NCBI GenBank assembly: GCA_001941225.1
Contig: MSHM01000017.1
Location: forward strand, 1-53,965
Reading direction: 5' to 3'
DNA length: 53,965 bases
Source: Oscillospiraceae bacterium Zagget12
GTDB taxonomy: Bacteria; Bacillota; Clostridia; UBA1381
Below the pieces are notes generated by a model that saw only the letters and a list, made by a program, of their open reading frames with translations, was not told the DNA's origin and did no database searches. Made by a program: the position numbers and the translations under genes. Below are positions 1 through 53,965 of this stretch, one piece after another. Every line of letters starts with the position of its first letter. Positions within the stretch are counted from its first letter, which is position 1.

Positions 1-2
1 TT

Positions 3-626
3 GCGGCGCTTGTTCCCAAGGCTGAGATAGAGGGCGAAATGGGCGACGCGCACGTCGGTCTTTTGGCAAGATTGATGTCGCAGGCGCTTAGAAAGCTGAC
101 GGCGATTATTTCGCGCTCCGGCACGGTTGTCATTTTCATCAATCAGCTCAGAGAAAAGGTGGGCGTTATGTACGGCAATCCGGAAACCACGCCGGGCGGA
201 CGCGCTCTGAAATTCTTCGCGTCTGTAAGACTTGACGTAAGACGCTCCGACGTTATAAAGAACGGCACTGAAATTGTCGGCAACAAGACCAGGGTCAAGG
301 TTGTAAAGAACAAGGTTGCTCCGCCGTTCAAGACCGCCGAATTCGATATCATGTACGGCGAGGGAATTTCCAAGGAGGGCAATATCCTCGATTACGCGGT
401 TGAAAGCGAAATAATAAAGAAATCCGGCGCGTGGTTCAGCTATAACGGCGAGAAGATAGGTCAGGGACGCGACAACGTAAGAAAATATATGGTTGAGAAT
501 AAGGAATTCACCGCCGAAATAGAAAGACAGGTGCGCGAGCTGCTCTCAAAGGGACAAATGCACGAAACCATTGTATCGGAGGACGACGAAGATAACGATG
601 CGTCTGTAGAGGAAACAAAAGAATAA
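3..626 (+). CDS. recA: RecA recombinase, C-terminal part (5' end outside window)
   Basis: RecA is the ATP-dependent strand-exchange protein of homologous recombination; its filament on single-stranded DNA also triggers LexA cleavage. The reading frame is open from base 3 with no start codon, so the N-terminal part, including the Walker A motif, lies upstream. About 207 residues are visible. They begin at the [15 protein letters not shown] segment, run through the [22 protein letters not shown] region (loop L2 area) and the [16 protein letters not shown] strand, and end in the usual acidic tail ([15 protein letters not shown]). No defect is seen. The gene stands alone at its 3' end; the next gene has its own promoter. 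Identification is certain, but the gene is partial because of the window edge. Confidence 0.97.
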
Positions 627-715
627 TCAAGTGTATAAATCAACAAAAAATTGTTTGAAAGAATATTGCTATAAGTTAATATTAACTAAAATTTATCTCA
701 AAATTAAAAAAAGCA

Positions 716-744
716 TTGACGCGGGACGAAATTTTTAGTATTCT
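716..744 (+). promoter_or_regulatory. Sigma-A promoter of the HPr gene
   Basis: TTGACG (716-721) and TATTCT (739-744) are separated by 17 bases, about 60 bases before the HPr start. A perfect 14-base palindrome, AGTTAATATTAACT, lies at 674-687, upstream of the -35, and could be an operator. The rest of the 627-807 gap is AT-rich with no clear recA terminator. Confidence 0.7.
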
Positions 745-807
745 TATTACAAGATTAATAATTCATTTGGTTTTAGAAAGATGTAATAAAGACAGGGGGC
801 ACAATTC

Positions 808-1071
808 ATGGTTTCAAGTGAAGTGGCAGTTCAAAATTCAGTAGGTTTGCACGCAAGACCTGCAACGTTTTTCATTCAAAGAGCTAACGAGTTTAAGTCG
901 AGCATTTGGGTTGAAAAAGACGAAAGACGAGTAAACGCAAAGAGTCTTTTGGGTGTTTTATCTTTGGGTATTGTTAAGGGAACCACAATATCTATAGTTG
1001 CCGACGGCAGCGACGAGGAAGAGGCGGTAAGCACTTTGGTTGAGCTTATTGAGTCCAATTTTTCCGAATAA
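808..1071 (+). CDS. ptsH: HPr family phosphocarrier protein
   Basis: HPr relays phosphate from PEP via Enzyme I to sugar-specific Enzyme II. In Bacillota its Ser46-phosphorylated form is also the CcpA corepressor in carbon catabolite repression. The 87-residue length is normal. The active site GLHARPA places the phosphorylatable His at residue 15, and NAKSLLGVLSLG places the regulatory Ser at residue 46, so both regulatory chemistries are retained. This argues for true HPr rather than Crh, which lacks His15. No Enzyme I or HPr kinase gene is nearby. An AGGGGG ribosome site at 794-799 precedes the ATG. It is transcribed from its own promoter between recA and uvrC and is followed by a hairpin terminator. 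Which sugars it serves cannot be told here. Confidence 0.9.
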   Translation: MVSSEVAVQNSVGLHARPATFFIQRANEFKSSIWVEKDERRVNAKSLLGVLSLGIVKGTTISIVADGSDEEEAVSTLVELIESNFSE

Positions 1072-1091
1072 ATTTTAATAATTTGTTGAAT

Positions 1092-1136
1092 AAATAACTC
1101 TGCATTTCATTTGTAATGTGTAATGTGGAGTTATTT
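1092..1136 (+). terminator. Intrinsic terminator after the HPr gene
   Basis: A 15-pair stem (1092-1106 with 1122-1136, two G-T pairs) runs into a short T run. An in-frame ATG at 1123 that would lengthen UvrC sits inside this hairpin, which argues against that start. Confidence 0.65.
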
Positions 1137-1161
1137 TTATCTAAAGAAAGGAGGCGGCAAT

Positions 1162-3024
1162 ATGTTTGATTTTGAGCTTGAGCTGAAAAATCTTCCCGAG
1201 GAGCCGGGCGTGTATATAATGCACGACAGCGACGACAATATAATATACGTCGGGAAAGCGAAAATACTTAAAAACCGCGTGAGGCAGTATTTCCAAAAGA
1301 ATGCGAACCACACGCCAAAGGTGCTTGCGATGGTGTCGAACGTGGCTTATTTTGAATATATTGTCACCGACTCCGAAACCGAGGCTTTGGCGCTTGAGTG
1401 CAATCTCATAAAAAAGCACAGACCGAAATATAATATACTTTTAAAGGACGATAAGCACTATCCGTATATCAAGGTGACGATAAACGAGCCTTATCCGAGG
1501 GTTTTAAAGGTCAGAAAGCTGCAAAAGGACGGCGCGAAGTATTACGGTCCATATGTTTCGGGAATTACGCTTAAAAACACGCTGGAGCTTGTGCAAAAGC
1601 TGTTTAAGCCGCCTCTTTGCCGCAGAAAATTTCCGGAGGACATCAGAAAAGGCAGACCTTGCCTCAATTATCATATAAACAACTGTTTCGCGCCTTGTAC
1701 CGGACGCGTTACGAAAGAGGAATACAGGCAGGTTTTTTTTGATATATGCAGGTTTCTTGACGGCAACCACAAGGAGCTTATAGCCGACCTCACAGAGCAA
1801 ATGACGGCGGCGTCAAAGGATATGCTCTACGAAAAGGCGGCGGATTTAAGGGATAAAATACGCGCCATACGTGAAATAGAGGAGCATCAAAAGATTATCA
1901 ATACCGAAAAGCAGGACGATAAGGACGTTATCGCGCTTGCGAGAGAAGAGGGCATAGCGTTCTGCGAGGTATTTTTCATAAGAAACGGCAAGGTTATAGG
2001 ACGCGAAAGCTATAAGATAGACAACACCCAATACTGCGCAAACGAGGAAATTCTCACGGACTTTGTAAAGCAGTTTTACCGCGGCAGCGAGTATATTCCG
2101 GGAGAAATTCTGACCGAATACGAAATAGACGACCGCGAGGCAATTACCGAATGGCTGCGCGGCAGGAAAAAGAAAAAGGTAATAATATCCAATCCCAAAC
2201 GCGGCGAAAAGCTTAAGCTTGTGGAGATGGTAAAGAAAAACGCAGATATAGCGCTCGGCAATTACAAAATCAAGGTGATGAAGGAGCGCGAAAAGAACAC
2301 TCTGCTTGACGCTATGCAGCAGCTTATGGGACTTGAAAAAAGACCGAACAGGATAGAGGCTTACGATATTTCCAATATTCAAGGCGAGGATAATGTCGGC
2401 GCGATGGCGGTGTTTGAAAACGGTAAAAAAGCAAAGCGCAAATACAGACGGTTTAAGATAAAATCCTTTGAGGGCGCTGACGATTACGCGTCAATGCGCG
2501 AGGTGATATACCGCCGTTTTCGTCACGCGCTTGAGGAGGAGGACGAGATAAGGCAGGGCAAGCTGCTCCGCCGCGACGCGAAGTTTCTTCCTCTTCCGGA
2601 CCTTATACTGCTTGACGGCGGCAAGGGACATCTTAATGTCATAAGCGAGCTTTTGGAAATGATTGAAACGGATATACCCGTGTTCGGAATGGTCAAGGAC
2701 GACAGGCACAGAACAAGAGGACTTATATCAAAGAACGGAGAAATAGAAATCAGTCCGACAAGTCCCGTTTTCAAGCTTGTGACGCTTATTCAGGACGAGG
2801 TTCATAACGCGGCGATAACATATCACAGACAATTACACGGAAAAATCGAATCCGAATTGGATAAAATAAGCGGAATAGGAGAAAAAAGACGCAAAGCCCT
2901 ATTGACTACTTTCAAAACTATTGATAAAATAAAAGAGGCGGGTGTTGACGAGCTTGCGAATGTCAAAGGAATGGATATAAAATCCGCCCAAAGCGTGTAT
3001 GATTATTTTCGGAGGGACGAATAG
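1162..3024 (+). CDS. uvrC: Excinuclease ABC subunit C
   Basis: UvrC makes the two incisions flanking a bulky lesion after UvrA/UvrB loading, in nucleotide excision repair. The 620-residue protein has an N-terminal GIY-YIG nuclease domain (PGVYIMHD...IIYVGKAKILKNRV, residues about 14-90), a UVR UvrB-binding motif near residues 195-235, the RNase H-like C-terminal nuclease (RIEAYDISNIQG and LILLDGGKGHLN) and tandem helix-hairpin-helix motifs at the end (LDKISGIGEKRRKALL). I chose ATG 1162 because an AAAGGAGG site lies just before it; an upstream in-frame ATG at 1123 lies in the preceding terminator. The stop overlaps the next start by one base. This is the first gene of a long operon whose neighbours are unrelated in function. 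Confidence 0.96.
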   Translation: MFDFELELKNLPEEPGVYIMHDSDDNIIYVGKAKILKNRVRQYFQKNANHTPKVLAMVSNVAYFEYIVTDSETEALALECNLIKKHRPKYNILLKDDKHYPYIKVTINEPYPRVLKVRKLQKDGAKYYGPYVSGITLKNTLELVQKLFKPPLCRRKFPEDIRKGRPCLNYHINNCFAPCTGRVTKEEYRQVFFDICRFLDGNHKELIADLTEQMTAASKDMLYEKAADLRDKIRAIREIEEHQKIINTEKQDDKDVIALAREEGIAFCEVFFIRNGKVIGRESYKIDNTQYCANEEILTDFVKQFYRGSEYIPGEILTEYEIDDREAITEWLRGRKKKKVIISNPKRGEKLKLVEMVKKNADIALGNYKIKVMKEREKNTLLDAMQQLMGLEKRPNRIEAYDISNIQGEDNVGAMAVFENGKKAKRKYRRFKIKSFEGADDYASMREVIYRRFRHALEEEDEIRQGKLLRRDAKFLPLPDLILLDGGKGHLNVISELLEMIETDIPVFGMVKDDRHRTRGLISKNGEIEISPTSPVFKLVTLIQDEVHNAAITYHRQLHGKIESELDKISGIGEKRRKALLTTFKTIDKIKEAGVDELANVKGMDIKSAQSVYDYFRRDE

Positions 3025-3824
3025 TGTTTAAGCTGAACAGAAAAAACGGAGTTTCATATTACACAATCACGTCCTTTGAGGAAACCGGACTTGTAAGGCA
3101 CGGCTTTTCCACGAGAGAGGGCGGCGTCAGCAAGGGCTGCTATTCGAGTATGAATTTGCGCTTTCATTGTGACGACAGCCGCGAAAATGTTTTGGAGAAT
3201 TACAGAATAATAGCCGATACGCTCGGTATGGACAGAGATCGAATGGTGCTTTCAAAGCAGGTTCACGAGGACGTTATACACACTGTAACCGAGGCGGACG
3301 CGGGCAACGGCATTGTAAGAGAAAACAAATTTGAGAGCGTTGACGCGCTTATAACGGATAAAAAGGGTATTCCCCTGATTACGCTGTTCGCCGACTGCGT
3401 GCCGCTGTTTTTCCTCGATAAAAAACAGGGCATTGCCGCGCTGGCACATTCCGGCTGGAAGGGCACGGTAAAGCGAATAGGACAGAAAACCGTCGAAAAA
3501 ATGAAAAAGGATTACGGCAGCAAAGCGGAGGATATTCTGACGGCTATAGGACCGTCAATACAGGAGTGTCATTTTGAGGTGGGCGATGAGGTCGCCGAAA
3601 TATTTATCCGCGAATTCGGCGCCGATACAGCCGTAAAATACGGCGAAAAATATCATGTGAATATGCAAAGGGCGATAGAAAAGCAATTTATCGAAAGCGG
3701 AATTTTGCGCGAAAATATAGACAACTGCGGCATATGCACATACTGCGAAAGCGATTTGCTGTTTTCGCACAGAAAAACCAACGGAAAAAGAGGCAATCTC
3801 GGTGCGTTCATCGAGCTTATATAG
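3024..3824 (+). CDS. pgeF: Multicopper-type purine nucleoside phosphorylase / laccase-domain protein (PgeF/YlmD/YfiH family)
   Basis: Family members have zinc-dependent adenosine/inosine phosphorylase activity, and the E. coli member edits misincorporated L-Ser in peptidoglycan precursors; which applies here is unknown. The 266-residue protein carries the family metal ligands: His in SKQVHEDV (residue 81), Cys in FADCVPL (125) and His in LAHSGWKG (142). The usual C-terminal CGICTYCESDLLFSHR region follows. Translation starts at a GTG overlapping the uvrC stop by one base (TAGTG), so it is coupled to uvrC. No truncation is seen. Family assignment is strong; the physiological substrate is not shown by the sequence. 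Confidence 0.88.
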   Translation: MFKLNRKNGVSYYTITSFEETGLVRHGFSTREGGVSKGCYSSMNLRFHCDDSRENVLENYRIIADTLGMDRDRMVLSKQVHEDVIHTVTEADAGNGIVRENKFESVDALITDKKGIPLITLFADCVPLFFLDKKQGIAALAHSGWKGTVKRIGQKTVEKMKKDYGSKAEDILTAIGPSIQECHFEVGDEVAEIFIREFGADTAVKYGEKYHVNMQRAIEKQFIESGILRENIDNCGICTYCESDLLFSHRKTNGKRGNLGAFIELI

Positions 3825-3839
3825 ATTTGGAGATAAATA

Positions 3840-5444
3840 ATGAACAGGATAAAAAGGATAATTTCAGCCGCCGCGGCAATCTGCCTTATAATATCGCTGG
3901 CAGGCTGCGACGCTGTTGACATAATAAAGGAAAAGCTGTCTTTGGAGGAAACACAGGGCGGCGGAACCATAGTTGAAAATAACAATACCGTGGAAATATC
4001 AAACAGCATAAGCGTGGGAATACTTGATTTTGACACGTTTAATCCGCTCCTAACCGAGTCGGAAACGGTCAAGGAATGTATGCAGTTTGTATACGAGCCG
4101 CTTTTTGATATAAACGAGATAATGCAGCCGTATCCGATACTTGCCGAAAGCTATACGATTTCCGCGGACGGCAGAACCATAGATATAAATTTAAAAAATA
4201 ATATATTATGGCAGGACGGCTCGAGCTTTACCGCGTATGACGTGGCATACACGTTCAAGCAGATACTCGCGGGCAAAACGACCTATACCGGCGTCTTGTC
4301 GGACGTAGAGGATTACACAGCAACCGGCGATTATTCCGTAAGGATTGACCTTAAGCGCGCCGTACCGAGCTTTGTTTCTCTGCTTACGTTCCCTATAGTC
4401 CGGTATCAAACGGATATGGATTTGGACGCGAATTATATTCCCGTGGGAACGGGTGCGTTCAAGTACGAAACGCAGCTCAGCACCGGAAAATTATCCTTTG
4501 CGGCGTTTGAAAATTACCATAACGGCAGAGCGGATATAGATAATCTGTATGTGTATACCGCGCCGGATTTGCAGAAATACGAGTCGATGTTTGAGGCGAG
4601 TGAAATTGACCTGATAACGGATAACACGGTTGACCTTTTGGAATATACACCGAGGGGCAGCGCCAAGAATAACGAATATCTCACCAATAAAATGACATTC
4701 GTGGGATATAATTTGCAAAATAAAATCCTGTCTGGAGCCAATACCAGAAAGGGACTCGCAGAGCTTATAGACAAGGACAGCATAGTTAATTCAACCATTT
4801 ATTCAAGAGGAGAGGCGAGCGATTTGCCGATAAATCCTTCGTCCTTGTATTATTACGACACAAACACAAAATTCAAAGCCGACGAGCTTTTGGCATTGCA
4901 ATTTCTCGGCAATGACGGTTGGGGAGTAAATATCGACGGAAAATATGTAAGGACGGTAAACGGCGAAAGGCAGACGCTGAGCCTTGAAATATTAACCAAT
5001 GCCGACAGCGCGGAAAAGGTGAGCATAGCTGAAAAAATAGCGGACGGCTTTAATTATTTCGGAATCCCTACGGAGGTGAATGCGCTCCCGTATGAGGAAT
5101 ATATGGCAAAGGTGGACGCCAAGGACTACGACTTAATGATAGGCGAGGTGGAAATAGGCGCGAATCTTGATTTGTCGCCGCTTGTATCTTCCTCCGGAAA
5201 TTATTTTTCGTACAGCAACGCGGATTTGGACGCGCTTACGGCGCAGATGGGAATGACCCGTGACGAGGAGGAACTTAAGGCACTCTTTGTGCGGTACGGC
5301 GATATTATACTGAACGATATGCCGTTTAGCGTATTGTTTTACCGAAAGGGCAATGTATCGTCCGGCTCGAAGATAAAGACGGAGATAATTCCGACTGTCG
5401 GACAGGTGTACAGAAATGTTGAAACGTGGAGCGTGACGCAATGA
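3840..5444 (+). CDS. ABC transporter substrate-binding lipoprotein, peptide-binding family 5 (SBP_bac_5)
   Basis: Family 5 proteins capture oligopeptides, dipeptides or nickel chelates on the outer face of the membrane. The 534-residue protein starts with a lipoprotein signal: basic MNRIKRI, a hydrophobic stretch, then lipobox LAGC with Cys23 as the predicted lipidation site. Family features follow: the domain I opening (DTFNPLLTESE...VYEPLF), YTISADGRTIDINLK and WQDGSSFTAYDVAYTFKQI. No ABC permease or ATPase gene lies in the window, so it is an orphan binding protein that either serves a transporter encoded elsewhere or acts as a sensor. Its stop overlaps the next start as ATGA. The ligand cannot be predicted. 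Confidence 0.85.
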   Translation: MNRIKRIISAAAAICLIISLAGCDAVDIIKEKLSLEETQGGGTIVENNNTVEISNSISVGILDFDTFNPLLTESETVKECMQFVYEPLFDINEIMQPYPILAESYTISADGRTIDINLKNNILWQDGSSFTAYDVAYTFKQILAGKTTYTGVLSDVEDYTATGDYSVRIDLKRAVPSFVSLLTFPIVRYQTDMDLDANYIPVGTGAFKYETQLSTGKLSFAAFENYHNGRADIDNLYVYTAPDLQKYESMFEASEIDLITDNTVDLLEYTPRGSAKNNEYLTNKMTFVGYNLQNKILSGANTRKGLAELIDKDSIVNSTIYSRGEASDLPINPSSLYYYDTNTKFKADELLALQFLGNDGWGVNIDGKYVRTVNGERQTLSLEILTNADSAEKVSIAEKIADGFNYFGIPTEVNALPYEEYMAKVDAKDYDLMIGEVEIGANLDLSPLVSSSGNYFSYSNADLDALTAQMGMTRDEEELKALFVRYGDIILNDMPFSVLFYRKGNVSSGSKIKTEIIPTVGQVYRNVETWSVTQ

Positions 5445-6676
5445 CGGTTATAGTGATAGGTGCGGGCGCGGCGGGGCTTATAGCCGCCGGCAAAGCCGCC
5501 GAAACAGCCGATAAGGTTATATTGATTGAAAAGAACGATATTGTGGGTAAAAAGCTGCTTATAACCGGAAAGGGCAGATGCAATATCACAAATTCCGCCG
5601 ATGTTGAGGATATGATAAATCAATACCCGAGAAATTCAAAATTTCTTTATTCGGCATTGTATACCTTTACAAATTATGATATAATTAATCTGATAGAGCA
5701 AAACGGCGTAAAGACAAAGGTTGAAAGAGGCGGCAGAGTATTTCCGGTAAGCGACAAGGCGCGCGACGTGGTAAACGCCCTGAAAAAGTACGCATTAAAG
5801 ACAAACGTGACGCTGCGCCGCGACACGGTAAGGTCACTTACAATAAAGGACGGCGCGGTAAAGGGAGTGAAAACAGCGCACGGTGATTTGACGGGCGACA
5901 GAGTGATAGTCTGCACGGGCGGCAAATCATACCCTAAAACGGGTTCAACGGGTGACGGGTATAAATTCGCGTCGCAGGCGGGACACACGGTTATAGACGC
6001 CAAAGCGTCGCTCATACCTGTAATCACCGAGGAAAAGTGGGTAAAGGACATAATGGGACTATCCCTGAGGAATATCATAATAACCGCCTTTAACGCCAAG
6101 AATAAAAAGGTGTTTTCCGATTTCGGAGAAATGCTGTTCACGCATTTCGGAATTTCCGGACCCGTAGTTTTGTCAATGTCGGCATATCTGAAAAATATCG
6201 GAAGTGAAAAATATAAAATCGAGATTGACTTAAAACCGGCGCTTACGGACGAACAGCTTACGGCGAGAATTATTCGCGATTTTGAAAAATACAACAAAAA
6301 ACACCTTATAAACAGCCTCGGCGATTTACTTCCGAGCGCGCTTATACCTATTATCGTGAGCTTATCCGGCATAGACGCGCATAAGGCGGTAAATGAGATA
6401 ACGAGGGAGGAACGCGCCGCTCTTGTAAAGCTGCTTAAGCATTTTCCGCTTACGGCGGTCGGCGTAAGACCCGTAGAGGAGGCTATTGTGACGGCGGGCG
6501 GAGTAAAGGTAAGCGAGATAAATCCGTCAACTATGGAATCAAAGCTCGTAAAGGGCTTGTATTTTGCCGGAGAGGTAATAGATTTTGACGGCTATACCGG
6601 CGGATATAATTTGCAGGCGGCGTTTTCAACCGGTTACCTTGCCGGTATGAATGCCGCGGAGAGTATGGAGGGATAG
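5441..6676 (+). CDS. BaiN/RdsA-type FAD-dependent oxidoreductase (HI0933 family flavoprotein)
   Basis: This is a soluble FAD-binding oxidoreductase of the HI0933/YhiN family, which includes the bile-acid enzyme BaiN; most members have no known substrate. The 411-residue protein begins with a dinucleotide-binding motif (VIVIGAGAAGLIAAGKAA). Next comes the family signature KKLLITGKGRCNITN near residue 40, then TGGKSYPKTGSTGDGY near 165, MLFTHFGISGP near 230, and the C-terminal FAD motif GEVIDFDGYTGGYNLQAAF. ATG 5441 overlaps the upstream stop by four bases (ATGA) and puts the Rossmann strand at the very N-terminus; an in-frame GTG at 5426 is less likely. Bile acid activity should not be assumed from family membership. 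Confidence 0.87.
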   Translation: MTVIVIGAGAAGLIAAGKAAETADKVILIEKNDIVGKKLLITGKGRCNITNSADVEDMINQYPRNSKFLYSALYTFTNYDIINLIEQNGVKTKVERGGRVFPVSDKARDVVNALKKYALKTNVTLRRDTVRSLTIKDGAVKGVKTAHGDLTGDRVIVCTGGKSYPKTGSTGDGYKFASQAGHTVIDAKASLIPVITEEKWVKDIMGLSLRNIIITAFNAKNKKVFSDFGEMLFTHFGISGPVVLSMSAYLKNIGSEKYKIEIDLKPALTDEQLTARIIRDFEKYNKKHLINSLGDLLPSALIPIIVSLSGIDAHKAVNEITREERAALVKLLKHFPLTAVGVRPVEEAIVTAGGVKVSEINPSTMESKLVKGLYFAGEVIDFDGYTGGYNLQAAFSTGYLAGMNAAESMEG

Positions 6677-6679
6677 ACG

Positions 6680-7090
6680 GTGACAGTGGGCAGCAGAGAG
6701 GTCTGCAAGGCGGCGATACAGATTGCGCTTACGGATACTCGAGATGAAGAAAATATTTTAAAAGCCAAAAATGCCGAGCAGGGAATACGCTCTGTGGCGA
6801 TAGACTTCGGCAGCGATTTCGGCAGCGCGGTGCCGAAGATACTTGAGAGAGCCGTTGTGGCGGCAAAGCGCGAAAACGTAATCGGCTCCACTCACGCGGA
6901 GGAGGGCGCGGTCGCGGGCGCGGCTCACGAGGCATTGCAGCAGATTATAGATAAATGCGTCGGACTTAATCTCGGCGGCAAGATAGGCATCGCAAGATAC
7001 GGCTCGCATATAGGTGTATGCGTATTTTTCGCGATAGGTCTTTTGAATTTGAACGATGTGGCTATAGGAATGGGTCACAGAGCGGTTTAA
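6680..7090 (+). CDS. hutP: HutP-family RNA-binding regulator, no hut genes nearby
   Basis: In Bacillus subtilis HutP is a histidine- and Mg-dependent RNA-binding antiterminator of the histidine-utilisation operon. This 136-residue protein matches the clostridial HutP-like branch (VCKAAIQIALTD, ILERAVVAAKREN, STHAEEGAVAGA, GGKIGIARYGSH and the C-terminal GMGHRAV). His72 and His133 appear to match metal/ligand histidines of the family. The second His of the Bacillus HxxxH ligand pair is not evident (Gly76 sits there), which hints at altered ligand or metal use. The start is a GTG 3 bases after the previous stop. No histidine-degradation gene occurs in this operon, so its target is unknown. Family confidence is good; function is open. 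Confidence 0.8.
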   Translation: MTVGSREVCKAAIQIALTDTRDEENILKAKNAEQGIRSVAIDFGSDFGSAVPKILERAVVAAKRENVIGSTHAEEGAVAGAAHEALQQIIDKCVGLNLGGKIGIARYGSHIGVCVFFAIGLLNLNDVAIGMGHRAV

Positions 7091-7128
7091 ATATTAAATA
7101 AGCATATGATGAAAGGAAGTACATATTT

Positions 7129-7491
7129 ATGGCAGTAAGAGCGATAAGAGGCGCGACAACCGCGTCGGAAAACACAAGAGAGGCGATAATCGGCGCGACG
7201 CTGGAGCTTATCGAGGAAATTGAGGAGAAAAACGATTTGAAACGCGCCGACTCAATATCGATAATTTTCACGGTAACGAATGATTTGACGGCGGTTTTCC
7301 CCGCGGCTGCGGCAAGAGAAATGGGACTTACATTTGTTCCTCTTTTGGATATGGCGGCGCCGGCTATAGACAACAGCCTTGAAAAATGTATTCGCATTAT
7401 GATATATATAAACACGGATAAAACCAAGGAGGACATAACTCACGTTTATCTTCGCGGCGCGAAGGTGCTGCGTCCCGATTTGGCTGAATAA
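7129..7491 (+). CDS. aroH: AroH-type chorismate mutase with altered active site
   Basis: Monofunctional AroH enzymes are homotrimers converting chorismate to prephenate for Phe/Tyr synthesis. The 120-residue protein aligns along its length with the B. subtilis enzyme as I remember it: RAIRGATT (Arg7), HAVFPA-like TAVFPAAAAREMG (Arg63), LEKCIRIMI (Arg89, equivalent to catalytic Arg90), THVYL (Tyr108 equivalent) and KVLRPDL. The essential Glu78 aligns with Ala77, and Cys75 with Asp74, in the segment VPLLDMAAPAIDNS. Activity is therefore doubtful unless another residue substitutes. GAAAGGAAGT precedes ATG 7129. It lies between the hutP-like gene and cmk in the operon. Confidence 0.85.
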   Translation: MAVRAIRGATTASENTREAIIGATLELIEEIEEKNDLKRADSISIIFTVTNDLTAVFPAAAAREMGLTFVPLLDMAAPAIDNSLEKCIRIMIYINTDKTKEDITHVYLRGAKVLRPDLAE

Positions 7492-7501
7492 GGAGAAAGC
7501 T

Positions 7502-8173
7502 ATGAATTACATATCAGTGGCAATAGACGGACCCGCGGGTGCCGGAAAAAGCTCCGTTTCAAAAGCCGCGGCGGAAAGCCTGGGCTTTACGTATATAGAC
7601 ACCGGCGCTATGTACAGAGCGGTCGCGCTTTTCGCGATAGAAAACGGCATTGACGTAAAGAATGACCGTGAGACGCTCATAAATCGCCTTGACGAGGTCG
7701 AAATAGACATAAGGTATACCAGTGAGGGTCAACGCGTTTATTTAAACGGAAGGGACGTTTCCGGACGCATACGCAATGAGGACGTTTCGGTGGGCGCGTC
7801 GGATGTCGCCGTTATACAAGAGGTCAGGGACAAGCTTGTCCTATTGCAGCGCAAAATGGCGCAGAGCGCCAATGTCATAATGGACGGACGCGATATATGC
7901 AGCTATGTTCTTCCGAATGCGCAGGTTAAAATTTTCCTTACCGCGTCTGCGGAATCGAGAGCAATGAGAAGATATGAACAGCTTAAGGAAAAGGGCGCGG
8001 AATGTGATTTGCAAAAAATCAAGGAGGATATGGAATACAGGGACAAAAATGATTCGGGCAGGGCGGTAGCGCCGCTCAAAAAGGCTGATGACGCCGTTCT
8101 TGTAGACACCACCGAGCTTAATTTTGAGCAGTCCGTAGAGAAAATAAAGGAGCTTATAAAAGATGTTTTATAG
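7502..8173 (+). CDS. cmk: Cytidylate kinase
   Basis: Cmk phosphorylates CMP and dCMP to the diphosphates, recycling nucleotides from RNA turnover and lipid synthesis. The 223-residue length is typical. Visible features are the P-loop DGPAGAGKSSVSKAAA (residues about 9-24), the TYIDTGAMYRAVAL NMP-binding segment, the DGRDICSYVLPNA motif and a C-terminal MEYRDKNDSGRAVAPL segment. AGGAGA lies just before ATG 7502. The 3' end overlaps plsC by 11 bases. The order cmk - plsC - ispH/rpsA is a recurrent clostridial arrangement, supporting the identification of all three. No abnormality is seen. Confidence 0.96.
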   Translation: MNYISVAIDGPAGAGKSSVSKAAAESLGFTYIDTGAMYRAVALFAIENGIDVKNDRETLINRLDEVEIDIRYTSEGQRVYLNGRDVSGRIRNEDVSVGASDVAVIQEVRDKLVLLQRKMAQSANVIMDGRDICSYVLPNAQVKIFLTASAESRAMRRYEQLKEKGAECDLQKIKEDMEYRDKNDSGRAVAPLKKADDAVLVDTTELNFEQSVEKIKELIKDVL

Positions 8174-8765
8174 GATTTGCTATGCCATAGTGCGGTTTGC
8201 GCTGCTGTTTGTATTCAGACTTAAATTTGTCGGACGTGAAAATCTGCCGAAAGAGGGCGGAGCGATTGTCGCGTTTAACCATACAAGCAACTGGGATCCT
8301 GTCGTGGCGGGACTGAGCAGCGGCAGAAAGCTGCGCTTTATGGCTAAGGAGGAGCTTTTTGAAAACCCCGTTTTCGGCGCGCTGATAAGCAGATTGGGCG
8401 CGTTTCCGGTTCACAGGGGCAAGGGAGATATAGGAGCTATAAAATCATCGCTCAAAATCCTCTCCGAGGGCGAGGTAATGCTTATGTTTCCCGAGGGACA
8501 TCGTATAAAGGACGGCAGAAAGGTAAAAGCTAAGCCCGGAATAGCGCTTATCGCCCAAAGGGCAAAGGTTCCGGTCGTTCCGGTGTGTATTTCCGGAAAA
8601 TACGCGTGGCTGCATAAAATAACGGTTACATACGGCAAGCCCATATCCCTTGAGGAATATTACGGCAAAAGGCTTGAACAGGAAAAAATACAGGAAATAG
8701 CGGACGGTATTTTAGACAGAGTGAGAGCTTTGGACACGGGCGGCGCGAAAGGAATAACGGAATGA
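8163..8765 (+). CDS. plsC: 1-acyl-sn-glycerol-3-phosphate acyltransferase (PlsC family)
   Basis: PlsC acylates lysophosphatidic acid at sn-2 to form phosphatidic acid at the inner face of the membrane. The 200-residue protein has an N-terminal hydrophobic segment (ICYAIVRFALLFVF) for membrane attachment, the catalytic HX4D box in AFNHTSNWDPV (residues about 39-46), a second motif around GAFPVHRGKGD, and MFPEGHRIKDG, the glycerol-phosphate binding block. The start overlaps cmk by 11 bases and the stop overlaps the ispH/rpsA start by 4 bases (ATGA), so the three are translationally coupled. Acyl-donor preference is not visible. Confidence 0.92.
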   Translation: MFYRICYAIVRFALLFVFRLKFVGRENLPKEGGAIVAFNHTSNWDPVVAGLSSGRKLRFMAKEELFENPVFGALISRLGAFPVHRGKGDIGAIKSSLKILSEGEVMLMFPEGHRIKDGRKVKAKPGIALIAQRAKVPVVPVCISGKYAWLHKITVTYGKPISLEEYYGKRLEQEKIQEIADGILDRVRALDTGGAKGITE

Positions 8766-10801
8766 TAAAGGTAGCTAAAACGGCGGGATTTTGTTACGGC
8801 GTAAAGAGAGCTGTTGACGGAGTGTACAGAGAAATCGAGAACGGCAAAAAAATCGCCACTCTCGGACATCTTATCCATAACCGCCAGGTGATAGAGGATT
8901 TGGAGCGCAAAGGCGTGTATTCATATGACAGCGTATCCGATATACCCGAGGATTACACCGTCGTTATACGCGCGCACGGAGTGGCAAAAAGCGTGTATGA
9001 AAATATGGGCGGAAGAGAATATATAGATTTGACTTGCCCGTTTGTTTCCAAGATTCATAAAATCGTATCGGAGCATCACAAAAAAGGGTATAAAATAGTA
9101 ATTGTCGGAGATAAAAATCACCCCGAGGTAATAGGCATAAACGGGTGGTGCTGCGGCAACGCAATCATAATAAATGATAAAAACTATGAAATTGACGAAA
9201 ATTTACGCGAAAAAGACATCTGTATTGTAGCACAAACCACAATAAATAAAGAATTTTTTGGTGAAATCGTACAAAATATAAAAAAAACTTGCAAAAGTAC
9301 CCTGGTTTTTGATACAATATGTAGTGCGACGAAGGATAGGCAGAAAGAGGCAGCTGAACTTTCCGAAATTTCGGATATGATGATTGTCATTGGCGGACGT
9401 GAAAGCTCCAACACGCGTAAGCTGTATGAAATTTCAAAGCGCAGTTGTTCCGAAACCTATCATATCGAAACATTTGAGGATTTACCTCAAACAAAAACAT
9501 ATAATAAAATAGGTATTACCGCGGGAGCGTCCACGCCGGGCGGTATTATCGAGGAGGTAGTAAAGGCTATGAGTGAAAATCTAAAAAATGAGGAGAACTT
9601 TGCGGAGCTGTTTGAACAGTATGAGAGCAAAACTCTGAATAACGGGGACATTGTTGAGGGAACAGTTGTAGAGGTTCGAAATAATGAAGTCATCGTTGAT
9701 CTGGGTGGCTTTAAGTATAACGGACAATTAGCGGCTGATCAGCTGACTGATGACCCGGCACTTAAGCCGTCTGATGTTGTAAAAGAAGGCGAGACAATTA
9801 AGGTTTACGTTGTTGGCGTAAATGACGGCGAGGGAAAAGTAGTTTTATCAAGAAAGAAATTGGTAGCTATGGAAAGCTGGAACAAAATCAAAGCGGCTTA
9901 TGAATCGGGCGAAACTTTGGAAGGAAAGATTATAAAGGCCGTTAAGGGCGGAGTTATCGCTCTTACAGATGGTTCGCAGGTGTTTATTCCCGCGCGTCAG
10001 GCGTCAGGCAGATTTGTACAGGACCTTCAGAGCCTTGTCGGAACAACAGTAAATTATAAGATAATCGAGATTGACGAAAGAAGAAAGCGCGTCATAGGTT
10101 CTGTAAGAGTTATCCTTGAGGCGGCAAGAAAAGAAAGAGAAGAGAAATTCTGGTCGGAAGTTGAAGTCGGCAAGAAATATCAGGGCACTGTTAAGTCGCT
10201 TACATCATTCGGAGCATTCGTTGATATCGGCGGAGTAGACGGCCTTGTTCATATAAGTGAGCTTTCGTGGAATAAGATAAAGCACCCATCGGAAGTTGTA
10301 AAAGAGGGCGATGTTCTTGATGTTTACATCAAGGATTTGAACACGGAAACAAAGAAGATTTCTCTCGGATTCAAGAAGATTGAGGACAATCCGTGGACAA
10401 TCGCACAGTCAAAGATAAATATCGGCGATGTTGTTAAATGTAAGATTGTACGTATGATGCCGTTCGGCGCGTTTGCGGAAATTATGCCGAATGTAGACGG
10501 TCTTATTCACATTTCGCAGATTGCGGACAGAAGAATCGGCAAGCCGGAGGACGTGCTTACAATAGGCGAAGAGGTTGAGGCTAAGGTTACCGACCTTAAC
10601 TGGGAGGAAAAGAAAATCAGCCTTTCAATACGTGCGCTTATTCCGGTACCGGAAAAGGAAGAAAAGGCTGAGGAAGAAATTCCGCAGGTTCCGCAGAAGG
10701 CAGAAACTCTTGTTTATTCAACAGACCCGGACGTAGAGGTTGAAGAGGCAATCGAAATCGAGCCTGAGGAAACTACAGAAGATACCGCAGATGCCGAATA
10801 A
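8762..10801 (+). CDS. ispH: Fused 4-hydroxy-3-methylbut-2-enyl diphosphate reductase / ribosomal protein S1
   Basis: This is a single 679-residue protein joining two functions. Residues 1 to about 283 are IspH, the last enzyme of the MEP isoprenoid pathway; its three [4Fe-4S] cysteines are C11 (AGFCYGVKRA), C92 (LTCPFVSK) and C187 (FDTICSATKD). After a short linker come four S1 RNA-binding repeats starting near residues 293, 383, 468 and 553 (for example GTVKSLTSFGAFVDIGGVDGL). An acidic tail closes the protein. The frame is continuous with no internal stop. Codon choice changes from IspH-like to the more biased pattern of highly expressed genes around 9,600, so some S1 may come from an internal start. 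Such fusions are known in clostridia. Confidence 0.95.
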   Translation: MIKVAKTAGFCYGVKRAVDGVYREIENGKKIATLGHLIHNRQVIEDLERKGVYSYDSVSDIPEDYTVVIRAHGVAKSVYENMGGREYIDLTCPFVSKIHKIVSEHHKKGYKIVIVGDKNHPEVIGINGWCCGNAIIINDKNYEIDENLREKDICIVAQTTINKEFFGEIVQNIKKTCKSTLVFDTICSATKDRQKEAAELSEISDMMIVIGGRESSNTRKLYEISKRSCSETYHIETFEDLPQTKTYNKIGITAGASTPGGIIEEVVKAMSENLKNEENFAELFEQYESKTLNNGDIVEGTVVEVRNNEVIVDLGGFKYNGQLAADQLTDDPALKPSDVVKEGETIKVYVVGVNDGEGKVVLSRKKLVAMESWNKIKAAYESGETLEGKIIKAVKGGVIALTDGSQVFIPARQASGRFVQDLQSLVGTTVNYKIIEIDERRKRVIGSVRVILEAARKEREEKFWSEVEVGKKYQGTVKSLTSFGAFVDIGGVDGLVHISELSWNKIKHPSEVVKEGDVLDVYIKDLNTETKKISLGFKKIEDNPWTIAQSKINIGDVVKCKIVRMMPFGAFAEIMPNVDGLIHISQIADRRIGKPEDVLTIGEEVEAKVTDLNWEEKKISLSIRALIPVPEKEEKAEEEIPQVPQKAETLVYSTDPDVEVEEAIEIEPEETTEDTADAE

Positions 10802-10815
10802 TTCTAAAACCTATA

Positions 10816-10842
10816 AGGCAGGGGTAATATCCTGCCTTTTTC
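10816..10842 (+). terminator. Intrinsic terminator of the uvrC-ispH/rpsA operon
   Basis: AGGCAGG (10816-10822) pairs with CCTGCCT (10831-10837) and is followed by TTTTC. It separates the ispH/rpsA fusion from murD. Confidence 0.85.
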
Positions 10843-10870
10843 TAATGATATGAAAAAGGGGTATTGAATA

Positions 10871-12244
10871 ATGACTAAACTTGACGAGTTCAAAAACAGT
10901 GTGAAAAATAAAAAAGTCACGGTTATAGGAATAGGAATATCAAATTTGCCGCTGATAAAATATCTGTCCGCTCTCGGCGCGGACGTTACCGCCTGCGACA
11001 GACGCTCAAAAGAGGATTTGGGCGCGAATTATACCGAGCTTGAGACGCTCGGCGTGAAATTCAGCCTGGGCGCGGACTATCTTAAAAATCTTTCGGGAGA
11101 TATAATTTTTAAAACTCCCGGAATGAGGTTTGACGTGCCTGAGCTGCTTGACGCAAAGGCTAACGGCAGTATTGTAACAAGCGAGATGGAGGTGTTTTTT
11201 GACGTTTGCCCGTCGCATATAATCGCGGTGACCGGCAGCGACGGAAAAACCACCACAACAACGCTCATTCATAAAATGATGACGGCGTCGGGGTATAAAA
11301 CATGGCTCGGCGGCAACATAGGAAATCCATTGCTTACGGACACCGATAAAATGTCCGAGGACGATTGGGTAATTCTTGAACTGTCCTCGTTCCAGCTCCA
11401 CACGATGAGAAAATCGCCCGAAATCGCGGTCATAACAAATATAAGTCCGAATCATCTCGATATGCACAAGGATTACGCGGAATATATAGACGCCAAGAAA
11501 AATATTATGCTGTATCAGAATGAGGACAATGTGCTTGTTGTAAACGCGGATAACGAGGTTACGGCGCGTATAGGCAAGGAGGCAAAGGGTGAGGTCAGAT
11601 ATTTTTCAAGGCAAAGCAAGGCGGACGTGTATCTTGACGGCTCCGTTATAAAGCGCGGCACCGACGCGGTGCTTGATATTAATGATATAAAGATACCGGG
11701 AATGCACAATGTTGAAAACTATATGACGGCTATAGCGGCGGTAAAGGACCTCGCGGACGACAGCGTGATACGCGACACGGCAAAGACCTTTGGCGGCGTG
11801 GAGCACAGAATAGAGCTTGTCAGAACGCTTGACGGCGTGAGATATTATAACAGCTCGATAGATTCAAGCCCAAACAGAACAATAAACACTCTCCGAGTTT
11901 TTCCGGAAAAGGTAATAATGATAGGCGGCGGCAAGGATAAGGGAATACCGTATGACGATATAGGTCCCTCGCTTGCGGAGCACGTAAAGGTGCTTATTCT
12001 TATCGGAGCGACCTCCGATAAAATACAAGAGGCACTTGAATCCGAAATAAAAAAGACAGGAAACGGAAAGGATATAGAGGTAATCCGCGCAAAAACCTAT
12101 GAGGACGCGGTAAATACCGCAAGAGGCAAGGCGAAAGAGGGCGACGTTGTGATACTCACACCGGCAAGCACAAGCTTTGATATGTTCAGAAACTTTGAGG
12201 AACGCGGAAATTTGTTTAAAAAACTTGTAAACGAGCTGAAATAG
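10871..12244 (+). CDS. murD: UDP-N-acetylmuramoyl-L-alanine:D-glutamate ligase
   Basis: MurD adds D-Glu to UDP-MurNAc-L-Ala in cytoplasmic peptidoglycan precursor synthesis, using ATP. The 457-residue protein has an N-terminal Rossmann-like UDP-binding domain (VTVIGIGISNLPLIKYL), the Mur ligase P-loop GSDGKTTTTTLIHKM near residue 120, GGNIGNPLL, ELSSFQLHT, TNISPNHLDMH, and a C-terminal domain with ILIGATSDKIQEAL and DVVILTPASTSFDMF. AAAAGGGG lies 9 bases before ATG 10871. No other cell-wall gene is adjacent; unusually it heads an operon of M42 peptidases, with only one base between its stop and the next start. Identification is firm. Confidence 0.95.
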   Translation: MTKLDEFKNSVKNKKVTVIGIGISNLPLIKYLSALGADVTACDRRSKEDLGANYTELETLGVKFSLGADYLKNLSGDIIFKTPGMRFDVPELLDAKANGSIVTSEMEVFFDVCPSHIIAVTGSDGKTTTTTLIHKMMTASGYKTWLGGNIGNPLLTDTDKMSEDDWVILELSSFQLHTMRKSPEIAVITNISPNHLDMHKDYAEYIDAKKNIMLYQNEDNVLVVNADNEVTARIGKEAKGEVRYFSRQSKADVYLDGSVIKRGTDAVLDINDIKIPGMHNVENYMTAIAAVKDLADDSVIRDTAKTFGGVEHRIELVRTLDGVRYYNSSIDSSPNRTINTLRVFPEKVIMIGGGKDKGIPYDDIGPSLAEHVKVLILIGATSDKIQEALESEIKKTGNGKDIEVIRAKTYEDAVNTARGKAKEGDVVILTPASTSFDMFRNFEERGNLFKKLVNELK

Positions 12245-12245
12245 A

Positions 12246-13274
12246 ATGAGAAAACTTATAAAAAAATTAAGTGATATGCGCGGCATATCGGGGTATGAAT
12301 ATTATCTTACGGATAAAATAGCGAAGATGTTTTCCGAATACTGCGACGAGGTGAAAATCGACCCGTTGGGCAGCGTTATAGCCGTAAGGCACTGCGGCGC
12401 TTATAACGCGCCGAGGCTTATGATAGAGGCGCATTGCGACGAAATAGGTCTTATGGTAACCTCGATAACCGAAAATGGCTATCTTACCTTTGCCAATGTC
12501 GGCGGAGTGGACGAAAGAACACTTCCTCAAACCGAGGTAACCGTGCACGGCAAAAAGGATATATGGGGTGTTATAGGTATAAAGCCCGCGTATCTTCTTG
12601 AGCAGGGTAAAACGGTTAAGATAAAGGATATGGCTGTGGATACCGGCTTGGACGCCGAAACGGTAAGGGAAATAATATCCGTGGGCGACAGCATAACGCT
12701 CGCTCAGTCCGTCGGAACGCTCGGCAAAAAGCAGTTCAGCGGAAAATCCCTGGACGACAGGGCAAGCGTCGCCGCGATAATGTCCGTAATGAAAAAAATA
12801 AAAGACGCGGACTTGAATATTGACGTGTACGCGGTTGCCGCCGTGCAGGAGGAGGTCGGCTGCCGCGGAGGAAAAACCACCGCATACGGAATAAATCCCG
12901 ATATGGCGGTGGCTATTGACGTCTGCCACGGCGTGACGCCGGATAACAGCGACAATGCCTTTGAGGTAGGCACCGGCACGGTTTTGTCTGTGGGACCCAA
13001 TCTTCACCCGAAACTTACAGACGCGCTGTTTGCTACGGCTAAGGCGCATAATATCAAGGTAAGCACGGACGTTGACGGCGGCAATACCGGTACCGACGCG
13101 TGGGAGATACAGACCGCCCGCGACGGAATACCGACGGCACTGTTGTCAATTCCGCTCAAATATATGCACACATCGGTGGAAACTCTTGCCGTATCTGACG
13201 TAAAAGCGACGGCAAAGCTGCTCGAGCAATTTATAAAGGAACAGAAGGGGGACATAAAATGGCTGAACTTCTGA
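12246..13274 (+). CDS. M42 family metallo-aminopeptidase (copy 1, complete active site)
   Basis: M42 enzymes are cytoplasmic two-metal aminopeptidases that usually form 12-subunit tetrahedral particles trimming short peptides. The 342-residue protein has every expected ligand: His and Asp in IEAHCDEIGLMV, bridging Asp in SLDDRASVAA, catalytic and metal Glu pair in AVQEEVGCRGG, Asp in AIDVCHG, and the final His in KYMHTSVE. GNTGTDAWEI matches the family substrate loop. ATG 12246 is one base after the murD stop. Its 3' end overlaps the next M42 gene by 16 bases, with that gene's ribosome site (AGAAGGGGG) inside this gene. It may form mixed particles with its two paralogues (inference). Confidence 0.92.
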   Translation: MRKLIKKLSDMRGISGYEYYLTDKIAKMFSEYCDEVKIDPLGSVIAVRHCGAYNAPRLMIEAHCDEIGLMVTSITENGYLTFANVGGVDERTLPQTEVTVHGKKDIWGVIGIKPAYLLEQGKTVKIKDMAVDTGLDAETVREIISVGDSITLAQSVGTLGKKQFSGKSLDDRASVAAIMSVMKKIKDADLNIDVYAVAAVQEEVGCRGGKTTAYGINPDMAVAIDVCHGVTPDNSDNAFEVGTGTVLSVGPNLHPKLTDALFATAKAHNIKVSTDVDGGNTGTDAWEIQTARDGIPTALLSIPLKYMHTSVETLAVSDVKATAKLLEQFIKEQKGDIKWLNF

Positions 13275-14269
13275 AAAGGCTGTCCGAGGCAAACGGAGTA
13301 AGCGGCAATGAAACCGCCGTGAGGGAGATAATCGCGGCTGAAATCAAAAATGATATTGACGATATAATTATTGACAGTATGGGTAATCTTATCGCGTATA
13401 AAAAGGGCGCGGATTCCTCAAAGGCGATAGCCGTAACCGTTAATACGGACGAGGCGGGATTTATCGTAAGCGGCATAACCGATAAGGGATATATTAAATT
13501 CAAGCCTGTCGGAAATATCGACCCGAGGAAAATAATATCCAAACGCGTCAATATAGGCGGCAAAATAAAAGGCGTTATCGGTATGAAGGCGATACATCTT
13601 CAGACAAAATCCGAAAGAGAAAACGTCGTGCCGGTGTCAAAGCTGTTTATAGACATAGGCGCGAAAAATAAAGCCGACGCGGAAAAAAACGTCAATTTGG
13701 GCGATTACGTGACATTTGACACCGAATTTGAGGCGATAGGCGCCGCCGTAAAGGGCAAGGCTCTTGAAAGGAGCGGCGAGTGCCGCGCGCTTATACAGGC
13801 GCTTAAAGAGAACTATCCTTACGACGTTTACGCCTGCTTTTTGGCACAGAGCGAGGTCGGCGCGAGAGGCGCGTTTATCGCGTCGCATAGGCTGAATGTT
13901 GATGCCGTTCTGACTGTTTCCGCCGCCGATACAACCGATATGCACGGCTGTGAAACGGAAAGCGGCGGCACTGCTTTGGGAGACGGCGCGGTTGTAAATT
14001 ATTCGGACAAAACGGCTATAGCGGATAGGAATCTGACCGACCGTATGATAAAGCTTGCGCGCAGGGAAAAAATCAAAGTGCGCGAAAGAGCTTTAAAAAA
14101 CGCCGTCGGCGACCTGGGCGCAATGCAGACCGGGGGCGCGGTGAGCTTGGGCGTCGTTATTCCTTGCAGATATTCCCGCTCGCCGGTATCGATAATGTCA
14201 AGGAACGATATAACCGCCGCGACGGAATATATAAGCCTATTTCTAAACAGAATCGGAGATATGATATAA
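13259..14269 (+). CDS. M42 family paralogue lacking catalytic residues (copy 2, probable pseudoenzyme)
   Basis: The 336-residue protein is a full-length M42 fold protein with an intact reading frame, but key residues are replaced compared with its neighbours. The metal His is Asn62 (VTVNTDEAG), the bridging Asp is Glu170 (ALERSGEC), the catalytic Glu of the EE pair is Ser198 (LAQSEVGARG), the Asp of AVDV is lost near residues 220-221, and the last His is Arg307 (RYSRSPVS). Only Asp64 and Glu199 of the usual set stay in place. It overlaps copy 1 by 16 bases and is followed at once by copy 3. A structural or regulatory subunit of a mixed M42 particle is the likeliest role (inference); random decay is less likely given its full length. 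Confidence 0.85.
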   Translation: MAELLKRLSEANGVSGNETAVREIIAAEIKNDIDDIIIDSMGNLIAYKKGADSSKAIAVTVNTDEAGFIVSGITDKGYIKFKPVGNIDPRKIISKRVNIGGKIKGVIGMKAIHLQTKSERENVVPVSKLFIDIGAKNKADAEKNVNLGDYVTFDTEFEAIGAAVKGKALERSGECRALIQALKENYPYDVYACFLAQSEVGARGAFIASHRLNVDAVLTVSAADTTDMHGCETESGGTALGDGAVVNYSDKTAIADRNLTDRMIKLARREKIKVRERALKNAVGDLGAMQTGGAVSLGVVIPCRYSRSPVSIMSRNDITAATEYISLFLNRIGDMI

Positions 14270-15259
14270 ATGGATACTTTGAAAATATTAAAGGATATGA
14301 CGCAGATAAACAGCGCGTCCGGAAACGAAACCGCGATAAGGGAGTATATAAAAACCGAATCGGAAAAATATTGCGATGAAGTATATGTTGACGCGATGGG
14401 TAATCTTACGGCTCATAAAAAGGGCGGGGGAAAGAAAATTATGTTCGCCGCTCATATGGACGAAATCGGAATAATAGTCACTGATATAGACGATAAGGGA
14501 TTTATACGTTTTTCCGCTGTCGGCGGACTTAATATCCGCAATCTTGTAAATCTTCGGGTGCGTTTTTCAAACGGCACCGAGGGCGTTATAGGCGCCGAGG
14601 AGGATAAGTTCAAGGAAAAACCGGCGCTGAGTAAGCTGTATATAGACATCGGCTCGGCGGATAAAAAGACGGCGCAAAAACAAATATCCGTGGGAGATAC
14701 GGCGGTGTTTGTCGGCGGATTTGTAAGATGCGGCGATAATGTTATATCAAAGGCGCTTGACAACAGAGCCGGCTGCGCGGTAATATTAAAGGCATTAAGT
14801 GAAATAAAGGAAAGCCCGAACGATTTGTATTTTGTGTTCACCGTTCAGGAGGAGGTAGGACTTCGCGGAGCAAAGACGGCGGCGTTTGATATTGAACCCG
14901 AAATTGCGGTAGCCGTTGACGTTACCGATACGGGCGATACCCCGTCCGCGCCGACTATGGCGGTGGAGATGGGAAAGGGCGCGGCTGTAAAGGTAATGGA
15001 CCGCTCGATAATGTGCGATTCTCTTGTCCGCACGGTGATGATAGAAACGGCAAAGCGGGAGGGTATACCCTATCAGCTTGAAATAATGACGGACGGCGGA
15101 ACCGACGCGGGAGCGATTCATCTTACGCGCGCCGGAGTAAAAACCAGCGGAATATCGATTCCGACACGGTATATTCATTCGCCGTCGGAAATGGCAAATA
15201 TAAACGACATAGAAAATTGTGTCGCTCTTGTACGCAGCTTAGCGTCACAGCAGTGGTAA
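14270..15259 (+). CDS. M42 family metallo-aminopeptidase (copy 3, complete active site)
   Basis: The 329-residue protein keeps the full M42 set: AAHMDEIGIIV (His, Asp), KALDNRAGCA (bridging Asp), TVQEEVGLRGA (Glu pair), AVDVTDTGDTPS (Asp) and RYIHSPSEM (His). TDGGTDAGAIH is the conserved loop near the active site. It follows the degenerate copy with no gap (stop then ATG), so translation is probably coupled. It resembles the degenerate copy more than copy 1 at several loops (NETAIREYI and NETAVREII near the N-terminus), suggesting copies 2 and 3 arose by a later duplication. The preferred substrate residue cannot be read from the sequence. Confidence 0.92.
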   Translation: MDTLKILKDMTQINSASGNETAIREYIKTESEKYCDEVYVDAMGNLTAHKKGGGKKIMFAAHMDEIGIIVTDIDDKGFIRFSAVGGLNIRNLVNLRVRFSNGTEGVIGAEEDKFKEKPALSKLYIDIGSADKKTAQKQISVGDTAVFVGGFVRCGDNVISKALDNRAGCAVILKALSEIKESPNDLYFVFTVQEEVGLRGAKTAAFDIEPEIAVAVDVTDTGDTPSAPTMAVEMGKGAAVKVMDRSIMCDSLVRTVMIETAKREGIPYQLEIMTDGGTDAGAIHLTRAGVKTSGISIPTRYIHSPSEMANINDIENCVALVRSLASQQW

Positions 15260-15274
15260 ACGGAGGTGTATTTT

Positions 15275-15928
15275 GTGGCAACGTGGGGAGTGCATTTAAG
15301 AGTAGCAAGATTATTTCTTAACAGGATTGACAAAGAGCATCATAGGGAATTTGTAATCGGGAGCGTCGCTCCCGACTGCGGTTACGGAGAAAAGGACAGT
15401 TTCGGTGAATTTACGCCGCCGCCTACGGTAACGCATTGGTCGCCGAGCGGAATGAAACGCGACTGCCGGTATAAGGATTTTTACGACACGTATCTTACGG
15501 GAGAAAAAAACGATGATTATTGGTTTTATCTCGGCTATTACGCGCATCTTCTGACGGATATAATGTGGTCGGTAACGATGTATATGCCCACCCGCATTAA
15601 ATACGCGGACGAGTACGCGAAAAATCCGGAATTTCTTAAGGTTATAAAGAAGGATTGGAACGATATAGACGCTGAGCATCTCAAAAGCCTCAGAGAGCAC
15701 CCCGCGCTTGATATACTCAAAAACGCGGGTGAGGTCAAGGACTATCTTACATATTACGAGAAGAATCAGCTGACGGTTCAGATTAAATTTATCGCCGATT
15801 ACTATGAAACATTTAAAGGCAATATCAACAGGGAATACGAGTATACAACGCCCGATGAAATAAATAATTTTGTCGAATGTGCGTATGAACTGCTATGTAT
15901 GGTTTTGGAACAGCAGGAGCTTATCTGA
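15275..15928 (+). CDS. Zinc-dependent phospholipase C-fold protein, cytoplasmic
   Basis: The 217-residue protein matches the zinc-dependent phospholipase C fold. The N-terminal ATWGVHLRVA gives Trp/His ligands, IGSVAPDCG an Asp, THW a His, and GYYAHLLTDIMW the His-x3-Asp helix that binds the metal cluster. No signal peptide is present, unlike secreted clostridial toxins of this fold, so it probably acts inside the cell; the substrate is unknown. I chose GTG 15275 because GGAGG (15262-15266) lies 8 bases upstream; a GTG at 15266 would overlap that site. It ends the murD-M42 operon, and its stop codon lies in the terminator stem shared with the convergent gene. Confidence 0.72.
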   Translation: MATWGVHLRVARLFLNRIDKEHHREFVIGSVAPDCGYGEKDSFGEFTPPPTVTHWSPSGMKRDCRYKDFYDTYLTGEKNDDYWFYLGYYAHLLTDIMWSVTMYMPTRIKYADEYAKNPEFLKVIKKDWNDIDAEHLKSLREHPALDILKNAGEVKDYLTYYEKNQLTVQIKFIADYYETFKGNINREYEYTTPDEINNFVECAYELLCMVLEQQELI

Positions 15929-15944
15929 TTTCAGATAAGCTCCT
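15915..15944. terminator. Shared hairpin between convergent genes, containing both stop codons
   Basis: AGGAGCTTATCTGA (15915-15928) is perfectly complementary to 15931-15944. The plus-strand stop TGA is 15926-15928 and the minus-strand stop TGA is 15931-15933, separated by two bases at the loop. T tails are weak on both sides. Confidence 0.7.
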
Positions 15945-16971
15945 TTCTGTATTTCGGTATGTTCCCGTTGTTGTTAAAAGCAATAACCGCGCTTGTGTGA
16001 TTATCAATCGGAGTATCGAGGTCGGTGACTTGCCCGCCGCCGATAATGCCGCCGCGTATAACGGTTTGCGGCTCGGTATAACCGGCATCGCTCAAAAGCG
16101 CGGAAATCGGCATACCTATCGGAACACGGTAATTATTCGGTAAAAGTATATCATCGCCGGAAACGGTTACGATTTTTTCCGTAACGGGCATTTTTGTCCT
16201 AAACAGCTCCGATATGTTTAGGAGCGTTTCTGAGGAAATAACCGCGCAATTCGCGTTTTCGACATCGCGTCCGGTCAGCACCTTGACGAGCTTGTCGGCG
16301 CGGCTCTGCGGATAGCGCGCCTTTAATGAATACAGGTCAATATCCGTGTTGTATCTGAGGCGGTATTTAAAATCCGAGAAAATCTTTCTTGTGTCATTCT
16401 CAACGCCTATCGCGGCTTTTTTTATTCCCAGAATACGCAACGCGATATTCAGTCCGTCAAGAATTTGCTCCGTATTGCCGAGAGCCGCCGCCTGCGGCGA
16501 TGAAACATACGGGTCGCTGTCGAAACAGCAGACAATAAGCCGGTCGGGCGTTTTTTGCAGAGAAAGCAGTATGTGAGCCGGAACGCCGCTTGCCGCCTCG
16601 CATATTCCGCCCTCGCGTATAATCCAGAGCATTTCGCGGTTTGTCAGCTGCCCGATTGCCTTGCCGAAATCCGCCGGCGGCGCACTCTCGTCCAGGAAAT
16701 CGTTCTCTATTGAAATCATATTTTCGGATATATCCGTTACGGTGCCGGAAACCGCGCTGTATATCGGCAGAGCGTCAAAGCTGTCAAAATCGGCTGTTTT
16801 TTGACCCTTTAGTACGCGGTCGCCGACGTTGACAATGGGATTTAACAAAATTTTGCCCTGCCTCAGATTGTAAAAATATATGGGAGAGGGCAGCGGCGTT
16901 TTTATTTGCGCCGACGCGGAAAAACCGTTGCGCTTTTTGTACTTTTTCGCTCCTTTAAAAGAAATTGACAT
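15931..16971 (-). CDS. RnfC-like protein without Fe-S domain
   Basis: The 346-residue protein follows the order of the RnfC N-terminal half: a barrel-sandwich segment (NVGDRVLKGQKTADFD, SAVSGTVTDI), a 51-kDa-type nucleotide-binding region (SLQKTPDRLIVCCFDSDPY to the middle) and a C-terminal SLBB-like block (YRVPIGMPISALLSDAGYTE, GGIIGGGQVTDLDTPI). It stops where RnfC normally continues into two CxxCxxCxxxCP clusters, which are absent. ATG 16971 follows GGGAGGTCATATT; longer starts have no ribosome site. No other rnf gene is nearby, so it cannot be part of a local Rnf complex. It may bind NAD(H) or flavin, but its function is unknown. Confidence 0.72.
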   Translation of the reverse strand: MSISFKGAKKYKKRNGFSASAQIKTPLPSPIYFYNLRQGKILLNPIVNVGDRVLKGQKTADFDSFDALPIYSAVSGTVTDISENMISIENDFLDESAPPADFGKAIGQLTNREMLWIIREGGICEAASGVPAHILLSLQKTPDRLIVCCFDSDPYVSSPQAAALGNTEQILDGLNIALRILGIKKAAIGVENDTRKIFSDFKYRLRYNTDIDLYSLKARYPQSRADKLVKVLTGRDVENANCAVISSETLLNISELFRTKMPVTEKIVTVSGDDILLPNNYRVPIGMPISALLSDAGYTEPQTVIRGGIIGGGQVTDLDTPIDNHTSAVIAFNNNGNIPKYRKELI

Positions 16972-16996
16972 AATATGACCTCCCTTGCTGATAATG

Positions 16997-17025
16997 ATTT
17001 TACCATACCTGCGCGGAAAAATCAA
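16997..17025 (-). promoter_or_regulatory. Promoter of the RnfC-like gene
   Basis: On the minus strand TTGATT (17020-17025) and TAAAAT (16997-17002) have a 17-base spacer, 26 bases before the chosen start codon. Confidence 0.65.
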
Positions 17026-17088
17026 ATAATTAAGACTTAAATCCCCAAAATCCCCAATAAATCCATCTTTTCGGCTTTGATTCCGTAC

Positions 17089-17403
17089 GGGCACCCCTTG
17101 TGTTCACCCGCTCACCGCCGCGAACCCTAAGCCTTCCCCTTGGGGGGTGAACGATTTGCTTTGCAAATCGTAGGCTTAGAGCCGCAGGCTCGTAGCCGTT
17201 GCCAAAAAGGTGTCGGCGCAGCCGACGGATGAGGGATTGCGCTGTATAAAAAATTAAGCTGTATTTCCGGCAACGCTCTGCAAGGCTCCCCTAATAGTAG
17301 GGGCGCCCATTGGGCGCCCGCGGGCGGGCAATGCCCGCCCCTACAAACACAGCCGGCAAATCCGCCTCGTAGGGGCGACCCTTGTGGTCGCCCGCCCACC
17401 GCC
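17089..17403. repeat. Block of consecutive GC-rich palindromes (non-coding)
   Basis: At least six short inverted repeats fill the gap between the RnfC-like gene and spo0A. They are 17151-17171 (9-bp stem, TTT loop), 17179-17191 (5 bp, GCA), 17212-17226 (6 bp, GCA), 17301-17319 (8 bp, ATT), 17322-17340 (8 bp, AAT) and 17373-17393 (8 bp, CTTGT). The fourth and fifth are enclosed by GTAGGGGCG / CGCCCCTAC (17297-17305 / 17336-17344). Bases near 17089-17119 and 17373-17403 are diverged copies of one unit. GC content is far above the flanks. An open frame across it on the minus strand has low-complexity sequence and no ribosome site. This looks like an intergenic repeat family. Confidence 0.8.
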
Positions 17404-18192
17404 TTATTTAAGCGTCAATCTTATCCTGTCCGCCACCATAGCGATAAACTCCGAATTTGTCGGCTTACCCTTGCCGGTATGGATTGTATACCCGAATATC
17501 TCGTTCATAATTTCGGGCTTTCCTCTGCTCCACGCCACCTCTATCGAATGGCGAATTGCCCTTTCAACTCGGCTGGCGGTGGTGTTATACGCCTTTGCTA
17601 TTTCGGGATAAAGCTGCTTAGTTATGAAATTAAGCAAGTCCATATTTTCCACAACCATCATAATAGCACTTCTGATATACTGATAACCCTTTATATGCGC
17701 GGGTACGCCAAGCTCGTGAATAAAGTCCGTAACGACCGTTTCCAAATCAATCTCCTCATTCTTTTGAGTCACCGCAAGCGATTTCGGCGCGGCGGGCACG
17801 GCGGCAACATTCGGAACCAAAACAATATCCCGTATTACCTCGCATATGCGCTCGTCACTCTGCGGTTTTAAAAGACAATAATCTATGCTTGAGCTTACCG
17901 ATGACGCCATATTAATAGCTATTGATGAAATGGAATATACAATTATTTTCGGCTTTTTCGGAAGAACCGTATTTTGCAGCCTTTTTAAAACTCCTATTCC
18001 GTCGAGCTTTGGCATCACCAAATCCAGTATTACCGCGTCGGGTTTGGTTTCAAGTATGAGTTCGTATGTTTCATTGCCGTCGTGCGCGGCGGCGATAACC
18101 GTCATATCAGATTGCTCGTTGATGTGCTGTGATAATTCCGTCACAAGATCCTCATTGTCGTCTGCTATTAAAACAGATATTTTGTTGTTCAT
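17404..18192 (-). CDS. spo0A: Sporulation master regulator Spo0A
   Basis: Spo0A is the phosphorelay-controlled transcription factor that commits cells to sporulation. The 262-residue protein has a receiver domain (residues 1-125) with acidic pocket D11/D12, phospho-acceptor D57 in [13 protein letters not shown], and LLKPQ as the conserved Lys region. A linker follows, then the Spo0A-specific DNA-binding domain with [18 protein letters not shown] and [19 protein letters not shown], the recognition helix. GGAGG lies just before the ATG on the minus strand. Spo0A-type C-terminal domains are essentially confined to spore-forming Bacillota. No spoIVB gene is adjacent in this window, although that is the common clostridial neighbour. 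Confidence 0.97.
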
Positions 18193-18274
18193 AAATTAAT
18201 CCTCCTATACGTAAAACTATAACAAAATCATAATCTGAACCGGTTAATATGTAAATATTTCCGGTACTTACATA

Positions 18275-18303
18275 ATATTACCATAATCTGTAAACAAAAT
18301 CAA
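18275..18303 (-). promoter_or_regulatory. Promoter of spo0A
   Basis: TTGATT (18298-18303) and TAATAT (18275-18280) on the minus strand are 17 bases apart, giving a leader of about 75 bases. No clear sigma-H promoter or 0A box was recognised nearby. Confidence 0.6.
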
Positions 18304-18353
18304 GATATTTTTCAAATTTTTTCCAGAAAAATAAATTTATAGACAATAAAACG

Positions 18354-18388
18354 TAAAAAAAACAGATACATCACGGGAATGTATCTGT
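18354..18388 (-). terminator. Terminator of the P-type ATPase gene
   Basis: A perfect 10-bp stem (18362-18371 with 18379-18388) is followed on the minus strand by a run of T (plus-strand A run 18355-18361). Confidence 0.85.
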
Positions 18389-18405
18389 CAATGAATTATT
18401 CAAAT

Positions 18406-20397
18406 TTACCTTTTACTTTTGCGCAAATACAGCGCTCTGAGTGAATTTGCTACCGCAATCAGAGATACGCCCACGTCTGCGAATATAGCGAGCCACATCG
18501 TGCTGAGTCCGAACACGCTGAGAATCATAACCAATACCTTTATGCCTATCGCGAATATGATATTCTGCTTAATAATTCGCATTGTTTTAGCGGAAATCTT
18601 AACCGCTGAACAGAGCTTTGACGGCTCATCGGTCATAAGCACCACATCAGCCGCCTCAATCGCACTGTCGGAGCCGATGCCGCCCATTGCGATACCTATA
18701 TCCGAGCGCATAAGAACGGGAGCGTCGTTAATTCCGTCGCCTACGAAAGCGACACTTTTCTTTTCTGACTTGGCGGAAAGAATTTCCTCCAGCTTGCTTA
18801 CCTTATCCTGCGGCAGCAGCTGCGAATATACGGTTTCAATTCCGATTTGATTTGAAACGTAATCGGCTGATTCTTTAATATCTCCGGTGAACATAACGGA
18901 TTTTATGCCGAGCTTTTTAAGCTCGTTTACCGCCGAGGCACTGTCCGCTTTTATCTTATCCGATATTCCTATGTAGCCGGCGAATATGCCGTCTACGGAT
19001 ATATATACCGTGCTGCCGCGGAAATCGGATTTTACGAATTGAATGTTGTTTTGCGACATCAGCCGTTCGTTTCCGGCAAGAACGCGTTTGCCGCCTATAA
19101 CCGCGCTTATGCCGGTTCCGGCTGTTTCGGTATAGTCGGAAATGAGAGCGGCGTCTATATTGCCATTGTAGGCGCTCTTTACGGATTCCGCAATAGGGTG
19201 AGTTGAATAAAATTCCGCGTATGCCGCATATTTCATCAATTCATCTTCGGGTATTTCCGAATAAATTTTATTTACCGCAAATGTGCCCTCCGTAAGAGTG
19301 CCGGTTTTGTCAAATACAACGGTGCTTAGCTTTGAAAAACCCTCCAGGCAGTTGCCGCCCTTGACGAGTATTCCGTTTTTGGACGCGCAGCCTATTCCGG
19401 CGAAAAATCCCAATGGTATGGATACCACAAGCGCACACGGACAGGAAACCACAAGGAATATAAGTCCGCGGTAAATCCAGGTTTTAAATTCACCCAATGA
19501 AAGCAGGGGAGGAACAAACATTACGATTACCGCAAGCAGCACAACTATCGGAGTATAATATTTCGCGAATGTTGTGATGAATTTTTCCGATTTCGCTTTT
19601 TTGCTTTGAGCGTGCTCCGCCATATCAAGAATTTTTGAAACGGTGCTTTCGGAAAATTCCTTTTCAACCCTTATATGAATGGGCGAACCCGTATTCACGC
19701 TGCCGCTTAATACGCCGTCGCCTTTGGCGGCGCGGCGCGGTACGCTCTCTCCCGTAAGCGCCGCCGTGTCGAGATATGTTTCGCCTTGCGAAATACTTCC
19801 GTCAAGCGGAATTTTTTCGCCGGGCTTTACCACTATTATGTCGCCTATATTTACGCTTTCGGGCGATACTCTTTTAAGCTGTCCGTCTTTTTCTATGTTG
19901 GCATAGTCCGGGCGTATATCCATAAGCTGTGAAATCGAGTTTCGGCTTTTTTCCGTTGCCCTTTCCTGCAAAGCCTCTCCGATTTGATAGAAAAGCATTA
20001 CCGCGACCGCCTCGGGGTGCTCGCCGATTATGAACGCGCCGATGCTTGCGACGCTCATAAGAAAGTTTTCGTCAAACAGATGTCCCTTGAATATGTTTTT
20101 CACTGCGTGCCACAAAATGTCATATCCGAGAATTAAATACGAAATAATAAATAAAATATCCGATGTATATTTCCATAAATTCAATATAAATTTTTCGGAC
20201 AACAGGGCGGCAATAAATAAAGCTCCTCCCGCAATCAATCTTATAATGAGAGCTTTGCCCTCGTGATGTACGTGGTCGTGACCGCAGCCGCAGGCTGAAT
20301 GCTCGTGGTGATGCTCGTGACCGCAGCCGCAGACTGAATGTTCGTGGTGATGCTCGTGATGATGTTCATCGGCGCGGCATACATTATCTTTTTTCAT
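18406..20397 (-). CDS. zntA: Zn/Cd/Pb-exporting P1B-type ATPase with His/Cys-rich N-terminus
   Basis: This ATPase pumps soft divalent metal ions out across the membrane. The 663-residue protein has no HMA domain; instead residues 1-48 form a repeated His/Cys tail (HHEHSVCGCGHEH, then HHEHSACGCGHDH), a likely metal-binding region. Next come membrane helices, the actuator motif LTGESVP, the CPC transport motif in SCPCALVVSIP, phosphorylation site DKTGTLTEG, the nucleotide-binding HPIA motif (STHPIAESV) and GDGINDAPVL. The CPC motif places it in the Zn/Cd/Pb group; Cu is less likely but not excluded. It is controlled by a consensus promoter under an inverted-repeat operator. No ArsR/SmtB repressor gene is adjacent. 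Confidence 0.93.
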   Translation of the reverse strand: MKKDNVCRADEHHHEHHHEHSVCGCGHEHHHEHSACGCGHDHVHHEGKALIIRLIAGGALFIAALLSEKFILNLWKYTSDILFIISYLILGYDILWHAVKNIFKGHLFDENFLMSVASIGAFIIGEHPEAVAVMLFYQIGEALQERATEKSRNSISQLMDIRPDYANIEKDGQLKRVSPESVNIGDIIVVKPGEKIPLDGSISQGETYLDTAALTGESVPRRAAKGDGVLSGSVNTGSPIHIRVEKEFSESTVSKILDMAEHAQSKKAKSEKFITTFAKYYTPIVVLLAVIVMFVPPLLSLGEFKTWIYRGLIFLVVSCPCALVVSIPLGFFAGIGCASKNGILVKGGNCLEGFSKLSTVVFDKTGTLTEGTFAVNKIYSEIPEDELMKYAAYAEFYSTHPIAESVKSAYNGNIDAALISDYTETAGTGISAVIGGKRVLAGNERLMSQNNIQFVKSDFRGSTVYISVDGIFAGYIGISDKIKADSASAVNELKKLGIKSVMFTGDIKESADYVSNQIGIETVYSQLLPQDKVSKLEEILSAKSEKKSVAFVGDGINDAPVLMRSDIGIAMGGIGSDSAIEAADVVLMTDEPSKLCSAVKISAKTMRIIKQNIIFAIGIKVLVMILSVFGLSTMWLAIFADVGVSLIAVANSLRALYLRKSKR

Positions 20398-20412
20398 AAT
20401 TATACCTCCTCA

Positions 20413-20446
20413 AATGAATGTATGAATAACTGTTCATATGTTCATT
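20413..20446. promoter_or_regulatory. ArsR/SmtB-type operator for the metal ATPase
   Basis: Four 6-base half sites are symmetrically arranged: AATGAA, TATGAA, TTCATA and TTCATT, at 20413, 20421, 20433 and 20441. The inner pair forms a 6-6-6 dyad like CadC/CzrA/SmtB sites. The outer half overlaps the promoter -10, so binding would block transcription. Confidence 0.7.
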
Positions 20447-20472
20447 ATACGGTATAAGTATATATTTGTCAA
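20444..20472 (-). promoter_or_regulatory. Consensus sigma-A promoter of the metal ATPase
   Basis: A perfect TTGACA (20467-20472) and TATAAT (20444-20449) lie 17 bases apart on the minus strand. A promoter this strong would need tight repression, consistent with the overlapping operator. Confidence 0.9.
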
Positions 20473-20578
20473 TAGTTTATATAAAAATTTTTTAAATAAT
20501 ATTTTGCGTGGGATTTTTTATCGAATAAAATCATCATTTACAACAAAAACTAATCAAAAACAAGTAGGAGATGATTTT

Positions 20579-21586
20579 ATGAGTGTTAGAATAGGTAAAC
20601 AAACGGTTAAGCTTGAAAACGCGCCGGTGATAACGGAAACGGCGTCCATAGTCGGAGTTAAGGAGGGAAAGGGACCTTTAAAGGATACCTTTGACAGAAT
20701 TCTTACGGACGACACCCTCGGAGAAAAGTCGTGGGAAAAATCGGAAAGCACCCTGCAAAGGCAAACAGCTCTGCTCGCGCTTGAAAAGGCAAAGCTAAAG
20801 CAAAGCGATATAAATTACATTCTTGCGGGAGATTTGCTCAACCAATGCGTGGGTGCGCATTACAGCGTGCGCGACCTTGACATACCGTTTTTGGGACTTT
20901 ACGGAGCCTGTTCCACAATGACCGAGAGTATGTCCGTGGGAGGTATGATAGTGGACGGCGGATATGCCGATTACGCGATGTGCCTTACCTCGAGTCATTT
21001 TTGCTCATCGGAAAGACAATTCAGGAATCCGCTTGAATACGGAGGACAGCGCACACCGTCGGCGCAGTGGACCGTTACGGGTGCGGGCTGCGCGGTGCTT
21101 TCAAGCAAGGGCAGCGGACCGAGAATAACCTATGTAACCACAGGAAAGGTCATAGACAAGGGCATTACGGATATAAGCAATATGGGCGCGGCAATGGCTC
21201 CGGCGGCTATTGATACGCTTATAGCGCATTTCCGCGATACCGGTGCGCGGCCCGATGATTATGATATGATAGCAACCGGCGACCTTGGCGTTATAGGCTC
21301 GGATATACTTGAGGAGCTGATGCTTGACGAGGGATTTGATATAAGGGAAAACCATAAGGATTGCGGCAAAATGATATACGACATCGAGGAACAGGACGTT
21401 CACGCGGGCGGGAGCGGCTGCGGCTGCTGCGGAAGTGTGTTCTGCGGATATATCTACAGGGAGCTTAAACGTCATAATTTGAAAAAAGTGCTTGTTATGG
21501 CTACGGGCGCGCTTATGAATCCGATGGTGGTGGAGCAGGGAGAAAGCATACCTGCCATTGCCCATGCAGTTGTGATAGAGAATTAG
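20579..21586 (+). CDS. spoVAD: Stage V sporulation protein AD
   Basis: SpoVAD is a thiolase-fold protein of the SpoVA channel, which loads dipicolinic acid into the forespore and releases it at germination. The 335-residue protein shows GACSTMTESMSVGGMIVDGGYAD, SSHFCSSERQFRNPLEYG and HAGGSGCGCCGSVFCGYIY, all typical. I chose ATG 20579 because TAGGAGATG lies just upstream; an in-frame ATG at 20438 would add 47 residues reading through the divergent promoter region. spoVAC, usually directly upstream, is absent: the upstream neighbour is the divergent ATPase. No convincing sigma-F/G promoter was identified. Confidence 0.95.
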   Translation: MSVRIGKQTVKLENAPVITETASIVGVKEGKGPLKDTFDRILTDDTLGEKSWEKSESTLQRQTALLALEKAKLKQSDINYILAGDLLNQCVGAHYSVRDLDIPFLGLYGACSTMTESMSVGGMIVDGGYADYAMCLTSSHFCSSERQFRNPLEYGGQRTPSAQWTVTGAGCAVLSSKGSGPRITYVTTGKVIDKGITDISNMGAAMAPAAIDTLIAHFRDTGARPDDYDMIATGDLGVIGSDILEELMLDEGFDIRENHKDCGKMIYDIEEQDVHAGGSGCGCCGSVFCGYIYRELKRHNLKKVLVMATGALMNPMVVEQGESIPAIAHAVVIEN

Positions 21587-21616
21587 CGTGTAACAGAAAA
21601 TTGAAAGGAGAGGGAA

Positions 21617-21973
21617 ATGGACTATTTAAAGGCATTTATAATAGGCGGACTGATATGCGTTGTCGGACAGATTTTGATAGACAAAACAAAGCTCACTCCG
21701 GCGAGAATACTTGTAACATTTGTGGTCGCGGGAGTGTTTTTGCAGCTTATCGGCGTATATCAGCCGCTTGTGGATTTCGCCGGCGCCGGAGCGACGGTGC
21801 CGCTTACCGGCTTTGGATATAATCTTTGCAAAGGCGTAAGCAAGGCGGTGAGCGAGGACGGATTTATAGGAATATTTACCGGAGGCTTTACAGCCGCCGC
21901 GGGAGGAATAGCGGCGGCGCTGATATTCGGATTTCTTGTATCCGTTATATTCAGGTCGAAAGCCAAAAAATAA
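21617..21973 (+). CDS. spoVAE: Stage V sporulation protein AE
   Basis: This is a small membrane component of the SpoVA dipicolinate channel in the forespore inner membrane. The 118-residue protein is hydrophobic, with about three membrane segments (FIIGGLICVVGQIL, ILVTFVVAGVFLQLIG, and a Gly/Ala-rich C-terminal helix ending FGFLVSVIF). Conserved family motifs are DKTKLTPARILV, VYQPLVDFAGAGATVPLTGFG and GGFTAAAGGI. ATTGAAAGGAGAGG precedes ATG 21617, 30 bases after spoVAD. It closes a two-gene sporulation unit; a promoter for aroE follows. Confidence 0.94.
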   Translation: MDYLKAFIIGGLICVVGQILIDKTKLTPARILVTFVVAGVFLQLIGVYQPLVDFAGAGATVPLTGFGYNLCKGVSKAVSEDGFIGIFTGGFTAAAGGIAAALIFGFLVSVIFRSKAKK

Positions 21974-21985
21974 TAAAATAGGCTG

Positions 21986-22014
21986 TTCAAATTGTAAAAA
22001 GTGTGTTATAATAT
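21986..22014 (+). promoter_or_regulatory. Candidate promoter of the aroE operon
   Basis: TTCAAA (21986-21991) and TAATAT (22009-22014) are spaced by 17 bases; an alternative reading is TGTTCA with TATAAT (22007-22012) at 16. Either gives a start about 25 bases before aroE. Confidence 0.55.
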
Positions 22015-22044
22015 CAATAATATTGACGAACGGAGACGGGATAA

Positions 22045-22902
22045 ATGTTTGAGATAAACGGACACACAAAGCAGCTTGGAATAATCGGGTATCCTGTTGA
22101 GCATACGTTTTCTCCGAATATGCACAACTTCATATCCGAAACCATACATAATAACTACGTATACTGCGCGTGGCGCGTAAAGCCGGAAAATCTTAAAGAG
22201 GCTATTGACGGTATGCGCGCGCTTGATATAAAGGGATTAAATGTAACCGCGCCTCACAAGGTAGAGGTGATGAAGTATTTGGACTGCGTTGACGATACGG
22301 CAAGGCAGCTCGGCTCGGTAAACACCGTGGTAAACAGGGGCGGAAGGCTCTGCGGCTACAATACCGATGCCGACGGCTTTTGTATGTCGCTTGACAGGGC
22401 GGGAATAAAAATAAAGGACAGCCGCATACTTATAATCGGCGCCGGAGGAGTAACGCGTCCGACGCTTATTCGCCTTATAGATAACGGCGCCGCGTCGGTC
22501 ACGGTTTTAAACAGGACAAAGAGCAAGGCACACGCGTTGGCTGAGGATATTTTAAAATGTAAGGGCTTTAAAATAAACACCGAAATTGACACTCTCAAAT
22601 TTGACATAGTAATAAATACCACCTCCGCCGGTATGGAGCCGCAGGAGAATGTACTGCCGACGGATAATATAGAGGAAATAGAGGATTTGTCGTTTATCGA
22701 CAGTAATACGGCGGTCGTGGATATGATATACAATCCCGACGAAACATTGTTTTTGAAAGAGGCAAAAAAGCGCGGGGCTTTGACCCTAAACGGTCTGGGT
22801 ATGCTTATATATCAAGGCGTCATAGCGTATGAGCTGTTTACCGGAATAAAGTTGCCGGAGGATATGGGTGAGAGAATAAAAAGAGAGGTGTTCGGCAGAT
22901 GA
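22045..22902 (+). CDS. aroE: Shikimate dehydrogenase
   Basis: AroE reduces 3-dehydroshikimate to shikimate with NADPH in the chorismate pathway. The 285-residue protein has the substrate-binding YPVEHTFSPNMHN near the N-terminus, catalytic Lys in LNVTAPHKVEVM, Asp in GYNTDADGF, nucleotide-binding IIGAGGVTRPTLI (Gly-rich but Arg-Pro where many have Ala), VLNRTKSKA, an NADP-type Arg, and the C-terminal NGLGMLIYQGVIAYELF. GGAGACGGG precedes ATG 22045. The stop overlaps aroK by 4 bases (ATGA). Confidence 0.95.
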   Translation: MFEINGHTKQLGIIGYPVEHTFSPNMHNFISETIHNNYVYCAWRVKPENLKEAIDGMRALDIKGLNVTAPHKVEVMKYLDCVDDTARQLGSVNTVVNRGGRLCGYNTDADGFCMSLDRAGIKIKDSRILIIGAGGVTRPTLIRLIDNGAASVTVLNRTKSKAHALAEDILKCKGFKINTEIDTLKFDIVINTTSAGMEPQENVLPTDNIEEIEDLSFIDSNTAVVDMIYNPDETLFLKEAKKRGALTLNGLGMLIYQGVIAYELFTGIKLPEDMGERIKREVFGR

Positions 22903-23411
22903 ATATAGTTATCACCGGCTTTATGGCGTCCGGCAAAACAGAGATAAGCAAAGCAATAGCGCAGATGTCGTGCTACAGTCTTATTGACACGGACGATATG
23001 ATTGTCCAAAAAACAAATATGACGATAAACGAAATTTTTGATAAATACGGCGAGGAGCATTTCAGGAAAATCGAGCGTGAAATTATAGAGGAGGCGGCGG
23101 AAAGCAAAAATGCCGTAATATCCACCGGAGGAGGTGTGGTTCTCGACAAGCGCAATATCGATATTTTGAGAAAAACGGGCGTGATAATAAACCTTGCGCC
23201 GGAATTTTCCGTGATAGAGGAGCGTCTTGAAAAGGCGAGGGAAACCAGACCACTTTTAAAGCGCGACAGCATAGAGGATATAAAGAAACGTTTTGAAATG
23301 AGAAAGCCGTTTTACGATAACTGCGACTACAAGGTAAATGTGATAAACGGAAGAACACCGCGTTCGTACGCTATGGAAATTTTAAAAATAATGGAGGACA
23401 TTCAAGAATGA
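22899..23411 (+). CDS. aroK: Shikimate kinase
   Basis: AroK phosphorylates shikimate at the 3-OH using ATP. The 170-residue length is usual. The P-loop is GFMASGKTEISKAIA (residues about 7-21); the substrate-binding Asp is in LIDTDDMIVQ; EEHFRKIEREII contains the Arg contact; the GG motif is STGGGVVLDKRN; the lid Arg lies in KARETRPLLKR. It overlaps aroE at its start and the Rrf2-type regulator at its end, each by four bases, so all three are coupled. No missing residue is seen. Confidence 0.95.
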   Translation: MNIVITGFMASGKTEISKAIAQMSCYSLIDTDDMIVQKTNMTINEIFDKYGEEHFRKIEREIIEEAAESKNAVISTGGGVVLDKRNIDILRKTGVIINLAPEFSVIEERLEKARETRPLLKRDSIEDIKKRFEMRKPFYDNCDYKVNVINGRTPRSYAMEILKIMEDIQE

Positions 23412-23800
23412 AGATGACGCGCGAGGCGGATTACGCTATCAGAATAGTTGCGATGCTTGCCGAGGAAAACAAGCAAATCGATGCTAAGGATATTGCCGAA
23501 AAAAATGATATACCCTATAGGTTCACCCTTAAAATTCTGCGTAAAATAGTCCAGTCGGGAATAATAAAATCACATCGCGGCGTAAACGGCGGATATACGC
23601 TTAACAAAAAACCGTCCGAGATAACCTTGAGAGAGGTTATAGAGGTCATAGACGGCAAAATCGCGATAAACGCCTGTATGGAAAATCCCGAAATATGCAA
23701 GAGCAACGGCGTATGCGCGATTCAGAAAAAACTGTATAATGTTCAAAAAATTATGACCGAGGAATTGGAAAAGGTTACTTTTGAAAATATTTCCGAGTAA
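23408..23800 (+). CDS. Rrf2 family transcriptional regulator with three-Cys cluster motif
   Basis: Rrf2 proteins (IscR, NsrR, CymR) are winged-helix dimers that often sense Fe-S status, nitric oxide or cysteine supply. The 130-residue protein starts MKMTREADYAIRIVAML, the typical opening, with a recognition helix around DIPYRFTLKILRKIVQSG and the wing SHRGVNGGYTL. Near the C-terminus three cysteines occur as CMENPEICKSNGVC (C-x7-C-x5-C), the spacing range of Fe-S cluster ligands, so a cluster is plausible. CymR-type members lack these cysteines. Its start overlaps aroK (ATGA), an unusual partner. The regulon is unknown. Confidence 0.87.
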   Translation: MKMTREADYAIRIVAMLAEENKQIDAKDIAEKNDIPYRFTLKILRKIVQSGIIKSHRGVNGGYTLNKKPSEITLREVIEVIDGKIAINACMENPEICKSNGVCAIQKKLYNVQKIMTEELEKVTFENISE

Positions 23801-23862
23801 AAACCCCGATGCAGATATGGAAATCTCTGTAAATATATTTCATAAAAACGTGTATGTAAAAA

Positions 23863-23890
23863 AATAAACCGCATATCTGTGCGGTTTATT
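23863..23890. terminator. Bidirectional terminator between the Rrf2 gene and tRNA-Leu
   Basis: An 11-bp stem (23863-23873 with 23880-23890) has T-rich tails on both sides, a run of 7 T on the minus strand. It can end both the aro operon and the tRNA-Leu transcript. Confidence 0.85.
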
Positions 23891-23897
23891 TGATATT

Positions 23898-23982
23898 TGG
23901 TGCGGATAACAGGACTTGAACCTGCACCTCGTGAAAGACATGAACCTGAATCATGCGCGTCTGCCAATTCCGCCATATCCGC
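23898..23982 (-). tRNA. tRNA-Leu (anticodon CAG)
   Basis: The minus strand reads as an 85-base tRNA with a long variable arm typical of Leu. The acceptor stem is GCGGATA / TATCCGC with encoded CCA. The anticodon stem-loop is CATGA-TTCAGGT-TCATG (anticodon CAG), and the T loop is GGTTCAAGTCC. It reads CUG codons. Confidence 0.96.
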
Positions 23983-23993
23983 CCGACTGAATT

Positions 23994-24022
23994 ATTATAA
24001 CAAAAAATACATCAAATTGCAA
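23994..24022 (-). promoter_or_regulatory. Promoter of tRNA-Leu
   Basis: TTGCAA (24017-24022) and TATAAT (23994-23999) on the minus strand have a 17-base spacer, about 12 bases upstream of the mature 5' end. Confidence 0.75.
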
Positions 24023-24066
24023 TACCCAAGATGAAATTTTTTGAAATTTTTCTTTGCGCACAAATT

Positions 24067-25434
24067 TTAGTATCGGTATTTTTCAAAAAATTTGCCGAGA
24101 CGCTCCATATCCTCTTCGGACGCGCCGGCGTAGCCGATGATTACGGAATTGCCGCACTTATTTTCGGTCATATAATAATCGTCCATATCGTATAGCTTTA
24201 TGTCGTTTTGCTCGGCTTTTTTTATTATTTCTTTCGCGTGAGGCGTCTTTAAGACAAGGTGAAGTCCGGCTCTTTCGCCCGTAATTGTGAAATCGGTGCC
24301 GTCAAGTATTTCCATCAGCCTATCGCGTCTTTTTCTGTAAATATTTTTCACCCTGCTTAAGTGTCTTGAAAAATATCCGTCCGAAATAAACCTATCAAGC
24401 GTGTGCTGCTCAAACCTCGGCACGGTTGACGAATACGCCGAAAAATGTTCGTCAAATTTTTTTAGGATTTCCTTTGGCAGCACCATATACGCTATTCTTA
24501 TGGACGGCGCAAGCACACGCGAAAATGTGCTCAGATATATTACCTTATCGCTGACGGCAAGTCCCTGCATTGCCGGAACGGGCTTTACGGAAAAATTAAA
24601 CTCGCTGTTATAATCGTCCTCTATTATATATCTTCCGTCCTTTTCCTCCGCCCACGACAAAAGCTCCGTTCTCCTGCCCACGGACATAACCGCGCCCGTA
24701 GGGAACTGGTGCGACGGCGTAACGTATACTATATCCGAATCGCTTTCCTTTAATTTATCCGTCCGAAGTCCCGTTTCGTCCACGTCTATATAATTTATTC
24801 TTCGATTGTTATTTTTTAGTATAGCGTTTATTTTTCTGTAGCCGGGATTTTCCAGCGCGAACACGCTTTTCTCATCAAACAGCTCCGTAAGCAGCATCGT
24901 AAGATATTCTATACCCGCTCCGACCACTATCTGCGCGGGTGAGCAGCGCACTCCGCGAAATTCGTGCAGGTATTTGGCGATGCTTTCGCACAGCTCATAA
25001 TCGCCCTTGACGTCGCCGGCATTTAAATATTCCGGATTCGAATATAAGACCTCTTTTGACAGCTTTACCCACGTAGCATACGGAAACGACGCCACGTCAA
25101 CGGTATTGGTTTTAAAATCCGTCTTATATTTCTTCACGGGTGCTTTTTCCTCGGCGTACTCAATTTCTCTGCCGCCCATCGGAGCCTCTATGCGGCATAC
25201 ATAAAAGCCGCTCCTCGGCACACTTCTCAGATACCCCTCCTCGACAAGTATCGAATACGCCGTTTCCACCGTGTTCACGCTTATTCCCAAATGCTTTGCC
25301 AATGCCTTTTTTGACGGCATTCGCTCATTCTCGGTTAAATTATTATTTCTTATTTCATTCGCTACATAAGAATAAAGCTGCTCGTACAGTGGTTTCTTAG
25401 ATTCCTTATCGGCTGTAAATATAAAGTTAAACAT
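24067..25434 (-). CDS. pdxR: MocR/PdxR-type regulator (GntR winged helix fused to aminotransferase fold), PLP lysine replaced
   Basis: PdxR proteins sense PLP through a type I aminotransferase-like domain and control pdxST. The 455-residue protein has a GntR winged helix (residues 1-80, MPSKKALAKHLGISVNTVETAY) and the aminotransferase fold with TPSHQFPTGAVMS, IIEDDYNSEF and YLSTFSRVLAPSIRIAY. In that last motif the Schiff-base Lys of MocR proteins is Arg306 (codon CGT at 24517-24519), so covalent PLP binding appears lost. It is divergent from pdxS across a 107-base gap with an inverted repeat, supporting a pdxST regulatory role. Non-covalent PLP sensing or constitutive function is possible. 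Confidence 0.9.
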   Translation of the reverse strand: MFNFIFTADKESKKPLYEQLYSYVANEIRNNNLTENERMPSKKALAKHLGISVNTVETAYSILVEEGYLRSVPRSGFYVCRIEAPMGGREIEYAEEKAPVKKYKTDFKTNTVDVASFPYATWVKLSKEVLYSNPEYLNAGDVKGDYELCESIAKYLHEFRGVRCSPAQIVVGAGIEYLTMLLTELFDEKSVFALENPGYRKINAILKNNNRRINYIDVDETGLRTDKLKESDSDIVYVTPSHQFPTGAVMSVGRRTELLSWAEEKDGRYIIEDDYNSEFNFSVKPVPAMQGLAVSDKVIYLSTFSRVLAPSIRIAYMVLPKEILKKFDEHFSAYSSTVPRFEQHTLDRFISDGYFSRHLSRVKNIYRKRRDRLMEILDGTDFTITGERAGLHLVLKTPHAKEIIKKAEQNDIKLYDMDDYYMTENKCGNSVIIGYAGASEEDMERLGKFFEKYRY

Positions 25435-25453
25435 AATCTGACCCCATAAAAAA

Positions 25454-25496
25454 GTTGTATTTTGGCACTTTTAATAGTGTCAATCAGTGGTATAAT
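25454..25496. promoter_or_regulatory. Divergent pdxR / pdxST promoter region with inverted repeat
   Basis: TTGGCACT (25462-25469) and AGTGTCAA (25476-25483) form an 8-6-8 inverted repeat with one mismatch. Its right arm contains the minus-strand -35 TTGACA (25478-25483) of pdxR, with -10 TACAAC (25454-25459). The plus strand has a perfect TATAAT (25491-25496) but no good -35, as expected for a pdxST promoter needing an activator. Confidence 0.6.
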
Positions 25497-25541
25497 TATA
25501 ACTAATCTAAAATAAAAAGTCAATAAACGGAGGAAAAAAAT

Positions 25542-26414
25542 ATGTCAACTCAAATGGAACTTAACAGAAATCTTGCCCAAATGCTAAAGGGCGGAGTTAT
25601 AATGGACGTTACAACACCGGAGCAGGCAAAAATCGCCGAAGAGGCGGGCGCGTGCGCGGTTATGGCGCTTGAGCGTATTCCGGCGGACATACGCGCGGCA
25701 GGCGGTGTATCGAGAATGAGCGACCCTAAAATGATTAAGGGTATACAGGAGGCTGTTTCCATTCCCGTAATGGCAAAATGCCGTATAGGTCATTTTGCAG
25801 AGGCAAGAATTTTGCAGGCGATAAAGATAGATTACATCGATGAAAGTGAGGTTCTTTCACCCGCCGATGACAAGTATCATATAAATAAGAACGAATTCAA
25901 AGTACCGTTCGTATGCGGCGCAAAGGATTTGGGCGAGGCTTTAAGACGTATAAACGAAGGCGCGGCAATGATAAGAACAAAGGGCGAGCCGGGCACGGGC
26001 GATGTTGTTCAGGCTGTACGCCATATGAGAATGATGATGTCTGAAATACGCCGTATACAGAGCATGGCGGAGGATGAATTATACGAGGCTGCAAAGCAGC
26101 TTCAGGTACCGTATAATCTTGTTGAATACGTGCATAAAAACGGCAAGCTGCCGGTCGTAAACTTTGCCGCGGGCGGCGTTGCGACTCCGGCTGACGCGGC
26201 TCTTATGATGCACCTTGGCGCCGAGGGCGTATTCGTCGGCTCCGGAATATTTAAGTCCGGAAATCCGGCAAAGCGCGCGGCTGCTATTGTTCAGGCGGTT
26301 ACAAACTACACGGACGATAACCTTATCGCGGAGCTTTCCGAGGATTTGGGCGAGGCTATGGTCGGTATTAATGAAAACGAAATCGCACTTCTTATGGCGG
26401 AGCGTGGTAAATAA
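25542..26414 (+). CDS. pdxS: Pyridoxal 5'-phosphate synthase, synthase subunit
   Basis: PdxS (Pdx1) forms PLP from ribose 5-phosphate, glyceraldehyde 3-phosphate and ammonia delivered by PdxT. It is a 12-subunit TIM barrel. The 290-residue protein contains [21 protein letters not shown] (Lys/Asp of the ribose site), [20 protein letters not shown], the catalytic Lys region [29 protein letters not shown] and [16 protein letters not shown] precedes ATG 25542. The stop overlaps the pdxT start by one base (TAATG). Both subunits and the divergent PdxR form a complete vitamin B6 module. Confidence 0.97.
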
Positions 26415-26986
26415 TGAGAATAGGCATATTGGCGCTCCAGGGCGCGTTTATAGAGCATAAATTCGCTCTTGACGCGCTTGGAATCGAGTCGTTTGAAATA
26501 CGTCAGAAAAGGGACATCGAAAAACCGTTTGACGGTCTTATAATTCCCGGCGGCGAAAGCACAGTAATCGGCAAGCTGCTGCGTCAGCTTGATTTGTTTG
26601 AGCCGATAAAGGAAATGATTGAAAACGGTATGCCCGTTTTCGGAACCTGCGCGGGACTTATAGTTCTGGCAAAAAATATCGAGGGTGAAAATCCGCATTT
26701 GGGCGTTATGGATATTTCCGTGCGCCGCAACGCGTACGGCAAGCAGATTGACAGTTTCAGCAATGAGGCTCTTATTCCCGAAATATCTGCTGTTCCGTTC
26801 CCGCTTGTGTTTATACGCGCGCCTTGGATTGACAGCGTCGGCGAAAATGTACAGGTGTTTTGTGAGCTTAACGGTCATATTGTCGCGGCAAGAGAAAATA
26901 ATATGCTTGTGACCTCATTCCACCCCGAGCTTACGAAAAATACCGCTTTTCACGAATATTTTATTAATATGATAAAAGGAGAATAG
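26414..26986 (+). CDS. pdxT: Pyridoxal 5'-phosphate synthase, glutaminase subunit
   Basis: PdxT hydrolyses glutamine and channels ammonia to PdxS. The 190-residue class I glutaminase has [16 protein letters not shown], the GGESTVIGKLL oxyanion region, nucleophile Cys in FGTCAGLIVLA, and the His-Glu pair in TSFHPELTKNTAFH, completing the triad. IRAPWID is also conserved. It overlaps pdxS by one base. The stop codon lies within the loop of the following terminator hairpin. Confidence 0.96.
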   Translation: MRIGILALQGAFIEHKFALDALGIESFEIRQKRDIEKPFDGLIIPGGESTVIGKLLRQLDLFEPIKEMIENGMPVFGTCAGLIVLAKNIEGENPHLGVMDISVRRNAYGKQIDSFSNEALIPEISAVPFPLVFIRAPWIDSVGENVQVFCELNGHIVAARENNMLVTSFHPELTKNTAFHEYFINMIKGE

Positions 26987-27005
26987 CCTATGCTGTTCTC
27001 CTTTT
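26974..27005 (+). terminator. Terminator of pdxST
   Basis: AAAAGGAGAA (26974-26983) pairs with TTCTCCTTTT (26996-27005); the T run forms part of the stem. The left arm overlaps the last codons of pdxT. Confidence 0.7.
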
Positions 27006-27022
27006 GCGTTTGCCTAAAAATA

Positions 27023-27052
27023 AAAATCCTTGATGAAAACATCAAGGATTTT
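27023..27052 (-). terminator. Terminator of tRNA-Gly transcript
   Basis: A 13-bp perfect stem (27023-27035 with 27040-27052, AAAA loop) is followed on the minus strand by a T-rich tail just after tRNA-Gly. It may also back up the pdxST terminator. Confidence 0.85.
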
Positions 27053-27053
27053 A

Positions 27054-27128
27054 TGGAGCGGAAGACGAGATTCGAACTCGCGACGTTCACCTTGGCAAGG
27101 TGACGCTCTACCACTGAGCCACTCCCGC
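27054..27128 (-). tRNA. tRNA-Gly (anticodon GCC)
   Basis: The minus strand gives a 75-base cloverleaf with encoded CCA. The acceptor is GCGGGAG / CTTCCGC with one G-T pair, the D arm GCTCAGTGGTAGAGC, the anticodon stem-loop TCACC-TTGCCAA-GGTGA (GCC) and the T arm GAGTTCGAATCTC. Confidence 0.97.
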
Positions 27129-27146
27129 ATTTCTTATTACTCGGTT

Positions 27147-27175
27147 ATTATAGCATATGAAAAATAAAATGTCAA
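27147..27175 (-). promoter_or_regulatory. Consensus promoter of tRNA-Gly
   Basis: Perfect TTGACA (27170-27175) and TATAAT (27147-27152) on the minus strand are 17 bases apart and about 19 bases upstream of the tRNA. Confidence 0.9.
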
Positions 27176-27232
27176 GCTATTTTTTTAAAACTTTTTCAAA
27201 TAAAATTTTATCCGATTTATTGCGTTATTATG

Positions 27233-27261
27233 TTGATAAATGTTTGATTTTATGTTAAAAT
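27233..27261 (+). promoter_or_regulatory. Promoter of purL
   Basis: TTGATA (27233-27238) and TAAAAT (27256-27261) with a 17-base spacer give a leader of about 35 bases. No purine riboswitch or PurR box was recognised in this short leader. Confidence 0.7.
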
Positions 27262-27301
27262 AAATTCATATTGAGTTTAGTTTGATTAAAGGAGTTAAAT
27301 C

Positions 27302-30300
27302 ATGGAAAACGTAAGAAGAGTTTATGTTGAAAAGAAAGACGGATTTGACGTTGAGGCAAAGGGCACTCTTGCGGATTTGAGAGAAAATCTTTCTCTTTCG
27401 GGACTTGAGAACGTAAGAATAATCAACAGATATGATGTTTCCGGCGTAAGCGATGAGGAATATCAAAAGGCGAGAAATCTTATATTCTCCGAGCCGCCCG
27501 TGGATAACGCCTATGACGAGGAAATAAATATAGACGCGGGAAAGGTGTTCACTGTGGAGTATCTGCCAGGTCAGTTTGACCAAAGAGCCGCGTCCGCGGA
27601 GGAATGTATATCCATTCTGACGGGAAAGGAGCGCCCGACCGTGCGCAGTGCAAAGGTATATGTGCTTACGGGTGAGGTGTCGGACGATGAGCTTGAGGCG
27701 GTAAAGAGATATGTTATAAATCCCGTGGAGGCGCGTGAGGCGGCTCTTGAAAAACCGCAGACGCTTGAAATGGAGCATATAATCCCCGAAGACGTCAAGA
27801 CGGTTGACGGCTTTATTGATATGGACAAGACCGCTATGGAGGCATTTTTGGGCGAAATGGGATTTGCGATGGATATGGACGATTTGGAGTTCTGCCGCGA
27901 CTATTTCAAGAACACCGAAAAGCGCAACCCGACAGTAACGGAAATGCGTATGATTGACACCTATTGGTCGGATCACTGCCGCCACACTACGTTTTCCACT
28001 AAAATAAATAATGTGACTGTAAATGACGGCAAATATGCCGATGTTATAAGAGAGGCTTATGATGAATACAAAGCGGCTAAGGCGGATTTGTACGCGCCCG
28101 ACAGAGATACCTGCCTTATGAATATGGCTACAATAATCGTAAAACAGCTCAAGAAAAAGGGACTGTTAAAGGAAATAGACGAGTCGGAGGAGATAAACGC
28201 CTGCTCTATTGTCGTGCCTGTTGATGTGGACGGAGTTGAGGAGCAGTGGCTTATAATGTTCAAGAACGAAACGCATAACCACCCGACTGAAATCGAGCCG
28301 TTCGGCGGCGCGGCGACCTGTCTTGGCGGCGCTATCCGCGACCCGCTTTCGGGCAGAAGCTATGTGTATCAGGCGATGCGCGTAACCGGCAGCGGCGATC
28401 CGAGAGTTTCCCTAAAGGATACCCACGCCGGCAAGCTTATGCAGAGAAAGATTACAAAGGGCGCATCGTCCGGCTACAGCTCATACGGTAACCAGATTGG
28501 TCTTGCGACCGGTCAGGTGCAGGAAATTTACCACCCGGGATATGTTGCAAAGAGAATGGAAATAGGCGCGGTAATCGGCGCCGCTCCGAAGAAGAATGTA
28601 ATTCGAGAGGTGCCGTCAAAGGGTGATGTTATAATTTTGCTCGGCGGAAGAACGGGTCGCGACGGTATAGGCGGCGCGACAGGCTCATCAAAGGCGCACG
28701 ATGAAAAAAGCGTTGTTACCTGCGGCAGTGAGGTTCAAAAGGGTAACCCGCCGGTTGAAAGAAAAATTCAGAGATTATTCAGAGATGAAAAGGTTACTAC
28801 CCTTATAAAGCGCTGTAACGATTTCGGCGCGGGCGGCGTCAGCGTGGCGATAGGCGAATTGGCTGACGGTCTTGTTATAGACCTTGACAAGGTGCCGAAG
28901 AAGTATGAGGGACTTGACGGTACGGAGCTTGCGATAAGTGAGTCGCAGGAGAGAATGGCGGTAGTCGTAAGAGCGGAGGACGCGGATAAATTTATCGGAT
29001 ACTCCAACGATGAAAACCTTGAGGCTACAAAGGTTGCCGTTGTGACAGATGAAAACAGACTTGTTATGAATTGGAGAGGAAAGACAATATGCGATATTTC
29101 GCGTGATTTCCTTAATACAAACGGCGCTACCAAGAATACCGATGTTGAAGTGGTATTGCCTGATGAAAGTAAGAATTTCTTTAAGAGTGAGGCTGTTGCC
29201 GATGTAAAGGCGAAGTGGCTCGAAACACTTTCGGATTTGAATGTATGCTCACAAAAGGGACTTTGCGAAAAGTTCGACAGCACAATCGGCGCGGGCAGTG
29301 TGATTATGCCGTTCGGCGGCAAGTATCAGCTTACTCCGTCAGACGGTATGGCGGCGAAAGTGCCGGTAGAGGGCGGAGAAACCAATACGGCTACGATTAT
29401 GACATTCGGTTATAATCCCGACCTTTCAAGCTGGAGCCAGTATCACGGCTCAACATACGCGATAGTCGAATCCGTTTCAAAGGCTGTCGCAATGGGCGCG
29501 GACTATAAGAAGATATACCTCACGTTCCAGGAATATTTTGAAAGACTCGGAACCGACCCTAAGCGTTGGGGAAAACCGTTCGCGGCACTTCTCGGCGCGT
29601 ATATGACGCAGCTCGAGCTGGGTATAGCGGCAATAGGCGGCAAGGACTCGATGAGCGGCTCATTTAACGACCTTGACGTTCCGCCTACTCTTACATCGTT
29701 CGCGGCAGCGCCTGTAAAGGCTGACAAGGTTATTTCTCAGGAAATCAAAAAAGAGGGTTCAAAGCTTGTAATGTTCACCGTAAAGCGTGATGAAAACGAC
29801 TTGCCCCGCTTTGACGAATTAAAGAAAATGTACGATACCGTTCACAGCCTTATCACGGACGGAAAGGTGCTTTCCGCAAGCGTTGTAAAGGGATTCGGGC
29901 TTGCCGAAACCGTTTCTAAAATGGCGTTCGGTAATATGATAGGCGTTGAATTTGACAAGAATATCACAAATGATATGCTGTTCAATGCTCCGCTCGGCTC
30001 AATCGTGCTTGAGGTAGAGGAGGATATGGACGGTGCGGTTATTGTCGGTACAACCGGAGGAAACGCGCTTAAGATGAACGGCGTTGAAATCACGCTTAAA
30101 GAGGCTGTTGACGCATGGAAAAAACCGCTTGAAAAGGTATTCCCGACAAAGGCGGGACACTTTACGGAGGAGCCTGAAACATACAGCTATTCCAAGCGTA
30201 ATATCACTGTCGCGTCCGAAAAATTCGCAAAGCCGAGAATATTCATTCCGGTATTTCCGGGTACAAACTGCGAATATGACACCGCTAAAGTGTTTGAAAA

Positions 30301-31027
30301 GGCGGGCGGCGTTGCCGATGTATTTGTAATTCGCAATCTGACGGGCAGCGACGTTGTTTACTCGATGAAGGAAATGGAAAAGAGAATTAACAATTCTCAG
30401 ATAGTGATGATTCCGGGAGGATTTTCCGGCGGTGACGAGCCTGAGGGCAGCGGTAAGTTTATCGCGACCGCGTTCAGAAATCCGCTTGTCAAGGACGCTG
30501 TTATGAATATGCTTAAAAACCGCGACGGCTTGATGCTCGGAATTTGTAACGGTTTCCAGACGCTTATAAAGCTCGGACTTGTGCCTTACGGCGAAATAAG
30601 GGATTTGGACGACAATTCACCCACGCTTACATTCAACACAATCGGCAGACACGTTTCGTGTATGGCGAGAACGAGAATTGCGTCAAACAAATCACCGTGG
30701 CTTGCAAACGTGGAAACGGGCGATGTTCACACAATCGCGCTGTCGCACGGCGAGGGACGCTTTATCGCATCGCCGGAGCAGGTTAAGGGGCTTGCCGCGA
30801 ACGGACAAATCGCAACGCAGTATGTAAACCTTGAAAATAAGGCTACATACGATATTGATTGGAACCCGAACGGCTCCGTTTCGGCAATAGAGGGCATCAC
30901 AAGTCCCGACGGCAGAGTGCTCGGCAAAATGGGACACAGCGAACGTATCGGCGCGAATGTCGCGTTCAATGTACCCGGAAATAAGGATCAGAAATTGTTT
31001 GAGGCGGGCGTAAAATATTTTAAATAA
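27302..31027 (+). CDS. purL: Phosphoribosylformylglycinamidine synthase, single-chain form
   Basis: This enzyme converts FGAR, glutamine and ATP to FGAM in purine synthesis. At 1241 residues it is the large single-chain type, which joins the PurS-like, PurL and PurQ parts found separately in B. subtilis. Visible features are SDHCRHTTFSTK and FKNETHNHPTEIEPFGGAATC (ATP/FGAR site), CNDFGAGGVSVAIGELADG, and KDSMSG in the second half. The C-terminal glutaminase starts near residue 980 with PVFPGTNCEYDTAKVFEKAG, nucleophile Cys in LGICNGFQTLI and a His-Glu pair later (LSHGEGRFI). Ribosome site AAAGGAG precedes ATG 27302. It is monocistronic, with no other pur gene in the window. Confidence 0.96.
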   Translation: MENVRRVYVEKKDGFDVEAKGTLADLRENLSLSGLENVRIINRYDVSGVSDEEYQKARNLIFSEPPVDNAYDEEINIDAGKVFTVEYLPGQFDQRAASAEECISILTGKERPTVRSAKVYVLTGEVSDDELEAVKRYVINPVEAREAALEKPQTLEMEHIIPEDVKTVDGFIDMDKTAMEAFLGEMGFAMDMDDLEFCRDYFKNTEKRNPTVTEMRMIDTYWSDHCRHTTFSTKINNVTVNDGKYADVIREAYDEYKAAKADLYAPDRDTCLMNMATIIVKQLKKKGLLKEIDESEEINACSIVVPVDVDGVEEQWLIMFKNETHNHPTEIEPFGGAATCLGGAIRDPLSGRSYVYQAMRVTGSGDPRVSLKDTHAGKLMQRKITKGASSGYSSYGNQIGLATGQVQEIYHPGYVAKRMEIGAVIGAAPKKNVIREVPSKGDVIILLGGRTGRDGIGGATGSSKAHDEKSVVTCGSEVQKGNPPVERKIQRLFRDEKVTTLIKRCNDFGAGGVSVAIGELADGLVIDLDKVPKKYEGLDGTELAISESQERMAVVVRAEDADKFIGYSNDENLEATKVAVVTDENRLVMNWRGKTICDISRDFLNTNGATKNTDVEVVLPDESKNFFKSEAVADVKAKWLETLSDLNVCSQKGLCEKFDSTIGAGSVIMPFGGKYQLTPSDGMAAKVPVEGGETNTATIMTFGYNPDLSSWSQYHGSTYAIVESVSKAVAMGADYKKIYLTFQEYFERLGTDPKRWGKPFAALLGAYMTQLELGIAAIGGKDSMSGSFNDLDVPPTLTSFAAAPVKADKVISQEIKKEGSKLVMFTVKRDENDLPRFDELKKMYDTVHSLITDGKVLSASVVKGFGLAETVSKMAFGNMIGVEFDKNITNDMLFNAPLGSIVLEVEEDMDGAVIVGTTGGNALKMNGVEITLKEAVDAWKKPLEKVFPTKAGHFTEEPETYSYSKRNITVASEKFAKPRIFIPVFPGTNCEYDTAKVFEKAGGVADVFVIRNLTGSDVVYSMKEMEKRINNSQIVMIPGGFSGGDEPEGSGKFIATAFRNPLVKDAVMNMLKNRDGLMLGICNGFQTLIKLGLVPYGEIRDLDDNSPTLTFNTIGRHVSCMARTRIASNKSPWLANVETGDVHTIALSHGEGRFIASPEQVKGLAANGQIATQYVNLENKATYDIDWNPNGSVSAIEGITSPDGRVLGKMGHSERIGANVAFNVPGNKDQKLFEAGVKYFK

Positions 31028-31039
31028 TTGTAAAATCGG

Positions 31040-31067
31040 CAGGCTGCGGAGCAACGCAGCCTGTTTT
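31040..31067 (+). terminator. Terminator of purL
   Basis: CAGGCTGCG (31040-31048) pairs with CGCAGCCTG (31055-31063), followed by TTTT. An in-frame ATG at 31066 at its end is not the polC start. Confidence 0.85.
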
Positions 31068-31089
31068 GCAGATAAGGGAAAGGTGTTAT

Positions 31090-34000
31090 ATGAAACCAAA
31101 GTTGGGAGTTGTATTTCCGCAGATAACGGATAGAGAAATATCCGATCTGGAGGTGGAAAAAATAAGCGTTTCAAAAAGCAGAAGAAAAGTAACGCTGTTT
31201 TTGGGATCCGACGTGTCGGCGTATTTGGCGGCAAAGGTGGAGAGCAAAGTAAAATCCGCCTGTAATCTGGCGGAGGTAACAGTCAAGACGGACGCGCCGG
31301 AAAAAAAGCAGGACAGGAATGTGATGATATATGAGCTTTCACCCGAGGAAAGAAGAACAATGCAGGGTGACAATCCGTCGCAATTTCGCGGCAAAGCGAA
31401 TGTGTCCGATATGCTTTACGGCAGACCTATAAAGGATAATATAATTTCAATCAAATCAATAAACGACAATTCCGGCAAAGTTACGTTTTCGGGGAAGGTG
31501 TTTTTTGTTGACGAGCGCGAAATCACCTCAAAGAGAACCGGCAAGATTCTTCATCTTATAACAATGGAAATAACCGATAACGAGGACTCAATATCCGCGA
31601 AGATGTTTATACCAAAAACAGATGATGACGCGCCGTTTAACAAGCTGTACGGAGCCTTGAAAAAGGGCGTTAAGGGCGGCGGAATATATGTTGCGGCGCG
31701 CGGAAGGGCGCAGTTTGACGAATACGCCGGTGAAACCATAGTAATGCTTAACGACATTGCTCAAATCGAAAAGCCGCCGGTCAGAAAGGACAACGCGAGG
31801 GAAAAGCGCGTTGAGCTGCATCTTCACACGCAGATGTCGGCAATGGACGCCGTATCCTCGGCACAGGATTTGATAAACAGAGCAATTTACTGGGAACACA
31901 AGGCGATAGCCATAACAGATCACGGCGTTGTGCAGTCGTTTCCGGACGCTATGAAGGCGTCGGATTACAATAAAAAAATAAAGGTGCTTTACGGCGTTGA
32001 GGGTTACCTTATTGACGACGGCAAAAAAATTCTATACGGCGCGGGAGAGCAGAATATAGATTCGCCTTTTGTGGTGTTTGATATAGAAACCACTGGACTC
32101 AGCAACAAAACCGACGCCATAACCGAGATTGGCGCGGTCAAGGTTGTAAACGGAGAAATAGTCGATAAATGGTCAACCTTTGTAAATCCGTGCCGACCCA
32201 TACCCGAAAATATTGTTAATCTTACGGGCATAAATGATAAAATGGTAAAAAACGCGCCGAAAATAGAGGAAATACTGGGCGAATTTTTTGAATTTTGCAA
32301 GGACTGCGTGCTTGTCGCGCATAACGCGGCGTTTGATATAGGCTTTATAAAGACCGCGGCGCAAAAAAGCGGGATTGACTTTAATTTCTGCTATCTTGAC
32401 ACGCTGATGCTTGCGAGATGTATGTATCCGAATTTATCTAATTTCAGGCTTGACACGCTCACGCGCCATCTGCACGTAATTCTTGATAATCACCACAGAG
32501 CGGTTGACGACGCTAAAGCGACAGCCGATGTGTTTGTGAAAATGATAGAGGGGCTGAGGGAGCAGGGGAAAACAGAGCTTAAAAAGCTCAACACGGAATT
32601 TGACCTGCGCGCCGCGGCAAAGAAAAATAAGGCGTTCCATATTATAATACTCGCAAAAAATCAGACAGGCTTAAGGAATATTTATGAAATGGTGTCACAA
32701 TCGCACCTAAACTACTTTTTCCGAACGCCGCGTATACCGCGCAGCCTGCTTGAGGAAAAGCGCGAGGGACTTATTTTAGGCTCCGCCTGCGAGGCGGGCG
32801 AGCTTTTCAGAGCGGTGATTGACGGAAAGACGGACGAGGACCTTAAAGACATAGTGGATTTCTATGATTATCTTGAAATTCAGCCGATAGGCAATAACGC
32901 GTATATGAAAACGGATTTCAAGCACCCTACGGTTAATACGGACGAGGATTTGCGGAATTTGAACCGCCGTATTGTGGCGCTCGGCGAAAAGTACAATAAG
33001 CCGGTTTGCGCCACCTGCGATGTGCATTTTATGGATATGGAGGGCGCGGATTACAGAAAGATACTTATGCACTACCAGGGGTTTTCGGACGCGGATAATC
33101 AGGCGCCGCTGTATTTGAGAACAACGGAGGAAATGCTTAAGGAGTTTGATTATTTGGGCAAGGAAAAAGCCTATGAGGTTGTTGTTACAAACACGAATAA
33201 GATTGCCGATATGATTGGCGATGTTCGTCCCATTCCCGAAAAGAAATGCCCGCCGGTTATTCCGGGCGCAAAGGAGGGCATTGTAAACGACTCGATAAAG
33301 CGCGCGAGGGAAATATACGGCGACCCGTTGCCCGAAATCGTACAGAAAAGACTGGATAAGGAGCTGTATTCCATAACGACATACGGCTTTGCGGTTATGT
33401 ACAGAATAGCGCAGGAGCTTGTGCGCCGTTCCCTGGAGGACGGCTATTTGGTTGGCTCGAGAGGCTCGGTCGGCTCATCCTTTGTCGCGTATTTGTCGGA
33501 TATAACCGAGGTTAATTCCTTGCAGGGACATTATATTTGCCCAAACTGCAAAAATGTGGAATTTATCGAGTCGGAAATCGGTCTATCCGGCTGTGACCTG
33601 CCTGATAAGGTGTGTCCAAAATGCGGAACACAGTATATAAAGGACGGACACGATATACCCTTTGAAACCTTCCTCGGTTTTAAGGGTGATAAGGAGCCTG
33701 ACATTGACCTTAATTTTTCGGGTATATATCAGCCGGTAATTCATAAGTATACGGAAACATTTTTCGGCGAGGGAAAAGTATTCCGCGCGGGAACAATCGG
33801 CACCGTAGCCGAAAAGACAGCGTTCGGATACGTTAAAAGATACTGTGATGAAAAAAATATCGTGATGCGCGGCGCGGAAATGCACCGCCTTGCAAGGGGC
33901 TGCGAGGGTGTGAAACGTACCTCCGGACAGCACCCTGGCGGAATAATCGTTGTACCGCATGAAAACGACATACACGAATTTTGCCCTGTGCAGCACCCCG

Positions 34001-35130
34001 CGGACGACCCTAATTCGGATATTATAACAACGCATTTTGATTACCACAAAATTGACCAAAACCTTTTAAAGCTCGATGAACTTGGACACGATGACCCGAC
34101 GGTTATCAGAATGTTGGAGGATATAACGGGAATAAAGGCAAAGGATATTCCGATAGGCGACAGTGAAACTATGAGCCTGTTCACGTCAAATAAGGCGCTT
34201 AATATATTGCCGGGCGAGGATATAGGAACAAATCCGGGAACCTACGGAGTACCGGAATTCGGTACGAAATTTGTTCGGCAGATACTTGAGGATACCAAGC
34301 CAACTACCTTTTCGGAGCTTGTAAGAATTTCCGGACTTTCGCACGGAACGGACGTGTGGCTGGGCAACGCGCAGGAGCTTATCCGCGAGGGCAAGTGTGA
34401 CCTGTCACACTCCATTTGCGCCCGCGATGATATTATGATTTATCTTATTTCCATGGGCGTGGAGGAGGAACACGCTTTCAAGATAATGGAAATGGTGCGA
34501 AAGGGAAAGGGACTTACACCCGAATACGAGCAGGAGATGCGGGATAATAATGTTCCCGATTGGTACATCGACTCCTGTAAAAAGATAAAGTATATGTTCC
34601 CGAAGGCGCACGCCGTCGCGTATGCTATGTCGGCGTTCAGAATAGCGTATTTCAAGGTGCATTATCCGGAGGCGTTTTATATGTCATATTTCTCCGTCAG
34701 AGCGGACGATTTTGACGCGTCTATAATGGCGAGAGGCAAGGAAAGGGTAAAAGAGGAAATACGCTCAATCAATGCAAAGAAAAAGGACGGAACCGTTACG
34801 CCCAAGGAGGAAAATCTCATTCCGATTCTTGAAATCTGCGTTGAAATGTACGCGCGCGGAATAAACTTTGTGCCGGTGGATTTGTATAAATCCCATGCTG
34901 TAAACTTTTTGAAGGTGGACGGCGGAATATTGCCGCCGCTAAGCGCCTTGCCGGGACTTAGTGAAAACGATGCTTTGAGCATTACAAAGGAAAGAGAAAA
35001 CGGCGAATTCCGTAATGTAGAGGATTTAAGACTTCGCACCGGCATAGGCAGAACTCCTCTTAATATCTTCGAGGAAAACGGCTGCTTTGACGATCTGCCC
35101 GAGGCGGATCAGGTATCCTTGTTTGACTAA
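31090..35130 (+). CDS. polC: DNA polymerase III PolC-type alpha subunit
   Basis: PolC is the replicative polymerase of low-GC Bacillota, with built-in 3'-5' proofreading. The 1346-residue protein has an N-terminal region and OB fold, a PHP domain (VELHLHTQMSAMDAVSS, ITDHGVVQ), and a DEDD exonuclease inserted into it (VVFDIETTGLSNKTD near residue 326; VAHNAAFDIGF; HRAVDDAKATADVF). The polymerase core includes VGSRGSVGSSFVAYL, a zinc-binding module (CPNCKNVEF, CPKCGTQY), catalytic PDIDLNFSG near residue 870 and GTIGTVAEKTAFGYVK, with HhH motifs at the end. ATG 31090 follows GGGAAAGGTG; ATG 31066 lies in the purL terminator tail. A complete single-copy gene. Confidence 0.97.
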   Translation: MKPKLGVVFPQITDREISDLEVEKISVSKSRRKVTLFLGSDVSAYLAAKVESKVKSACNLAEVTVKTDAPEKKQDRNVMIYELSPEERRTMQGDNPSQFRGKANVSDMLYGRPIKDNIISIKSINDNSGKVTFSGKVFFVDEREITSKRTGKILHLITMEITDNEDSISAKMFIPKTDDDAPFNKLYGALKKGVKGGGIYVAARGRAQFDEYAGETIVMLNDIAQIEKPPVRKDNAREKRVELHLHTQMSAMDAVSSAQDLINRAIYWEHKAIAITDHGVVQSFPDAMKASDYNKKIKVLYGVEGYLIDDGKKILYGAGEQNIDSPFVVFDIETTGLSNKTDAITEIGAVKVVNGEIVDKWSTFVNPCRPIPENIVNLTGINDKMVKNAPKIEEILGEFFEFCKDCVLVAHNAAFDIGFIKTAAQKSGIDFNFCYLDTLMLARCMYPNLSNFRLDTLTRHLHVILDNHHRAVDDAKATADVFVKMIEGLREQGKTELKKLNTEFDLRAAAKKNKAFHIIILAKNQTGLRNIYEMVSQSHLNYFFRTPRIPRSLLEEKREGLILGSACEAGELFRAVIDGKTDEDLKDIVDFYDYLEIQPIGNNAYMKTDFKHPTVNTDEDLRNLNRRIVALGEKYNKPVCATCDVHFMDMEGADYRKILMHYQGFSDADNQAPLYLRTTEEMLKEFDYLGKEKAYEVVVTNTNKIADMIGDVRPIPEKKCPPVIPGAKEGIVNDSIKRAREIYGDPLPEIVQKRLDKELYSITTYGFAVMYRIAQELVRRSLEDGYLVGSRGSVGSSFVAYLSDITEVNSLQGHYICPNCKNVEFIESEIGLSGCDLPDKVCPKCGTQYIKDGHDIPFETFLGFKGDKEPDIDLNFSGIYQPVIHKYTETFFGEGKVFRAGTIGTVAEKTAFGYVKRYCDEKNIVMRGAEMHRLARGCEGVKRTSGQHPGGIIVVPHENDIHEFCPVQHPADDPNSDIITTHFDYHKIDQNLLKLDELGHDDPTVIRMLEDITGIKAKDIPIGDSETMSLFTSNKALNILPGEDIGTNPGTYGVPEFGTKFVRQILEDTKPTTFSELVRISGLSHGTDVWLGNAQELIREGKCDLSHSICARDDIMIYLISMGVEEEHAFKIMEMVRKGKGLTPEYEQEMRDNNVPDWYIDSCKKIKYMFPKAHAVAYAMSAFRIAYFKVHYPEAFYMSYFSVRADDFDASIMARGKERVKEEIRSINAKKKDGTVTPKEENLIPILEICVEMYARGINFVPVDLYKSHAVNFLKVDGGILPPLSALPGLSENDALSITKERENGEFRNVEDLRLRTGIGRTPLNIFEENGCFDDLPEADQVSLFD

Positions 35131-35154
35131 CGGAAAAGTACGTATCGCGTTTTT

Positions 35155-35186
35155 ATGCGCCGCTCTTGATTGGGCGGCGCATTTTT
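35155..35186 (+). terminator. Terminator of polC
   Basis: ATGCGCCGC (35155-35163) pairs with GCGGCGCAT (35174-35182), followed by TTTT. Confidence 0.87.
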
Positions 35187-35208
35187 AGCGAACAGCAATT
35201 TTTGCACA

Positions 35209-35242
35209 TTAAAAAAGGGGACTGCGTAAAACAGTCCTCTTT
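35209..35242 (-). terminator. Terminator of the pyruvate:ferredoxin oxidoreductase gene
   Basis: An 11-bp stem (35214-35224 with 35232-35242, one G-T pair) is followed on the minus strand by six T. It lies back-to-back with the polC terminator. Confidence 0.85.
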
Positions 35243-35261
35243 AATGCGTTAAAAACAGGTT

Positions 35262-38200
35262 TTATTTAGCCAATTCTACAAGATGCGCATACTTTTCTTC
35301 TGCGTTCTTCTTAGCCTTTGCAAACAATTCCTTAGCTCTTTCAGGATTTGAACGAGCGAGCGAGTTGTAACGAACTTCGCCCATAATGAAGTCCTCATAA
35401 TCCATTGTCGGAGCCTTTGAATCAAGCTGGAACGGATTCTTACCCTCAAGAGCAAGTCTCGGGTCGAATCTGAACAGATGCCAGTAGCCTGCCTGAACAG
35501 CCTTCTTTTCCTCTGTTTGAGCGATGCTCATACCGCCCTTGATACCGTGGTTGATACACGGAGCGTAAGCGATGATAAGCGAAGGACCGTTGTAGCTTTC
35601 AGCCTCAAGCAAAGCCTTAAGCAGCTGATTCTGGTCTGCGCCCTGAGCAACCTGCGCCACGTATACATAACCGTAGCTCATAGCGATTGCGGCAAGATCC
35701 TTTTTCTTAACTTCCTTACCCGCTGCCGCGAACTGAGCGATAGCGCCTGTCGGTGTAGCCTTAGATGACTGACCGCCTGTATTTGAGTAAACCTCTGTAT
35801 CGAATACAAGAACATTTACATCTTCGCCCGATGCAAGAGCGTGGTCAACGCCGCCGAAACCGATGTCGTATGCCCAACCGTCACCGCCGAATATCCAGCA
35901 TGATTTCTTTGAAAGGTATTCCTTGTCGGCAAGAACGTCCTTAGCCTCCTGAGAGTTGATATTAGCGATTGCCTTAAGCAATTCGTCTGTAGCAACCTTG
36001 TTTGCCGCCGCATCGTCCTTTGTTTCGATGAACTTGTCGATAGCCGGCTTAGCGTCCGCATTTTCCTCGGCAATCTTTTCAAGCTTAGTGATGTTTGATT
36101 TTCTCAATGTATCCTGAGCGATGAACATACCAAGACCGAATTCCGCGTTGTCCTCGAACAGGGAGTTAGCCCAAGCGGGACCGCGTCCCTCAGAGTTTAC
36201 CGTGTACGGAGTTGACGGCGCAGAACCGCCCCAAATCGATGAGCAGCCTGTAGCGTTCGCAATGTACATTCTGTCGCCGAACAGCTGTGTAACAAACTTA
36301 GCGTAAGGTGTTTCGCCGCAGCCCGCGCAAGCGCCGGAGAATTCAAGATAAGGCATTCTGAACTGACTTCCCTTAACTGTCGAAACCTTGAACTTATCAA
36401 GAACCTCTTGCTTTTCGGCAAGCTTTACAAGATAATCGTAATTCTTCTGTTCCTCTGTATTTTCGTCAAATGACTTCATAACAAGAGCCGGATCCTTCTT
36501 GCCCGCGTTGTTTACAGGGCAAACATTAGCGCAGCTGCCGCAGCCTGTACAGTCATAAACCGATATAGCCATTGCGTAATACATACCGTTAAGCTGCATA
36601 GCGTTTTGATACTTGATGCCCTCAGGAGCGTTGTCAAGCTCTTCCTTTGTAAGAACAACAGGACGGATACAAGCGTGCGGACATACATATGAACAGTTGC
36701 CGCACTGGATACAAGTTTCGTTGTTCCAAACGGGAACGTCTATAGCAATGCCTCTCTTTTCAAATGCCGCAGAACCGAGAGGAACCTCACCTGTCTGATA
36801 CGGCTCGAAAGCGGAAACAGGCAGCTGTGAGCCGCGGAACTGGTTGATGGGAACAAGTATGTTGTTTACGTAATCAACAAGCTTGCTGTCGCCCTCGTGC
36901 TTAACCGAAAGATCCTCTGCCTCGGCATTCTTCCAGCTTTCGGGAACCTCTACCTTAACAACCTGCTGAGCGCCCGCGTCGATAGCGTCGTGGTTCATCT
37001 TAACTATAGCGTCACCCTTCTTTGAGTATGATGCCGTAGCAGCGTCCTTCATATACTTGATTGCGTCCTCCTCGGGAAGAATACCCGACAGCTTAAAGAA
37101 CGCGGATTGAAGAACCGTGTTTATTCTGTTGCCAAGACCGATTTCCTTACCAATCTTAACACCGTCGATTGTATAGAACTGAATATTGTTGTCTGCGATA
37201 TACTTCTTAACCTGACCCGGAAGATGCTCTTCAAGCTCCGCAGCGTCCCAAGAACAATTCAAAAGGAATACGCCGCCCGGCTTAATGTCGGAAACCATAT
37301 CATACTGTCTGATATATGACGCTTTGTGACAAGCGACAAAGTCAGCCTTGTTGATAAGGTATGTAGAAGTAATTGTCGGGTGACCGAAACGAAGATGTGA
37401 GCAGGTAAGACCGCCGGACTTCTTTGAGTCATAGTCGAAATAAGCCTGTACGTTCATATCTGTGTGGTCGCCTATAATCTTAACGGAGTTCTTGTTAGCG
37501 CCAACCGTACCGTCCGCACCAAGACCCCAGAATTTACAGCTTGTGATACCCTCGGGAGTTGTATCCGGATTTTCGTCGATAGCAAGAGAAAGATTGGTAA
37601 CATCGTCGTTAATGCCGATAGTAAATCTCTTCTTTTCTGTGTTCTTGTATACGGCGATAATCTGAGCCGGAGTTGTATCCTTTGAACCAAGACCGTAACG
37701 GCCGGAGTATACGGGAACATTCTCAAACTGAGAATCACGAAGAGCCGCAACAACGTCAAGATAAAGAGGCTCGCCGATTGAACCGGGTTCCTTTGTTCTG
37801 TCAAGAACAGAAATCTTCTTAACCGTTGAAGGAATAGCCTCAACAAAATTCTTTATTGAGAACGGTCTGTACAATCTTACCTTTACAAGACCTACCTTCT
37901 TGCCGTTTGCGTTAAGGTAATCAACTGTTTCTGCGATTGTGTCGCATACGCTGCCCATTGCAACGATGATCTCCTCAGCGTCAGCCGCGCCGTAATAGTT
38001 AAACAGCTTGTAGTCGCTGCCGATTTTAGCGTTTACCTTATCCATATATTCCTGAACAACAGCCGGAATAGCGTCATAAGCCTTGTTTGACGCCTCTTTA
38101 GCCTGGAAGAATACGTCGCCGTTCTGAGCCGTACCTCTCTGAGCAGGGTGCTCCGGATTGAGCGACTTGCGTCTGAAGTCGTTCAAAGCGTCCCAGTCAA

Positions 38201-38783
38201 GCATTTCGGCAAGGTCAGCGTAATCCCAGCAAGCAACCTTCTGATACTCGTGTGATGTTCTGAAACCGTCGAAGAAGTGCAGGAACGGAATCTTGCCCTT
38301 TATGGTTGAAAGGTGAGCAACCGCGCCCAAGTCCATTGCCTCCTGCGGATTTGTTGACGCAAGCATAGCGAAACCTGTCTGACGGCATGCCATAACGTCC
38401 TGATGATCGCCGAAAATTGAAAGCGCGTGTGATGCCAAAGCTCTTGCGGATACGTTGAATACGCAAGGCAACTGCTCACCGGCAATCTTATACATATTCG
38501 GGATCATAAGCAAAAGACCCTGAGATGCGGTGTAAGTTGTTGTAAGCGCGCCCGCCGTAAGAGAACCGTGAACCGCGCCGGCAGCACCCGCCTCAGACTG
38601 CATTTCTACAACCTTAACGGTGCGTCCGAAAATGTTTTTTTGTCCGGCAGCCGACCATTTATCGGTAACTTCTGCCATTGTGGATGATGGTGTGATAGGA
38701 TAGATAGCAGCGACGTCCGTAAACGCGTATGATGCGAACGCGGCGGCGTTGTTACCATCCATGGTTTTCATTTTTCTTGCCAT
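35262..38783 (-). CDS. nifJ: Pyruvate:ferredoxin (flavodoxin) oxidoreductase, single-chain
   Basis: PFOR splits pyruvate to acetyl-CoA and CO2 and reduces ferredoxin; it is central to anaerobic energy metabolism. The 1173-residue protein contains all domains of the homodimeric type: N-terminal YPITPSSTMAEVTDKW (domain I), the gamma region, two ferredoxin clusters (CIQCGNCSYVCPHACIRP and CTGCGSCANVCPVN), the proximal-cluster cysteines around GACAGCGETPYAKF, and the TPP motif GDGWAYDIGFGGVDHALASG with VYSNTGGQSSK. GAGGAGG precedes the ATG on the minus strand. Codon use is strongly biased, as expected for a highly expressed gene. It is monocistronic. Confidence 0.97.
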   Translation of the reverse strand: MARKMKTMDGNNAAAFASYAFTDVAAIYPITPSSTMAEVTDKWSAAGQKNIFGRTVKVVEMQSEAGAAGAVHGSLTAGALTTTYTASQGLLLMIPNMYKIAGEQLPCVFNVSARALASHALSIFGDHQDVMACRQTGFAMLASTNPQEAMDLGAVAHLSTIKGKIPFLHFFDGFRTSHEYQKVACWDYADLAEMLDWDALNDFRRKSLNPEHPAQRGTAQNGDVFFQAKEASNKAYDAIPAVVQEYMDKVNAKIGSDYKLFNYYGAADAEEIIVAMGSVCDTIAETVDYLNANGKKVGLVKVRLYRPFSIKNFVEAIPSTVKKISVLDRTKEPGSIGEPLYLDVVAALRDSQFENVPVYSGRYGLGSKDTTPAQIIAVYKNTEKKRFTIGINDDVTNLSLAIDENPDTTPEGITSCKFWGLGADGTVGANKNSVKIIGDHTDMNVQAYFDYDSKKSGGLTCSHLRFGHPTITSTYLINKADFVACHKASYIRQYDMVSDIKPGGVFLLNCSWDAAELEEHLPGQVKKYIADNNIQFYTIDGVKIGKEIGLGNRINTVLQSAFFKLSGILPEEDAIKYMKDAATASYSKKGDAIVKMNHDAIDAGAQQVVKVEVPESWKNAEAEDLSVKHEGDSKLVDYVNNILVPINQFRGSQLPVSAFEPYQTGEVPLGSAAFEKRGIAIDVPVWNNETCIQCGNCSYVCPHACIRPVVLTKEELDNAPEGIKYQNAMQLNGMYYAMAISVYDCTGCGSCANVCPVNNAGKKDPALVMKSFDENTEEQKNYDYLVKLAEKQEVLDKFKVSTVKGSQFRMPYLEFSGACAGCGETPYAKFVTQLFGDRMYIANATGCSSIWGGSAPSTPYTVNSEGRGPAWANSLFEDNAEFGLGMFIAQDTLRKSNITKLEKIAEENADAKPAIDKFIETKDDAAANKVATDELLKAIANINSQEAKDVLADKEYLSKKSCWIFGGDGWAYDIGFGGVDHALASGEDVNVLVFDTEVYSNTGGQSSKATPTGAIAQFAAAGKEVKKKDLAAIAMSYGYVYVAQVAQGADQNQLLKALLEAESYNGPSLIIAYAPCINHGIKGGMSIAQTEEKKAVQAGYWHLFRFDPRLALEGKNPFQLDSKAPTMDYEDFIMGEVRYNSLARSNPERAKELFAKAKKNAEEKYAHLVELAK

Positions 38784-38875
38784 CGGAAAAATTTCCTCCT
38801 CTTATTATTTGTCTTTAAGAAGGGTTTAAAACTTGTTTAAGCTCTCCTTTGTGTATTTGTTACATACATAACTAT

Positions 38876-38904
38876 ATAATATCACTTTTATCCGATAAAA
38901 TCAA
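38876..38904 (-). promoter_or_regulatory. Promoter of the PFOR gene
   Basis: TTGATT (38899-38904) and TATTAT (38876-38881) lie 17 bases apart on the minus strand, leaving a leader of about 85 bases. Confidence 0.65.
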
Positions 38905-38911
38905 GGCATAG

Positions 38912-38927
38912 ACACAATATTTTGTGT
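38912..38927. promoter_or_regulatory. Palindrome upstream of the PFOR promoter
   Basis: ACACAA-TATT-TTGTGT is a perfect 6-4-6 dyad that ends 7 bases upstream of the -35. It could bind a regulator such as a Rex- or Crp/Fnr-type protein; its match to a specific consensus is weak. Confidence 0.4.
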
Positions 38928-39009
38928 GTTTTGTGCATATTTTTTTAGATTGGCACTTACGTATGGTTTTTGGGACGGCATTTTTCGGGTCTGTTTAATA
39001 AAAATGCAC

Positions 39010-39045
39010 AAAAGAAAAGCCAAAACACCGTAAAAATGTTTTGGC
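39010..39045 (-). terminator. Terminator of the 78-residue unknown gene
   Basis: GCCAAAACA (39019-39027) pairs with TGTTTTGGC (39037-39045); the minus-strand tail is TTTTCTTTT. It begins 8 bases after the stop codon of the small gene, supporting that gene as transcribed. Confidence 0.8.
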
Positions 39046-39053
39046 AGGCTAAT

Positions 39054-39290
39054 TTATGCGGAGCCTTTTGTGAGCTTTTTCAGGAATATTTCTTCTTTCA
39101 AATCCTTTTCGTATTCCCGAAATTTTATATAAAGATTATAGCTCCTGTTGGATTTTCTTGTAAGCGGCACCGCGGAAATATCGCCGCCTTTTTTGATACA
39201 TTCGTCCATAGCGATGTCGAATCCCTTTTTATAATATTCCGCCCAAACCCCAATAAGAAAAAGCCGTATTGATTTCATAAGTATTTTCAT
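39054..39290 (-). CDS. Unknown 78-residue basic protein
   Basis: I do not recognise this gene. It encodes a Lys/Arg-rich 78-residue protein (MKILMKSIRLFLIGVW..., ending IFLKKLTKGSA) with a slightly hydrophobic N-terminus too short and interrupted to be a clear membrane segment, and no Cys pairs beyond one Cys. Support for expression is a strong GGGAGG ribosome site 6 bases before the ATG and an intrinsic terminator 8 bases after the stop. An overlapping plus-strand frame (38970-39272) has neither. Upstream on its own strand lies a 213-base array of hairpins (39327-39539), which would be its leader if transcription starts beyond it. Function unknown. Confidence 0.6.
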   Translation of the reverse strand: MKILMKSIRLFLIGVWAEYYKKGFDIAMDECIKKGGDISAVPLTRKSNRSYNLYIKFREYEKDLKEEIFLKKLTKGSA

Positions 39291-39326
39291 AATCCGCCTC
39301 CCGAAATTTATTGTAATGTTACTGCG

Positions 39327-39539
39327 GACAAAACCGTATAGGTTTTGTCTACCTCGTTCTTGGGTGCTCGAGGTGCCAACCTCGAATGAAAATCATTTTT
39401 GACGACAGGTGCGTCAAAAATGGCATAAAACCTAAAGTTTCGACGCAGGAGGAACTTTTGGTTTTTTCTTTAAAATAGTTGAAAAAAGCGTTTTGCAAAA
39501 ACGCTTTTTTCGCTGTCTACAGGTATACCTGTAGACAGC
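39327..39539. repeat. Array of six palindromic hairpins
   Basis: Six adjacent inverted repeats were found. They are 39327-39349 (GACAAAACC arms, 9 bp), 39368-39385 (TCGAGGT arms, 7 bp), 39394-39422 (CATTTTTGACG arms, 11 bp), 39427-39465 (12 of 13 pairs), 39482-39510 (13 bp, GCA loop) and 39512-39539 (a perfect 28-base palindrome, GCTGTCTACAGGTA arm). No reading frame with a ribosome site occurs in it. The remainder of the 39291-39779 gap holds the nrdD promoter and leader. It may be a repeat element, a structured RNA, or the leader of the small minus-strand gene. Confidence 0.8.
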
Positions 39540-39632
39540 CTGACACGATATTAGTATCTTCAAAAAGACTTTTATTAGCCATGTAATATTTGTTTTTCGG
39601 AACAAAATTTGCCGCGGCTATGCGGAAAAGAC

Positions 39633-39647
39633 ACAATGTAACATTGT
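39633..39647. promoter_or_regulatory. Palindrome upstream of the nrdD promoter
   Basis: ACAATGT-A-ACATTGT is a perfect 7-1-7 dyad about 28 bases upstream of the -35. With the similar CACAATAT-containing dyad downstream of the promoter, it could be one of a pair of NrdR-like sites; the consensus match is partial. Confidence 0.4.
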
Positions 39648-39674
39648 TGTAAAGAATAGATAATACGTCTGTAA

Positions 39675-39703
39675 TTGTAAAAATAGATATTGGGTGCTAT
39701 AAT
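39675..39703 (+). promoter_or_regulatory. Promoter of nrdDG-dut
   Basis: TTGTAA (39675-39680) and TATAAT (39698-39703) are separated by 17 bases, giving a leader of about 70 bases that starts just before a symmetric hairpin. Confidence 0.75.
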
Positions 39704-39712
39704 GGGAAACGG

Positions 39713-39746
39713 TCAGCATAACCACAATATGTTGTGGTCGCGCTGA
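39713..39746 (+). promoter_or_regulatory. Symmetric hairpin / dyad in the nrdD leader
   Basis: TCAGC (39713-39717) pairs with GCTGA (39742-39746), and ACCACAA (39721-39727) with TTGTGGT (39732-39738), separated by a symmetric 3x3 internal loop, with a TATG top loop. As DNA, the core resembles an NrdR box (CACAATAT); as RNA, it is a stable leader hairpin. It starts about 3 bases after the predicted transcription start. Confidence 0.6.
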
Positions 39747-39779
39747 GAGGGGGAAATATTAACGAGAGGTACAAAGAAT

Positions 39780-41897
39780 ATGAAAGTAGTAAAAAAAGAT
39801 AACACAAAGGAGCCTTTTAACGTACAAAAAGTGGTTGTGGCGGTAAACAAATCCGCATTCCGAGCGCTTGTAAAGTTTACGGACGAAGAGATTGATTTCA
39901 TATGTAAATTTGTGGAGGCGCAGGCGCGTAAAATGGGCAAGGAGGAAATACAGATTTCCGAGATGCACAATATAGTCGAGGGCGCTCTTGAAAGGGTAAA
40001 TCCCAAGGTGGCAAAAAGCTATCGGGATTACAGAAACTATAAGCAGGACTTTGTGCAGATGCTTGACGAGGTATATAAAAAGAGTCAGTCCATTATGTAC
40101 ATCGGCGATAAGGAAAATTCAAACACGGACAGCGCTCTTGTTTCAACCAAGAGAAGTCTTATATTCAATCAGCTCAATAAGGAGCTGTATAAGAAGTTTT
40201 TCCTTACAACCGAGGAATTGCAGGCGTGCCGCGACGGCTATATTTACATACACGATATGTCCGCAAGACGCGACACAATGAATTGCTGTCTTTTTGACGT
40301 TGAGAATGTTCTGCGCGGCGGCTTTGAAATGGGCAATTTGTGGTATAACGAGCCAAAGACGCTTGACGTCGCGTTTGACGTTATAGGAGATATAGTTTTA
40401 TCTGCGGCGAGTCAGCAGTACGGCGGATTTACGGTTCCGTCGGCTGACCTTATTCTTGAGCCTTACGCGGAAAAATCATACGCGAAATACATAGAAAAAT
40501 ATACAAAGCTCGGTCTTGACAGGGGAAAGGCTGAGGAGGTTACCATGGCTGATATTCAGCGTGACTTCGAGCAGGGATTCCAGGGCTGGGAATATAAGTT
40601 TAACTCGGTTTCCTCAAGCAGGGGCGACTATCCGTTCATAACCGTCACAATAGGCACCGGCACCGGCAGATTTGCCAAGATGGCGTCTGTAACGATGCTG
40701 AATGTCAGAAAGAACGGTCAGGGTAAAAAGGGACATAAAAAGCCGGTGCTTTTCCCGAAAATTGTGTTCCTGTATGATGAAAACCTGCACGGAGAGGGCA
40801 AGGAGCTTGAGGAGGTTTTTGAGGCGGGTATAGACTGCTCGTCAAAGACGATGTATCCGGATTGGCTCAGCCTTACGGGCGAGGGTTACATATCCTCGAT
40901 GTATAAGAAATACGGAAAAATTATATCGCCGATGGGCTGTAGGGCATTTTTGTCGCCGTGGTACGAAAAAGGCGGTATGAATCCCGCGGACGACAGCGAC
41001 ACGCCTATATTTGTCGGCAGGTTTAACATAGGAGCGGTATCGCTGCATCTTCCGATGATACTCGCAAAGGCTCAGCAGGAGAATAAGCCGTTCTTTGACG
41101 TGCTTGACTATTATTTAAATCTTATAAGGCAGCTCCATATACGCACATACGATTACCTGGGAGAAATGCGCGCGTCAACAAATCCTCTCGCGTACTGCGA
41201 GGGCGGCTTTTACGGCGGACATCTCGGAATACATGATAAAATCAAGCCTCTTTTAAAGAGCGCCACGGCGTCGTTCGGCATAACCGCGCTTAACGAGCTG
41301 CAGCAGCTTTACAATAAGCGTTCACTTGCAGAGGACGGAGAATTTGCAATAAAAACCCTTGAGCATATAAACGAAAAGGTAAATCAATTCAAGGAAGAGG
41401 ACGGAAATCTGTACGCGATTTACGGCACTCCGGCGGAGTCCTTGTGCGGCTTGCAGGTGGAGCAGTTCAGAAAGAAGTACGGCGTGATAGAAAACGTATC
41501 CGACAGGGAATATGTATCGAACAGCTTTCATTGTCACGTAACGGAGGATATAACTCCGATTCAAAAGCAGGACCTTGAAAACCGTTTTTGGGAGCTTTCA
41601 AACGGCGGAAAGATACAGTACGTAAAATATCCGATAAGCTATAACAGAGAGGCGATAAAAACTCTTGTAAGGCGCGCTATGGATATGGGCTTTTACGAGG
41701 GAGTGAACCTGTCGCTTGCATACTGCGACGACTGCGGACACGAGGAGCTTGAAATGGACGTATGCCCGAAATGCGGCAGCAGAAATCTTACAAAGATAGA
41801 AAGAATGAACGGATATTTGTCATATTCGCGTGTAAAGGGCGACACAAGACTGAACAGCGCCAAAATGGCTGAAATTGCGGAAAGGAAAAGTATGTAA
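39780..41897 (+). CDS. nrdD: Anaerobic (class III) ribonucleoside-triphosphate reductase
   Basis: NrdD makes dNTPs from NTPs under anaerobic conditions using a glycyl radical. The 705-residue protein has an N-terminal ATP-cone allosteric domain (residues 1 to about 90, VVKKDNTKEPFNVQKVVVAV) and the ten-stranded barrel. The C-terminal zinc site is made by CDDCGHEE and CPKCGSRN. The glycyl radical region follows at RMNGYLSYSR (Gly about residue 678). GAGAGG precedes ATG 39780. The stop and the nrdG start overlap by one base, so reductase and activase are coupled. No class I or II reductase is in the window. Confidence 0.96.
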   Translation: MKVVKKDNTKEPFNVQKVVVAVNKSAFRALVKFTDEEIDFICKFVEAQARKMGKEEIQISEMHNIVEGALERVNPKVAKSYRDYRNYKQDFVQMLDEVYKKSQSIMYIGDKENSNTDSALVSTKRSLIFNQLNKELYKKFFLTTEELQACRDGYIYIHDMSARRDTMNCCLFDVENVLRGGFEMGNLWYNEPKTLDVAFDVIGDIVLSAASQQYGGFTVPSADLILEPYAEKSYAKYIEKYTKLGLDRGKAEEVTMADIQRDFEQGFQGWEYKFNSVSSSRGDYPFITVTIGTGTGRFAKMASVTMLNVRKNGQGKKGHKKPVLFPKIVFLYDENLHGEGKELEEVFEAGIDCSSKTMYPDWLSLTGEGYISSMYKKYGKIISPMGCRAFLSPWYEKGGMNPADDSDTPIFVGRFNIGAVSLHLPMILAKAQQENKPFFDVLDYYLNLIRQLHIRTYDYLGEMRASTNPLAYCEGGFYGGHLGIHDKIKPLLKSATASFGITALNELQQLYNKRSLAEDGEFAIKTLEHINEKVNQFKEEDGNLYAIYGTPAESLCGLQVEQFRKKYGVIENVSDREYVSNSFHCHVTEDITPIQKQDLENRFWELSNGGKIQYVKYPISYNREAIKTLVRRAMDMGFYEGVNLSLAYCDDCGHEELEMDVCPKCGSRNLTKIERMNGYLSYSRVKGDTRLNSAKMAEIAERKSM

Positions 41898-42388
41898 TGC
41901 GTTATCACAATATAACAAAGGACGATATGCTTAACGGCGACGGACTGCGCGTGGTGCTTTGGGTAGCGGGCTGCGAGCACGAGTGCCGAGGCTGTCAAAA
42001 TCCCGTAACTTGGGATATTTGCGGAGGACTTGAGTTCGATGATGACGCGAAAAAAGAAATCTTTGCCGAGCTTGAAAAGCCGTATATTTCCGGAATTACC
42101 CTAAGCGGAGGCGACCCTCTGCACACAATGAACCGTGCCGATACGGGCAGGCTGATTGAGGAAATCGCCGGAAAATTCCCGAATAAAACAATTTGGCTTT
42201 ACACCGGCTATGAGTGGCAGGAGGTAAAAAATCTTCCGTATATGAAATATGTCGATGTGATGGTTGACGGTGAGTTTGTGGAAAGGCTTAAGGACAATAA
42301 GCTGCAGTGGCGCGGCAGTTCAAATCAAAAGGTAATCGACGTTAAAAAAAGTATTGAAATAGACAAGGTAGTGCTTGCGGCAAAGTAA
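41897..42388 (+). CDS. nrdG: Anaerobic ribonucleotide reductase-activating protein
   Basis: NrdG is the radical SAM activase that generates the glycyl radical on NrdD. The 163-residue protein begins MRYHNITKDDMLNGDGLRVVLW. The [4Fe-4S] motif CEHECRGCQNP (C-x3-C-x2-C) is near residue 30, and TLSGGDPL is the SAM-binding GGE-like motif. The length is normal for a minimal activase. Its start shares a base with the nrdD stop; dut follows 11 bases downstream. Confidence 0.96.
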   Translation: MRYHNITKDDMLNGDGLRVVLWVAGCEHECRGCQNPVTWDICGGLEFDDDAKKEIFAELEKPYISGITLSGGDPLHTMNRADTGRLIEEIAGKFPNKTIWLYTGYEWQEVKNLPYMKYVDVMVDGEFVERLKDNKLQWRGSSNQKVIDVKKSIEIDKVVLAAK

Positions 42389-42399
42389 AGGAGAAAGAT

Positions 42400-42906
42400 A
42401 TGCAGAGAGTGGCGCAATTTGAAAAAGTAAGCTTTGAGCAGTTCAAAAAGGATTGGATTGACACCTTCTATACCTCGGAGGGCATAGAAAAAACCTACGA
42501 GGATATAAAGCTCCCGAAAAGGGCTACACGCGGTTCGGCGGGATATGATTTTTACACGCCCTTCGCGTTTGACCTAAAGCCGGGAGAGAGTATTAAAATT
42601 CCTACGGGAATAAGAGTAAAAATTAACGACGGCTGGGTTCTTAAGCTCTATCCGAGGAGCGGACTGGGCTTTAAGTTCAGAGTGCAAATGAATAATACCG
42701 TCGGAATAATAGACAGCGATTATTATAACAGCGACAACGAGGGACATATATTCTGTAAAATAATGAATGACACAAACGAGGATAAAACCGTTTCGCTGAA
42801 TAAGGGCGCGGGATTTTGCCAGGGAATATTTGTGGAGTACGGAATAACCTTTGACGACGACACGGAGGACGAAAGAAACGGCGGCATCGGCAGTACCGGA
42901 AATTAA
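42400..42906 (+). CDS. dut: dUTP diphosphatase (trimeric dUTPase family)
   Basis: dUTPase removes dUTP, preventing uracil misincorporation and supplying dUMP for thymidylate synthesis. All five motifs of the trimeric family are present in the 168-residue protein: GSAGYDFY (motif 1), YPRSGLGFK (2), NTVGIIDSDYYNSDNEG (3), KGAGFCQGIFVEY (4) and RNGGIGSTGN (5). About 45 residues precede motif 1, longer than the usual 20-30, rich in charged and aromatic residues (FEQFKKDWIDTFYTSEG). AAAGGAGAAAG precedes ATG 42400. Its place after nrdDG fits nucleotide-pool control. A dCTP deaminase-like activity is less likely given motif 5. Confidence 0.9.
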   Translation: MQRVAQFEKVSFEQFKKDWIDTFYTSEGIEKTYEDIKLPKRATRGSAGYDFYTPFAFDLKPGESIKIPTGIRVKINDGWVLKLYPRSGLGFKFRVQMNNTVGIIDSDYYNSDNEGHIFCKIMNDTNEDKTVSLNKGAGFCQGIFVEYGITFDDDTEDERNGGIGSTGN

Positions 42907-42919
42907 AGAAATACCGAAT

Positions 42920-42944
42920 GGGGACACTAAATTTTAGTGTCCCC
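42920..42944. terminator. Bidirectional hairpin terminator after dut and tetR-like gene
   Basis: GGGGACACTAAA (42920-42931) is fully complementary to 42933-42944 with a one-base centre, followed on the plus strand by GTTTT. The minus-strand gene ends inside it (stop TAA at 42934-42936). The same core recurs at 45421-45443. Confidence 0.8.
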
Positions 42945-43491
42945 GTTTTGCTTTTCCGGCTTTTTCGGCTGTACGCATTGTAGCGTCGGAGGCAGTGCCG
43001 ACAAGGCTTATAAGCGAGTCCAAATCATACACCTTGGAATACTTTTTATAAGCATAATATCCTCCCTGAATGGTGTAGGTCAATAATATATCGAAATCCG
43101 TGTTGTGTTCGGGATATACCTTTTCTATATACGCTCTCAGCTCTTTTTCGATATTCATAGGCAATACGGACGATTGCTCGCCCGAAAATAATATTTCTAT
43201 TAAATTCTGCTGCGCGTAAAATGCGTGAAACAGCTCATATGTGAAATATGAAATATTTGTGCTGCAATATTCGGGGTGCTGTATGCTTTTAAGCACCTTT
43301 TGAATAACCTCGTTTTGCAGCGTTTCGGACAAATCATAAATATCCCTGTAGTGCAGATAAAACGTAGCCTTGCTTATTTCGGCAAGCTCCGCAAGCTCTT
43401 TAACCGTTATTCTTTCGAGCGTTTTTTTACTCCTTATTTGCAAAAACGCGTTTGTAATAGCGCGAACGGTCTTTTTTGTTCTTAAATCCAT
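42934..43491 (-). CDS. TetR/AcrR family transcriptional regulator
   Basis: TetR proteins are dimeric repressors usually released by a small ligand. The 185-residue protein has an N-terminal helix-turn-helix (RTKKTVRAITNAFLQI, ITVKELAELAEISKATFYLHYRDIYDL, residues about 5-55) and a helical ligand domain typical of the Bacillota DhaS/TetR-like group. Its last codons (KRGH-stop) form part of the terminator hairpin. It is divergent from glgB, with promoters sharing one -10 element and a 9-8-9 inverted repeat between the two genes, so autoregulation or control of glgB is plausible but unproven. The ligand is unknown. Confidence 0.85.
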   Translation of the reverse strand: MDLRTKKTVRAITNAFLQIRSKKTLERITVKELAELAEISKATFYLHYRDIYDLSETLQNEVIQKVLKSIQHPEYCSTNISYFTYELFHAFYAQQNLIEILFSGEQSSVLPMNIEKELRAYIEKVYPEHNTDFDILLTYTIQGGYYAYKKYSKVYDLDSLISLVGTASDATMRTAEKAGKAKRGH

Positions 43492-43523
43492 AATAATATC
43501 CTTTTCAATTTAAAAAATATGTC

Positions 43524-43549
43524 CAATATTTTACCTATGAAAAATATTG
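43524..43549. promoter_or_regulatory. Inverted repeat between the tetR-like gene and glgB
   Basis: CAATATTTT (43524-43532) and AAAATATTG (43541-43549) form a perfect 9-8-9 dyad, downstream of the tetR-like promoter start. It is a plausible operator that would block that transcript. Confidence 0.5.
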
Positions 43550-43560
43550 AAAATTTTCAT

Positions 43561-43612
43561 TTGACGTGAAGTATGATATATTTATTATAGTAAATTATCA
43601 GACTGATGTCAA
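43561..43612. promoter_or_regulatory. Overlapping divergent promoters sharing one -10 element
   Basis: For glgB (plus): TTGACG (43561-43566), 16 bases, TATTAT (43583-43588). For the tetR-like gene (minus): a perfect TTGACA (43607-43612), 17 bases, TATAAT (43584-43589). The two -10 boxes occupy the same bases on opposite strands. Confidence 0.75.
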
Positions 43613-43629
43613 GTATTCGGAGGTTGCTT

Positions 43630-45411
43630 ATGGATTTTTACAGCTTTTATACAGGCTTTTGTTTTGACGCCTACAAGTTTTTGGGTGCGCATTATTCTCC
43701 GGTCAATACGGTATTCCGCACATTTGCGCCCAATGCCGCCGGAATTAATTTATTATATAACGGTCGGGAGATACCGATGCAAAGGATTTGCGACGGTAAT
43801 TTTTATGAAACCACCGTTGAAAAGGCAAATGTCGGTGAAACCTATGAATATCGTATATATCACGCGGACGGAGGCTATACGGACCATTGCGACCCGTATG
43901 GTTTTCAATCGGAAATGCCGCCGCAGCATAAGTCGGTTATATGCGATTTGGGAAAATACAGCTTTGGCGACGATAAATGGCTTGAAAACCGCTCGGTATG
44001 CGCCGATATGCCTCTTAACATATACGAGATGCACTTAGGCTCATGGCGAAGAAAGGCTGACGGCGGATTATACTCGTATAGTGAGATAGCGGAGCCGCTC
44101 ATCTCTTATTTGAAAGAGGCGGGTTATAACTACGTTGAATTTATGCCCATATGCGAATATCCCTGCGATGAAAGCTGGGGCTATCAAAACACCGGCTTTT
44201 TCGCGCCCACGAGCAGATACGGAAATCCCGATGATTTAATGCGGCTGATTGATAATCTGCATCAAAACAATATCGGAGTTATTCTTGACTTTGTTCCCGT
44301 ACATTTCGCGGTTGACGAGTTTGCTTTGGCAAGGTATGACGGAGGCGCGTTATACGAATATCCTCATAACGCGGTCGGCGTCAGCGAATGGGGAAGTTAT
44401 AATTTTATGCACTCGCGCGGTGAGGCGCGCTCATTTTTGCAGTCCTCCGCGAACTATTGGCTGTCCGAATTTCATTTTGACGGCTTGAGAATGGACGCCG
44501 TAAGCCGCATCATATATTGGCAGGGCGATAAAAACCGTGGCGTAAACGGAAATGCCGTTGATTTTATCAAGGTTATGAATAAGGGACTTAAAGAGCGTAA
44601 TAAAAACTGCATTTTAATAGCGGAGGACTCCACCGATTACAGAGGAGTGACATTGCCGGTTGATATGGGAGGACTCGGCTTTGATTATAAATGGGATATG
44701 GGCTTTATGCACGATACATTGGAGTATTTTCAAACACAACCGGACCTTCGTCCGCAGCATTATCATAAGCTTACATTTTCGATGATGTATTTCGGAAACG
44801 AAAAATATTTGCTGCCCTTTTCTCACGATGAGGTTGTTCACGGCAAAGCGACAATACTGCAAAAAATGAACGGACAATATGAGAATAAATTTCCGCAGGC
44901 AAGGGCGATGTATTTGTATGTCGCCGTTCACCCGGGCAAGAAATTGAATTTTATGGGCAACGAATTCGGGCAATTACGCGAATGGGACGAAAAGCGTGAG
45001 CAGGATTGGGATTTAAGAAAATATCCGTCGCACGACGGCTTTTTCAGATTTATGAGCGATTTGAACAAGATATATTTGTCGCACAGCGCCTTGTTTGAAA
45101 GGGATTATTACAACGGCGGATTTTCATGGTTGGACTGCCACAGGGAATCGCAGTGCGTGTATGCCGTCAAGCGGGAAAGCAAAAGTGAAACCCTAATCGC
45201 GGTATTTAATTTCAGCGATAAAAAGCAAGAATACATATTGCCGCTGTCGAATACGAGGGCGAAAATTTTAATAAACACCGATTGGAATATATACGGCGGA
45301 ACAGCCGAACCGGAGGCAAAGCATCTCCGATTTGCGGAAAACGGCATAGCCTTGGATTTGGCGCCGTTTTCGGGACTGCTTATTGAATCGGATAGGAAAG
45401 ATGAAAATTAA
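43630..45411 (+). CDS. glgB: 1,4-alpha-glucan branching enzyme (GH13)
   Basis: GlgB forms alpha-1,6 branches in glycogen. The 593-residue protein has an N-terminal CBM48-type domain (YKFLGAHYS, VFRTFAPNAAGINLLYN) and a GH13 barrel with FDGLRMDAVSRI (nucleophile Asp), LIAEDST (acid/base Glu) and LPFSHDEVVHGK (third Asp). NFMGNEFGQLREWDEKREQDWDL is a branching-enzyme signature, and the C-terminal beta domain is present. ATG 43630 is preferred: GGAGG lies 6 bases upstream. An earlier in-frame ATG at 43606 overlaps the divergent promoter. No glgA, glgC or glgP gene is nearby, unusual for glycogen operons. Confidence 0.93.
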   Translation: MDFYSFYTGFCFDAYKFLGAHYSPVNTVFRTFAPNAAGINLLYNGREIPMQRICDGNFYETTVEKANVGETYEYRIYHADGGYTDHCDPYGFQSEMPPQHKSVICDLGKYSFGDDKWLENRSVCADMPLNIYEMHLGSWRRKADGGLYSYSEIAEPLISYLKEAGYNYVEFMPICEYPCDESWGYQNTGFFAPTSRYGNPDDLMRLIDNLHQNNIGVILDFVPVHFAVDEFALARYDGGALYEYPHNAVGVSEWGSYNFMHSRGEARSFLQSSANYWLSEFHFDGLRMDAVSRIIYWQGDKNRGVNGNAVDFIKVMNKGLKERNKNCILIAEDSTDYRGVTLPVDMGGLGFDYKWDMGFMHDTLEYFQTQPDLRPQHYHKLTFSMMYFGNEKYLLPFSHDEVVHGKATILQKMNGQYENKFPQARAMYLYVAVHPGKKLNFMGNEFGQLREWDEKREQDWDLRKYPSHDGFFRFMSDLNKIYLSHSALFERDYYNGGFSWLDCHRESQCVYAVKRESKSETLIAVFNFSDKKQEYILPLSNTRAKILINTDWNIYGGTAEPEAKHLRFAENGIALDLAPFSGLLIESDRKDEN

Positions 45412-45416
45412 TATTT

Positions 45417-45447
45417 AACAGGGACACTAAAATTTAGTGTCCCTGTT
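45417..45447. terminator. Bidirectional hairpin terminator after glgB
   Basis: A 15-bp stem (45417-45431 with 45433-45447) carries the same GGGACACTAAA core as the hairpin at 42920-42944; a TTTTG tail follows. It separates glgB from the convergent kinase gene. Confidence 0.8.
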
Positions 45448-45466
45448 TTGATTTCCATATTTGATA

Positions 45467-47284
45467 TTATTCCGCGACGGGTATGCTAATTGTAACCTCG
45501 GTACCCTTATGAAATTCGCTGGCTATTTTAATTTTTCCGTTAAAGCAGGATTCAAGCGCCTGCTTTGCTATGGCGAGTCCGAGACCGGTGCCGCCCGTAT
45601 CGCGCGAGCGCGCTCTGTCAACTCTGTAAAATCTGTCAAATATATGCGGCAGCTTATTCTCGGGAATACCTATTCCGTTGTCAACAACCTTTATACATAT
45701 GTCGTTGTATACCTTGCTTGAATATACCTCAATTCTGCCGCCCTCGCGGGTATATTTAAGCGCGTTGCTCACGATGTTGATTATAATTCTTTCAAGGCTG
45801 TCATAGTCGCCGGAAATAATGGGAACCTCATTAATCGGGTGATACGTGAGCGACTGATTTTTCTTTTTTGCGGTCATACCCATTCTCTCGACAACGGATT
45901 CAAGCATTTTCCTTACGTCTATGGTTTCGGGCGGCTTTATATACGTTTGATTTTCGTCAAGCTCGGACAGGGTAAGCAGGTCGCTGATTATACGCGCCAT
46001 TCTGTCGGACTCCGACGCGATTACATCGAGAAAGCGTATTTGCAGCTCTCGGTCAACATCCGGCATATCCGCGAGTGTTTCCGAGTATGATTTGATTGTT
46101 GTAAGAGGCGTGCGCAGCTCGTGCGAAACATTCGCGACAAAATCGCGTCTTGACTGCTCGAGCTTTTCCTGTTTGGTTACGTCGTGTATAATAACGATAA
46201 TGCCGCCGACCTTGTTATCCACCTTAAAGGTGGCAAAGTTAAAGCGCAGATATTGGTTCGCAAGCTTAATTTCGCGCTCGACGCTGCCGTCGGGCTGCAT
46301 ATAAAGCAAATCGCCGAGGGTAATATTCGCGTTTATTTCCTTAAAAAAGCTGTTGAATTTTATATCGTCGAGATACTGGCGGTTAAGCAGACGCTTAGCC
46401 TCTCGGTTGAAGTGAATCAGCTTGCCCTTCATATCGAAAGCGAGAATACCGTCGTTCATATTCTGCAAAATTGTTTCTACCTTGATTTTTTCGCCCATAG
46501 CCTGGTCCGAGGACTGCTTTCGGGCGTGCGCGAGGTAGATAAGCGAGTTCGTGAGATTTCCGATTTCATCTTTGGATTCGGATTTTTGCAGCGCGGTTAT
46601 ATCGCCGTCCGCCAACTTGCGCGCCTGTGCGGAAAGCTGCTGAATAGGCACCGTCACCGATTTCGCTATAAGACTTCCTACTATCGCGGACACAATCAAA
46701 GCAAGCAAAAGCGAAATCCAAAGAATATTTATAATGCTCCTTGTGAGTGAAATCTGCATTTGACAGTTGTCGCTTATGTACACGACATATTTCACCGTAT
46801 CGCCGTTTGTAAGAGGGAACGCGTAATCCATATATGTCTTTGTAATTCCGGTTTCGCGGCTTTCCTCGCCTGCGAGAGCGTTAAGAAGAACGGGCGTCGG
46901 TTCTATTTCTATAGCGCCGTTGGAGGATTGCAAAACCTCTCCGGTGGAACCGTCAAGTATGCAGTAAATTCTTGACGCGGTTATGCCCAAAGCGCCCGCG
47001 TGCGACGATAAAACATTGTTTATCAAGCTTACGTTATTATATGACGACTCCTCGATTACTATTGAGCTGCCGTCGTCGCCGCCCACGGGAATGGTTATTT
47101 CATTCGCCGCCGCCAGCAGGTCGTTTTTAATATCGGTAGTAAAGACGGCGTTTACCGCGTCAGAAAATTCCCTGTGATAGTGATTGATAATTCCGAAGAT
47201 ATTAAATCCGCCTATCATAAGCTCCGTCGCAAGCACAAGCAGCATAAATGCCAATGTTATTTTCCAGCGTATACTTTTAAACAT
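45467..47284 (-). CDS. walK: WalK-type sensor histidine kinase
   Basis: WalK senses cell-wall status and phosphorylates WalR. The 605-residue protein has an N-terminal membrane segment (near residues 8-30), an extracytoplasmic domain (about 30-180), a second membrane segment (IINILWISLLLALIVSAIVGSLI) and a HAMP domain (SVTVPIQQLSAQARKLADGDI). A PAS domain follows (ILQNMNDGILAFDMKGKLI), then the phospho-acceptor H box (FVANVSHELRTPLTTIKSYS) and an ATPase with N box (IIINIVSNALKYT), G1 (VVDNGIGI), F and G2 (GTGLGLAIAKQ) boxes. It lies 73 bases downstream of walR on the same strand. The accessory walH, walI and walJ genes of Bacilli are absent. Confidence 0.92.
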   Translation of the reverse strand: MFKSIRWKITLAFMLLVLATELMIGGFNIFGIINHYHREFSDAVNAVFTTDIKNDLLAAANEITIPVGGDDGSSIVIEESSYNNVSLINNVLSSHAGALGITASRIYCILDGSTGEVLQSSNGAIEIEPTPVLLNALAGEESRETGITKTYMDYAFPLTNGDTVKYVVYISDNCQMQISLTRSIINILWISLLLALIVSAIVGSLIAKSVTVPIQQLSAQARKLADGDITALQKSESKDEIGNLTNSLIYLAHARKQSSDQAMGEKIKVETILQNMNDGILAFDMKGKLIHFNREAKRLLNRQYLDDIKFNSFFKEINANITLGDLLYMQPDGSVEREIKLANQYLRFNFATFKVDNKVGGIIVIIHDVTKQEKLEQSRRDFVANVSHELRTPLTTIKSYSETLADMPDVDRELQIRFLDVIASESDRMARIISDLLTLSELDENQTYIKPPETIDVRKMLESVVERMGMTAKKKNQSLTYHPINEVPIISGDYDSLERIIINIVSNALKYTREGGRIEVYSSKVYNDICIKVVDNGIGIPENKLPHIFDRFYRVDRARSRDTGGTGLGLAIAKQALESCFNGKIKIASEFHKGTEVTISIPVAE

Positions 47285-47357
47285 AAAACAAAAAACCTTT
47301 CATTAATATTCAGAAACACCCAAAACAACAAATGTTTCGGGTGTAATGTTTCCGGTG

Positions 47358-48056
47358 TTATTTATTAAAATAATAGCCTACGCCTCTTTTAGTGATAATA
47401 TATTTCGGCATACTCGGGTCGTCCTCTATTTTTTCTCTCAGACGTCTTACGGTAACGTCAACCGTGCGGACATCGCCGTAGTATTCATAGCCCCATACGT
47501 TTTCGAGCAGCTTTTCTCTTGAAAAGATTTTATCCGGCTGCATCGCAAGGAATTTAAGAAGTTCAAATTCGCGTAGAGTGATGTCGATTGTTTCGCCGTT
47601 TTTGGAAACCTCATAACGCTCCACATTGATTGTCAGCTCGCCCGAAATTATAGTGTTCTGACTTGCCGGCTCGGCGGGAGGAATGATTTGCGCGGCGCTC
47701 CTCCTGAGATTTGCCTTGACGCGCGCAGTAAGCTCACGCATTGAATACGGCTTTGTTATATAGTCGTCCGCCCCAAGCTCAAGACCGATAATTTTATCGA
47801 CCTCATCTTCGCGGGCGGTAAGCATTATAATAGGAACCTGAGAGCGTTCGCGAACCTTTTTGCATACCTCAAACCCGTCCAAACCCGGGAGCATAACGTC
47901 AAGAAGTATAAGGTCGGGATTTTCGCTCAAAGCCATTTCAAGGCCCTTTACGCCGTCAAAGGCGGAAAGAGTTTTGTAGCCCTCTTTTTCGAGGGAGAAT
48001 TTAAGAATATCATTGATGTTTTGTTCGTCCTCAATAATAAGTATTGTACGATCCAT
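47358..48056 (-). CDS. walR: WalR-type OmpR-family response regulator
   Basis: WalR controls cell-wall hydrolase genes when phosphorylated. The 232-residue protein has a receiver domain with acidic pocket IIEDEQN, phospho-Asp in LILLDVMLPGLDGFEVC (Asp about residue 54), MLTAREDEVDKIIGLELGADDYITKPYS (Thr/Ser and Lys, close to WalR), and a winged-helix C-terminal domain (LTLREFELLKFLAMQPDKIFSREKLLENVWGYEY, VRTVDVTVRRLREKIED, TKRGVGYYF). GGAAAGGATTGG precedes the start. Annotation as WalR rests on close similarity of the 95-125 segment and pairing with a HAMP-PAS kinase; PhoP-like regulators are the alternative. Confidence 0.9.
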   Translation of the reverse strand: MDRTILIIEDEQNINDILKFSLEKEGYKTLSAFDGVKGLEMALSENPDLILLDVMLPGLDGFEVCKKVRERSQVPIIMLTAREDEVDKIIGLELGADDYITKPYSMRELTARVKANLRRSAAQIIPPAEPASQNTIISGELTINVERYEVSKNGETIDITLREFELLKFLAMQPDKIFSREKLLENVWGYEYYGDVRTVDVTVRRLREKIEDDPSMPKYIITKRGVGYYFNK

Positions 48057-48136
48057 TTATTCCAATCCTTTCCAAAATGTGCGGCTGTATATTATTTTAA
48101 GAAATACATTACATTTTTTTCACCATTATTACATAT

Positions 48137-48165
48137 ATTTTATCAGAAATTAACAAAAACTTCAA
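48137..48165 (-). promoter_or_regulatory. Promoter of walRK
   Basis: TTGAAG (48160-48165) and TAAAAT (48137-48142) on the minus strand are 17 bases apart, about 75 bases before the walR start. Confidence 0.6.
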
Positions 48166-48290
48166 GAGTATTTAGAAAAAAAATAAAAAAAACGAAAAAT
48201 GTAATAAAAATAAAATATTATTTGGAAGATTTTATCAAATATTACAATTAAATGCTTATACAATAATTTTTCCGAATTTTCATAAAATTC

Positions 48291-48319
48291 TTGTATAATA
48301 ATGAAATTTGTTATATAAT
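48291..48319 (+). promoter_or_regulatory. Promoter of the pyrimidine operon
   Basis: TTGTAT (48291-48296) and TATAAT (48314-48319) are 17 bases apart. The predicted leader before pyrR is only about 44 bases, too short for the usual antiterminator/terminator pair. Confidence 0.7.
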
Positions 48320-48369
48320 GCTTTGTAAGGCATATCATAGCATTACATATGGGAAATGGAGGAAAAACA

Positions 48370-48920
<551 letters not shown>

Positions 48921-48923
48921 ATT

Positions 48924-49844
48924 ATGAAAAAAGATTTACTCGGACTAAAGGATTTGAGCGCGGATAATATCAATAATATACTTGAAACGGCGGAGACTAT
49001 GAAACTTATACTCAGTCAGCCGAATAAGAAAACGCCTCATCTTCAAGGCAAAACGGTTGTCAACCTATTTTATGAAAACAGCACAAGAACAAGACTGTCC
49101 TTTGAATTGGCGGCGAAATATATGAGCGCGAACGCGGCGAATATAACCGCGAGCGGCTCCTCCGTGCAAAAGGGCGAAACGCTTATAGACACCGCCGAAA
49201 CGATAAACGCGATGGGTACGGATATTCTTGTTATGCGCCACAGTATGAGCGGTGCGCCGCATCTTATCGCGCCGCTGCTCAGTGCGTCGGTTATTAACGC
49301 CGGCGACGGTATGGACGAGCACCCGACTCAGGCGCTGTTGGATATGCTGACCATAAAGGAGAAAAAGGGCGGCTTTAAGGGACTTAAGGTAGCGATTGTG
49401 GGCGACATAAATCACAGCAGAGTTGTAAGGAGTAATATTTACGGACTTACAAAGCTCGGCGCGGAGGTGAGCGTAGGCGGACCGAGCACGCTTATACCTC
49501 CGGGTATGGAAAAAATGGGCGTGAAGGTCTTTAAGAGTATTCACGAGGCGATAGTGGACGCGGACGTGGTAATGGGACTGCGTATACAGCTTGAAAGACA
49601 AAAAAGCGGACTTTTCCCGAGCCTCAGGGAATATTACAGATTTTTCGGCATAGATGAAAAACGCCTTAAATTCGCCAAGCCTGACGCGCTTGTTATGCAC
49701 CCGGGACCGGTAAACCGCGGAGTGGAATTTTCATCGAGCGTGATAGACGGCGACCAAAGCGTAATAAACGAGCAGGTCACAAACGGAGTTGCGGTAAGAA
49801 TGGCGGTTATGTATATACTGTCAAGAGGCGGATTTGCCGATTAA
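48924..49844 (+). CDS. pyrB: Aspartate carbamoyltransferase, catalytic subunit
   Basis: PyrB condenses carbamoyl phosphate and aspartate to carbamoyl aspartate. The 306-residue protein carries [19 protein letters not shown] (carbamoyl phosphate site STRT), [44 protein letters not shown] and [17 protein letters not shown]. No regulatory subunit pyrI follows, so this is likely the unregulated Bacillus-type trimer. Its start is 3 bases after the pyrR stop. The residues of both substrates' sites appear intact. Confidence 0.96.
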
Positions 49845-49861
49845 AGAGAAAGGAGATTATG

Positions 49862-51154
49862 ATGAAAATACTTATAAAAGGCGGCAGAGTAATAGACTCT
49901 GCGAACAACATAGATAAGGTTACGGATATTTTTGTCGATAACGGCGTGATTTCCGACATCGGCGACGACCTTGAGCTTGAGGGTATAGAAATGGAGGTCA
50001 TAGACGCGTCGGGCAAGATTGTATCGCCCGGACTTGTGGATATGCACTGCCATTTGCGTGATCCAGGACAGGAGTATAAGGAGGATATTGAAACGGGCAC
50101 CAGGAGCGCCGCTATGGGCGGCATTACCTCGGTCGCTTGTATGCCGAATACAAAGCCGGTTATAGACAGCGAGGCGGTTGTAAGCTATATAAGAAACAGA
50201 GCCAAGGAGGTGGGATATGTAAACGTGTATCCCATCGGAGCCATTTCAAAGGGACTTGAGGGAAAGGAGCTTGCCGAGATAGGCGAGCTGAAATTCGCCG
50301 GCGCGGTGGCAATATCCGACGACGGACGTCCGGTTGTAGCCTCCGGACTTATGCGCAGAGCTATGGAATACGCGGATATGTTTGATATGACGGTAATTTC
50401 GCATTGCGAGGATTTGGGACTTGCCGACGGCGGACATATGAATGAGGGATATATGTCAACATATCTCGGACTTCGCGGCATAACGAGAGCCGCGGAGGAA
50501 GTTATGGTATCGAGAGATATTATAATAGCCGAGGCGACCGGAACGGCGATACACATCGCGCACGTAAGCACAAGAGGCTCGGTTGAGCTTGTGCGTCAGG
50601 CTAAAAAGCGCGGAGTGCGCGTGACGTGCGAAACCTGCCCGCATTATTTCACTCTTACCGAAAACGCGGTTGACGGCTTTAACACAAACGCAAAAATGAA
50701 TCCGCCGCTGAGAACGGACGACGACGTGGAGGCGATAAAAGAGGGACTTAAGGACGGCACGATAGACTGTATCGTAACCGACCACGCGCCGCATCATATA
50801 GATGAAAAGAATTGCGAATTCGCGCTTGCGCTGAACGGTATAGTAGGCTTTGAAACCTCTCTCGGACTCGGACTTGAATATCTTGTAAAGCCCGGAGTGC
50901 TTACGCTGAACGAGCTTATAGAGAAAATGTCCGTAAATCCGTCAAGAATACTGGGACTGAGCAAGGGAAAGCTGTCCGTGGGCGGCTGCGCGGATATTAC
51001 GATATTCAATCCCGACGAGGAATGGACGGTTGATATATCGAAATTTGAATCAAAGAGTAAAAATTCACCGTATGACGGCTTTAAGCTTTGCGGAAAACCC
51101 GAATATGTAATCGTGAACGGTGATATAATAGTAAATCAAGGCGTGTTGCTGTAA
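49862..51154 (+). CDS. pyrC: Dihydroorotase
   Basis: PyrC closes carbamoyl aspartate to dihydroorotate. The 430-residue class I enzyme has metal ligands in DMHCHLRDPGQEYKED, ITSVACMPNTKP, ISHCEDLGLADGG, IHIAHVSTRGSVELV and IVTDHAPHHIDEKN (final Asp). Two ATGs occur in tandem; GGAG (49852-49855) is 6 bases from the second (49862) and only 3 from the first (49859), so I favour the second. Intact, in operon order pyrB-pyrC-pyrF. Confidence 0.95.
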   Translation: MKILIKGGRVIDSANNIDKVTDIFVDNGVISDIGDDLELEGIEMEVIDASGKIVSPGLVDMHCHLRDPGQEYKEDIETGTRSAAMGGITSVACMPNTKPVIDSEAVVSYIRNRAKEVGYVNVYPIGAISKGLEGKELAEIGELKFAGAVAISDDGRPVVASGLMRRAMEYADMFDMTVISHCEDLGLADGGHMNEGYMSTYLGLRGITRAAEEVMVSRDIIIAEATGTAIHIAHVSTRGSVELVRQAKKRGVRVTCETCPHYFTLTENAVDGFNTNAKMNPPLRTDDDVEAIKEGLKDGTIDCIVTDHAPHHIDEKNCEFALALNGIVGFETSLGLGLEYLVKPGVLTLNELIEKMSVNPSRILGLSKGKLSVGGCADITIFNPDEEWTVDISKFESKSKNSPYDGFKLCGKPEYVIVNGDIIVNQGVLL

Positions 51155-51169
51155 CAGGAGGATAAAATT

Positions 51170-52084
51170 ATGTCAGTGGATTTGTTGGTACAGAAGATTA
51201 AGGAAAAAGGCAATCCGTCGGTTGCGGGACTTGACCCGAAACTGGAATATGTGCCGGAGTATATAAAGAAGAAGGCTTACGCCGAATACGGACAAAATCT
51301 TAAGGGCGCGTCGGAGGCGATATGGGAGTACAATAAAGGTCTTATCGATGCCATATATGATGTTGTTCCGGCGGTTAAGCCGCAGTCCGCGTTTTATGAA
51401 ATGTACGGCTTGTGCGGCGAGGAGGTTATGCACAGGACAATTTCTTACGCAAAGGAAAAGGGACTTTACGTTATTCTTGACGTCAAGAGAAACGACATAG
51501 GCACAACTGCACAGGCGTATTCAAAGGCGTATCTCGGAAAAGCAGATGTGGACGGCACCCTTTGCGACGCGTGCGATGTTGACTGCATAACCGTAAATCC
51601 GTTTCCGGGTTCGGACGGCGTAAAGCCGTTCATAGAGGACTGCAAAAAGTATGACAAGGCTATATTCACGCTTGTCAAAATGTCAAATCCGTCCTCCGGT
51701 GAATTGCAGGATTTGCTCTCCGACGGAGAACATATATATGAAAAAATCGCGAAATATGTAAACGAGTGGAATCAAGACACCATAGGCAAAAGCGGTTACG
51801 GCGCGGTAGGCGCGGTAGTGGGCGCCACATATCCCGAGCAGGCGGCGCAGCTGAGAAAGCTTATGCCGAAATCATATTTCCTTGTTCCGGGCTACGGAGC
51901 GCAGGGCGGCGGAGCGCAGGGCGTTGTTCCGTGCTTTAATGATGACGGCTTGGGCGCGATAGTAAACTCCTCGAGAGGTATTATGTGCGCGTATAAGAAA
52001 GGCGATTATAAAGAGGAACAGTTCGCCGAGGCGGCAAGAGCCGAGGCGATAAGAATGAAAGAGGACATAACAAGCGTGTTATAA
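51170..52084 (+). CDS. pyrF: Orotidine 5'-phosphate decarboxylase (long-form PyrF)
   Basis: PyrF decarboxylates OMP to UMP. At 304 residues it belongs to the longer subfamily rather than the 230-240 residue Bacillus type. It has SVAGLDPKLEYVP, VKPQSAFYEMYG, the catalytic ILDVKRNDIGTTA (Lys/Asp tetrad) and PGYGAQGGGAQGV with ...IVNSSRGIM for phosphate binding. AGGAGG precedes ATG 51170. The 43-base gap to pyrK contains a short GC-rich hairpin (CCGCC...GGCGG) but no T tail. Confidence 0.94.
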   Translation: MSVDLLVQKIKEKGNPSVAGLDPKLEYVPEYIKKKAYAEYGQNLKGASEAIWEYNKGLIDAIYDVVPAVKPQSAFYEMYGLCGEEVMHRTISYAKEKGLYVILDVKRNDIGTTAQAYSKAYLGKADVDGTLCDACDVDCITVNPFPGSDGVKPFIEDCKKYDKAIFTLVKMSNPSSGELQDLLSDGEHIYEKIAKYVNEWNQDTIGKSGYGAVGAVVGATYPEQAAQLRKLMPKSYFLVPGYGAQGGGAQGVVPCFNDDGLGAIVNSSRGIMCAYKKGDYKEEQFAEAARAEAIRMKEDITSVL

Positions 52085-52127
52085 TTAAAATTTCTCCGCC
52101 TTTACGGGCGGCGGAACGGAGGTAAAA

Positions 52128-52895
52128 ATGAAAAAGGTTGAAAACTGTAAGCTTATCCGAAAAAAGGAGATAGCGGACGGCATATTTGATTTTGTGATAG
52201 AGAGCGAGGACATAGCGAGGGAAACGCAATGCGGTCAGTTCCTGCATATAAACTGCGGCGAAAGCACGTTTTTGCGCCGCCCGATAAGCATATGCGATGC
52301 CGGCAACGGCGAGGTGCGCTTTATTTTCGAGGTAAAAGGCAAGGGTACAGAGGAGCTTGCCAAAAAAGAAGTCGGAGATTATATAGACGTTATGGGACCC
52401 CTGGGACACGGCTTTGAAATTAAACCGGGCGTTAAAAATCCCGTTATAATAGGCGGCGGAATAGGTGTTTTCCCGCTTTATAAGCTTGCAAAGGAATTAA
52501 AAACCGCCGATGTGTTCCTCGGATTCAGGAGCAAGGACAGAGTTGTTATGGAGGAGGAGTTTGAAAGAACGGCAAAGACCGTTATCGTCGGAACAGACGA
52601 CGGCAGCTACGGATATAACGGATATATCGCGTCGGCTATGGAGCAATATCTGAGCTTTCATAATTGTGATATGATTTATTCCTGCGGACCTATGCCTATG
52701 CTGAAAGCCGTAAAGAAAATCGCGGAGGACAGAGGAATAAAGTGCCAGATTTCCCTTGAACAGCGTATGGGCTGCGGAATAGGCGCGTGCCTTGTATGCA
52801 GCTGCGAAACGAATAAAGAGGGCACCGATAAATACGCTAAGGTATGCACCAACGGACCGGTATTTTATTCTGAGGAGGTGACGCTCAATGATTAA
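52128..52895 (+). CDS. pyrK: Dihydroorotate dehydrogenase electron-transfer subunit
   Basis: PyrK passes electrons from PyrD (class 1B) to NAD+ through FAD and a [2Fe-2S] cluster. The 255-residue protein has the FAD-binding RRPISICDAG, an NAD-binding GGGIGVFPLYKLAKEL, and the cluster cysteines in GCGIGACLVCSCETNKEG plus a fourth Cys at YAKVCTNGP. GGAGG precedes ATG 52128. The stop overlaps the pyrD start by 8 bases, so the complex partners are coupled. Confidence 0.95.
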   Translation: MKKVENCKLIRKKEIADGIFDFVIESEDIARETQCGQFLHINCGESTFLRRPISICDAGNGEVRFIFEVKGKGTEELAKKEVGDYIDVMGPLGHGFEIKPGVKNPVIIGGGIGVFPLYKLAKELKTADVFLGFRSKDRVVMEEEFERTAKTVIVGTDDGSYGYNGYIASAMEQYLSFHNCDMIYSCGPMPMLKAVKKIAEDRGIKCQISLEQRMGCGIGACLVCSCETNKEGTDKYAKVCTNGPVFYSEEVTLND

Positions 52896-53799
52896 TACAA
52901 AGGTTAATTTCTGTGGCGTTGAATTTAAAAATCCGATAGTAACCGCGTCGGGAACCTTCGGGTTCGGTATGGAGTATAACCAATTTGTGCCGCTTGAGGA
53001 GTACGGCGGATTTGGCGCAAAGGGACTCACAAGAAAACCGAGAGAGGGCAATAAACCGCCGAGAATAGCGGAAACTCCGAGCGGAATACTGAACAGCGTC
53101 GGACTGCAAAATCCGGGCGTTGAATATTTTGCTGAGTCAATTATGCCGATACTTGAGGCGTATGACACAAATGTAATCGCGAATATGTCGGGAAACACAA
53201 TAGAGGAATATTGCGAAATGGCTCAGATTCTCTCCGATACGGGCATCGCGATTATAGAAATGAATATTTCCTGCCCAAATGTAAAGCACGGCGGACTGGC
53301 GTTCGGAACAGACCCAAAGGTTGTGGAGGAGCTTACCGCGGCGGTGAAAAAGCACTGCAAAAAGCCGCTTGTCGTAAAGCTTTCGCCGAACGTAACCTCA
53401 ATATCGGAGATAGCCAAGGCGGCGGAAAGCGGCGGAGCGGACGGACTTTCTCTTATAAATACCTTGCTCGGTATGAAGATAGACATTAACACTCGCCGCC
53501 CTATTCTGAAAAACAATACCGGCGGACTTTCGGGACCCGCGGTAAAGCCTGTTGCCGTCAGAATGATACACGAGGTTCACGAGGCTGTAAAGCTGCCGAT
53601 AATAGGTATGGGCGGAGTTATGAGCGGTGAGGACGTAATCGAATTTATGCTTGCTGGAGCGTCGCTGGTGGCACTCGGAACGGGACTTTTCGCAAAACCC
53701 GATTTGATAATTCCGGTAAAACAAGACATTATGAAATATATGGAAAAGCATAACATTGACGATATAAACAGCATAATAGGCGCAGCCGTTATGAATTAG
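52888..53799 (+). CDS. pyrD: Dihydroorotate dehydrogenase, class 1B catalytic subunit
   Basis: PyrD oxidises dihydroorotate to orotate with FMN, passing electrons to PyrK. The 303-residue protein has NPIVTASGTFGFGMEY, IVGLQNP-type GILNSVGLQNPG, MNISCPNVKHGG with the active-site Cys of class 1 enzymes, VVKLSPNVTSI, INTLLGMKIDINTRRP and IIGMGGVMSGEDVIEFMLAGA. Coupled to pyrK. pyrE, which would complete the path to UMP, is not in the remaining 166 bases. Confidence 0.96.
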   Translation: MINTKVNFCGVEFKNPIVTASGTFGFGMEYNQFVPLEEYGGFGAKGLTRKPREGNKPPRIAETPSGILNSVGLQNPGVEYFAESIMPILEAYDTNVIANMSGNTIEEYCEMAQILSDTGIAIIEMNISCPNVKHGGLAFGTDPKVVEELTAAVKKHCKKPLVVKLSPNVTSISEIAKAAESGGADGLSLINTLLGMKIDINTRRPILKNNTGGLSGPAVKPVAVRMIHEVHEAVKLPIIGMGGVMSGEDVIEFMLAGASLVALGTGLFAKPDLIIPVKQDIMKYMEKHNIDDINSIIGAAVMN

Positions 53800-53816
53800 T
53801 TACAGACTAAAGGCTT

Positions 53817-53843
53817 GATGCCGCCGTGAAAAGCGGCGGCATC
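53817..53843 (+). terminator. GC-rich hairpin after pyrD
   Basis: A 10-bp stem, GATGCCGCCG / CGGCGGCATC, without a T run; possibly an RNA-stabilising hairpin or weak pause site. The T-tailed hairpin at 53873 is the likely end of the operon. Confidence 0.55.
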
Positions 53844-53872
53844 GCCGTAATAGGTGTTTTTGTATAGACTTT

Positions 53873-53894
53873 GAGGATTTTATCCTCTTTTTTT
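53873..53894 (+). terminator. Terminator of the pyr operon
   Basis: GAGGAT-TTT-ATCCTC (53873-53887) followed by seven T. Nothing recognisable in the last 71 bases. Confidence 0.8.
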
Positions 53895-53965
53895 GATGTA
53901 TTTGTAAAAAAATAAAAGCTTTTCGGATAAAAAAAGGATTTTTTTGATTGAAAGCCGTATTATAT

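Follow-up and report, generated by a model that had tools for sequence, protein, structure and literature searches.

Why is a copy without catalytic residues kept in the middle of an operon of three M42 aminopeptidase genes? This question is raised by a locus in the window, the whole 53,965-nucleotide stretch of contig MSHM01000017.1 from Oscillospiraceae bacterium Zagget12 that was analyzed. The initial annotation had placed three coupled M42 genes at 12246-15259, and three open reading frames on the + strand, all above the Pfam cut-off for M42, bear this out. Gene A (copy 1, 12246..13274) encodes an M42 peptidase of 342 residues, assigned from its reading frame, the Pfam match and the ligand set. 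Gene B (copy 2, 13259..14269) encodes an M42 pseudoenzyme of 336 residues, assigned from its reading frame, the Pfam match and the residues lost, and gene C (copy 3, 14270..15259) an M42 peptidase of 329 residues with an intact catalytic site. The PF05343 scores are 275.5, 199.0 and 312.5 bits for A, B and C, respectively, at a cut-off of 23.2 bits, and the match spans nearly the full model, while NCBIfam returned only matches below the cut-off for the triad proteins. They are the sole M42 matches in the 77%-complete Zagget12 genome. A starts one base past the stop of a MurD-like gene, the reading frames of A and B share 16 bases (13259..13274, + strand), and the stop codon TAA of B directly abuts the start codon ATG of C. 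The proposed operon coupling agrees with these junctions, and the overlap makes translational coupling of A and B probable.

The residues of the active site were compared with those of PhTET2, namely H68, D182, E213, D235 and H323 together with E212 (PMC8993905), the latter acting as general base (PMC3511314), as given in the available parts of these reports. The H-D-D-E-E-D-H set is complete in A and C, where all six residues, the five metal ligands and the catalytic Glu, are in place, and incomplete in B. Among 222 distinct triads, A has its full set in 221 and is truncated in the other one. B has Asn62 at the position of H68, Ser198 at that of the catalytic Glu E212, Ser221 at that of D235, where live B copies have Glu, and Arg307 at that of H323. 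These four replacements had been read correctly from the start (the third as lying near 220); a fifth, Glu170 for the bridging Asp (D170E), and an altered GG.D motif near residue 280 have to be added. Going by its sequence, B is an M42 homologue and not a peptidase. Copies of this kind are called dead in the following and the others live. B keeps Glu199 (equivalent to E213), D64, E65 and the loop K110-A-I-H113 ... E119-R120. The loop segment, recognized from the alignment and the AF2 model, comprises residues 110-120 (KAIHLQTKSER) and is encoded at 13586..13618 on the + strand. In A the binuclear metal and catalytic site is intact, but the loop His is missing, as the motif PPH has become PAY (residues 114-116 of P0001, 12585-12593, + strand). 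The description of copies 1 and 3 as complete is therefore right for the metal and catalytic residues and wrong for the loop of A. In C of the window the loop is short and the conserved His motif absent, as in the other C copies read.

The AF2 model of B from the window has a mean pLDDT of 90.9, with the lowest confidence in blocks 111-120 (mean pLDDT 62) and 231-240. Both the TET-type catalytic domain and the dimerization domain are present in the model according to AF2 and Foldseek. It aligns to TET structures with TM scores of 0.88-0.94 (2wyr, 1y0r, 2wzn, 4p6y and 9qr6), the best being 9qr6 with 0.94, and the Foldseek matches also include 4p6y, 5ds0 and 2wyr.

Apart from Zagget12, the genus is represented by 15 genomes, and 14 of them have three adjacent M42 frames. 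In the fifteenth (G007) A and C lie on separate contigs and B was not recovered. B lacks the catalytic Glu in 14/14 of the other genus genomes having B, which rules out an oddity of the window or an assembly artefact. PF05343 was matched in 16/16 genomes of the genus and 60/61 of the family, and 62 of 68 family loci, the window included, contain three M42 frames, some of them truncated at contig ends; the remaining six loci are pieces of three genomes split across contigs. The gene order is A-B-C except in four g9 loci, where C lies apart upstream and A and B still adjoin. A, B and C separate cleanly into three groups in a tree of 128 M42 rows. The triad also occurs in the order and the class, where many genomes are without it; PF05343 was matched in 58/69 class genomes and the dead-B profile in 272/391. 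In the wider phylum, live B was matched in 66/119 genomes, and the best 30 loci are all A-B-C. The A-B-C triad is old and spread across the phylum. The best Thermotoga matches are 1vho for A, 2fvg for B and 4p6y for C, and since each gene has its best match in a different Thermotoga entry, the triad may, judged from these matches, be older than the phylum. 1vho is presumably TM1048, whose gene we take to be a neighbor of those for TM1049 and TM1050.

The active-inactive-active order noted initially holds throughout the clade of the window, but elsewhere it is one outcome among several. Of the genera sampled in the family, nine have a live B and eight a dead one. The 29 dead B rows fall into a single clade (SH-aLRT 98). 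Their genomes are likewise united in a clade of A (99), which in an A tree of 153 rows has a support of 100/99. As the dead-B genomes are monophyletic in both trees, a single origin of the loss can be assumed within the clade of the window. Both states of B are found in family f16 of the same class, live in g87, g89 and g90 and dead in g36, g78, g86, g88 and g91. Isolated dead copies occur in f36 (L333) and f53 (G180), the latter having kept the catalytic Glu and lost E199 and the last His. On the A tree of 153 rows the states of B require six changes, so that B appears to have lost catalysis on about six occasions, one of them in the common ancestor of the window's genus and seven related genera.

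C has its own history of losses. Its catalytic Glu was lost separately in f11, f18, f26, f36, parts of f16, f49, f51 and in G035; in other families C is dead instead of B, and in some both are dead. Genomes of g36 in f16 have two M42 matches each, a live A with a shortened loop and a dead B with an intact loop, and no C was found beside A-B there. In one of them (G091) a frame resembling DNA polymerase I, named by eye, stands at the place expected for C.

The dead B copies are under purifying selection and conserved over speciation, and B is thus a retained pseudoenzyme. The ratio omega, computed for near-kin pairs with our own Nei-Gojobori script, has a median of 0.157 for dead B (range 0.091-0.206; 29 pairs, 25 loci) and of 0.082 for live B (5 pairs only). 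Beside dead B it is 0.096 for A and 0.074 for C. Coverage of the B model is nearly complete in 57 of 59 distinct dead copies; of the remaining two, one runs into the end of its record and the other has 326 residues with a diverged C-terminus. This agrees with the initial view of copy 2 as a pseudoenzyme of conserved length. The profile search flagged one stop within the match in the dead B of each of four genomes (G154, G160, G164 and G174); as the B frames there have 328-337 residues, these stops were taken as terminal.

Which parts of dead B are conserved was surveyed at 59 columns that are conserved in at least 93% of 76 live B copies, scored in 56 dead B loci that had not been picked by the loop motif. 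The loop residues H113 and K110 are each present in 56/56, as are D64, E65 and several structural Gly and Asp residues. The catalytic columns are kept far less often, with E198 in 0/56, E221 in 2/56, H62 in 16/56, H307 in 20/56, D170 in 24/56 and E199 in 40/56. Aligning 28 dead B copies of two families leaves 27 columns without any variation, K110, A111, H113 and R120 being four of them; the loop His of B is found in 163/163 live and 59/59 dead copies. Position 198 is Lys, Arg or His in 48/59 dead copies.

The state of the loop in A follows the catalytic state of B and not that of C. Among the triads with live B, 156 of 163 have PPH in A, against 1 of 59 among those with dead B; counting any loop His, the values are 160/163 and 10/59, respectively. 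In a restricted set, which leaves out 18 loci from the loop-motif scan and the seven best matches of the dead-B profile, the values for PPH are 134/140 and 1/57. All six dead-B groups show A without PPH, the sole exception being one genome (L077), in which PPH was kept or regained. Among the seven live-B triads without PPH in A, a His is still there in four, and in f36 the sister of the dead-B genome is without PPH in A while B is live. Where C is dead and B live, which serves as a control, A keeps PPH in 20/22, both exceptions belonging to f36. C has no His motif, and an isolated His in the examined stretch was found in 10/171 live C copies.

A loosening of constraint on A as a whole in dead-B lineages was tested for and rejected, as 33 of the 37 A columns conserved in live-B triads are kept in at least 80% of dead-B triads. 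The columns hit hardest are P115, H116 and P114, followed by D132, which was lost only in f16. C of dead-B triads outside f16 keeps 60 of 62 conserved columns.

The tree-based support for the paired loss rests on few independent events. For four independent pairs on supported branches, 2.8 changed the same way by the PPH measure, 0.0 the opposite way and 1.2 showed no difference; the values for the complete absence of His are 1.4, 0.0 and 2.6, and by either measure the counts are too few to reach 0.05. Dependent change was preferred to independent change by a maximum likelihood (ML) model with p about 1e-8, a test which has the known weakness of its kind. The model is our own and uses the midpoint root, irreversible death of B, a flat root prior and the tree of A alone. 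The order of the two losses is about equally supported either way, with lnL -52.3 for a death of B dependent on the loop loss of A and -53.0 for the reverse.

The function of this loop has been described for related enzymes, and the following is given as far as the available parts of the reports go. In human DNPEP, an M18 enzyme, His170 reaches over from the opposing subunit of the dimer to complete the active site, and the His170Phe variant is inactive; its authors expect likewise in M42, where the loop His is conserved (PMC3472314). In PhTET2, deletion of the loop or mutation of H123 reduces activity; in some structures the loop His is close to the site of the adjacent subunit, but in the PhTET2 cryo-EM structure it is more than 20 A away from the active site (PMC8993905). 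CelM of Clostridium thermocellum and TmPep1050 are active when produced alone, and CelM forms a 407 kDa species (PMC3511314). As no His is found in the chamber loop of TmPep1050, the loop seems to be dispensable in some M42 enzymes. The models of mixed PhTET2-PhTET3 particles were built up from homodimers (PMC4220976); if this applied to the triad, a swap would be between dimers or would be ruled out. The dimer model of the paralogues YtoP and YsdC of B. subtilis agrees with cross-linking in cells (PMC10090944).

Based on this, it appears probable from the sequence patterns that A and B share loop-swapped composite sites and that dead B survives as a loop donor for A. A, B and C would be subunits of a mixed M42 aminopeptidase of the TET type. 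In the ancestral triad A and B would each have had a metal centre and a loop, with C lacking the His loop, and the swap would have been reciprocal, the site of B being completed by the loop of A and the site of A by the loop of B. In the lineage of the window the metal centre of B would have been lost, and the loop of A, with no site left to serve, would have decayed; alternatively, the loop of A may have decayed first. The loop of B would stay constrained because the site of A still needs it. Today A, with catalysis and no loop, and B, with the loop and no catalysis, would be complementary halves of a composite site, and C would be a further active subunit from the same operon. The residue states, their distribution, the selection and the paired loss are observed; we infer that A and B assemble together with the loop acting in trans, and that the swap may take place inside an A:B dimer and not from one dimer to the next. 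About six deaths of B with a matching change in A, together with what is available on the YtoP-YsdC dimer, strengthen the case for a mixed assembly. On balance, the evidence leans towards a split active site, in which neither A nor B is fully competent alone, having arisen about six times, with g36 of f16 as a possible end point reduced to A + B. That the catalysis of C needs the loop of B is not claimed, as the C-type TmPep1050 works alone according to the available part of its report. The initial annotation had envisaged two complete active subunits and a passive or regulatory one; with an intact metal centre and no loop His in A and the loop kept in B, a shared site fits better than such a scaffold.

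Other explanations account for parts of these observations. B could be structural only, the heteromer having become obligatory by constructive neutral evolution before its site decayed, with B retained to aid assembly, gating or stability and its loop to pack the chamber; this is possible, if clearly the less likely course. The structural Gly and Asp columns conserved in dead B, the resemblance of its model to TETs (TM 0.94 to 9qr6) and the repeated deaths of C, through which the loop of A stayed, are all in line with a structural role, which does not predict the specific loss of PPH in A beside dead B, nor that a mobile loop of the chamber ranks with the best conserved parts of dead B. The basic residues at position 198 point in another direction, since they resemble selection for such a residue in the former metal site. 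They are left unaccounted for by loop donation and, together with E199 in 40/56 and D64 and E65 in all 56 dead copies and the loss of the catalytic Glu alone in at least one g10 genome (G037), would suit a regulatory or inhibitory subunit, or a decoy binding peptides at a changed, non-hydrolytic site. We regard such a role as improbable; the remaining former ligands vary from genus to genus, unlike a single conserved new site.

It is likewise doubtful that each of A, B and C builds homomeric particles of its own for different substrates, with the loop change of A and the decay of B as responses to one change in the peptide supply. The M42 matches in the PDB are all particles of a single gene except for 9a5r, and CelM forms its 407 kDa species alone, as far as its report is available, which favors homomers; on the other hand, a particle of dead B would not need a substrate-binding loop, A would need its own, and chance would have to explain the paired losses in about six groups. 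Least of all is B to be seen as becoming a pseudogene with the changes in its neighbors a coincidence of lineage, a very improbable course. The omega of dead B is indeed higher than that of A and C beside it, but it stays at or below 0.206 in 29/29 pairs, the near-complete length was kept in 57/59 copies and one death is common to eight genera and persists. For these reasons decay to a pseudogene was rejected, and donation of the loop from B to A remains the preferred reading.

As a family the triad is ordinary; as an arrangement it looks like an unusual one, a TET aminopeptidase with a dead subunit as putative donor of a trans-acting loop. With the M42 TETs (PhTET1/2/3, TmPep1050 and MJ0555) it shares the fold, the size and the metal and catalytic residues of A and C, and A of live-B triads shares the PPH loop with PhTET2, TET3 and MJ0555. 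Unlike in these, B is without the catalytic Glu and most metal ligands, a single operon carries three fixed paralogues, and loop and metal centre are predicted to lie on different subunits. Thermotoga 2fvg has a B-type IHL loop like that of B, but its catalytic Glu is intact, unlike in the window.

Further parallels are found among assembled particles, again as far as the reports are available. PhTET2-PhTET3 also combines two M42 paralogues in one 12-subunit particle, but it was assembled in vitro and modelled from homodimers, and the available part of the report mentions no dead subunit (PMC4220976). YtoP-YsdC (9a5r) likewise consists of Bacillota M42 paralogues modelled as a dimer, of two genes instead of three (PMC10090944). 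In the M18 aspartyl aminopeptidase dodecamer, the loop His of the opposing subunit completes the site as proposed here, but the particle is homomeric and each subunit is donor and acceptor (PMC3472314). A literature search on pseudoenzymes of the M42 family and on mixed M42 particles in Clostridia found nothing relevant, subscription papers being mostly beyond its reach.

Triads with one dead protein occur in many gut-associated Clostridia, and their history suggests that loops are lent between subunits. Inactive paralogues are kept in the beta subunits of the proteasome, in ClpP/ClpR and in the mitochondrial processing peptidase; compared with these, the dead copy here appears to keep an element that the active copy lost. 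If this is true, dead subunits may persist for the sake of one transferable piece of an active site. Whether the loop His of TETs serves its own site or that of the neighbor would become cleanly testable, as evolution would have separated donor and acceptor repeatedly, and clostridial M42 genes would be better expressed jointly than singly.

Upstream of the MurD-like gene that precedes the three tandem M42 peptidase genes A, B and C, a single ORF (window 8762-10801) encodes an IspH (LytB) domain with four S1 RNA-binding stretches after it. On the other side, an ORF with a GTG start and a match to zinc-dependent phospholipase C (PF00882; window 15266-15928) begins six bases after the stop codon of C, and the two are possibly located on one common transcript. 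Three minus-strand genes lie beside the M42 operon, coding for an RnfC-like protein (window 15931-17094), a response regulator with a Spo0A C-terminal domain (window 17404-18192) and a P-type ATPase whose N-terminus is rich in His (window 18406-20397). The presence of the Spo0A domain beside the operon suggests a spore-forming ancestry.

In genus g9 (loci L056, L069, L075, and L081) C is relocated upstream, leaving about 1.4 kb between its frame and that of A, and A and B are still adjacent. Genome G021 carries two full triads, L053 and L054. The proteins of L053 are identical to those of G017, a genome of a different genus, which points to contamination or to a misbinned contig.

In several families the catalytically dead subunit is C rather than B (loci L068 of genome G035, L117, L121, L124, L131, L135, and L330-L338). 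The dead C proteins of L121 and L135 are so strongly diverged that they are absent from the M42 family (PF05343) matches listed for the class genomes. At these dead-C loci A retains its PPH chamber-loop motif, except for L330, L332, and L333.

Among the distinct dead B copies, 48 of 59 carry lysine, arginine or histidine in place of the catalytic glutamate (residue 198 of the window's B protein, P0002). The D-R pair right after the bridging aspartate (P0002 residues 171-172) is conserved, but altered in dead B, where position 171 is occupied by arginine (37/56) or serine (11/56). The replacement at position 198 is more uniform than would be expected from drift, and the basic residue perhaps substitutes for the lost metal in dead B.
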